Source of the DNA: Rhodothermales bacterium
Lineage (GTDB): Bacteria > Bacteroidota > Rhodothermia > Rhodothermales > BA12
DNA: 32,241 bases
Direction: 5' to 3'
Assembly (NCBI GenBank): GCA_014879465.1
Contig: JACSSA010000104.1
Coordinates: 1 to 32,241 of the forward strand
Shown here: positions 1 to 32,241 of the stretch, one piece after another
Layout: each line of letters starts with the position of its first letter
Position numbering within the stretch: position 1 is the first letter of the stretch
The notes under the pieces: model-generated
Seen by the model: only the letters and a program-made list of their open reading frames with translations
What the model was told of the DNA's origin: nothing
Database searches by the model: none
Translations under genes and position numbers: made by a program

Positions 1-1293
<1,293 letters not shown>

Positions 1294-1302
1294 GGCACCC
1301 AG

Positions 1303-1362
1303 CGCCCAACGTCAAGCGATCAAACGGGGGAATCCCGCGCCGTTGACGCTTGGCGTTGGGCG
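1303..1362 (+). terminator. Large interrupted hairpin downstream of eno
   Basis: A 16-bp stem (CGCCCAACGTCAAGCG pairing with CGCTTGGCGTTGGGCG, one G/A difference) brackets an inner stem (TCAA-CGG with CCGTTGA) and a CGGG/CCCG tip. The right arm runs into a T-rich stretch (TTTGCTATATTGCGTTTTT), so an intrinsic terminator for eno is plausible. The T tract is interrupted, so efficiency is uncertain. Confidence 0.5.
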
Positions 1363-1373
1363 TTTGCTATATT
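1343..1373 (+). promoter_or_regulatory. Possible promoter of the ftsB-like gene, overlapping the eno hairpin
   Basis: TTGACG at 1343-1348 is followed 19 bases later by TATATT at 1368-1373, which runs on as TATATTGC. That partly resembles the Bacteroidota -7 pattern TAnnTTTG. The upstream box lies inside the right half of the eno hairpin. The predicted transcript would begin shortly before the ATG at 1392. Confidence 0.35.
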
Positions 1374-1391
1374 GCGTTTTTCCTCGCCGCG

Positions 1392-1694
1392 ATGGATCGC
1401 CGCAAACGGTTTCGCACATACGCACTCGTTGCGCTCGCACTCGGCGCTTTCGCGTGGGTGGCGTTCTTCGACACGCACAGCCTGATGAACCGGGTGCGGT
1501 GGAGCCGGGAGCTGACGCGGATGGAAGCGGAAAACGCCCGCCTCACCGCCGAGAACGCCCGTATCGAGGACGAGATCGCCCACGCCGACGAGCCGGAGGT
1601 GGTGGAGCGCGTGGCCCGCGAGCAGTACGGGATGCGCCGCCCCGGCGAAACCGTCTACCGCCTCGCCGTGGACAGCGCCGCGCTTTCTCGCTGA
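1392..1694 (+). CDS. FtsB/DivIC-family septum formation initiator
   Basis: A 100-residue bitopic membrane protein. Family members form part of the FtsQLB/DivIB-FtsL-DivIC divisome complex that activates septal peptidoglycan synthesis. A short basic cytoplasmic tail (MDRRKRFR) is followed by one membrane helix (about residues 9-26). A periplasmic coiled coil (about 38-65, rich in E-N-A-R-L heptads) comes next, then the family signature AREQYGMRRPGETVYRL. The ORF track starts at a TTG (1350), but that would add residues encoded inside the terminator hairpin, so I chose the ATG at 1392. lptD follows 15 bases downstream and probably shares the transcript. Family call is firm; FtsB versus DivIC naming is open. 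Confidence 0.88.
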   Translation: MDRRKRFRTYALVALALGAFAWVAFFDTHSLMNRVRWSRELTRMEAENARLTAENARIEDEIAHADEPEVVERVAREQYGMRRPGETVYRLAVDSAALSR

Positions 1695-1709
1695 CGCGCC
1701 GGCCTCCGG

Positions 1710-4523
1710 ATGCGTAGCGCGGGCGTTTGCGCGTTGAGCCTTCGGTTTCGTTTTGCTTGTCCTGTGCGCGCCGCCCTCGTCTTTCTGCTCGTGCTGCTGG
1801 TGCCGCCGATAGCGTCGGCGCAGGTGCGCCCGGATTCGTCCGGACGTTCGGGCACGCCGGGCCGTCCGGCGGTGATTTCGCTTGGCGATTCGCTACGGGT
1901 GGACACGTCGGGCGTGGCGACGGGCGACACGGCGCGGGCGGCCACGGGGCAGGGGCGGCTCTCGCGTCCCATCGACTTCAAGGCGGCGCGGCGCATCTCC
2001 ATCCGGTTTGACTCGACGGGCGCAGACGGCGAGCGGGTGGGCGATATTGCCCGCCTCGAACAGTCCGCCGAGGTCACCTACGGCAACCAGAAACTCGAAG
2101 CCGCCACCGTCGAACTGCTCTTCGACCGCGACGAACTCCGCGCCGAGGGGCTTCCGGTAGACACCGGCCTCGTCGGACGGCCCAAGCTCACGCAGGGCAC
2201 CGACGTGGTCGAGTCCGAACGGCTGTTCTTCAACCTCCGCACCGAGCGCGGGCGGTTTCTGCTGGCCCGCACCCGTTTCGAAGACGGCTTCATCCGCGCC
2301 CGGCAGGTCAAGATCGGCCCCGACTCGACGCTCTATGTGCGCGGCGGCGTCTTCACGACCTGCCCGTGCGTCGACGACCCGAGCTACAGCCTCCGCGCCG
2401 AGCGGATGAAGGTGGTGGACGGCAAGACCGTCTACACCGGCCCCATCCAGCTGTATCTCTTCAACATCCCGACGTTTCTCGTGTTGCCGTTTGGGATGCT
2501 GCCGACCACCGAGGGGCGGCGCACCGGCTTCCTCGCGCCTACTTACGGCGAGGACACCTACGGCTTTTACCTGCGCGGCCTCGGCTGGTACTGGTCGATC
2601 AGCCCGTACCTCGACGCCCAGCTCACCGGCGGCCTCTGGTCGAAGGGATCGTTTCAGGTGACGCCGCGCCTGCGCTACGCCCGCCGCTACCGCTACACCG
2701 GCAGCGTCGAACTCGACTACGCCCGCACCCGCACCGGCGAACCGACCGACCCGGACTACACCGTCGTGCCCGCCACGCGCCTCGCGTGGACGCACAGCCA
2801 GACGTTCGCGCCCACGACGAGCCTGTCGGCCAACGTCAACCTGTCCACCACCGGCTACCAGCGGTCGTTCTCCGAGACCCTCGCCCAGCGGGTGTCGCAG
2901 TCGGCCACGTCTACCGTCAACTTCTCCACGTCGTGGCCCAAGGCCGGACGGAGCCTGACCACCGCGTTCAACGCCACGACCAACTTCGTCAACGGCGCGG
3001 GCCAGCTGACGCTCCCGAGCCTGTCGTTCAGCCAGAGCAACCGCCAGCCGCTCAAACGGCGGAACGCGCCGTCGTCGGAGCGGCCGCGGTGGTACGAGAG
3101 CTTCAACTACAGCCTGTCGAGCACCGTCCAGAACAGCTTCTCCTTCACGCCGCTGCCGCAGGACACGCTGCTGAAGTACGACCCCGACGCCGCCACGTTC
3201 GCGTGGTACGACGCGCTCGTCGCGCCGTCGAAGTACCGCCGCGCCACCCGTTCGGCCACCGGCAACGGCTTCGACTTCCGCGCCGAACACGCCCTGCCCG
3301 TCGGCTTGTCGTTCACCTTGGATCGGTTTCGGACGACCGTTTCCGCCTCGGCGGCCTACAACGAGACGTGGCTGCTGGCCACCGAGCGCCTCGTGGCCGA
3401 CACCACGAGCGCCGCCGGGACGCTCCGGCAGCGGGTGGACGGCTTCTTCGCCTACCGCCGCGCCAATGCCTCGATCAGCGCTACGAGCACCGCCTACGGG
3501 ATTTTTCCGCTGCGGATCGGGCGGCTCGACGGGCTGCGCCACACGCTCCGCCCGTCGGTGGGGATGGCGTTCTCGCCCGACTACCAAGCCGACGTGTTCG
3601 GCTACATGCGCACCGTGACGCTCGGCGACGGCACGACGCGCCGCTACTCCATCGTGCCCGGAGCCACGCCGTCGCCCGCCACCGCCGCCGTCACGCTCGG
3701 CCTCGACAACGTGTTCGAGACGCGCATCCGCCGCGAAGATTCCACCGGCGTGGTGTCGCGCACGCCGCTGCAGCTGCTCTCGCTCGGCCTCAACACCGCC
3801 TACAACGCCGTCGCCGACAGTTTCCGCCTCGCGCCGGTGTCGTTCTCGGCGCGGACGAGCCTGTTCAACCGGCTGGAGGTCAACGCCAGCGGAAGCCTCT
3901 CGCCCTACCGCGTCTCCGGCGACGGCACGCGGCTCGTGGATCGGCTCGCCCTCGGCTACGACGGCGGCCTCGTGCTGCCCCGGCTGTCGTCGTTCAACGT
4001 CTCGGCGTCCACGCGCTTCTCCGGCGGGCGGCGCGGCGACCCGCGCCCGACGCAGCGGCAGAGCTTCGCCGCGTTCGTGCCCGGCGCGTTGCCCGGAACG
4101 CCGCTCGAAGGGCTGCCCGGCGGCGGCGCACCTGTCGGGCCGATGATTGGGGCCGCGCCCTACGCCGACTTCTCGATCCCGTGGTCGCTCAGCCTCACCG
4201 CCACGTATTCGAGCTTCGCGCCGCTGGCCGTCGTGACGCGCACGTTCACCGTCGGCAGCACGTTCGACCTCAACCTGACGCCGCGCTGGAAGGTGCAGGG
4301 CACGACCGGCCTCGACCTCGTGGCGCGGGCGATCTCCACCACCAACCTCGCCGTGCTGCGCGACTTCGACTGCTGGGAGATGTCGTTCTCGTGGGTGCCG
4401 TTCGGGGCGTACCAGAGCTACGGGTTCAACCTGCAGGTGAAGTCCGGCAAGCTGCGCGAGCTGCTGCGCATCCAGCAGCCCCGCCAAGACGCCCGCACCC
4501 GCCTCGGCAGCATCCTGCGGTGA
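1710..4523 (+). CDS. lptD: LptD-like LPS assembly outer-membrane protein
   Basis: A 937-residue outer-membrane beta-barrel of the LptD/OstA type, which inserts lipopolysaccharide into the outer leaflet. A signal peptide ends near PIASAQ (about residue 38). An OstA-like periplasmic domain follows (about 105-200, EVTYGNQKLEAATVELLF). Then comes the Bacteroidota-style plug and barrel entry with a Cys pair (FTTCPCVDDPSYSL) and NIPTFLVLPFGMLPTTEGRRTGFLAP. The remainder is a long alternating aromatic/polar barrel. The C-terminal CWEMSFSWVPFGAYQSYGFNLQVKSGKL is also typical. The ATG at 1710 gives a good signal peptide. The gene lies directly behind the ftsB-like gene and ends before a palindrome. 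The family call is strong; the exact LptD partner complex cannot be judged here. Confidence 0.88.
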   Translation: MRSAGVCALSLRFRFACPVRAALVFLLVLLVPPIASAQVRPDSSGRSGTPGRPAVISLGDSLRVDTSGVATGDTARAATGQGRLSRPIDFKAARRISIRFDSTGADGERVGDIARLEQSAEVTYGNQKLEAATVELLFDRDELRAEGLPVDTGLVGRPKLTQGTDVVESERLFFNLRTERGRFLLARTRFEDGFIRARQVKIGPDSTLYVRGGVFTTCPCVDDPSYSLRAERMKVVDGKTVYTGPIQLYLFNIPTFLVLPFGMLPTTEGRRTGFLAPTYGEDTYGFYLRGLGWYWSISPYLDAQLTGGLWSKGSFQVTPRLRYARRYRYTGSVELDYARTRTGEPTDPDYTVVPATRLAWTHSQTFAPTTSLSANVNLSTTGYQRSFSETLAQRVSQSATSTVNFSTSWPKAGRSLTTAFNATTNFVNGAGQLTLPSLSFSQSNRQPLKRRNAPSSERPRWYESFNYSLSSTVQNSFSFTPLPQDTLLKYDPDAATFAWYDALVAPSKYRRATRSATGNGFDFRAEHALPVGLSFTLDRFRTTVSASAAYNETWLLATERLVADTTSAAGTLRQRVDGFFAYRRANASISATSTAYGIFPLRIGRLDGLRHTLRPSVGMAFSPDYQADVFGYMRTVTLGDGTTRRYSIVPGATPSPATAAVTLGLDNVFETRIRREDSTGVVSRTPLQLLSLGLNTAYNAVADSFRLAPVSFSARTSLFNRLEVNASGSLSPYRVSGDGTRLVDRLALGYDGGLVLPRLSSFNVSASTRFSGGRRGDPRPTQRQSFAAFVPGALPGTPLEGLPGGGAPVGPMIGAAPYADFSIPWSLSLTATYSSFAPLAVVTRTFTVGSTFDLNLTPRWKVQGTTGLDLVARAISTTNLAVLRDFDCWEMSFSWVPFGAYQSYGFNLQVKSGKLRELLRIQQPRQDARTRLGSILR

Positions 4524-4530
4524 CGCTCCA

Positions 4531-4560
4531 CCCTGTCAGGGTTCACCGACCCTGACAGGG
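4531..4560. terminator. Perfect 12-bp palindrome between convergent genes
   Basis: CCCTGTCAGGGT, a 6-base loop, then ACCCTGACAGGG form a perfect stem between the stops of lptD (plus) and the dihydropyrimidinase gene (minus). It can terminate transcripts from both sides, although neither side has a strong T tract. Each arm is itself nearly palindromic. From memory, similar CCTGACAGG-type palindromes recur between genes in Bacteroidota, so it may be a REP-like unit. Confidence 0.6.
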
Positions 4561-4573
4561 TAAAACGAGGCGC

Positions 4574-5968
4574 TCACGCCCGGACGCCGGCGGTGGTGCG
4601 GGGGAGCCACTTGCCGCGGCCTTCCTGCCCGACGACCGTGTAGTCGTCCACGATGACTTCGCCGCGCGAGAGGGTTGTGCGGGAGAAGCCGGCGAGGTCG
4701 CGGCCCTCGAACGGGTTCCAGTCGGCGTTGGTCTCCATCGTGGCGGGGTCTACCCGGATGCGGTGCGTCGGGTGGACGATGGCGAGGTCGGCGTCCGCCC
4801 CCACTTGGATCGCGCCCTTGCGCGGGGCGAGGCCCATGATCTGCGCGGGGTTGGCCGAGAGCTTCTGCGCCAGTTCGACGAGCGTGAGCCGCCCTTCGAG
4901 CACGCCGTAGGTATAGACGACGGGCAGCAGCGTTTCCAGCCCCGGCATCCCCATCGGGATCTTCGTCCAGTCGCCGTTCCACATCGCCTTTTGCTCGCGC
5001 GTGAACGTGCAGGTGTCGGTGGAGACGACCGACACTTCGCCCGACTTCAGCCCTTCCCAGAGCCGCTCGACGTCGGCGGGCTTCTTGAGCTGCGGGCAGC
5101 AGGCGTAGAGGTGGCCGTCCGGCTCGGCAAACACCGAGTCGTCGAGCACGAGGTACTGGGCGCACGTCTCGGCGAACACGTTGACGCCGCGCGCCTGCGC
5201 CGCCCGCACGAGGTCGGTACCCTCGGCGGTGGACATGTGGACGATGTAGAGCGCCCCGCCGGTCACTTCGCACCACGCGATGGCCCGCTGGATGGCCTCG
5301 GCCTCGACGAAGTTGGGCCGGGTGATGGCGTGGAGCCGCGCGCCGTACTCCTGCATCAGCTCGGGCGTGTGGTGGCGGTCGATGAGTTCGTCGAGCACGC
5401 GGGCGGATTCGGCGTGGACGAGCAGCATCGCGCCGAGCTTCTTCATCCGCTCCAGCGTGTCGAACATCGCGCGGTCGTCGGACTGCCAGCCCTCCGACTC
5501 GTAGATCATGAACTCCTTGAACGTCGGGAAGCCTTGCTCCACCATCCCGGCGATCTGGTCCTTGTGCTCGGCCCAGCGCGTCACGCAGATGTGGAACGTG
5601 TAGTCGATCATCGCCTTGCCTTCCGCCTTCTTTTTCCAGTTGTCCGCGGCGTCTTGGAGGCTCTCGCCTGCGTACGGGATGGCGAAGTCGATGACGGTCG
5701 TGACGCCGCCGCGCGCCGCCGCCCGCGTGCCGGTGCGGTAGTCGTCGGCGGATACGGCCCCCATGAACGGCAGTTCGAGGTGGACGTGCACGTCGAGCAC
5801 GCCGGGCAGCACGATGTGCCCGGTGGCGTCGATGCGGCGGGCGGCGTCGGCGGAGGAGAGGTCGTCGGCGACGGCGGCGATGGTCTCGCCGACGATGCCA
5901 ATGTCGGCGCGAACGACGCCGCCCGGCGTCACCACGTCGCCGCCGTGGATGATCGTGTCGAAGGTCAT
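4574..5968 (-). CDS. Dihydropyrimidinase / D-hydantoinase
   Basis: A 464-residue cyclic amidohydrolase. It would open dihydrouracil or dihydrothymine to N-carbamoyl-beta-alanine or its methyl homologue, the second step of reductive pyrimidine degradation. Metal and active-site residues are visible: HVH (H61, H63), the lysine expected to be carbamylated (K151 in FPTFKEFM), H185 (LLVHAES), H244 (YIVHMS) and D318 (STDTC). The C-terminal RGEVIVDD is typical of the family. The ORF track extends to 6022, but MTFDTIIHGG at 5968 is the family N-terminus, so I start there. It is the last gene of the catabolic run and is separated from the aminotransferase gene by a GIY-YIG gene and repeats. Allantoinase or hydantoinase activity on other rings remains possible; the neighbours favour pyrimidines. 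Confidence 0.9.
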   Translation of the reverse strand: MTFDTIIHGGDVVTPGGVVRADIGIVGETIAAVADDLSSADAARRIDATGHIVLPGVLDVHVHLELPFMGAVSADDYRTGTRAAARGGVTTVIDFAIPYAGESLQDAADNWKKKAEGKAMIDYTFHICVTRWAEHKDQIAGMVEQGFPTFKEFMIYESEGWQSDDRAMFDTLERMKKLGAMLLVHAESARVLDELIDRHHTPELMQEYGARLHAITRPNFVEAEAIQRAIAWCEVTGGALYIVHMSTAEGTDLVRAAQARGVNVFAETCAQYLVLDDSVFAEPDGHLYACCPQLKKPADVERLWEGLKSGEVSVVSTDTCTFTREQKAMWNGDWTKIPMGMPGLETLLPVVYTYGVLEGRLTLVELAQKLSANPAQIMGLAPRKGAIQVGADADLAIVHPTHRIRVDPATMETNADWNPFEGRDLAGFSRTTLSRGEVIVDDYTVVGQEGRGKWLPRTTAGVRA

Positions 5969-6000
5969 AACGAAAGTCCGAAGGTCGAAGGGTGATGAAG
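5969..6000. repeat. Degenerate GAAGG-type short repeats at the dihydropyrimidinase start
   Basis: Directly upstream of the minus-strand start codon, the plus strand reads as loosely repeated CGAAAGTC / CGAAGGTC / GAAGGGTG units. They resemble, in worn form, the GTGCGAA heptamers next to the NAD kinase start and a similar tract next to the beta-ureidopropionase start. Confidence 0.35.
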
Positions 6001-6036
6001 GATGTCTCTTTGGCTGGGCCAATCCTCAGCGGGTCT

Positions 6037-6120
6037 GTCGTGGCGAGCGAAGCGAAGCCATCTCGTAGGTATGGCGCAAAAGCGACGAGTTTGCTGCACC
6101 GCTTCGCCCTTCACAATGAA
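6037..6120 (+). repeat. Dispersed repeat, copy 1 (about 84 bp)
   Basis: Begins GTCGTGGCGAGCGAAGCGAA and continues GCCATCTCGT. This 30-base left end differs at only two positions from the copy at 31709-31738. The body and right end (GACGAG..GCTGCACCGCTTCGCC) align with that copy more loosely. It lies 25 bases beyond the GIY-YIG stop codon. Confidence 0.7.
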
Positions 6121-6144
6121 AACGTCGGGCGTTCCCGTTGGGCT

Positions 6145-6432
6145 CTAAGGAAGGAGATCAGAGGAGAGATCGCGCCACATGGGGTTGAGGGCGTGGATGA
6201 GGGCTTCTTTTCGAGCACGAGAGCCGCCCTTGATCTGCTTCTCGCGTGCAATGGCGCTGTGAATGTCGTCGAACGTCTCGAAGTACAGCAGATCGGTGAC
6301 GTTGTAGCGCTTCGTGAACCCCGCCACCGACGCCGAACGATGCGCCTCGACCCTGCGGGCAAGGTTTCGTGTGACTCCGGTGTACAGCACCGTTCGCCGA
6401 GCATTGGAGAGCAAATACACGAAGTACGGCAT
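6145..6432 (-). CDS. GIY-YIG nuclease family protein (COG2827-type)
   Basis: A 95-residue single-domain protein. Its N-terminus, MPYFVYLLSN followed by LYTGVTRNLARRVEAHR, supplies the GIY-YIG core (Tyr-hairpin, T-G-V-T, catalytic Arg on the first helix). A later REKQIKG and a C-terminal NPMWRDL complete the small stand-alone family often annotated as putative endonuclease. The ORF track runs to 6579, but residues before MPYF are encoded by repeat DNA, so I use the ATG at 6432. Copies of a dispersed repeat lie on both sides, 25 and 31 bases away, in the middle of the pyrimidine cluster. Substrate and role are unknown; mobilisation or repair are both possible. Confidence 0.85.
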   Translation of the reverse strand: MPYFVYLLSNARRTVLYTGVTRNLARRVEAHRSASVAGFTKRYNVTDLLYFETFDDIHSAIAREKQIKGGSRARKEALIHALNPMWRDLSSDLLP

Positions 6433-6463
6433 CGGGCTGAGCGCCTTCAATCTACGCTTCCGT

Positions 6464-6583
6464 GTCATTGCGAGGAGGCCCACAGGGCCGACGCGGCAAT
6501 CTGGATCGATGGGCACGGCGTGGGTCGAAGGAGGTTCAGGTCGTCGGGCCAGATTGCTTCGTCGCTCCGCTCCTCGCAACGAC
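6464..6583. repeat. Dispersed repeat, copy 2 (inverted-arm form)
   Basis: The left arm GTCATTGCGAGGAGGCCCAC...GCGGCAATCTGG (6464-6504) is inverted relative to the right arm CCAGATTGCTTCGTCGCTCC...CGCAACGAC (6549-6583). The ends form a stem with the terminal motif GTC(A)TTGCGAGGAG. It starts 31 bases upstream of the GIY-YIG start codon. Confidence 0.7.
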
Positions 6584-6621
6584 GGGGTGAGGATGGTTGG
6601 GATGCAAAGGGGTTGGTTCGT

Positions 6622-6656
6622 CCAGATGGCTTCGTCGCCGCGCTCCTTGCAACGAC
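6622..6656 (+). repeat. Solo right arm of the same repeat family
   Basis: CCAGATGGCTTCGTCGCCGC... ending CTTGCAACGAC matches the right arm of the neighbouring repeat (6549-6583) with a few substitutions. It sits just beyond the aminotransferase stop codon and no matching left arm is seen beside it. Confidence 0.6.
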
Positions 6657-6669
6657 ACGGAAGCTGTCG

Positions 6670-8019
6670 TCAGGCGGCGGAGCCGAAGGCGTGGTCGAAG
6701 GCGTCGAGGGCGTAGTCCACGTCGGCCTTGGTGAGGCACATCGGAGGCTTGATGCGCAGCACGTTGCCGTCGAGGCCGCCCTTGCCCACCAGCACCGACT
6801 GCTCGCGCATCGCCTCCATCACCGCCGCCGTCTCCTCCTTCGCAGGCTCCTTGGTGGTGCGGTCGCGCACGAGTTCGATGCCCAGCATCAGGCCCTTGCC
6901 GCGCACGTCGCCGACCAGCGCGTGCCGCTCCTTGAGGCGCTCCAGCCCGGCCTTGAAGTGCCCGCCGACGATCCGGCAGTTCTCCTGCAAGCCGTCTTCG
7001 TCGATCGCCTCCAGCACGGCGAGGCCTGCGGCCATGCTCACCGGGTTGCCGCCGTAGGTGTTGAAGTGGATGCGCTGCGCGAGCGTCTCGGCGATCTCGC
7101 GGCGGGTGGTGACCGCCGCCAGCGGCGCGCCGTTGCCGATGCCCTTGGCCATCGTCACGATGTCGGGCATCACGCCGAAGCCCTCGAAGCCCCAGTAGTG
7201 GTCGCCAGTGCGCCCAAAGCCCGTCTGCACCTCGTCGGCGATGCAGAGGCCGCCGTGCTCGCGCGCCACCGCGTAGGCCCGCTGGAGGTAGTCGCCGCGC
7301 CCGTGCGTGACGCCGCCCACGCCCTGCATCGGCTCGGCGATGAACGCGGCGATCTTGCCGGGCGTGCTGAAGCGGATGAGCGAGCGGATGTCGTCGGCGC
7401 TCTTGGCCGCGATCTCCTCGTCGGTGCCGCCGAACGGGCTGCGGTACGGGTCGGGGTTGATGGCGTGGTGGATGCCGCCGCCGACCTGCGTCGGGTACTT
7501 CCAGGTGTGGTGGCTGGTAAGGCCCATCGCCGTCGGCGAGCCGCCGTGGTAGGCGTTGCGCAGCGCGATCACGTCGCTGTGACCCGTGTAGAGCCGCGCC
7601 ATCGCAATGGCGAGGTCGTTGGCCTCGGAGCCGCTGTTGACGAAGTACGTCACGTCCAGCCCGTCGGGCATCCGCGCGGCCAGCGCCTCGGCGAAGCGCG
7701 GCATGTTCGGGTGGAGGTAGATCGTCGTGGTGTGCGCGAGCGTGGCGAGCTGCTGCTGCATCGCCGCCGTGATCTTGGGGTGGGCGTGGCCGCAGGAGAC
7801 GGTCACGATCCCGCCGAAGAGGTCGAGGTAGCGATGCCCGCCGTCGTCGTAGAGGTACTGCATGTGCCCTTCCACGATCATGATCGGCTCCTTGTAGATC
7901 GTGAAGAGCGCCGGGTTGGCGTACTGCCGCCGCAGCGCGAGCACCTCGTCGCGCGAGGGGCCGTCGTAGGGGCGCGGCACATGGTCGGTGGGCGGAAGAG
8001 CAGCGGCGGTGGCAAGCAT
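6670..8019 (-). CDS. Class III aminotransferase, AGXT2-like (beta-alanine / 3-aminoisobutyrate type)
   Basis: A 449-residue PLP enzyme of the omega-aminotransferase class. The PLP lysine is K292 (TMAKGIGNGAP) and the ring-stacking/acid motif is ADEVQTGFGR (D262). The cofactor phosphate loop NSGSEAND (about 128-135) is present. The sequence style (YLDLFGGIVTVSCGHAHP, YLHPNMPRF) is that of alanine-glyoxylate aminotransferase 2 / 3-amino-2-methylpropionate-pyruvate transaminase. In this cluster it would convert beta-alanine or 3-aminoisobutyrate to malonate or methylmalonate semialdehyde. The ORF track extends upstream to 8289, overlapping the permease gene; the ATG at 8019 gives a sensible N-terminus and a 58-base gap. 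Exact amino donor and acceptor cannot be read from sequence. Confidence 0.9.
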   Translation of the reverse strand: MLATAAALPPTDHVPRPYDGPSRDEVLALRRQYANPALFTIYKEPIMIVEGHMQYLYDDGGHRYLDLFGGIVTVSCGHAHPKITAAMQQQLATLAHTTTIYLHPNMPRFAEALAARMPDGLDVTYFVNSGSEANDLAIAMARLYTGHSDVIALRNAYHGGSPTAMGLTSHHTWKYPTQVGGGIHHAINPDPYRSPFGGTDEEIAAKSADDIRSLIRFSTPGKIAAFIAEPMQGVGGVTHGRGDYLQRAYAVAREHGGLCIADEVQTGFGRTGDHYWGFEGFGVMPDIVTMAKGIGNGAPLAAVTTRREIAETLAQRIHFNTYGGNPVSMAAGLAVLEAIDEDGLQENCRIVGGHFKAGLERLKERHALVGDVRGKGLMLGIELVRDRTTKEPAKEETAAVMEAMREQSVLVGKGGLDGNVLRIKPPMCLTKADVDYALDAFDHAFGSAA

Positions 8020-8077
8020 CGGGCGAAGGGAATGAATCGAGGAAAAAACGGGCGGAGGGTTGCGAGGGCGCGGCGCG

Positions 8078-9547
8078 TCACGCCGACGCCGTTGCCCGCC
8101 GGGCGAGCGCGGTGTGGACGGCCCCGGCGATGAACAGGCTCGCGAACCATCCGTAGGCGTAGAGCGCGTCGAAGAACGCGGGCACGTCGATGGCACCGTT
8201 CGTGGCCTGCGCGAGGAAGCCCGGCACGCACGGCAGGATGCCCGCGGCGAGCGCGACCAGCGCCCGGCGGTTGACGCCCGTCCCGCCAAAACTGTACGCG
8301 CCGTTCGGGTCGTAGAGCGCGTCCACGTCGAGGCGGCGGCGGCGCACGAGGTAGTAGTCGGCCAGCATCACGCCCGCAATCGCGCCCAGCAGCGTCGAGT
8401 AGCCGATCATCCACGTGAAGATGTAGGCCGACAGGTCGTTGTAGAGCCGCCACGGCATGATCGCCAGCCCGATGCCGGCGGTGATGAGGCCGCCGGTGCG
8501 GAACGAGATGCGGCGCGGCGCGAGGTTCGAGAAGTCGTTGGCGGGCGAGACGACGTTGGCGGCGATGTTGGTCGAGAGCGTGGCGAGCGCGAGCGCCACG
8601 AGCGAAAGCGCCACGAGCACGGGGCTTTCGAAGCGTCCGAGCAGCACGACGGGATCCCAGATGGCCTCGCCGAAGACGACGACGGTCGCGCTCGTCACCG
8701 CGATGCCGATGAAGGCGTACAGCGCCATCGTGCCCGGCAGCCCGATGGCCTGCCCGAGCACCTGCTCGCGCTGGCTCTTGGCGTAGCGCGTGAAGTCGGG
8801 AATGTTGAGCGAGAGCGTCGCCCAGAAGCCGACCATCGCGGTGAGGTTGGGCCAGAAGAGCGCCCAGAAGTCGAACGGCGGCGCGTCTGCGCCGCGCATC
8901 TGGGAGATCACGGCGTCGTCGAGGATGCGGTCGAAGCCGCCGCCGGCCTTCACCGCCCACGCGAGCAGCCCCAGCCCGACGGCGATCAGGAACGGGGCCG
9001 ACAGCGTCTCCAGCCACTTGATCGACTCGATTCCGGCGAGGATCAGGGCCACGTTGATCGCCCAAAACGCGAGAAAACACGCGAACTGCCCCGCCGAGAG
9101 GCCGATGAACGGGAGCGCGTCGGCGGCGGTGGCGGGCGCGAAGCCGAAGAGCGCGGCGAGCGTCATGTAGATGGCCGACCCGCCGATCCACGTCTGGATG
9201 CCGAACCACCCGCAGGCGACGAATCCGCGCATCAGCGCGGGCACGTTGGCGGCGCGGGTGCCGAAGCTGGCACGCAGCAGCACGGGGAACGGAATGCCGT
9301 ATTTCGTCCCCGCGTGCGCGTTGAGCATCATCGGGACGAGCACGATCACGTTGGCGAGGACGATCGTGAAGAGCGCCGTCTTCCACGGAAACCCCTGCGC
9401 GATCATCCCCGAGGCGAGCGTGTAGGTCGGAATGCACACGGCCATCCCCACCCACAGGGCGGCGATGTGCCAGCGGTTCCACGTCCGCCGCTCCATCGGC
9501 ACGGGCGCGAGGTCTTCGTTGTAGAGCGGCGAGTCGGAGAGGTTCAT
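8078..9547 (-). CDS. NCS1-family nucleobase permease
   Basis: A 489-residue inner-membrane transporter with roughly twelve hydrophobic segments. The NCS1 hallmarks are at the N-terminal end: NRWHIAALWVGM in the first helix, then HAGTKYGIPFPVLLRASFGTRAANVPALMRG. The family imports uracil, cytosine, allantoin or hydantoins with H+ or Na+. Position between the beta-ureidopropionase and aminotransferase genes suggests uptake of uracil, thymine or a dihydro derivative. The ORF track reaches 9715, but MNLSDSPLYNEDLAPV at 9547 is a typical NCS1 start (short hydrophilic tail before helix 1) and the extra part is repeat-derived. Substrate is inferred from context only. Confidence 0.9.
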   Translation of the reverse strand: MNLSDSPLYNEDLAPVPMERRTWNRWHIAALWVGMAVCIPTYTLASGMIAQGFPWKTALFTIVLANVIVLVPMMLNAHAGTKYGIPFPVLLRASFGTRAANVPALMRGFVACGWFGIQTWIGGSAIYMTLAALFGFAPATAADALPFIGLSAGQFACFLAFWAINVALILAGIESIKWLETLSAPFLIAVGLGLLAWAVKAGGGFDRILDDAVISQMRGADAPPFDFWALFWPNLTAMVGFWATLSLNIPDFTRYAKSQREQVLGQAIGLPGTMALYAFIGIAVTSATVVVFGEAIWDPVVLLGRFESPVLVALSLVALALATLSTNIAANVVSPANDFSNLAPRRISFRTGGLITAGIGLAIMPWRLYNDLSAYIFTWMIGYSTLLGAIAGVMLADYYLVRRRRLDVDALYDPNGAYSFGGTGVNRRALVALAAGILPCVPGFLAQATNGAIDVPAFFDALYAYGWFASLFIAGAVHTALARRATASA

Positions 9548-9610
9548 GCGCCTAACGTTTGAGGGAGCAGCTCGCGATGCGTTTGTGCGGAAGCGGGAAA
9601 TGCCCCTGAC

Positions 9611-9690
9611 TTCGTCGCCCCCGCGCAGGCGGGGACCCCGTCGCGCTGAAAAGACTCTGGATCCGCGATCATGTCGGGGATGACGATGGG
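9611..9690. repeat. Dispersed-repeat-like intergenic sequence
   Basis: Contains a CCCCGC-GCAG-GCGGGG hairpin (9619-9634), a CTCTGGATCC segment and GGGGATGACG. This arrangement is reminiscent of widespread intergenic repeats of the form GTCATCCCCG...GGATCCAGAG. It fills most of the gap between the beta-ureidopropionase and permease genes. I have only one copy in the window, so the family assignment is from memory. Confidence 0.4.
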
Positions 9691-9729
9691 GACCGCGCAG
9701 CGAAGCGTCGATCAAGGGTCAACCCACCG

Positions 9730-10599
9730 TCACGGATGCACGGTGGCGGTGTACGTCTCCGGGCGACGGTCGCGGTAGAACTGCCACGTGTTGCGGACTT
9801 CGCGGATGAGGTCGAGGTCGAGGTCGGCCACCACCACGGCGTCGCCGCTGCGCGGCGCCTCGGCGATGATCTGCCCGCGCGGGTCGGCAAAGTAGCTCTG
9901 CCCGTAGAACTCGCCGATGTTCCACGGCCCCTCGGTGCCGGGGCGGTTGATCGCGCCGACGTAGTAGATGTTGTTGGCCGCCGCCGCGGGCTGCTCCAGC
10001 TTCCACAGGTACTCGCTCAGGCCCGCAACCGTCGCCGACGGGTTGAAGACGATTTCGGCCCCGCCGAGGCCCAGCTCGCGCCAGCCCTCGGGGAAGTGGC
10101 GGTCGTAGCAGATGTAGACGCCGACCTTCCCAACGGCGGTGTCGAACACCGGGTAGCCGAGGTTGCCGGGGCGGAAGTAGAACTTCTCCCAGAACCCCGG
10201 ATGGCAGTGCGGGATGTGGATCTTGCGGAACTTGCCCAGATACGACCCGTCGGCGTCGATGACGGCGGCGGTGTTGTAGTACACGCCCGTGATGTCTTCC
10301 TCGTACATCGGCGCGACGATCACCATCTTGTGCTTCTTGGCGATGTCCTGCATCACCTTGGTCGTCGGGCCGTCGGGGATGCGCTCGGTCAGGCCGTACC
10401 ACTTCTCCTCCTGCTCGGCGCAGAAGTACGGGCCGTAGAACAGCTCTTGCATGCAGACGACCTCCACGCCCTTGCCCGCCGCTTCTTCGAGCAGGGCGAC
10501 GTGCTTGTCCAGCATCCGCTGGCGGATCTGCGCGACCGGCGCGGCGGGGTCTTCGTTGAGGGTGGCCTGGATGAGGCCGGCGCGAACGATGCGGGGCAT
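9730..10599 (-). CDS. Beta-ureidopropionase / N-carbamoyl amidase (nitrilase superfamily)
   Basis: A 289-residue carbon-nitrogen hydrolase. It would hydrolyse N-carbamoyl-beta-alanine (or the beta-aminoisobutyrate homologue) to the amino acid, CO2 and ammonia, step three of reductive pyrimidine degradation. The catalytic triad is clear: E52 (QELFYGPYF), K126 (KFRKIHIPH) and C164 (YICYDRHFPE). The GPYFC and HIPHCHPGFWEKFYF segments are typical of N-carbamoylputrescine/N-carbamoyl-beta-alanine amidases. The ATG at 10599 gives a complete N-terminus (PRIVRAGLIQA). N-carbamoylputrescine amidase is the main alternative by sequence alone; the neighbouring dihydropyrimidinase and PreA genes favour the pyrimidine role. 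Confidence 0.9.
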   Translation of the reverse strand: MPRIVRAGLIQATLNEDPAAPVAQIRQRMLDKHVALLEEAAGKGVEVVCMQELFYGPYFCAEQEEKWYGLTERIPDGPTTKVMQDIAKKHKMVIVAPMYEEDITGVYYNTAAVIDADGSYLGKFRKIHIPHCHPGFWEKFYFRPGNLGYPVFDTAVGKVGVYICYDRHFPEGWRELGLGGAEIVFNPSATVAGLSEYLWKLEQPAAAANNIYYVGAINRPGTEGPWNIGEFYGQSYFADPRGQIIAEAPRSGDAVVVADLDLDLIREVRNTWQFYRDRRPETYTATVHP

Positions 10600-10640
10600 A
10601 AGAAAAGGCGAAGGTCGAGGTGCGAAGGTGGTGAGGCGTA
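10600..10640. repeat. Degenerate GCGAAGGT-type short repeats at the beta-ureidopropionase start
   Basis: The plus strand next to the start codon carries AAAAGGCGAAGGTCGAGGTG followed by CGAAGGTGGTGAGGCG. These are imperfect repeats of a GCGAAGGT-like unit, similar to the tracts at the dihydropyrimidinase and NAD kinase starts. Confidence 0.35.
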
Positions 10641-10660
10641 GCTGGATGGTCTAACGGGTT

Positions 10661-10735
10661 GTTGCGAGGAGCGAAGCGAAGCGGCACCCTCGTCGGCTTG
10701 GCGTCTCAACCGCGAGTGGGCTGCGCTACGACACG
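10661..10735 (-). repeat. Dispersed repeat, copy 3 (inverted orientation)
   Basis: GTTGCGAGGAGCGAAGCGAA followed by GCGGCAC is, read in reverse complement, the right end of the copy at 31766-31792 with one mismatch over 27 bases. The body (TCGTCG..TTGGCGTCTC) and the worn far end (GGGCTGCGCTACGACACG) align along the full element. It lies between the beta-ureidopropionase and PreA-like genes. Confidence 0.7.
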
Positions 10736-10743
10736 ATGGGGAC

Positions 10744-11955
10744 TTACGAGCGGGCGAAGCCGGGCGGAAGCGTGCCCTTGGCCGCGGGCGCGGCGGTCGG
10801 TGCAGACTCGGCGCTGTCGTCGCCGGACGCGCCGTCCCCCGACGTGCCGCTGCCGTCGTTGGAGTAGCCCTCGTAGCCGCCGAAGTAGTCTTCGTCGACG
10901 GGGCGGCGGATCTGCGAGTTGGCGACGATGCGGTCGCGCCGCATCCCGCGGAAGTCTTCGAGGCACGTCCACCCGCGGTGGGCGTTGTGGTCGAGGAACT
11001 CGGCGAGGCCGGCGTTGAGGCCCGCGATCACGTTCGGCCCAATCGCCTTGTCGAGCATCGCCGAGGTGCACACCTGCACGGTGCCGCAGCCGAGGAGGAA
11101 GTAGTTGAGCGCGTGCGTGAACGTGGTGATGCCGCCGATGCCGGAGAAGGCTTTGTCCGGGAACGCCTTCGTCATCTGCGCCATCTTGGCCAGCGAAATC
11201 GGCAGGATGGCGGGCCCGCCGAGGCCGCCGCTCGAGACGAGGCCGTCGACGTTGATCTCGAACTCCAGCGTGTCGGGGTCGATGACGGGCAGCGACGGGA
11301 ACGTGTTGCTCGACACCACTGCCTCGGCCCCGCCGCGGAAGACCGCGCCCGCTTCGACGGCGATGTCGCCGGTGGCAGGGGTGAGCTTCGACCAGACCGG
11401 GATCGTCGCCACTTCCTTCACGGCCTGCGTCACGGTCGAGCACAGCGCGGCATCTTTGCCGATGTTTGACCCCATGTCGGCGCGGTCCATGTGCGGGCAC
11501 GACAGGTTCAGTTCGAGGCCGTCGGCCCCGGCTTCTTGGCACGCGATGGCGAGCGTCTGCCAGTTGCGCAACTCCTCGTCTGACCCCGACCCCGCCATGA
11601 TCGAGGCGATGAGCATCTTGGTCGGGTGCGCCGCTTTGATCCGCATCAGGCGCGGCACCCACCAGTCAATCGGCTTGGTCGAGATCAACTCCCAGTTCCA
11701 CGACGAGTGCAGGGCCGCGTCGGGGATTTTGCGCATCGTGATGGCGTCCGACTCGACGCCTGTGCGGAAGAACTTGGTCTTCGGTCCGGCCACGTTGACG
11801 ACCGGGTGCAGGCCGATGGTTTTCGACACCACCCCGCCCCATCCGGCGTCGAAGGCGCGCATGATGTTGCTCTCCGACTCGGTCGGCGGCGCCGAGGAGA
11901 GCAGAAACGGGTTCTCGAAGCGAAGGCCGGTGAAGACGGTGGAGAGGTCGGGCAT
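10744..11955 (-). CDS. PreA-like dihydropyrimidine dehydrogenase subunit without ferredoxin domain
   Basis: A 403-residue FMN-dependent TIM-barrel protein of the dihydroorotate/dihydropyrimidine dehydrogenase family, expected to reduce uracil or thymine. Family marks include ENPFLLSSAPPT near the start, AGWGGVVSKTIG, ELNLSCPHMDRADMGSNIGKD, VSSNTFPSL, FSGIGGI and GTVQVCTSAML. Bacterial PreA usually ends in a domain with two 4Fe-4S clusters. Here no cysteine occurs after GWTCLEDF, and the last 43 residues are a Gly/Ser/Asp/Ala-rich tail (DGSGTSGDGASGDDSAES). At the position I align with the catalytic Cys of mammalian DPD (GLACGQD) this protein has Ile (GSNIGKD); I recall Val in other bacterial PreA. 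No PreT gene is nearby, so the electron donor is unclear. The substrate is inferred from its neighbours. Confidence 0.82.
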   Translation of the reverse strand: MPDLSTVFTGLRFENPFLLSSAPPTESESNIMRAFDAGWGGVVSKTIGLHPVVNVAGPKTKFFRTGVESDAITMRKIPDAALHSSWNWELISTKPIDWWVPRLMRIKAAHPTKMLIASIMAGSGSDEELRNWQTLAIACQEAGADGLELNLSCPHMDRADMGSNIGKDAALCSTVTQAVKEVATIPVWSKLTPATGDIAVEAGAVFRGGAEAVVSSNTFPSLPVIDPDTLEFEINVDGLVSSGGLGGPAILPISLAKMAQMTKAFPDKAFSGIGGITTFTHALNYFLLGCGTVQVCTSAMLDKAIGPNVIAGLNAGLAEFLDHNAHRGWTCLEDFRGMRRDRIVANSQIRRPVDEDYFGGYEGYSNDGSGTSGDGASGDDSAESAPTAAPAAKGTLPPGFARS

Positions 11956-12067
11956 GGGCGTTGGGGAGTTGGGGATGGTGGACAGTCAGAAGCGCCGGAA
12001 CAAGAACCTCCGACGACTCACCACCCACCACAGCGAGCAAAGCGGGCGGACAGGCGACACCGCCGCG

Positions 12068-13528
12068 TCACGACATCCAGTTGGTGCCGGCGTCCTGATT
12101 CCACTTCGTGGTGATCTTCTTCGCCTGCGTCCAGAACTCGATGGAGCCGCGTCCGGTGATTTCGCCGACGCCGTACTTCGAGTCGTTCCAGCCGCCGAAC
12201 GAGAACGGCTCGCGCGGCACCGGCACGCCCACGTTGACGCCGACCATCCCGGCGCTCGCGCGCTCGGCGACGAGCCGCGCCATTCCGCCGCTTTCGGTGT
12301 AGACCGACGCGGCGTTGCCGTAAGGCGAGGCGTTCTCGATGGCCAGCGCGCCGTCCACATCGGGCGTGCGGACGATGGCGAGCACGGGGCCGAAGACTTC
12401 CTCTTGGGCGATCTTCATCTCCGGCGTGACGTGGTCGAGGATGGTCGGGCCGACCCAGAAGCCGCCGTCTTGGCCCTCCACCGTCGCGCCGCGTCCGTCG
12501 AGCAGCACCGTCGCGCCCGCCGCCTCGGCCTCGGTGATGTACCGCTCGATGCGCGCCTTCGCCTCCGCCGTGATCACGGGGCCGAGCGTCGAACCGGGCA
12601 CGACGTTCTTCGCCACCTCCACCATTCGCTGGATGATCGCGTCGGTGGGGCCGACGGCCACCATCACGCTGGCCGCCATGCACCGCTGCCCGGCGCACCC
12701 CGACATCGACGCCACGATGTTGCTCGCCGCCATCTCGCGGTCGGCGTCGGGCAGGACGATCAGGTGGTTTTTGGCCCCGCCCATGCAGAGCGCCCGCTTG
12801 AGGTTGGCCGTGGCCCGGCGGTACACGATCTGCGCTACCTTGGTCGAGCCGACGAACGACACCGCCGCGATGTCCGGGTGGTCGCACAGGGCTTCCACAA
12901 CCTCGCGCCCGCCGTTGACGATGTTGAACACGCCGTCGGGAAGGCCCGCTTCGCGCAGCAGCTCCGCCAGCCGCACCACCGAGAGCGGCACCAGCTCCGA
13001 CGGCTTCATCACCATCGTGTTGCCCAGCACGATCGCGTTCGGGATCGTCCAGTTGGGCACCATGTTGGGGAAGTTGAACGGCGCAATCGACGCCACCACC
13101 CCGACCGGGTGCCGCTCGATCCGGCACTCGACGCCGCGGCTCACTTCGAGCACTTCGTTCGACGTGATCTGCGGCATCGACACGGCAAACTCGCACAGTT
13201 CGATGGATTTGAGCACCTCGGCCCGCGCCTCGCTCTCGATTTTGCCGTTCTCCTGCGTGACGAGCGCCGTCAGCTCGTCGATGTGCTGTTCGAGAAGCGC
13301 CCGGTAGCGGAAGATGACCTGCACGCGCTCCTTGATGGGCAGCGACGACCACGCGGGCAAGGCCGCCTTCGCCCGCGCCACCGCCGCATCAACGTCCGCT
13401 GTCGACGCCACCGGGACGTGCCCGATCACCGCTCCGCTGGCCGGGCTGTAGACGTCGAGGAAAGGCGCGTCGCTGTCGTAGCCGTCGCCGGAAGCGAGCG
13501 CAGATGGAGATGCCGAGGTTGTGCTCAT
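12068..13528 (-). CDS. mmsA: CoA-acylating (methyl)malonate-semialdehyde dehydrogenase
   Basis: A 486-residue aldehyde dehydrogenase. It would oxidise malonate semialdehyde to acetyl-CoA, or methylmalonate semialdehyde to propionyl-CoA, with loss of CO2 and using NAD+ and CoA. The catalytic Cys is C283 in GCAGQRCMA, a signature specific to this subfamily. GGAKNH (about 250-255) replaces the usual general-base Glu motif, again diagnostic. NAD-binding pieces (PFNFPNMVP, MKPSELVP, FVGSTKVA) are present. It is the first gene of the minus-strand cluster and finishes the pathway started by the PreA-like, dihydropyrimidinase, ureidopropionase and aminotransferase products. A candidate promoter lies upstream. 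An IolA role in inositol use is possible but no inositol genes are seen. Confidence 0.93.
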   Translation of the reverse strand: MSTTSASPSALASGDGYDSDAPFLDVYSPASGAVIGHVPVASTADVDAAVARAKAALPAWSSLPIKERVQVIFRYRALLEQHIDELTALVTQENGKIESEARAEVLKSIELCEFAVSMPQITSNEVLEVSRGVECRIERHPVGVVASIAPFNFPNMVPNWTIPNAIVLGNTMVMKPSELVPLSVVRLAELLREAGLPDGVFNIVNGGREVVEALCDHPDIAAVSFVGSTKVAQIVYRRATANLKRALCMGGAKNHLIVLPDADREMAASNIVASMSGCAGQRCMAASVMVAVGPTDAIIQRMVEVAKNVVPGSTLGPVITAEAKARIERYITEAEAAGATVLLDGRGATVEGQDGGFWVGPTILDHVTPEMKIAQEEVFGPVLAIVRTPDVDGALAIENASPYGNAASVYTESGGMARLVAERASAGMVGVNVGVPVPREPFSFGGWNDSKYGVGEITGRGSIEFWTQAKKITTKWNQDAGTNWMS

Positions 13529-13578
13529 AACGAAACGCTGCTGGGAAGGCTATGTGAAGGATCGATGGAAGGGGGCGG

Positions 13579-13607
13579 AAGATACGCTTACGCCCGTCCC
13601 ATCGCAA
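13579..13607 (-). promoter_or_regulatory. Candidate promoter for the pyrimidine-degradation cluster
   Basis: On the minus strand TTGCGA (13607-13602) is followed after exactly 17 bases by TATCTT (13584-13579), about 50 bases before the mmsA start codon. No operator or regulator gene was recognised. Spacing and boxes are good, but this is judged by eye only. Confidence 0.4.
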
Positions 13608-13751
13608 CGTTTTTTCACGAGAAGCCTTGATCGCAGACCATCGGCGGCGGATCTTCGCGGCGGTTGGAGGCTGTTTTGCCGATGGGGCGGATGCGGCCGC
13701 GAACCGTTGCTGCGGTGCTATGTACGACTTCGCCTTCTGCCTTCTCCGCTT

Positions 13752-14417
13752 GTGCTTCGCCTCGACCGTCTCACCCGCACGTTCCGCGAAGGCGACGCCA
13801 CGCGCACCGTTCTTGACGGCGTGACGGCTCGCCTCGACCCCGGCACGTTCGCTGCGCTCTACGGCAGGAGCGGCTCGGGCAAGTCGACGCTGCTCAACCT
13901 CATTGCCGGGCTGGATACGCCGACTGCCGGGCACGTTTGGCTGGGAGACATCGACCTGACGACGCTCTCGGAGCGCGACCGCACGCTCGTTCGTCGCAAC
14001 CGGATGGGGTTCGTCTTCCAGTCCTTCAACCTCATCCCCACGCTCACCGTGCGGGAGAACGTCCGGCTTCCGCTCGACCTCGCTCGGCAGACCGACGAGG
14101 CCGACGTTCGCGCCGATGCGCTGCTCGATGCCGTGGGGCTATCTGGGCGCGGCGACGCCTTTCCCGACCGCCTCTCCGGCGGCGAACAGCAGCGCGTGGC
14201 GGTGGCGCGGGCGCTCGCCAACCGTCCGGAACTGGTTCTTGCCGACGAGCCTACCGGCAACCTCGACGAGGTCAACGCCGACCGTGTGCTCGACCTGCTG
14301 GCCGGGCTGGCGAAAGACGAAGGCCGCACGCTGCTCGTCGTCACGCACGACCCCGGCATCGCCCGCCGCGCCGACACGGTGCTGCACCTTGTGGACGGAC
14401 GATTGGTGGACGGATAA
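13752..14417 (+). CDS. ABC transporter ATP-binding protein (LolD/AttE-like)
   Basis: A 221-residue ATPase. Walker A is GRSGSGKST, the Q-loop [11 protein letters not shown], the ABC signature [15 protein letters not shown], Walker [13 protein letters not shown] and the H-loop VTHD. The SFNLIPTLT and GNLDE style is that of the MacB/LolD/FtsE group that works with FtsX-type permeases. The open frame extends back to 13521 but that part is repeat-like and unconserved; the GTG at 13752 ([14 protein letters not shown]) gives the family N-terminus. A permease gene follows after a 66-base AT-rich gap, then an AttH-like gene, so the three probably form one export or lipid-handling system at the inner membrane. 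Confidence 0.92.
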
Positions 14418-14483
14418 CCAGTATTTTGGCGTACGGTTTGTTGGGCATCGATGTAGTATAAATAACATCAGCACATCTTATTG

Positions 14484-17003
14484 ATGCTTCGTACGATCTC
14501 GCTCCGCTACCTCGCCCGCCATCCGGCGCTGCTGGTGCTCGCGCTGGTCGGAGTGGCCATTGGCGTGGCCGTGGTGGTGGCCATCGACGTGGCGAATGCG
14601 AGCGCGCTGCGGGCGTTTGGGCGGGCTGCCGACCTCGTGGCCGGGCGGGCCACGCACGCGCTCGTGGGCGGAGCGGGCACGGTATCGGACTCGGTCTACA
14701 CCCGCCTGCGCCTCGCCGGGCTGCAAAACGTCGCGCCGGTCGTCGACGGGGTGGCAACGGTGCGCGGGCAGGTCGTGCAGGTCCTCGGCCTCGATCCGCT
14801 CGCCGACGCGCCGTTTCGCGACGTCGTCGGGGGGCAGCAGGGCGGTGGGCCGGATTTGGCGGCCTTTGTTGCCACGCCGGGCACGGTTTTTCTGGCCGAA
14901 GGCGGCGCGGCCCGGCTGGGCGCGGCGGTGGGCGATACCGTCGGCTTTTCGGCCAACGGCGTCCGGCACGAACTGCGCCTCGCCGCGCTGCTGCGCCCGC
15001 CCGACGAACAGGCGAAGGCGCTCGAAGGCTTTGCGGTGATGGACATTGCGACGGCGCAAACCGTGCTCGCGATGCCCGGACGGCTGAGCCGGGTGGACGT
15101 GCTGGCCTTGGATACGGCGGCGCTCGCCCCGATCCGGGCGTTGCTTCCGGCGGGCGTGCGCGTCGAACGGTCGGCCACGCGCGGACAGACGCTGGAGACG
15201 ATGACGCGGGCGTTCCGGCTCAACCTCGCCGCGCTGTCGCTGCTGGCGCTCGTCGTCGGGATGTTTCTCGTCTACAACACGTCCACGTTCTCCGTCGTCC
15301 AGCGGCGACCGCTCCTCGGGCGGCTGCGGGCGCTGGGCGTGACGAGCAACGAGGTGTTCGCGCTCGTGCTCGGCGAGGCGGCGCTCGTGGGGCTGATCGG
15401 CACGGCGTTCGGCCTTGCGCTCGGCGTGCTGCTCGGGCGCGGACTGGTGGGTGTGGTGGGGCAGACGATCACCGACCTGTACTTCGCGGTGGCGGTGCAG
15501 CAGGTGGCGGTGCCCGCCGGGACGCTCGTCAAGGGCGCGGTCTTGGGCGTCGGCACCACCGTTTTGGCGGCGCTGCTGCCCGCCCGCGAAGCCGCCCGGA
15601 CAGACGTGGTGGCCGTCCTCCGCCGCTCCGAAGTCGAGGCGTCGGCGCGGGCGTCGCTGCCGCGCCAGAGCGCTGCCGGGGCCGCCTTGGCGCTGGTGGG
15701 CGCGGCGCTGCTCGTCGTGCCCACGTCGTCGCTGGCCGTCGCGTACGTCGGGCTGTTGGCCGTGATGATCGGGTTTGCGCTCGTCGTGCCGCTGGTGGTG
15801 GCCGCGTTTGCCGCGCTCGTGCGGCGTCCGGTGGGTGCGGCGTTCGGGACGCTCGGGCGCATGGCGGCGGGCGGTCTTCGGGCGCACCTCGGGCGGCTGT
15901 CGGTGGCGGTGGCGGCGCTGGTGGTTGCGATTGCCGCGACGATCGGCGTGGGCGTGATGGTAGCCTCGTTTCGGGCCACGGTTGAGACGTGGCTTTCGGG
16001 GGCGCTGCAAGCCGATGTGTATGTGCAGCCGCCGTCGGCGTCGGCGCGGCGCAGCAACGCTTCGCTCGAACCCGCGTTTGCCGGCGCGGTGGCCCGCCTG
16101 CCCGGTGCCGCCGAGGTTTATGGCGTCCGCGTGCGCTCGTCCCAAAGCCAGTTCGGCCCCACCGACGTGCTGGCGATTTCGGGCGGCGCGGCGCAGGAAC
16201 GCGGCTTCGCGCTCAAAACCGGCGAGGCGTCGACCGTCTGGCCCGCCGTGCGCCGCGGCGACGGCGTGCTCGTTTCGGAGCCGTTTGCGATGCGCCACGG
16301 CGTGCGCGACGGCGATACGCTGCGCCTCGAAACCGACCGTGGGCGACGGGTCTTCGCCGTCCTCGCCACGTTCTACGACTACGGTTCGGACCTCGGCTAT
16401 GTGCTGCTGCCGCGCAGCCTGTACGACCGGCTCTACGACGACCGCGGCGTGTCGGGGCTGGGCCTTTTGGCCGCGCCGGGCACGTCGCCGGAAGCGCTCG
16501 CCGCCGAGGTGCGGGCCGAAGCCGCACGGCGCGGCGAGCGGGCGGTGGTGCGCAGCAACCGGGCGCTAAGGGCGTACTCGATGGACGTGTTCGACCGCAC
16601 CTTCGTCATCACCGGCGTCTTGCGCCTGCTGGCGCTGGTCGTGGCGTTCGTGGGTGTGGTGAGCGCGTTCATGGCCCTCACGCTGGAACGCGCCCGCGAG
16701 TACGCCACGCTGCGAGCCGTCGGGATGACGCCGCGCGAACTCTTCGGCCTCGTCGGGCTGGAGACGGGGCTGATGGGGCTGGTGGCGGGCCTGCTGGCGC
16801 TGCCGCTGGGCCTCGTCTTGGCCGCCGTGCTGATCTTCGTCGTCAACCGCCGCTCGTTCGGGTGGACGCTTCAAGTGACCGTTCCGGCGGAAGCGCTCGT
16901 CACCGCCGTGGTGCTGGCCGTCGTGGCGGCGCTCGTGGCCGGGTTGTATCCGGCGTGGAAGATCGTCCGAACCCCGCCCGCCGTCGCCATGCGCGACGAC
17001 TGA
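14484..17003 (+). CDS. FtsX-type ABC transporter permease (AttF/G-like, fused form)
   Basis: An 839-residue inner-membrane protein with two FtsX-type membrane modules. An N-terminal helix (about 15-38) is followed by a periplasmic domain (about 40-245), then the first FtsX module (LSLLALVVGMFLVYNTSTFS, LRALGVTSNEVFALV, about 245-370). A second set of helices (about 385-510), another large periplasmic domain (about 515-705) and the second FtsX module (FMALTLERAREYATLRAVGM, about 710-835) complete it. The start is set at the ATG (14484) rather than the TTG one codon earlier. One large permease where some systems have two suggests it acts as a dimer or pseudo-dimer with the ATPase. The substrate is unknown; lipoprotein or lipid export and AttEFGH-like functions are the options. 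Confidence 0.9.
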   Translation: MLRTISLRYLARHPALLVLALVGVAIGVAVVVAIDVANASALRAFGRAADLVAGRATHALVGGAGTVSDSVYTRLRLAGLQNVAPVVDGVATVRGQVVQVLGLDPLADAPFRDVVGGQQGGGPDLAAFVATPGTVFLAEGGAARLGAAVGDTVGFSANGVRHELRLAALLRPPDEQAKALEGFAVMDIATAQTVLAMPGRLSRVDVLALDTAALAPIRALLPAGVRVERSATRGQTLETMTRAFRLNLAALSLLALVVGMFLVYNTSTFSVVQRRPLLGRLRALGVTSNEVFALVLGEAALVGLIGTAFGLALGVLLGRGLVGVVGQTITDLYFAVAVQQVAVPAGTLVKGAVLGVGTTVLAALLPAREAARTDVVAVLRRSEVEASARASLPRQSAAGAALALVGAALLVVPTSSLAVAYVGLLAVMIGFALVVPLVVAAFAALVRRPVGAAFGTLGRMAAGGLRAHLGRLSVAVAALVVAIAATIGVGVMVASFRATVETWLSGALQADVYVQPPSASARRSNASLEPAFAGAVARLPGAAEVYGVRVRSSQSQFGPTDVLAISGGAAQERGFALKTGEASTVWPAVRRGDGVLVSEPFAMRHGVRDGDTLRLETDRGRRVFAVLATFYDYGSDLGYVLLPRSLYDRLYDDRGVSGLGLLAAPGTSPEALAAEVRAEAARRGERAVVRSNRALRAYSMDVFDRTFVITGVLRLLALVVAFVGVVSAFMALTLERAREYATLRAVGMTPRELFGLVGLETGLMGLVAGLLALPLGLVLAAVLIFVVNRRSFGWTLQVTVPAEALVTAVVLAVVAALVAGLYPAWKIVRTPPAVAMRDD

Positions 17004-17022
17004 ACCTCCTCTCCCCTCTGCC

Positions 17023-18204
17023 GTGTCCCCCGTTCGCCTCTTCGTCGCGCTTGCTGCCGTGCTCGTCGCCGTGGTCGCGGCGGCGTGGTGGAGCGTGCGG
17101 CCGCCGCCCGACCGCACCGCGCGCCTGTCGCTCGCCGAGGCCATGGCCTCCGACACTGCCGGGTACGCCCGCGCCGTCGCGCCGCGCCCGTTCGTCTTTC
17201 CCCAAGACCACGGTCCGCACCCGGACTTTCGCTCCGAATGGTGGTACGCCACCGGCAACCTCGACGGCCCCGGCGGCGAACGCTTCGGCTACGAACTCAC
17301 CGTCTTCCGCATCGCCCTCGCTCCGCCGGATTCGACAGCCTCGGCGGATTCGTCCGGATGGACGTCGCGGCAGCTTTACATGGCGCACTTCGGCCTTACC
17401 GACGGCGTCGGGCGCACGCACCGCGCCTTCGAGCGGTTCAGCCGGGGCGCGGCGGGCCTCGCCGGGGCGCATGCGTCGCCGTTCCGCGTGTGGCTCGAAG
17501 GCTGGTCGTTTGAAGAAGGCGAAGGCGGGATGCCCGCCATGCGCGTCCGCGCCGCCCAAGACGGCTACGCGGTCGATCTGACGCTTCGCCCGGACAAGCC
17601 GGCGGTGCTCCAAGGCGACCGCGGCCTCAGCCAGAAAGGGCCGGGCATCGGCAACGCCTCGCACTACTACTCGCTCACCCGCCTCGCCACCGAAGGCACC
17701 GTGGAGACGCCGAGGGGCCGCGTGGCCGTCACCGGCACGTCGTGGTTCGACCGCGAGTGGAGCACGTCGGCGCTGGCCGCCGACCAAGTCGGGTGGGACT
17801 GGTTCGCGCTCCAACTCGCCGACGGACGCGACCTGATGCTCTACCAGCTTCGCCAGAAAGACGGCACGGCCTCGCCGTTTTCGTCCGGGGTGATCGTGGC
17901 CCCCGACGGGCAGGCGACGCCGCTGCCGGTGTCGGCCTACCGGCTCGTGCCCGAGCGGTCGTGGCGAAGCCCGCACTCCGGCATCGAATACCCGGTGGCG
18001 TGGCGCGTCGACATCCCGCAGGAAAACCTCGTACTCCGCGTGACGCCCGTCGTCGACGATCAGGAGTTGAACGTGAGCGTGCGGTACTGGGAGGGCGCGG
18101 TGGACGTGTCCGGGCCGGGCGGTCTTTCCGGGCGCGGCTACTTGGAGATGACCGGCTACGGCGACGGCGGCACGGCGCGCGGGCTGCGCACCAGCGCCGA
18201 ATGA
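17023..18204 (+). CDS. Secreted AttH/CrtC-like lipocalin-fold protein (COG5621 type)
   Basis: A 393-residue protein with an N-terminal membrane or signal helix (VRLFVALAAVLVAVVAAAWW, about 4-24). The body carries the AttH motif FPQDHGPHPDFRSEWWYATG (about 64-83) and later GTSWFDREWSTSALAADQVGWDWFALQL, both typical of the predicted secreted hydrolase family related to carotenoid 1,2-hydratase (CrtC). It starts at a GTG 19 bases after the permease stop, clearly in the same operon. Family members sit beside ABC transporters of the AttEFG kind, which agrees with the two preceding genes. Enzymatic activity is unproven, so hydratase or hydrolase names should be used with care. Confidence 0.87.
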   Translation: MSPVRLFVALAAVLVAVVAAAWWSVRPPPDRTARLSLAEAMASDTAGYARAVAPRPFVFPQDHGPHPDFRSEWWYATGNLDGPGGERFGYELTVFRIALAPPDSTASADSSGWTSRQLYMAHFGLTDGVGRTHRAFERFSRGAAGLAGAHASPFRVWLEGWSFEEGEGGMPAMRVRAAQDGYAVDLTLRPDKPAVLQGDRGLSQKGPGIGNASHYYSLTRLATEGTVETPRGRVAVTGTSWFDREWSTSALAADQVGWDWFALQLADGRDLMLYQLRQKDGTASPFSSGVIVAPDGQATPLPVSAYRLVPERSWRSPHSGIEYPVAWRVDIPQENLVLRVTPVVDDQELNVSVRYWEGAVDVSGPGGLSGRGYLEMTGYGDGGTARGLRTSAE

Positions 18205-18528
18205 TCACGCCTCGGCGTCGAGACGGACGACGTATTGCCCGCGGCCCATCGCCACAATCCGCACCCGGCTTCCGGCGGCGATGAACTCGCCCTCGGTGGT
18301 GGCCTCCAACCGGCTGCCGTGGACGACGACGATTCCCGACGGGCGCAGCGGCGTCACGGCGACGCCGCCCTTGCCCAGAAACCGCCCCCGCGACGCCTCG
18401 CCGTTCACCGATACGCCACTGCGGCTTTTCGAGGCCGAACGGAACGTGTACGCCCGGTACAATCCGAAGGCGAACACGACCGCGAACAGCACGGCCACGA
18501 GAAGGACAAGCGATAGGATCGGCGACAT
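18205..18528 (-). CDS. Small NfeD-like membrane protein
   Basis: A 107-residue protein with one N-terminal membrane helix (SLVLLVAVLFAVVFAFGLY, about 6-24), a short basic linker and an OB-fold-like C-terminal domain. The latter has the NfeD pattern G-K-x-G-V-A-V-T-P-L-R-P-S-G followed by TEGEFIAAGSRVRIV. Such short NfeD forms are thought to partner stomatin/SPFH proteins in membrane organisation, but no SPFH gene is seen here. Its stop codon directly abuts the stop of the convergent AttH-like gene with no base between them (TGA|TCA). The family call is good; the function is inferred only. Confidence 0.75.
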   Translation of the reverse strand: MSPILSLVLLVAVLFAVVFAFGLYRAYTFRSASKSRSGVSVNGEASRGRFLGKGGVAVTPLRPSGIVVVHGSRLEATTEGEFIAAGSRVRIVAMGRGQYVVRLDAEA

Positions 18529-18592
18529 AGGCGCGGCCTACGGGCGTTTGGGCGGAAGGATGCACTTCCGCCGCATCTTTTTGCCCGTCCGC

Positions 18593-19207
18593 TCAAATCG
18601 GCAGCGGAATCGTAGCGATTTGGTAGAGGCTGTGACGCTCGATGTGCGCGTGGGGCGCGACGTCGCGGACGAACCGCTCGAACTGCCGGGGCGTCCAAAA
18701 ATTGACGTGGCCGGGGTTGGGGGCGAAGCCCAGCGCTTGCCCGGCGCGGTTGAGCGCATCGAAGAGCGGCTCGCGTGGCACCGTCACGGCGGCCGCTTTG
18801 CGGGCCACGCGCAGCACCTCGGCGAGGGCGCGGTCCGGCGCGTCGAGGTGTTCGAGCACCTCCGAGCAGACCACCGCGTCGAACGCGCCGTCGGGGTAGG
18901 GCAGGGCGTAGACGCTGCCCGTGGCAAAGGCGGCGAGGCGTCCGAAGCGTTCGCGGGCGAAGGCCACCGCGGGGGCGCTCGCGTCGAGGCCGGTGAACGA
19001 AACGCCCGGCAGGCGGCGGGCCAACAAGTCGAGGGCGAAGCCCTCGCCGCACCCGGCGTCGAGGATCGTCTGCGGCGCAAACGGACGAAGTCTGCGGGCG
19101 ATCAGGCTGGCGAACCGCCCCAGGTGCACCGCCGTCGCCGGATTCCAGCGGCGCGTGTACTTGTGGTGGTTGGCCGAGTGGTAGCCGTCGGGAGGGCGGT
19201 AGCGCAC
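18593..19207 (-). CDS. Class I SAM-dependent methyltransferase
   Basis: A 204-residue soluble protein with a Rossmann-fold methyltransferase core. Motif I is ILDAGCGEGFALDLL (about 48-62), the acidic end of strand 2 is FTGLDAS, and the post-motif FDAVVCSEVLEHL is the Methyltransf_11-type motif. The N-terminal HHKYTRRWNP is a recognisable feature of small bacterial members. The start is a GTG at 19207. It lies between the NfeD-like gene (64 bases) and a DUF3098-like gene (21 bases), so co-transcription with the latter is likely. The methyl acceptor cannot be predicted from sequence or context. Confidence 0.85.
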   Translation of the reverse strand: MRYRPPDGYHSANHHKYTRRWNPATAVHLGRFASLIARRLRPFAPQTILDAGCGEGFALDLLARRLPGVSFTGLDASAPAVAFARERFGRLAAFATGSVYALPYPDGAFDAVVCSEVLEHLDAPDRALAEVLRVARKAAAVTVPREPLFDALNRAGQALGFAPNPGHVNFWTPRQFERFVRDVAPHAHIERHSLYQIATIPLPI

Positions 19208-19228
19208 GGGCGGGCGTTCGCCGGGCCG

Positions 19229-19561
19229 TTAGGCGTCGACGCCCGCGTCCATCGCTACGGCCGGTGCGTCGGCGGCGGTGCGGCGTGGACGCCAGAGGAT
19301 CGCGTAGATCACCCCGAGGTAGCCGGCGAGCAGCAGCAGCGGCGAGACAAAGAGCGAGAGCGTGCCGTCCACTTCGTTTTCGACCCGCATCAGCGTGTAG
19401 CCCACCACGATGAGCGCGAGCGCGACGCCGAGCAGCGTGTAGTTGCGCGAGGTGAAAACGGGCTGCCCGTCGGGGGCGGGGCGGCGGGTGCGCGCCGTAG
19501 CGGTGGGTGCCGCAGAGGCGGCAGATCGGCTACGGCGCGGGCGACTGGAAGACGAGGCCAT
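19229..19561 (-). CDS. DUF3098-like small membrane protein
   Basis: A 110-residue protein with a low-complexity Ser/Arg/Ala/Thr-rich N-terminus (about 1-36) and two membrane helices (YTLLGVALALIVVGYTLM and LFVSPLLLLAGYLGVIYAILW). These are joined by the short conserved-looking segment ENEVDGTLS. The pattern F-T-x-R-N-Y-T-L-L-G with a following E-x-D-G-T-L-S-L matches what I recall of a small Bacteroidota membrane family (DUF3098). The ORF track starts at 19660, but the ATG at 19561 leaves a 65-base divergent gap to the carboxypeptidase gene. Function unknown; in some genomes such genes lie near ftsX, which is not the case here. Confidence 0.7.
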   Translation of the reverse strand: MASSSSRPRRSRSAASAAPTATARTRRPAPDGQPVFTSRNYTLLGVALALIVVGYTLMRVENEVDGTLSLFVSPLLLLAGYLGVIYAILWRPRRTAADAPAVAMDAGVDA

Positions 19562-19626
19562 CCAAGGCAAAGGAAGGTTCCGGATGGCGCGGCGCAACAC
19601 GACGCCGTGGACGATGTTCCCCGGGT

Positions 19627-21066
19627 ATGGTTTTCCTCTCCCCCCGCTTGGCTTTGCCACTGGTGCTCGTGGCGCTGGTTGTAGGGATGTTTGCTGGGGC
19701 CGACCCGCCCAATCCGTCGCTCACCCGTGTCGCGGCGGTGCTCGACAGCAGCGAGAGCGCGGTGCTTTGGGGCGTCGTTGTTGCCGATGCGAAGACGGGC
19801 GAGGTGCTGTTCGAGCGCAACCCGCTGCGCCCGCTGCTCCCGGCGTCCAATCAGAAGATTCTCGTCGCCGCTACCGCCCTCGATCGTCTTGGCGGGGCGT
19901 TTCGCTACCGCACACCGCTGCTGTTCTCCGGCGTGACCGAGGCCGGGCCGGATGGTACGACGCTGCGCGGCACGTTCGCCATCGTTGGGATGGGCGATCC
20001 GTCGTTCGGCTCGTCGGAGGTGGATGCGCCCGACCCGTTCGCGACGTGGGCCGAGATGCTCCGCGCGCGCGGCGTGACGCGAATGGAGGGCACGCTCGTG
20101 GGCGACGACGACCGCTTCGACGACTACCCGTACGCCGAGGGCTGGGACATGGATTACCTCACCACACAGGCCGACCGCTACCTTGGCGTGCCCGTTTCGG
20201 CGCTTTCGTACCGCGACAACCTCGTTACCCTGAAACTTGGCCCCGGCCCCACCGACGCGACGACGACGCCGTCGGGCGCGATGGCCGTGGTGCGCCGCGA
20301 CCGCTTCACCGACCGCACGCGAGGCCTTGGCGTGGGGCTTCGGCACCTGCCCGGAACGGGCGTCGTCGAGATTTCCGGCACGGTGCGCACCCGCGAAGAA
20401 GACCTCGAACTGCCGGTGGACGACCCCACGCGCTTGGCGCTTGCGGCCTTCCGGCAGGCCCTCGGCGCGGCCGGCATTGATACGACGGCGCTGCGCGGCG
20501 AGGACGTGGACGCGCTCGCCGAACGCCCAGACTACGCAGGCTTCGACACGGTGGCCGTCCATGTGTCGCCGCCGCTGGCCGACCTCGTGGCCGTAATGGG
20601 CACACGGTCCAACAACTTCTACGCCGAGCAGATTTACCGCACGCTTTCGCCCGGCGGCGACGCCCGCGGCAGCCGCCTCGCGGTCCGCGCCTTTCTCCAC
20701 GAGCAGGGCGACACCACCGGCGTGGCGCTCTTCGACGGCTCCGGCTTGTCGCGCAAAAACCTCGTCACGCCCCGCGCCCTTTCCGCTACGCTGCTGCGGA
20801 TGTTTCGCCACCCCGAAGCCGACGCGTTTCTACGGGCGCTGCCGTACCCTGGACTGCGCGGCGGTACGCTTGAATACCGCCTCGAAGGCGTGCCGGTGCG
20901 CGCCAAGACGGGCACGCTGACCCACACCCGTGCGCTCTCCGGCTACCTCCGCACCGCCTCCGGGCGCGACCTCGTGTTCGTCGTGCTCGCCAACCACTTC
21001 ACCGTTCGTGAGTCGCAGGTCGTTGCGGTGATGGATCGCCTCGTCCGGGTGCTCGCGGCGGGGTAG
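19627..21066 (+). CDS. dacB: D-alanyl-D-alanine carboxypeptidase/endopeptidase, PBP4 type (S13)
   Basis: A 479-residue secreted penicillin-binding protein that trims or cleaves peptidoglycan peptide cross-links in the periplasm. A signal peptide covers about residues 1-25 (LALPLVLVALVVGMFAGA). The three active-site motifs are present: SxxK as S74-N-Q-K77 in LLPASNQKIL, SxN in GTRSNNFYAEQI and KTG in RAKTGTLTHTR. The large insert between SxxK and SxN is typical of S13 enzymes. The ORF track begins at 19507, but the ATG at 19627 starts the signal peptide directly. It is divergent from the DUF3098-like gene and followed by mreD, so a cell-wall theme is apparent. Confidence 0.93.
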   Translation: MVFLSPRLALPLVLVALVVGMFAGADPPNPSLTRVAAVLDSSESAVLWGVVVADAKTGEVLFERNPLRPLLPASNQKILVAATALDRLGGAFRYRTPLLFSGVTEAGPDGTTLRGTFAIVGMGDPSFGSSEVDAPDPFATWAEMLRARGVTRMEGTLVGDDDRFDDYPYAEGWDMDYLTTQADRYLGVPVSALSYRDNLVTLKLGPGPTDATTTPSGAMAVVRRDRFTDRTRGLGVGLRHLPGTGVVEISGTVRTREEDLELPVDDPTRLALAAFRQALGAAGIDTTALRGEDVDALAERPDYAGFDTVAVHVSPPLADLVAVMGTRSNNFYAEQIYRTLSPGGDARGSRLAVRAFLHEQGDTTGVALFDGSGLSRKNLVTPRALSATLLRMFRHPEADAFLRALPYPGLRGGTLEYRLEGVPVRAKTGTLTHTRALSGYLRTASGRDLVFVVLANHFTVRESQVVAVMDRLVRVLAAG

Positions 21067-21175
21067 GCTCAGGGGGAGTCCGCAGTCCTAAACCAGTACC
21101 CAACGCCCGGCAACCATCCTCTTGCACCGGTCGTATCCGTAGTCCTGTCCGTTTCTCTCCGCCCATACCCGCCCG

Positions 21176-21652
21176 ATGATCCCTGCGCTTCGTTTGGCCC
21201 TCGTGGGCGGGGCCGTCTTCTTGGTGCAATGGCTCGTGCTGGGCAATCTGCCCATTGCCGGCGCAGTGCCCGACGCTGTGCTGCTGTTTGTGGCGTGGAC
21301 GGGGCTGCGCTTCGGGCGTCGCTACGGCCTGATCGCCGGGTTTGCGCTGGGCTTTTTGCTGGATGCAGCCTACGACACATGGGGCATGCAGATGTTCGTC
21401 AAGTCCCTCGTCGGCTTTCTCGTGGCTTTCATCCCCACCACCGAGCGCGAGACGCTGCTCATCCAACCGCAACAAGCGTTCACCGGGGGCCTGCTCATTG
21501 CGCTGGTGCACAACGGCCTGCTCGTGCTCTTCCAAGCCCTCGCCGCCGGCGGGGCCACGCTCGGCATGGTGACCGGCGAGTGGCTGGGCGCGTCGCTCTA
21601 CACGGCGGTCGTGGCGTTTGTGGCTGCGCTGGCGTTCTCCCGCCGCATCTGA
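21176..21652 (+). CDS. mreD: MreD-like rod shape-determining membrane protein
   Basis: A 158-residue, mostly hydrophobic protein with about five membrane helices. Characteristic points are the start LRLALVGGAVFLVQWLVLGNL, the PDAVLLFVAWTGLRFGRRYGLIAGFALGFLLDA segment (MreD pattern G-x-x-x-G-x-x-x-G-F-x-x-D) and a helical C-terminus. MreD helps MreB and MreC organise lateral wall synthesis. No mreB or mreC is in the window, so this is an orphan location, 109 bases after the carboxypeptidase gene. The call rests on overall pattern and is good but not certain. Confidence 0.78.
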   Translation: MIPALRLALVGGAVFLVQWLVLGNLPIAGAVPDAVLLFVAWTGLRFGRRYGLIAGFALGFLLDAAYDTWGMQMFVKSLVGFLVAFIPTTERETLLIQPQQAFTGGLLIALVHNGLLVLFQALAAGGATLGMVTGEWLGASLYTAVVAFVAALAFSRRI

Positions 21653-21671
21653 ATTCTTCCCCGAACGATCT

Positions 21672-22400
21672 ATGTCTGGACACAGCAAGTGGTCTACCAT
21701 TAAACGGCAAAAGGCCGTCACCGACGCCAAACGCGCCAAAATCTGGGCACGCTACACCCGCGACATTATGGTCGCGGCGCGCGACGGCGTGGCCGACCCC
21801 GCCATGAACCCGCGCCTTGCGCTCGCCGTGGAGAAGGCCAAGGGCGTCAACATGCCCAAGGACAACATCGAGCGCGCCATCAAGCGCGGCTCCGGCGAGA
21901 TCGAGGGCGCAGAGTACGAGGAACTGACCTACGAGGGCTACGGCCCCGGCGGCGTGGCGGTGCTCGTGGAGGCCCTCACCGACAACCCCAACCGCACGGT
22001 CGCCGATCTGCGGGTCTTTTTCTCGCGGGCAGGCGGAAGCCTCGGCATGTCGGGTAGCGTCGCGTTTCAGTTCGACCGCAAGGCCGTCTTTGAGATTGCC
22101 GCCGGAGGGCTTTCGGAGGACGACCTGTTCCTTCTGGTGGCCGATGCCGGTGCCGAAGACCTCGAAACCACCGACGATGGTTTTGTCGTGACCGCGCCCG
22201 TCGAAGCCTTCGGGGCCGTCTCCGCCGCCCTCGCCGACGCGGGCATCGAGCCTCAAGACGCCAGCCTCCAGCGCTTCCCCACCTCCACCACCGAGGTCGA
22301 CGAGGCCACGGCCGAGAAGGTTCTCGCCTTGCTCGACCGCATCGACGACCATATGGATGTGCAAGCCGTCTACTCGACGCTCGCCGAGACGGAGGATTAA
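21672..22400 (+). CDS. yebC: YebC/PmpR/TACO1-family protein
   Basis: A 242-residue cytosolic protein of the highly conserved YebC family. The N-terminal signature MSGHSKWSTIKRQKAVTDAK is unmistakable, followed by the family core NMPKDNIERAIKRGSGE and YEGYGPGGVAVLVEALTDN. Members have been described as transcription regulators (PmpR) and, for some, as translation factors that relieve ribosome stalling at proline-rich stretches. The ATG at 21672 gives the conserved start, 19 bases after mreD. Endonuclease V follows 21 bases later; YebC is often found near DNA-repair genes such as ruvC, so the pairing is in keeping. Confidence 0.96.
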   Translation: MSGHSKWSTIKRQKAVTDAKRAKIWARYTRDIMVAARDGVADPAMNPRLALAVEKAKGVNMPKDNIERAIKRGSGEIEGAEYEELTYEGYGPGGVAVLVEALTDNPNRTVADLRVFFSRAGGSLGMSGSVAFQFDRKAVFEIAAGGLSEDDLFLLVADAGAEDLETTDDGFVVTAPVEAFGAVSAALADAGIEPQDASLQRFPTSTTEVDEATAEKVLALLDRIDDHMDVQAVYSTLAETED

Positions 22401-22421
22401 CGGGGAGAGGACACCGGCGCG

Positions 22422-23105
22422 ATGCAAGAGGGCGTCTCCTTCTCGTTTGCTATGCCCTTCCGATTTGATCTGACGCCCACCGAAGCCGTTGACGAGCAGC
22501 GGCGCGTGGCCGCGCTCGTACGCGAAACGCCGCTTCCTGCCCCGCCGCGTCTCATCGCCGGAGCAGACGTGAGCTTTCGCGGCGACACGGCCCACGCCGC
22601 CGTGGTGGTGCTCGATCTTGAGACGCTGGAAACCGTCGAGACGGCCACGTTCACCGGCCCTACGGCCTTCCCTTACATTCCCGGCCTGTTCTCGTTTCGC
22701 GAGATTCCGGCGCTGCTGCCCGCCTTCGAGCGGTTGGCCGTGTGGCCGGACGTGGTGATGGTAGACGGGCAAGGCCGGGCACATCCGCGCCGCGTCGGGC
22801 TGGCGTGTCACCTCGGCGTTGTGCTCGACGTGCCCACGTTCGGCTGCGCCAAAAGCATCCTCGTGGGGCGTCCCACCGACTTGGGCGAGGCGAAGGGCAG
22901 CACCGCGCCGCTTGTCCATCGCAAGGAAATCGTCGGCGAGGCCGTACGAACCCGTACGGGCGTCCACCCGGTGTTCGTCAGCGCGGGGCATCGGATCACG
23001 CTCGCCGAAGCCGTGGCGCTGACGTTGCGAACGGCTCCGCACTACAAAATCCCCGAACCCACCCGCCGCGCCGACGCGCTCAGCCGCTGCCCTGACGCAT
23101 CGTAG
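22422..23105 (+). CDS. nfi: Endonuclease V (deoxyinosine 3' endonuclease)
   Basis: A 227-residue nuclease that nicks DNA (or RNA) near inosine from adenine deamination. Visible motifs are the metal-binding Asp in IAGADVSF (D49), YIPGLFSFREIP with the catalytic Glu, the DGQGRAHPRRVGLACHLG loop with the second Asp, and a late H in SAGHRITLAEA. Length and order match bacterial Nfi. An alternative ATG ten codons in (MPFRFDL) could be the real start, since the first ten residues look unconserved. It is convergent with the NAD kinase gene, with three bases between the stops. Confidence 0.94.
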   Translation: MQEGVSFSFAMPFRFDLTPTEAVDEQRRVAALVRETPLPAPPRLIAGADVSFRGDTAHAAVVVLDLETLETVETATFTGPTAFPYIPGLFSFREIPALLPAFERLAVWPDVVMVDGQGRAHPRRVGLACHLGVVLDVPTFGCAKSILVGRPTDLGEAKGSTAPLVHRKEIVGEAVRTRTGVHPVFVSAGHRITLAEAVALTLRTAPHYKIPEPTRRADALSRCPDAS

Positions 23106-23108
23106 CCG

Positions 23109-23990
23109 CTACGCATCCTTCGCCATCTGCCCCCACATCAGCTTCTCGCGCAAGGTGTTGAAGAAGTGCTGGCCGTCGAGGCGGACGAGCCGTAAGTCGT
23201 GCGACGCTCGCTCGATCACGAACGATTCGGCGGGAGCCTCCACCACATGCGCGGTGCCGTCGATGGCGACCACGAACGGCGTTCCCCGCGTCTTGACCGT
23301 CGCTTCGATGCGCACCGTGTCGGGCAGGACGACGGGGCGGACGGTCAGCGTGTGCGGCGCGACCGGCGAGAGCACGACGACGCCCGCTGTCGGGTAGACG
23401 ATCGGCCCGCCGACGGACAGCGAGTAGGCGGTCGAACCCGTTGGGGTGGCCACGATCAGCCCGTCGCCCCAGTAGGTGTTGAGGTATGCGCCGTCCACGG
23501 TCACGCGCACCGAAATCAGGCCGGCGCGCCCGTAGCGCTCGAACGAGAACTCGTTGACGGCCCACGGCGTGGCGAATGGCAATCCGTCGTGATGGGCGGC
23601 GAGGATGGCGCGGTTTTCGACGTGGTAGTGCCCGGCCTCGACGGCGGCAATGGCCTGTTGAATCTCCTGCGTCTCGATGTCGGCCAAAAATCCGAGTCGT
23701 CCGATGTTGACGCCGAGGATGGGCGTGCACGCCGGGCCAACGGCGTGGGCGGTGCGCAGGAGCGTCCCGTCGCCGCCAAACGACAGCACGAGGTCGGACG
23801 TGCGGGCAAACGCCGCATCTGCCGCGCCGTCGAGCACCTCGGCCTCCACCAACCCGCGCTCGGCCAGTCCGGCGGCGAGATCGGGATCGAGGCGAAACGG
23901 CAGGCCTTGGGCGTTGAGCCACCGAACGAGATCGGCAGCCGGCGACCAGAGGGCCGACTTGGTGACGTTTCCGGTGAGGCCGTAGGTCAA
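23109..23990 (-). CDS. nadK: NAD kinase
   Basis: A 293-residue kinase that makes NADP+ from NAD+ and ATP. The catalytic GGDGT motif is at residues 72-76 (D74), then NIGRLGFLAD, NEFSFERYGRAGLI and the substrate-binding GDGLIVATPTGSTAYSLSVGGP. The start appears to be a TTG: TYGLTGNVTKSALW is the N-terminus I recall for the Bacteroidota form, and no in-frame ATG or GTG lies upstream in the open frame. One base upstream of this TTG begins an array of eight GTGCGAA heptamers (plus-strand reading). The leader is therefore made of repeats and has no Shine-Dalgarno sequence. Function is certain; how the array affects expression is open. Confidence 0.95.
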   Translation of the reverse strand: MTYGLTGNVTKSALWSPAADLVRWLNAQGLPFRLDPDLAAGLAERGLVEAEVLDGAADAAFARTSDLVLSFGGDGTLLRTAHAVGPACTPILGVNIGRLGFLADIETQEIQQAIAAVEAGHYHVENRAILAAHHDGLPFATPWAVNEFSFERYGRAGLISVRVTVDGAYLNTYWGDGLIVATPTGSTAYSLSVGGPIVYPTAGVVVLSPVAPHTLTVRPVVLPDTVRIEATVKTRGTPFVVAIDGTAHVVEAPAESFVIERASHDLRLVRLDGQHFFNTLREKLMWGQMAKDA

Positions 23991-23991
23991 G

Positions 23992-24047
23992 GTGCGAAGT
24001 GCGAAGTGCGAAGTGCGAAGTGCGAAGTGCGAAGTGCGAAGTGCGAA
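23992..24047. repeat. Heptanucleotide tandem array, eight perfect GTGCGAA units
   Basis: Eight identical 7-bp units run without interruption, ending in GG. The array starts one base upstream of the minus-strand NAD kinase start codon and lies in the divergent region shared with the FAD oxidoreductase gene. It has no stop codon in some frames, which explains the repeated RSAKCEV and HFALRTS peptides in the ORF track; these are not real proteins. Confidence 0.97.
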
Positions 24048-24178
24048 GGTGGAACCGGAGGATGCCCGTTGGTTCCGCGCCGGAGCGTCGGTTCTGGCGG
24101 AAACGATTCCGGTGTGGAGTCGCCACCGTACGGTTCCGAATGTACCTTCAACCGACCGGTCTTCGACGCCTTCTCCGT

Positions 24179-25432
24179 ATGCTTCTCGTGCTCGGCAACG
24201 GCATTGCCGGCGCTACCGCCGCCCGTGTAGCGCGGACGCTTCGCTCCGACGCGGAGGTCGCGATGGTGTCGGACGAGCACCCGCTGCCGTACAGCCGCAC
24301 GGCGCTGATGTATGTGTTTATGGGACGTTTGCGTGCCCAAGACACGCACCTCTACGACGCCGCGTTCTGGGCGAAAAACCGCATCGACCGCATCGAAGGG
24401 CGCGCGGCGCGGCTGGACGCGAACGCCCGGACGCTGCATCTGGCCGACGGTCGGGCGCTGGGCTACGAACGGCTCGTGCTCGCCACCGGATCGACGCCCC
24501 GGCGACTGGACGTGCCGGGAAGCGACGCCGACGGTGTGGTGCACCTCTACGGCCTCGCCCACTTGGACGACATCGAGGCGGCGCTGCCGCACGCCAACGG
24601 GCACGCGGTGGTCGTCGGCGGCGGCCTTACGGGCGTCGAACTCGGCGAGATGCTGCGCTCCCGAGGCCTCGCCGTGACGTTCCTCGTCCGCGAACCCCGG
24701 TTGATGCCGCGCACGCTCTCCTCCGACGAATCGGCGCTGGCCGAAGCCACGATCCGCCGGCACGGCGTGGACGTGCGCACGGGCGCGTCGGTCGTCGCCG
24801 TCGAGACGGTGAGCGGACGGGCCATGGGCGTGGTGCTGGCCTCGGGCGAGACGATCCCGGCGGGACTGGTGGCGGTGGCGGTGGGCGTGGAGCCGAACGT
24901 CGATCTGGCGCGGGAGGCCGGGCTGGCCGTGCGGCGCGGCGTGGTGGTCTCCGGCACGCTCGAAACGTCGGCGACGGATGTGTTCGCGGCGGGCGACTGC
25001 GCCGAACACGCCTCCGGGCGGGTCGATCAACTGTGGTACACGGCGCGGGCGATGGGGGCGACGGCCGGGCGGGGCCTCGCGGGTCAGCCGACGGCCTACG
25101 CGCCGGGTGTGCCGTTCAACGCCGCCGCGTTCTTCGACGCCGAATGGCAGACGACCGGGTACGCGCCGGGCGACATTCCGGACGGCTGGACGGAGCGCCG
25201 CTGGCGCGACGACGCGGCGGGCCAAGCCTTCCGCCTCGTTCTCGACGGCGACGGGCGCGCGGCGGGCGTTTCGTCCTTCGGGATGCGGCTGCGCCACGCC
25301 GTCTGCCAAGACTGGGTGGAACGCAGCGTCACGCTCGGCGAGGTGCTGGCCGGGCTTCGTCGTGCCCGCTTCGACCCGGAGTTTCACCGCGTCCGCACCG
25401 ACGACATCGCCTTGGCCCTCGCCGACCTGTAA
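24179..25432 (+). CDS. NAD(P)H/FAD-dependent oxidoreductase (NirB-N/rubredoxin-reductase-like)
   Basis: A 417-residue two-dinucleotide-fold flavoprotein. The FAD-binding motif is LVLGNGIAGATAA (about 3-15), the conserved LPYSRTALM follows, then LVLATGSTPRRL. The NAD(P)H fold is VVVGGGLTGVELGEML (about 142-157) and the second FAD motif is DVFAAGDCAEH. The C-terminus is a small extra domain. No redox Cys pair (CxxC) is seen, so it is not a thioredoxin-reductase type. The start is placed at the ATG at 24179; frames before it read through the heptamer array. The membrane polyferredoxin gene starts 10 bases after its stop, implying it passes electrons from NAD(P)H to that protein. The final acceptor is unknown. 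Confidence 0.87.
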   Translation: MLLVLGNGIAGATAARVARTLRSDAEVAMVSDEHPLPYSRTALMYVFMGRLRAQDTHLYDAAFWAKNRIDRIEGRAARLDANARTLHLADGRALGYERLVLATGSTPRRLDVPGSDADGVVHLYGLAHLDDIEAALPHANGHAVVVGGGLTGVELGEMLRSRGLAVTFLVREPRLMPRTLSSDESALAEATIRRHGVDVRTGASVVAVETVSGRAMGVVLASGETIPAGLVAVAVGVEPNVDLAREAGLAVRRGVVVSGTLETSATDVFAAGDCAEHASGRVDQLWYTARAMGATAGRGLAGQPTAYAPGVPFNAAAFFDAEWQTTGYAPGDIPDGWTERRWRDDAAGQAFRLVLDGDGRAAGVSSFGMRLRHAVCQDWVERSVTLGEVLAGLRRARFDPEFHRVRTDDIALALADL

Positions 25433-25442
25433 CCCGACGCGC

Positions 25443-26741
25443 ATGACCCTTTCCGATCGCCTCGCTCTCGCGTCCGGAGGCGTTGCCCTCGCCACGGTCG
25501 GGCTTGCCGTGGCAGGCGTTCCGATGCCGCCGGGTCTGGGCCTGGCGCTCGTACTCGGCGGCTTCGCGGCGGCGGCGCTGCTCGTGCTGCCGCGTTACGC
25601 CGCGCAACCGTCGGCGGTGGCGCTCGACGGCACGATGCGCGCCTCGGCTACGGCCCGGGGCGGCGTGGCGTGGGCGATGGCGCTCGTGCTGACGGCCTAT
25701 TACGCCGCGACGTACTGGTTTCCGGGCCGGCTGGACGGCCTCGTGCGCCTCTTCGAACCGCTCAGCCACGCGCTGCGCGGGCGGGATTCCGACGTCTGGT
25801 TCGTCTACGGCACCTTCTACACCCTCGCCGTGGCGGCGATGGGCGTCCGCGCGCTCGTCAAGTACCGCGATCATCCGTACCACCGCGCCCGAACGCTCGC
25901 GGTGATGGCCGTGCAGACGCTGCTGGCGTGGGCACTCCCGGCGCTGCTCGTGCGCCTGCAACGGCCCGAGCTGTACTTCTCCTACACCTGGCCGCTCGAC
26001 TACGACTTCCTCTTTCCGTCGAACGTCCAGATGCTCCGCGACCACGGCACGCTTGGCCTCTTCGCGCTCGTGTGGGGCGTTCTGCTGCTGGCCGTCGTGA
26101 CGCCTATGCTGACGTATTTCTACGGCAAACGGTGGTACTGCGCGTGGGTGTGCGGCTGCGGCGGGCTGGCTGAGACGGCGGGCGATCCGTACCGCCACCT
26201 CGCCGACCCGAGCCTGCGGGCGTGGAAGATCGAGCGGTGGACGATCCACAGCGTCCTCGTGCTGATCGTGGCGACGACGGCGCTCGTATGGCTTCGGGCG
26301 ACCACCGGGTTTGGCGGCGCGGTCTCCGACGCGCTCGCCCGGTTCTACGGCTTCGGCATCGGCGCGGTGTTTTCGGGCGTCGTGGGCGTGGGCTTCTATC
26401 CGCTGCTCGGTGCGCGGGTGTGGTGCCGGTTCGGCTGCCCGATGGCGGCGATTTTGGGGATTCAGCAGCGGTTTTTCTCCCGGTTTCGCATCACCGTCAA
26501 CGGCGGCGCGTGCATCTCGTGCGGCAACTGCACGACGTACTGCGAGATGGGCATCGACGTGCGGCACTACGCCCAGCGCGGGCAAAACATCGTGCGGGCC
26601 TCCTGCGTCGGGTGCGGCGCGTGCGCGTCGGTGTGCCCTCGGGGCGTGCTGCGGCTGGAAAACGGCCCCGGTGCGCGGATGGGCGAACGCGTCGGGCCGG
26701 GCGCGTTTGTACCGGAAGATGCGTTGGACGTTTTGACGTGA
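25443..26741 (+). CDS. Membrane-bound 4Fe-4S polyferredoxin (NapH/NosR/CcoG-like)
   Basis: A 432-residue inner-membrane electron-transfer protein with about seven or eight hydrophobic helices. These include GVALATVGLAVAGV near the start, VAWAMALVLTAYYAATYWF, FALVWGVLLLAVVTPMLTYFYG and SVLVLIVATTALVWL. Two cytosolic-loop Cys motifs typical of the NapH group follow membrane segments: WYCAWVCGCGG and VWCRFGCPM. The C-terminal domain (about 350-410) has two ferredoxin clusters, CISCGNCTTYC and CVGCGACASVCP. Translated 10 bases after the FAD oxidoreductase gene, it likely receives electrons from it and delivers them to or across the membrane. No terminal reductase is adjacent, so the physiological acceptor is unknown. 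Confidence 0.87.
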   Translation: MTLSDRLALASGGVALATVGLAVAGVPMPPGLGLALVLGGFAAAALLVLPRYAAQPSAVALDGTMRASATARGGVAWAMALVLTAYYAATYWFPGRLDGLVRLFEPLSHALRGRDSDVWFVYGTFYTLAVAAMGVRALVKYRDHPYHRARTLAVMAVQTLLAWALPALLVRLQRPELYFSYTWPLDYDFLFPSNVQMLRDHGTLGLFALVWGVLLLAVVTPMLTYFYGKRWYCAWVCGCGGLAETAGDPYRHLADPSLRAWKIERWTIHSVLVLIVATTALVWLRATTGFGGAVSDALARFYGFGIGAVFSGVVGVGFYPLLGARVWCRFGCPMAAILGIQQRFFSRFRITVNGGACISCGNCTTYCEMGIDVRHYAQRGQNIVRASCVGCGACASVCPRGVLRLENGPGARMGERVGPGAFVPEDALDVLT

Positions 26742-26781
26742 CGGGGGCGATGGAATCGCGACGGTATCGCCCCGTCCGCCC

Positions 26782-26810
26782 GTAGAGACGCCCCAGTGGG
26801 GCGTCTCTAC
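26782..26810. repeat. Perfect 13-bp palindrome with 3-base loop
   Basis: GTAGAGACGCCCC-AGT-GGGGCGTCTCTAC lies between the polyferredoxin and fabI genes. It could act as a terminator, but no T tract follows. From memory, GTAGAGACG...CGTCTCTAC palindromes are scattered through cyanobacterial and Bacteroidota genomes, so it is probably a small dispersed palindrome. Confidence 0.8.
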
Positions 26811-26811
26811 C

Positions 26812-26848
26812 ACCGTCCATCCACCGCGTTCAAACCGTCCATCCACCG
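26812..26848 (+). repeat. Two direct copies of a 15-base sequence
   Basis: ACCGTCCATCCACCG occurs at 26812-26826 and again at 26834-26848, a 22-base period, just after the palindrome and upstream of fabI. It could be an operator pair or simple slippage; nothing else distinguishes these. Confidence 0.6.
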
Positions 26849-26930
26849 AAAACCAGATTTCGGCATCGGAAACCGGCAACCGCCAATGCCCGCCCTGTTC
26901 GTACCTTTACCGCCCTCATCACCCGACGAC

Positions 26931-27815
26931 ATGGCTGCTACGCCCCTTTCCGGACACGGCCTGCTGCAAGGCAAAACCGGCATCATCTTTGGCGCACTCA
27001 ACCCGCAAAGCCTCGCGTGGTATATCGCCGAGGCCGTCCACCGCGAAGGCGGGCGGTTCGTGCTCACCAACGCACCCGTGGCCCAGCGCCTCGGCGAAGT
27101 CGACGCCCTCTCGGAGAAAACCGGCGCGCCGCTCATCTGGGCCGACGCCACGTCCACCGACGACCTCGACCGGCTCTTCGCAGAGGCCACCGCCCACTTC
27201 GGCGGCGGCATCGACTTCATCGTCCACTCCATCGGGATGGGGATGAACGTGCGCAAAAACCGCCCGTACGAAGACCTCAACCCCGACTGGTTCCTCAAGA
27301 CGCTCGACATCTCGGCGGCCAGCCTCCACCGCACCATCACGCAGGGCCTCAAGGCCGGGGCGCTCAACGACGGCGGCTCCATCGTGACGCTCTCGTTCAT
27401 CGGGGCGCAGCGTACGTTCTCTAAGTACAGCGAAATGGGCGACGCCAAGGCGCTGCTCGAATCGATCGTCCGCTCCTACGGCTACCGCCTCGCCAAACGC
27501 GGCATCCGCATCAACTCCGTCTCCCAAAGCCCCACCCGCACCAGCGCCGGCAGCGGCATCCGCGGCTTCGACCTGCTCTACACCTTCGCCGAGACGATGG
27601 CCCCGCTGGGCAACGCCGACTCGGACTCGTGCGCCGACTACGTCGTCTCGCTCCTGTCGGACTACACGCGGATGGTGACGATGCAAAACCTCTTCCACGA
27701 CGGCGGCTTCTCCACGATGGGCGTGACGGACGAACTGCTCGAACTCCTCGGCGAGGGGCTGCTCAAAGGCCAGGACTCGTCGGCGCTGCAAGAGTTGTTT
27801 GGCGACAAGAAGTAA
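26931..27815 (+). CDS. fabI: Enoyl-[acyl-carrier-protein] reductase, Bacteroidota-type FabI
   Basis: A 294-residue SDR enzyme for the last reduction step of fatty-acid elongation. The NAD-binding start is GKTGIIFGALNPQSLAW, with IDFIVHSIGMGMNVR in the middle. The active-site Tyr and Lys are in KYSEMGDAKALLES (Y-x6-K spacing), and the C-terminal NLFHDGGFSTMG is typical. The segment AQRTF before the Tyr is the Bacteroidota version. Where E. coli FabI has its extra Tyr (Y146, in LSYLG) this protein has Phe (LSFIG). The start is set at the ATG at 26931; an in-frame ATG at 26886 would add 15 unconserved residues. A HAD phosphatase gene follows 24 bases later. Confidence 0.92.
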   Translation: MAATPLSGHGLLQGKTGIIFGALNPQSLAWYIAEAVHREGGRFVLTNAPVAQRLGEVDALSEKTGAPLIWADATSTDDLDRLFAEATAHFGGGIDFIVHSIGMGMNVRKNRPYEDLNPDWFLKTLDISAASLHRTITQGLKAGALNDGGSIVTLSFIGAQRTFSKYSEMGDAKALLESIVRSYGYRLAKRGIRINSVSQSPTRTSAGSGIRGFDLLYTFAETMAPLGNADSDSCADYVVSLLSDYTRMVTMQNLFHDGGFSTMGVTDELLELLGEGLLKGQDSSALQELFGDKK

Positions 27816-27839
27816 GACCGCTTCCGCATCTCGCCGCCT

Positions 27840-28559
27840 GTGCTTTTTCTCGCCGACGTTGACGGCTGTCTCGCCGAGCCGTACCGCCCGTACAACCTCG
27901 ATGTGCTCCGCCGCGTGGCTGAGGCCATCCGCGTGCCGGGGCATCCGCCGTTTGCGCTGCTCACCGGGCGCGCCTACGGCTACGCCGAAGCCTTCGCGCA
28001 GCTGCTCGGCCTGACCGCTCCCGCCTTTTTCGAGGCCGGCGCGGGCGCGTTCCTGCTTCCCGAAGCCCGCACCGTCTGGCATCCCGCCGTCACCGACGAC
28101 GCGCTCGCGGCCCTCGACGAGGTGCGGCGCTGGTTCTTCGCCGAGTTGCTGCCCGCCGTGCCCGGCCTCGTCTTCGACCACGGCAAGCGGGCGCAGGTGG
28201 GCGTGATCGGCCCAGACGTGCGGCAGGTGCAGGAGGCGTCGGCCCGCACCCGCCGGTTCGTGGACGATCTGGGCGCGCCGCTCACCGTCTTTGAAACCCA
28301 TGTGTCGGTGGACGTGCTCGTGCACGGCCTCACCAAAGGCGACGCGCTGGACTGGATCGCCGAACTCACCGGCACGCCCGTCGACCGGATGGCGTTCATC
28401 GGCGACAGCGAGGGCGACGTGGGGGCGCTGCGGTGCGTCGGCTTTCCGTACGCTCCGGCCAACGCCACGGCTGCCGTGCAGGCCGTCGCCGAGACGATGC
28501 CGCAGCCGTTGGCCGAAGGGGTGTTGGAGGCGTACGTCTGTTATGCGAAATTGCGGTAG
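27840..28559 (+). CDS. HAD-superfamily (Cof/IIB-like) phosphatase
   Basis: A 239-residue hydrolase. The nucleophile motif is FLADVDGCL (D6, D8), motif II is the Thr in ALLTGRA, the motif III Lys is in GLTKGDALDWI, and motif IV is FIGDSEGDVGAL. A cap of the IIB type lies between motifs II and III. Family members act on sugar phosphates, phosphoglycolate or mannosyl-3-phosphoglycerate. The start is a GTG at 27840 placed directly before LFLADVDG, 24 bases after fabI, so co-transcription is likely. The substrate cannot be assigned. Confidence 0.87.
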   Translation: MLFLADVDGCLAEPYRPYNLDVLRRVAEAIRVPGHPPFALLTGRAYGYAEAFAQLLGLTAPAFFEAGAGAFLLPEARTVWHPAVTDDALAALDEVRRWFFAELLPAVPGLVFDHGKRAQVGVIGPDVRQVQEASARTRRFVDDLGAPLTVFETHVSVDVLVHGLTKGDALDWIAELTGTPVDRMAFIGDSEGDVGALRCVGFPYAPANATAAVQAVAETMPQPLAEGVLEAYVCYAKLR

Positions 28560-28572
28560 AGGCGTGCGCACC

Positions 28573-28593
28573 AACGCTTGATTTTATAGCGTT
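28573..28593 (+). terminator. Small hairpin after the HAD phosphatase gene
   Basis: AACGCT-TGATTTTAT-AGCGTT forms a 6-bp stem with a 9-base loop, followed by TTAAGG. The T tract is short, so this is only a weak terminator candidate; the AT-rich loop could instead belong to the promoter of the next gene. Confidence 0.3.
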
Positions 28594-28632
28594 TAAGGAC
28601 GAACGCCGCCGCGCCGAAACCGTTAGTGCCCC

Positions 28633-29502
28633 GTGTCTTCCCGCCTGCCCCGCGCAATCCCACGGATGCCCCGTCTGCTCTTCTTCGCCGTGTGCGCTGC
28701 CGCACTCGCGCTTCCCGTCTTTAATGTTGCGCGCGCCCAATCGCCCGCGGACGCCCTGCACGGCCCGTCCGGGGCCTTTGCCGATACGTCGCTGGTGGCG
28801 CTCTTTGAGCCGCCGCACGACACGACCGATCGGCCGACGGTCGACGACCTGTACTACCTGCTGCGCGACGCCCGGCTTTTCGGTAGCGCCGACGATTCCC
28901 GTCCGATGGAGACGCTGCGCCGCCGCATGCCCATCTACCGTCTTGGGATGCGCGGCGGCTACACCCACGTCCGCCTCGACGACGGGCGCGAGGGGTACGT
29001 CGAAGGCTTCCCGATGGCCAACGTGTGGGTGCGCGTGTCCAAGCGCGAAAGCCGCCTCGACCTGTTCCGCGGGGCCGACCTCATTCGCTCCTACCGCGCC
29101 GACTTCGGCTACAATCCGCTCTCCGACAAAGAACAGCGCGGATCCACGAGCGACCCCGATCACTGGCGCACGCCCGAGGGCACGTTCACCATCGTCAAGC
29201 GCAACCCGAACTCGCAGTACTACCGCGCCTTCGTGCTGAGCTACCCCACCGCCGACCACGCCCGACGCGCCTTCGAGACCGGGCTGATCTCCCGGCGCGA
29301 GCGCGACGCCATCGAGCAGGCCGACCGCGACGGCACGATGCCGCCGATGAACACTGCGCTCGGCGGGATGATCGAGATCCACGGGCGCGGCTCCGGCCAA
29401 GGGCTGAACTGGACGCAGGGCTGCGTCGCCCTCCGCGACGAGCACATGGACGAGTTGTGGAACGTCCTCCCCGAAGGCGTCTCCGTCGTCATCGAGCAGT
29501 AA
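28633..29502 (+). CDS. L,D-transpeptidase (YkuD domain), secreted
   Basis: A 289-residue exported protein with a signal peptide (LLFFAVCAAALALPVFNVARAQ). An SH3-like or linker region follows (about 100-135, GYTHVRLDDGREGYVEGF), then a YkuD catalytic domain (about 132-289). The active site is H250 (MIEIHGRG) and C264 in NWTQGCVALRDEHMDELW, the standard TxGCVAL motif. The family forms 3-3 cross-links in peptidoglycan or attaches proteins to it. The frame opens at a GTG (28633); the ATG at 28666 (MPRLLFF) would give a cleaner signal peptide and may be the true start. The gene borders the cassette island on its right. Confidence 0.9.
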   Translation: MSSRLPRAIPRMPRLLFFAVCAAALALPVFNVARAQSPADALHGPSGAFADTSLVALFEPPHDTTDRPTVDDLYYLLRDARLFGSADDSRPMETLRRRMPIYRLGMRGGYTHVRLDDGREGYVEGFPMANVWVRVSKRESRLDLFRGADLIRSYRADFGYNPLSDKEQRGSTSDPDHWRTPEGTFTIVKRNPNSQYYRAFVLSYPTADHARRAFETGLISRRERDAIEQADRDGTMPPMNTALGGMIEIHGRGSGQGLNWTQGCVALRDEHMDELWNVLPEGVSVVIEQ

Positions 29503-29659
29503 ACGTCAGGCTGGGCTCAGGCGTTCGAGCGGGCTGGTCGTGGCCACCGCCGAGCGGGTGATGTGCAGGTACTGCTACGTTGTGGCCTAGCCGAGACGAC
29601 GGCAGGCGGTAGCGACCGCCTTGAGGAGGCGGGGCGAATCGTGGGACATCGGGCGTTCG

Positions 29660-29789
29660 GCATAACACGTTGGCGTTATAGAGACCGAATCAGGCCGAGC
29701 ATACCCTCCGGGACGAAAAAAAAACGTGCGGGACGCACGAAAGCCAGTTGCGCAGTCGGCATTTGCGCGTTATGTTACGCTGGTTATGC
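29660..29789 (+). other. Possible decayed attC site
   Basis: GCATAAC (29660-29666) and GTTATGC (29783-29789) are perfectly complementary and 130 bases apart end to end, the size of a long attC. The inner arms pair only poorly, so this could be a worn site or chance. Nested extra copies of the same boxes occur within it. Confidence 0.3.
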
Positions 29790-29803
29790 CGATTCTCTCG
29801 TCC

Positions 29804-29842
29804 GCATAACACCCGAGCGTTCCGCTCAATCATTGGTTATAC
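29804..29842 (+). other. Short attC-like site left of the cassette
   Basis: GCATAAC (R''-like), spacer ACCC, GAGCG-TTC-CGCTC stem (L-like), spacer, then GTTATAC (R'-like). The order and symmetry match an attC site, but 39 bases is shorter than usual. The R''-like box is an exact complement of GTTATGC at 29783-29789, as expected if 29784-29836 were a tiny cassette without a gene. Confidence 0.4.
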
Positions 29843-29930
29843 GGCCTCTCCACGCACAAGCCCTGTACGGTGTGACGCGGGGTTGGCGCCGTTCGCCAGT
29901 AGACTCTCGGCTCACTCACCTCGACAGCTC

Positions 29931-30167
29931 ATGGCGCAGTACAAGTACGACCAGTACCTTAGTCAGAACAACCACGCGGAGTACGACAAGCTGTACTCGC
30001 CCGGAGAGAACTGCCCGAACTCTGGTATCTACCGCTGTGAAGTCTGCGGAGACGAGATCGCCTCAAACAAGGGAAACCCCTTCCCGCCCCAGAACCACCA
30101 TCAGCACGCTCAGGGGAAGGGTCCAATCCGCTGGAAGCTGATCGTCTTCTCACAGCAAAAGAAGTAG
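29931..30167 (+). CDS. Small zinc-ribbon-like cassette protein
   Basis: A 78-residue hydrophilic protein with a probable zinc site: YRCEVCGDEIA supplies a CxxC, and NHHQH plus a Cys in GENCPNSG may complete it. The run SGIYRCEVCGDEI and the following KGNPFPPQNHH resemble a short bacterial family I know only as small proteins of unknown function, sometimes labelled protein L. A lysine-rich end (SQQKK) follows WKLIVF. It is the first gene of the cassette and visibly lower in GC than neighbouring chromosomal genes. The ORF track starts at 29748, but that extension reads through attC-like DNA, so the ATG at 29931 is used. Function unknown. Confidence 0.75.
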   Translation: MAQYKYDQYLSQNNHAEYDKLYSPGENCPNSGIYRCEVCGDEIASNKGNPFPPQNHHQHAQGKGPIRWKLIVFSQQKK

Positions 30168-30241
30168 AGCTTGCCGAACTATACTCCGTCGTTCGTCGTT
30201 CTAAAGCCTGCACAACTCCACCTCATCAACCGCGGAACACT

Positions 30242-30469
30242 ATGGAGCGCTATCGAAACCTGGGAGGCGACTCGGGCATCACGGCCTACGAGATCGGCAC
30301 CGACTCGATCACGGTCGAGTTCAAAGGCGGGGCGACCTACCTCTACACCAACCAGAGCGCCGGCAGCGGCAACATTGAGCAGATGAAGCAACTTGCTCAG
30401 GCGGGCAGCGGCCTGAATAGCTTCATCAGTCGCGTGGTCAAGAAGGGCTACGCCAGGAAGCTGCGGTAG
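30242..30469 (+). CDS. KTSC-domain protein (cassette-borne)
   Basis: A 75-residue protein that is essentially one KTSC domain. It starts MERYRNLGGDSGITAYEIG, continues with SITVEFKGGATYLYTNQSAG and ends IEQMKQLAQAGSGLNSFISR and YARKLR. This domain was named after its presence at the C-terminus of some lysyl-tRNA synthetases, and stand-alone copies like this are, to my recollection, frequent in integron cassettes. It may bind nucleic acid, but that is inference. The ATG follows 74 bases after the zinc-ribbon gene with no attC between them, so both share one cassette. The function is not known. Confidence 0.88.
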   Translation: MERYRNLGGDSGITAYEIGTDSITVEFKGGATYLYTNQSAGSGNIEQMKQLAQAGSGLNSFISRVVKKGYARKLR

Positions 30470-30488
30470 CAGGCCTCGCGGCGGGGCC

Positions 30489-30616
30489 GTATAACCCGCC
30501 GCTGCAGGCCGACCGGGGGCGCAAGCGTTCTTGGCTCGTCCGAGCGCGGCGTCTACTTTCGCTTGTCCACCCGCTGCGCCGCCAGCCCCCGGCGGCTAAG
30601 CGCCAAATTGTTAGGC
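30489..30616 (+). other. attC-like recombination site (about 128 bp)
   Basis: R'' is GTATAAC (30489-30495) and R' is GTTAGGC (30610-30616, fits GTTRRRY). Between them an imperfect palindrome pairs CGCT (30500-30503) with AGCG (30599-30602). It also pairs GGCC-G-A-CCGGGGGC (30508-30520) with GCCCCCGGCGGC (30585-30596, 3' arm), leaving one unpaired A at 30512. The centre (30521-30584) is a variable terminal structure. Unpaired bases and this box order are typical of attC. Confidence 0.75.
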
Positions 30617-30631
30617 GGTACATCGCTCTTC

Positions 30632-30656
30632 CAGCCTCGCTTTTCTGCGTAGGCTG
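30632..30656 (+). terminator. Hairpin downstream of the cassette
   Basis: CAGCCTCGC-TTTTCT-GCGTAGGCTG pairs as a 9-bp stem with one bulged A. It lies just beyond the attC-like site and before the next chromosomal gene. No T tract follows, so it may not terminate transcription. Confidence 0.3.
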
Positions 30657-30790
30657 AGTGAGTCGCTAAAGGCGGCGGCGGGTTTGGCGAAAAAACGTTG
30701 AGGGGTGGGCGGTTGCGCCCGGAAGGGGCGGACGTGGGGGCACGATTGGGCGCGGCGCGGCGTTGGTGCGGGCGGATCACTTGGTTTCGT

Positions 30791-31423
30791 ATGCGCCTTC
30801 GGTTGTTGGCGGCCTTGGCCGCACTTGCTGCCGCTCCGGTCTCGGCCCAGTCGCTGGACGCGGCGCTGGCGGCCCGTGTCCACGCGCTTTACGCCCAGCG
30901 CGACGCGTCGGCGCTGCGCACGGCCTGTGCTTCTGCGGCGGGCGACAACGCGCTGCTGTGTCGCTACCGGCTCTACCCGCTCACGCAGGACGCTTCGCTG
31001 CTGCGGAACGCGCCCGCGCCGTCGTCGGCCGCCGGGCACGCGCTCGCTGCCGGGCTGCTCGGCTACGAGGCCGCCCGCGCCCCGATGACGCGGATGATCG
31101 CGCTCGGACGCCGCATCCAGCGCAGCCTCGACGCGGCCCGCCGCCTCGACCCCAGCGAGCCGCTGCTGCTCTTGGTGGACGGGCAGGGGCTGGTGTTTCG
31201 CCCGGCCGTGGTGGGCGGCGACAAGCGGGCCGCGCTGCGGCTGTTCCGCCAGCTTCGCCAGCGGCCCGGCCCGGCCAGCAGCGCCGCCGAAGCGGACGTG
31301 TGGACGTGGTTCACCCTCTACCGGATGAACGGCGCGGACGCCGAGCCGATGCGCCAGCGCCTCCGCGCCGCCAGCCTGCCGCCGCTGTTCCGCGCCTTCG
31401 TCGACCAGCCGCCGGGCGGGTAA
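30791..31423 (+). CDS. Secreted helical (TPR-like) protein of unknown function
   Basis: A 210-residue protein with a clear signal peptide (MRLRLLAALAALAAAPVSAQS). The mature part is alpha-helical and rich in Ala, Arg and Leu. The region DPSEPLLLLVDGQGLVFRPAVVGGDKRAALRLFRQL (about 117-152) resembles secreted Bacteroidota TPR proteins in which a residue count per lineage is followed by x-F-G-G-G-x-E-K-A-L-x-L-F. A WTWFTLYRMNG segment follows. The ORF track extends to 30698 but the ATG at 30791 begins the signal peptide. No partner genes are evident; function unknown. Confidence 0.72.
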   Translation: MRLRLLAALAALAAAPVSAQSLDAALAARVHALYAQRDASALRTACASAAGDNALLCRYRLYPLTQDASLLRNAPAPSSAAGHALAAGLLGYEAARAPMTRMIALGRRIQRSLDAARRLDPSEPLLLLVDGQGLVFRPAVVGGDKRAALRLFRQLRQRPGPASSAAEADVWTWFTLYRMNGADAEPMRQRLRAASLPPLFRAFVDQPPGG

Positions 31424-31866
31424 GCAAGACCGGCGACCGGCTGGGGAATGGACGTTGGTTCCACCAACCCCCACCCGTTTGCGCCCCCACACCGCCTTTC
31501 GCTTCGCCCTCGGCGTGCTCCATGCGGGCATGTGGGCGACGCTCGTCGCCAACCGGATTGTGCTGAAACGCACGCCTTCTGGGCACGAAGCGGGAGATTC
31601 AAGCTACCGGGACGACTTGTCATCTGGAGCGTTGCGCTCGTGACCTATCCCAAGGTGGGGTGGAGGAGGTCTGTCTACGCCGTCTTGGGACTCATCCGAA
31701 AAGGGTGTGTCATGGCGAGCGAAGCGAAGCCCTCTCGTCGCAGAGACGCCCAAACGACGAAGGTGCCGCGTCGCTTCGCTCCTCGCAACGACCCCCGTAG
31801 GACGTTTCGGATAGGTCCTTGCTCCGGGACCGTAGAATCGCGCCCTCTACCCGAGACTCGAAACCT
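31424..31866. other. 443-base gene-free spacer carrying repeats
   Basis: No convincing gene is present. A stretch near 31610-31660 (TGTCATCTGGAGCG..GTGACCTATC) looks like a worn repeat of the GTCATCCTGAGCG kind that I recall from many genomes. The segment 31688-31818 holds the repeat element described separately. A 62-codon frame at 31455-31643 is considered and rejected. Confidence 0.6.
31688..31818 (+). mobile_element. MITE-like repeat element, copy 4, with outer inverted repeats
   Basis: The inner repeat (31709-31792) starts GTCATGGCGAGCGAAGCGAA and ends CGCTTCGCTCCTCGCAACGA. It is the best-preserved copy of the family seen at 6037-6120 and 10661-10735. It is enclosed by GGACTCATCCGAAA (31688-31701) and TTTCGGATAGGTCC (31805-31818), which are inverted copies with two mismatches over 14 bases. 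No ORF is inside. The outer repeats were not found around the other copies. Confidence 0.6.
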
Positions 31867-32241
31867 TCACCTTTGCTCTACATCCGGCACGAGCGTGTCG
31901 AGCACGCGGGCGGTCGAGAGCACGCCGGGCAGCCCCGCGCCGGGGTGCGTGCCCGCACCGACGAGGTAGAGGCCGTCCACGTCCTCGCTCGCGTTGTGCG
32001 GTCGGAAGTAGGCGCTCTGCGTCAGCGTCGGCTCGATGGAGAAGGCCGCGCCCTTGAACGACAGGTAGTCGTCCAAAAAGCCCTGCGGCGTGAGCGTCAC
32101 GCTGGCGTCGAGCGCGTCCGAAAGCCCCGGCAGCATCGTCTCCTCCAAGTACCGCTCGATCTTTTGGCGGTAGCGCTCGGTCTGCTCCGCGTCCCACACC
32201 TGCCCGCCTCCAAGGTGCGGCACAGGCGAGAGCACATAGAA
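31867..32241 (-). CDS. crtI: Phytoene desaturase (CrtI-type), C-terminal part
   Basis: Partial gene running off the right edge; 124 codons are visible plus the stop, with the N-terminal majority missing. The window reads in at FYVLSPVPHLGGG, a typical CrtI segment. It continues with SFKGAAFSIEPTLTQSAYFRPHN and ends with the FAD-binding C-terminal signature GLYLVGAGTHPGAGLPGVL. This family desaturates phytoene to lycopene-type carotenoids at the membrane. The ORF track treats the internal GTG at 32235 as a start, but the frame stays open to the edge. Phytoene desaturase is favoured over related carotenoid ketolase or isomerase members, which share the signature. Other carotenoid genes would be expected further right. 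Confidence 0.9.
   Translation of the reverse strand, partial: FYVLSPVPHLGGGQVWDAEQTERYRQKIERYLEETMLPGLSDALDASVTLTPQGFLDDYLSFKGAAFSIEPTLTQSAYFRPHNASEDVDGLYLVGAGTHPGAGLPGVLSTARVLDTLVPDVEQR

Follow-up and report, generated by a model that had tools for sequence, protein, structure and literature searches.

The nuclease gene and the repeats around it

The stretch of DNA analysed here, 32,241 bp in length and referred to below as the window, carries a short gene for a GIY-YIG nuclease with a copy of one palindromic repeat on either side and further copies elsewhere:

6037–6123 (end also placed at 6119), no strand assigned: REPIN-like unit, GTCGTGGCGAGCGAAGCGAAGCCATCT followed by an inverted, decayed partner, 25 bp past the nuclease stop
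6145–6432, minus strand: COG2827-like GIY-YIG nuclease gene, an open frame of 95 amino acids plus stop with a PF01541 match, starting MPYFVYLLSNARRTVLYTGVTRNLARR
6464–6583, no strand assigned: REPIN-like unit of two inverted REPs, GTCATTGCGAGGAGG...GCAATCTGG and, on the minus strand, CGTCGTTGCGAGGAGCGGAGCGACGAAGCAATCTGG, 31 bp before the nuclease start
6620–6656, minus strand: single (solo) REP of the same family as the nuclease-flanking units, core match with 3 mismatches
10658–10732, plus strand: dispersed REPIN copy, core match with 1 mismatch, 83% complementary to 31720–31794
31709–31792, minus strand: dispersed REPIN copy, the best preserved of the window, exact core match

A preliminary description of the locus had placed one repeat 25 bases past the stop of the 95-residue nuclease gene and another 31 bases before its start, with further copies at 6622, 10661 and 31709. 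These positions were confirmed, the further copies spanning 6620–6656, 10658–10732 and 31709–31792. The inverted ends that it ascribed to the repeat were found in most copies, which are head-to-head REP pairs, but not at 6620–6656, where a single REP lies.

The 95-residue protein belongs to the GIY-YIG family, as it matched the PF01541 profile with E = 4.6e-15 and 56.1 bits (cut-off 22.6). Residues Y6, Y17, G19, H31, E64 and N83, which are invariant in the family across 23 relatives, are all present in it; R26/R27 is nearly invariant across the same relatives, and the catalytic Tyr, Gly, Arg, Glu and Asn positions of GIY-YIG enzymes are conserved. The nearest solved structure is PDB 1zg2 (BH0048), with E 4e-4. 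The gene is the only small GIY-YIG gene of its source genome (2.97 Mb in 219 contigs), in which three other PF01541 matches fall in frames of 359–627 amino acids. A PADLOC run for a defence-system protein gave no match, and this assignment was dropped. The surrounding cluster at 4574–13528, its frames judged by eye, reads as pyrimidine breakdown (dihydropyrimidinase, aminotransferase, NCS1-type transporter, amidohydrolase, dihydropyrimidine dehydrogenase and aldehyde dehydrogenase), and the nuclease unit and REPIN copies occupy its intergenic gaps; the copy at 10658–10732 has the amidohydrolase-like gene on one side and the dihydropyrimidine dehydrogenase-like gene on the other. Elsewhere in the window, a short tandem array of the 7-base unit GTGCGAA (23981–24055) adjoins an NAD-kinase-like frame.

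When the source genome was searched with the repeat core TTGCGAGGAGCGAAGCGACG, allowing up to 3 mismatches, 17 matches were found in 2.97 Mb, as compared with one for the reversed control. Five of them fall in the window, four at separate sites or units (6560, 6633, 10662 and 31769). With 17–50 copies per genome, the chance that independent copies would come as near to a particular gene as 31 and 25 bp is about 3e-8 to 2e-7. Genome alignment also placed the unit at 6037–6123 in the dispersed family, and this unit forms a direct repeat (D3) with 31694–31791 at 73% identity over 98 nt. Most of the aligned genome copies are inverted units of about 83 bp, GTC...GAC, that is, REPIN-like head-to-head REP pairs. 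As a single strand, 6464–6583 folds with -31.9 kcal/mol (z = -3.7 against shuffles), and the complete inverted unit at 31709–31792 gave z = -3.0, while 6034–6122 (z = -1.9), 6619–6656 and 10654–10735 were not outstanding against shuffles. Rfam covariance models gave no match on the window at the gathering threshold, and the repeat was dropped as a candidate for a known RNA family. Some copies of the same genome (L005, L006, L009, L010 and L017) show extra inverted ends, ATCCGAAACG / CGTTTCGGAT, outside the REPIN, suggesting that the mobile unit may exceed the REP pair.

The repeat resembles the CGTC-tagged REP superfamily

The superfamily of CGTC-tagged REPs is marked by a CGTC or TGTC tag, a stem beginning with AT, a short CC(A) tail and head-to-head dimers, and its published families are CGTC-1 to CGTC-4, including dRS3, RPE-4 and RPE-6 (Di Nocera et al. 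2013, PMC3733652). According to the same study, these repeats are not associated with transposase genes, which they adjoin in a few, fortuitous cases at most, and apparently have no dedicated transposase. The REPs of the window read (C/T)GTC-ATTGC...GCAAT-C(T/C), with an unpaired TGTC before ATTGC at 6463 and an unpaired CGTC, on the minus strand, ending at 6583, and the inverted units of about 83 bp dispersed in the genome correspond to head-to-head dimers. The published dimensions (a stem of 8–9 bp beginning with AT and a loop of 4–5 nt) were not found in the window copies, which pair ATTGC with GCAAT across a much longer loop, whereas REPs beside related nuclease genes, for example GTCATTCCCGCGAAAGCGGGAATCC, fit those of CGTC-1. 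Judged from its sequence features, the window repeat is a superfamily-like member of the CGTC-tagged REPs that falls outside the four published families as defined, because of its longer loops.

Small GIY-YIG nuclease genes are accompanied by REPs in many phyla

Relatives of the nuclease occur in 25 of 60 genomes of the window's order and in at least 167 of 297 genomes of its phylum, with up to 10 per genome (at most 17 candidates were scored in each). A scan of named genomes yielded 80 loci in Pseudomonadota, Myxococcota, Nitrospirota, Planctomycetota, Chloroflexota, Elusimicrobiota, Armatimonadota, Deinococcota, Calditrichota and several candidate phyla. In the contig scan the narrower alignment A2 was used because alignment A1 was too diverse, and the 84 nuclease genes from other phyla therefore represent one subfamily.

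REPs were sought with a type-blind detector, which fixes the tag, the complementarity and the tail but leaves the sequence of the 5-bp stem free. A 6-bp stem missed most ATTGC-type REPs, so that half of the phylum's genes seemed negative; the controls were the same with 5 bp. A CGTC-type REP was found within 300 bp of 116 of the 133 nuclease genes in the window's phylum and of 68 of the 84 in other phyla, as compared with 3/133 and 2/84 for the scrambled control tag CAGT. The remaining 17/133 and 16/84 genes (13–19%) have no detectable REP within this distance. REP density is about 7 per kb in the 100 bp nearest the gene and drops to about 0.2 per kb at distances above 800 bp, and in the 20-kb loci of other phyla (REP within 300 bp in 64/80) it is 6.3 per kb up to 150 bp from the gene and 0.12–0.24 per kb at 0.5–10 kb. 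The tag of the nearest REP in other phyla mostly faces away from the nuclease gene (52/62 upstream, 43/57 downstream). More distant homologues (L043, L044 and L046) have no REPs. At one locus (L217, contig C86 of G118), three REP-nuclease-REP units lie in tandem with gene copies about 420 bp apart, and the same contig carries a fourth related unit (L074).

Since REPs are mostly intergenic, small genes and REPs might meet by chance in the same space. The counts make this explanation practically negligible: at the 80 named-genome loci, REPs lie within 150 bp on both flanks of 42 nuclease genes but of only 8 of 675 other ORFs, and REP type pairs with nuclease lineage within genomes (see below). 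The flanking above background that the preliminary description had proposed as a check was observed for this repeat type, and by a wide margin. Alternatively, the REPs could do no more than serve an ordinary nuclease gene as terminator or insulator hairpins, which would agree with their closeness to it, often 20–60 bp from its ends. We regard this as very improbable, as the same repeats are dispersed elsewhere in the genomes, their type changes with the nuclease lineage, and the tag sequence itself is needed, control tags being near background.

A further explanation is that a RAYT or another transposase moves the REPs, the GIY-YIG protein being a structure-specific nuclease that either becomes established close to REPs or processes the cruciforms they form. 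Some Y1 transposase is indeed encoded by 15 of the 23 examined genomes. However, a CGTC REP lies within 300 bp of none of the 24 Y1/RAYT-type genes in these 23 chosen genomes, REP-rich genomes such as G321, G313, G063 and G061 gave no Y1 match, and the published survey likewise places CGTC REPs beside transposase genes in a few fortuitous cases only (Di Nocera et al., PMC3733652). Mobilisation by such an enzyme therefore appears improbable.

REP type follows nuclease lineage

In genomes with several nuclease genes, a different REP type lies beside each. The five genes of one genome (G009) are accompanied by ATCGCGAGG, ATCCTGAAC, ATTTCGAAC, ATCCCCGCG and ATCCCGAGC REPs, and a relative (G031) shows a closely similar gene-to-REP pairing. 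In permutations among paralogues within genomes, the REP arm tracked the nuclease lineage (z 5.2 and 4.6, 0/2000), the agreement of protein similarity with REP similarity being lost on shuffling, and among triples holding the host constant, 881 were for a match between lineage and REP and 117 against. When nine classes of REP arm were mapped on a tree of 152 proteins, 54 label changes were required, as compared with 97.8 when shuffled (0/200), although single branches of this tree are unreliable because it rests on few columns.

The pairing is also expected under a homing explanation, according to which a free-standing homing-type gene cuts REP sites, is copied into them by recombination, and uses as targets REPs that another process spreads, provided that each nuclease is target-specific. 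GIY-YIG is a classical homing endonuclease fold, 4 of 23 family members match the NCBIfam group I intron endonuclease model, if weakly, and many of the nuclease genes are located within REP arrays. The dose relation and unit ends described below bear against it.

REP number rises with the number of nuclease genes

Counted with one REP pattern, genomes with 0, 1, 2–3 and 4 or more nuclease genes have median REP counts of 0, 3.5, 8 and 16.5, respectively. The presence of the nuclease and of at least 5 REPs are associated with a Fisher P of about 4e-11 uncorrected and about 1e-13 after a recheck, the latter figure leaning towards association because only REP-rich negative genomes were rechecked. 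In one family alone, at least 10 REPs occur in 13 of 15 genomes with a strong nuclease match and in 8 of 49 without (odds ratio 33, P 1e-6, with the same one-sided recheck), and nine genomes of that family with weak homologues only have 0–2 REPs. Host phylogeny is controlled fully in the within-genome permutation, roughly in this one-family test, and in these two tests only.

When 21 REP-rich genomes were rechecked, small genes came to light in G204, G076 (with a stop), G309, G090 and G285, whereas about 15 have no small GIY-YIG gene (among them G067, G105, G131, G145, G161, G172, G182, G193, G208, G239, G274, G279 and G310). The preliminary description had held that nucleases without repeats, together with repeats without a nuclease, would speak against a link. 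Both exist, but in part only, as these roughly 15 of 21 genomes and the 13–19% of genes mentioned above. The REP-bearing genomes that lack the gene are read most simply as holding orphan REP populations.

Units end at their REPs, and one site occurs in three states

We compared units located in unrelated contexts and found that similarity ends, outside the gene, within 12 bp of a REP end in 41 of 47 cases (null 33%) and within 6 bp in 29 of 47 (expected 19%). A unit of about 343 bp common to contigs of Pseudomonadota and deltaproteobacteria (Myxococcota) starts with TTCGTCATTCC, ends with GGAATGAC and is bounded by its CGTC REPs. Related units in other genomes thus recur in unrelated contexts with defined ends, as mobile elements do. 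In a separate comparison, a unit of about 311 bp is 81% identical between Desulfobulbus (L141) and a genome of the window's phylum (L235 in G115), which suggests transfer between phyla. Two copies of a nuclease unit in G184 (L247 and L258, about 1375–1980) are 93% identical over 609 bp, and their ends resemble integron attC sites, as if carried in gene cassettes.

The preliminary description had also suggested mapping repeat copies and empty sites in relatives, and one intergenic site in genus g54 occurs in all three states: it is filled in G215, G190 and G260, holds a single REP in G208, G145 and, decayed, G222, and is empty in G193, G298, G243 and G339. The flanks are nearly identical in G208, with the solo REP, and G260, with the filled site. 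The series shows presence and absence of the gene together with a REP, and loss between direct repeats can also produce it. When related loci were screened for REPs present in one and absent from another, few cases emerged, with no clear target-site duplication.

The homing explanation accounts for the pairing but fits the REP dose relation and the unit ends less well. Units in common carry both REPs and end at the outer REP ends, between phyla too, and REP number climbs with nuclease copy number while nuclease-free genomes mostly have few or no REPs, which is unexpected if REPs spread independently. We consider homing unlikely.

Discussion

We propose, with a probability of roughly 0.7, that 6037–6583 represents a minimal REP-nuclease-REP unit and belongs to a widespread class whose small single-domain GIY-YIG nucleases are the cognate enzymes of CGTC-tagged REPs, as RAYTs are of GTAG REPs. 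The physical association, the lineage-specific pairing, the ends at REPs, the presence and absence at one site and the genome-level co-occurrence were all observed and support this reading. Such a unit is very probably the minimal mobile form, with solo REPs as its non-autonomous derivatives, since similarity stops at the REP ends and one site occurs filled, solo and empty; that the nuclease cleaves and moves it we infer from these sequence comparisons. The data agree with the suggestion of the preliminary description that the arrangement parallels RAYT/REP systems with a GIY-YIG nuclease in the place of RAYT, given the flanking above background, the tracking of lineage and type and the three site states, and also favour its view of a carrier unit for a non-autonomous palindromic repeat, in which nuclease-driven movement would be the presumed step.

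Enzymes of the GIY-YIG type introduce nicks into DNA, and branched or hairpin structures are substrates of several of them (Slx1, ANKLE1, I-TevI). In the mechanism that we envisage, the nuclease would recognise the hairpin or cruciform of its own REP type (GTC tag, AT-first stem, CC/CT tail) and nick at the edge of tag and stem, and host repair or replication would then copy the REP, the REPIN or the whole REP-gene-REP segment into a new intergenic site. The whole unit would be served in cis, and solo REPs and REPINs, as non-autonomous derivatives, in trans.

The recurrence of the pairing across many phyla makes this family of small GIY-YIG nucleases the best candidate for the enzyme, missing so far, that moves one of the two large families of palindromic repeats in bacteria. 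We think the odds somewhat better than even that it represents a kind of bacterial transposition not recognised before: a single-domain nuclease of about 95 residues, working without a transposase or recombinase, would recognise and mobilise CGTC-tagged hairpin repeats in around a dozen or more phyla, each lineage its own repeat, and would fill the place of the absent enzyme in one REP superfamily of the two. To our knowledge, the GIY-YIG fold is not known to act alone in bacterial transposition; if the proposal is true, it would add this fold as a sole actor and account for the several short COG2827-type GIY-YIG genes, of unassigned function, in so many bacteria. It also makes the question of a dedicated enzyme for CGTC-tagged REPs (Neisseria dRS3, rickettsial RPE-4/6 and many others) directly testable, in a system of a 95-residue protein and a short DNA hairpin.

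A literature search, its coverage thin for subscription papers and preprints, found no earlier report of a GIY-YIG/REP pairing. A REP with a cognate enzyme is a known kind of system, and the GIY-YIG fold and the CGTC superfamily appear new in that role. With RAYT/REP (REPtron) and REPIN systems the present units share the small single-gene unit flanked by its own REP type, the co-segregation of enzyme lineage and REP type, the many dispersed non-autonomous REPs and REPINs, and orphan populations. RAYT, however, is an HUH Y1 tyrosine transposase with GTAG REPs, whereas the gene flanked here encodes a GIY-YIG nuclease and the tag is (C/T)GTC (CGTC or TGTC). The CGTC-tagged REP superfamily shares with the window REPs the tag, the AT-first stem, the CC/CT tail and the head-to-head dimers, but was published without a dedicated enzyme, while the window REPs pair with a nuclease gene and have longer loops. 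The UPF0213/COG2827 proteins (PDB 1zg2, BH0048) have the same single-domain fold of about 90–100 amino acids, and the more distant homologues L043, L044 and L046, unlike the nuclease here, have no REPs. In GIY-YIG homing endonucleases and Penelope-like retroelements, a GIY-YIG nuclease drives DNA mobility, as proposed here, but the present unit has no intron, extra DNA-binding domain or reverse transcriptase.

Follow-up and report, generated by a model that had tools for sequence, protein, structure and literature searches.

A probable decayed chromosomal integron in a Rhodothermales genome that holds five copies of an attI-like element

In integrons, the integrase IntI joins the folded bottom strand of an attC site to the attI site. 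A gene cassette that ends in an attC site, with no functional integrase gene beside it, is found in the stretch of 32,241 nucleotides analysed here (the window). We consider this locus, with a probability of roughly nine in ten, to be a decayed chromosomal integron that consists of an intI stub, an attI site with a candidate promoter, one cassette and a full attC site.

The cassette boundary and the remnant of intI

Reading of the sequence places GTTATAC at 29836-29842, the R'' box GTATAAC at 30489-30495 and the R' box GTTAGGC at 30610-30616. These letters and positions agree with the initial annotation, as does its remark that the left box is the exact complement of R'', an arrangement that makes the cassette a circularisable unit. 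The core site GTTATAC (plus strand) is also the point at which the similarity between attI copies stops. With this box and the R' box of attC as bounds, the cassette runs on the plus strand from T29837 to G30610 (29837-30610; 774 bases), and the crossover would lie between G29836 and T29837. The rule that R'' is the complement of the cassette start extends beyond the window: it holds for the first cassettes of contigs C77 and C118 of the same genome (GTTATGT/ACATAAC) and for a cassette on contig C90, and in arrays of relatives it holds at six or more of the seven positions in 22 of 24 cassettes.

The sequence to the left of this boundary is not another cassette, and it holds features absent from the initial annotation, as are the sister loci on other contigs described below. 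An attI-like element (29659-29836, plus strand), the putative landing site, lies between the first cassette and the start codon of a truncated intI gene, so that we take the locus for a decayed integron and not for a lone cassette. This remnant (29587-29649, minus strand) comprises the start codon, 20 codons in all (MSHDSPRLLKAVATACRRLG) and then a stop, all sequence downstream of the N-terminus being gone. It aligns with the IntI N-termini of 15 relatives (for example, SPRLLKAVATACRRLG versus APKLLDQVRTACRRRG), none of 500 shuffles aligning as well; within 26001-32241, an IntI alignment of this quality is reached by four of 12,364 frames, overlapping frames counted. The remnant is short, and we count this against the decayed-integron reading.

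The stub DNA and its start codon are common to the window and to an intI pseudogene on C77 (L026, 2909-3188, minus strand), and the roughly 180 bases upstream of 29836 recur on that contig at 76% identity. The pseudogene retains the N-terminal domain only, is frameshifted, carries one stop and extends into the beginning of a gene for a UvrD/PcrA-like helicase. Its match to IntI (60 bits) covers profile positions 14-86, so that the catalytic part is missing, and it is the sole IntI trace in the genome besides the window stub. A search of the other contigs, which the initial annotation had advised, thus turned up a truncated trace and nothing over the cut-off: the best matches in the genome score 60 and 24 bits against the 265 required, although the assembly is a draft of 219 contigs (99.28% complete), in a gap of which an intact intI could be hidden. 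The earlier statement that an integrase is lacking here consequently stands, since the window holds a stub of 20 codons and the rest of the assembly no functional IntI.

Because the element lies beside the start codon of intI, and because its counterpart on C77 lies beside an IntI fragment, it occupies the position of attI, and we read the locus as an integron whose integrase has been deleted. Both its position and its recurrence fit an attI site next to intI; its sequence matches no attI of any relative, and it is by position and architecture that we take it to be a putative functional attI. Two internal features bear on this. The promoter-like sequence TTGCGC-17-TATGTT (29748-29776, plus strand) is not reported by a generic promoter scan, yet four of the five copies in this genome have it, some perhaps in slightly altered form, with the hexamer spacing kept; it is a candidate for the cassette promoter Pc. 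The inverted repeat GTTATGC...GCATAAC (29783-29810), likewise conserved in the copies, is possibly an IntI binding site. R''/R'-like boxes (GGCATAAC/GTTATGCC) in the element's 5' half prompted us to consider another attC site there, which we rejected, as our attC covariance model (R1, below) gave no match and the L-box pairing was unconvincing by eye.

In the sequence of events that we favour, IntI would have inserted the cassette through recombination of the folded attC bottom strand with attI between G29836 and T29837, and intI would have been lost afterwards, leaving 20 codons. This loss would have fixed the cassette in place, while transcription from the attI promoter may persist.

Copies of the attI-like element in this and related genomes

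The element occurs five times in the genome, on the window contig (C25), C77, C118, C141 and, in decayed form, C85 (L038, 4847-5010), where the core site is destroyed. Different sequences follow each copy. Since the element heads three cassette loci besides that of the window and is also present as one decayed copy, the platform would have had several landing sites. The sister loci carry attC sites of their own on C77 (L026:4091-4208) and C118 (L036:1547-1670), and a broken one lies on C120. The C120 site (L076, 858-979) keeps its R''/L'' half, has lost its right end and is followed by a frame that appears GNAT-like by eye.

The ends of C77 and C141 consist of the same 69 identical bases, beginning exactly at GTTAGCC. 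This is also the start of the C90 cassette, at the end of that contig, and the R'' box of that cassette is GGCTAAC. A single cassette start that stands at two different places in arrays, severed where the crossover is predicted, is the hallmark of cassette movement.

One integrase, now dead, may have acted in trans on all five sites as its landing pads, or the sites may descend from five integrons that each lost intI. We hold the first of these possibilities to be an even bet; it refines the decayed-integron reading and is compatible with it. The copies on C118, C141 and C85 speak for it, as they show no trace of intI and their similarity begins at one common left motif, against which other chromosomal DNA abuts. 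On the other hand, the intI remnants at the window and on C77 indicate that at least two of the five sites once had an intI gene, and some route for copying attI is required.

Comparable copies are found in relatives. In genome G011, the attI that adjoins an intact-scoring intI (L096) has exactly four further copies (L090, L091, L093 and L097), which are 92-97% identical to it over 121-135 bases. All four copies stand at the heads of dispersed arrays in the right orientation, the identity ends at GTTA, and no IntI match is found at any of them, so that intI is present at one of five places. A second attI of this genome has a 74.5% identical relative that heads another array. In genome G006 (L045, L140), the attI beside intI has a copy, 90% identical along 165 bases, at the head of an array on another contig, which carries no IntI. 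These cases favour dispersed sites served by one integrase, whereas no orphan copies were seen in the arrays examined from several other intI-bearing genomes (G031, G046, G009, G010 and G032), and in G021 the sole match spanned 61 bases at 75%. Three genomes of different families, that of the window among them, thus show attI duplicated without intI.

Three further candidates were set aside. The leader repeat of G007 is a long identical repeat and that of G053 a repeated cassette; in G039, the shared sequence lies past the crossover and represents one cassette at three places. In this last genome, the same first cassette (TTATTCG...) is joined at GTTA at all three loci (L138, L105 and L099), and the upstream DNA differs between L138 and L099, that of L105 being masked with N.

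It is conceivable, at somewhat less than even odds, that attI was copied without intI in several Rhodothermales lineages, that one integrase serves dispersed attI-promoter platforms in trans, and that the window is such a platform whose integrase is dead. The arrangement of these loci may reflect use of the orphan attI sites in trans, in the past or at present. A literature search on orphan, multiple or duplicated attI found nothing relevant in the papers that it covered, which is no proof of novelty.

The multi-copy nature of the element also bears on the idea that the cassette went into a secondary, attG-type site of the chromosome with no attI involved. A single cassette and the lack of an integrase would be expected of such an event, but the sequence to the left is a conserved element, present in several copies and placed at the start codon of intI, rather than unique chromosomal DNA, and we regard this explanation as very improbable.

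The cassette genes and the attC site

Within the decayed integron, the cassette carries two compact open reading frames. ORF 1 (29931-30167, plus strand; 78 amino acids) is CxxC zinc-ribbon-like and weakly resembles Pfam YjzC (PF14168; E 6.5e-4, under the family cut-off). ORF 2 (30242-30469, plus strand; 75 amino acids) has no family match in Pfam, NCBIfam or PADLOC. Both are oriented toward attC and both lie in DNA of low GC content, two properties that had been noted before: no 450-base stretch of the contig has a lower GC content than the one beginning at 29761, with 56% against a mean of 68.5%.

ORF 2 was found in only three of the 196 genomes searched, the source genome counted, yet it is 89% identical to a protein of another family. 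Its homologue in Roseithermus sacchariphilus is encoded by the first cassette beside intI, which has the boundary GTTATAC, the R'' box GTATAAC and an attC site scoring 87 bits; the adjoining intI is split between two frames. Relatives of ORF 2 outside Rhodothermota are mostly without attC, and the protein is absent from the viral contigs scanned. In Acidithiobacillus ferrivorans (L081, 1920-2210), a 61% identical relative lies between GTTAGGC and GGCCTAAC in a cassette-like setting.

This distribution is hard to reconcile with a stable, vertically inherited operon that has no link to mobility. The lack of a functional integrase at present would suit an operon of this kind, but so sparse an occurrence combined with such identity across families would not. 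Furthermore, the fabI, HAD and LDT genes frequently remain linked in the LDT neighbourhoods of relatives, and no attC site was found in these neighbourhoods in 11 relatives. We judge vertical inheritance to be very improbable.

The attC site (30489-30616, minus strand), whose bottom strand recombines, is unremarkable in the folding free energy of its single sequence (z 0.15), and an Rfam scan gave no match. As the free-energy test carried no signal, the site was tested through homology and covariation. For this purpose, we built a covariance model (R1) from 14 aligned attC sites of other genomes, with the window sequence excluded. Of all places in the 2.97 Mb genome, it scores highest at precisely 30489-30616 (minus strand; 108.1 bits, E 8.9e-25), and the remaining matches inside the window reach only E values of 0.2 or above, leaving one attC site there. 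The covariance-model check proposed by the initial annotation thus recovers the very site that it had pointed out. In addition, the last part of the cassette matches, at up to 86% DNA identity by BLAST against integron loci of the same order, the repeated attC sites of an array in G032 that adjoins an intact-scoring intI.

RNAalifold, applied to 15 sites, predicts 23 pairs, 13 of which show compensatory changes, and confines the extrahelical bases to the R'' arm of the bottom strand. Covariation scores 0.305, compared with 0.141 ± 0.014 after shuffling, double-sided changes affect 16 of 30 pairs, and none of 500 shuffles equalled either value; paired cells amount to 89.9% against 81.0 ± 1.0% in the shuffle control. 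Slid versions of the structure score 0.036-0.062 in covariation, a comparison that favours the true register, as the structure itself was taken from the alignment of these sites. The proposed fold of the bottom strand was accordingly upheld by covariation, with unpaired bases on one arm, and not by folding energy. Homology and covariation confirm the window attC as genuine, far above chance. A chance hairpin with a chance 7-base match in GC-rich DNA, which the ordinary folding energy might have suggested, is refuted by the E value of the independent model, the compensatory changes and the exact adherence of the sister arrays to the boundary rule.

Comparison with known integron arrangements

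The initial annotation remarked that integrons are best known from Proteobacteria. Of 60 genomes of the same order, 24 carry an IntI that scores above the NCBIfam cut-off, R1 finds attC sites in 21 of the 60 (at most 43 per genome), and an integron of Salinibacter ruber M1, a member of Rhodothermales, has been published (PMC9024848); an integron in this lineage is accordingly unsurprising.

A first comparison is with complete sedentary chromosomal integrons, for instance the one of Salinibacter ruber M1 (PMC9024848) and those found in relatives as loci of intI, attI and an array. The window shares with these the place of its putative attI beside the start of intI, the R''/R' boundary rule for cassettes, a folded attC and membership of the order Rhodothermales. 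Unlike these, it has an intI of 20 codons, one cassette and an attI-like element that is present at five places, and it lacks a functional intI beside attI. Taken by itself, the locus is an ordinary decayed integron.

A second comparison is with CALINs, which IntegronFinder 2 calls by default from two attC sites without IntI nearby (PMC9024848). The window has an attC site without a functional integrase, as a CALIN does, but it has one attC site, and besides this it retains both an intI stub and an attI-like site; the earlier description as a small attC cluster that lacks an integrase is not strictly apt. Clusters of this type are usually taken as degraded integrons, descriptions of attI beyond class 1 integrons are poor, and the standard tool skips attI by default (PMC9024848), so that an attI copy remote from intI would escape notice. 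If service in trans is real, some integrase-less arrays would be working satellites instead of decayed integrons, and orphan attI platforms served in this manner would add a new variation to the known integron layouts. Genomes such as G011, in which one intI adjoins its attI while four near-identical orphan copies head further arrays, allow a direct test of cassette capture and expression at several chromosomal platforms by a single integrase.

Finally, the DeltaattI-type cassettes of mobile integrons (PMC12901181) also feature attI-derived sequence away from intI, as is seen here. In those cassettes, attI serves as the cassette's own recombination site, whereas the attI-like copies described here head arrays at separate places in the chromosome.
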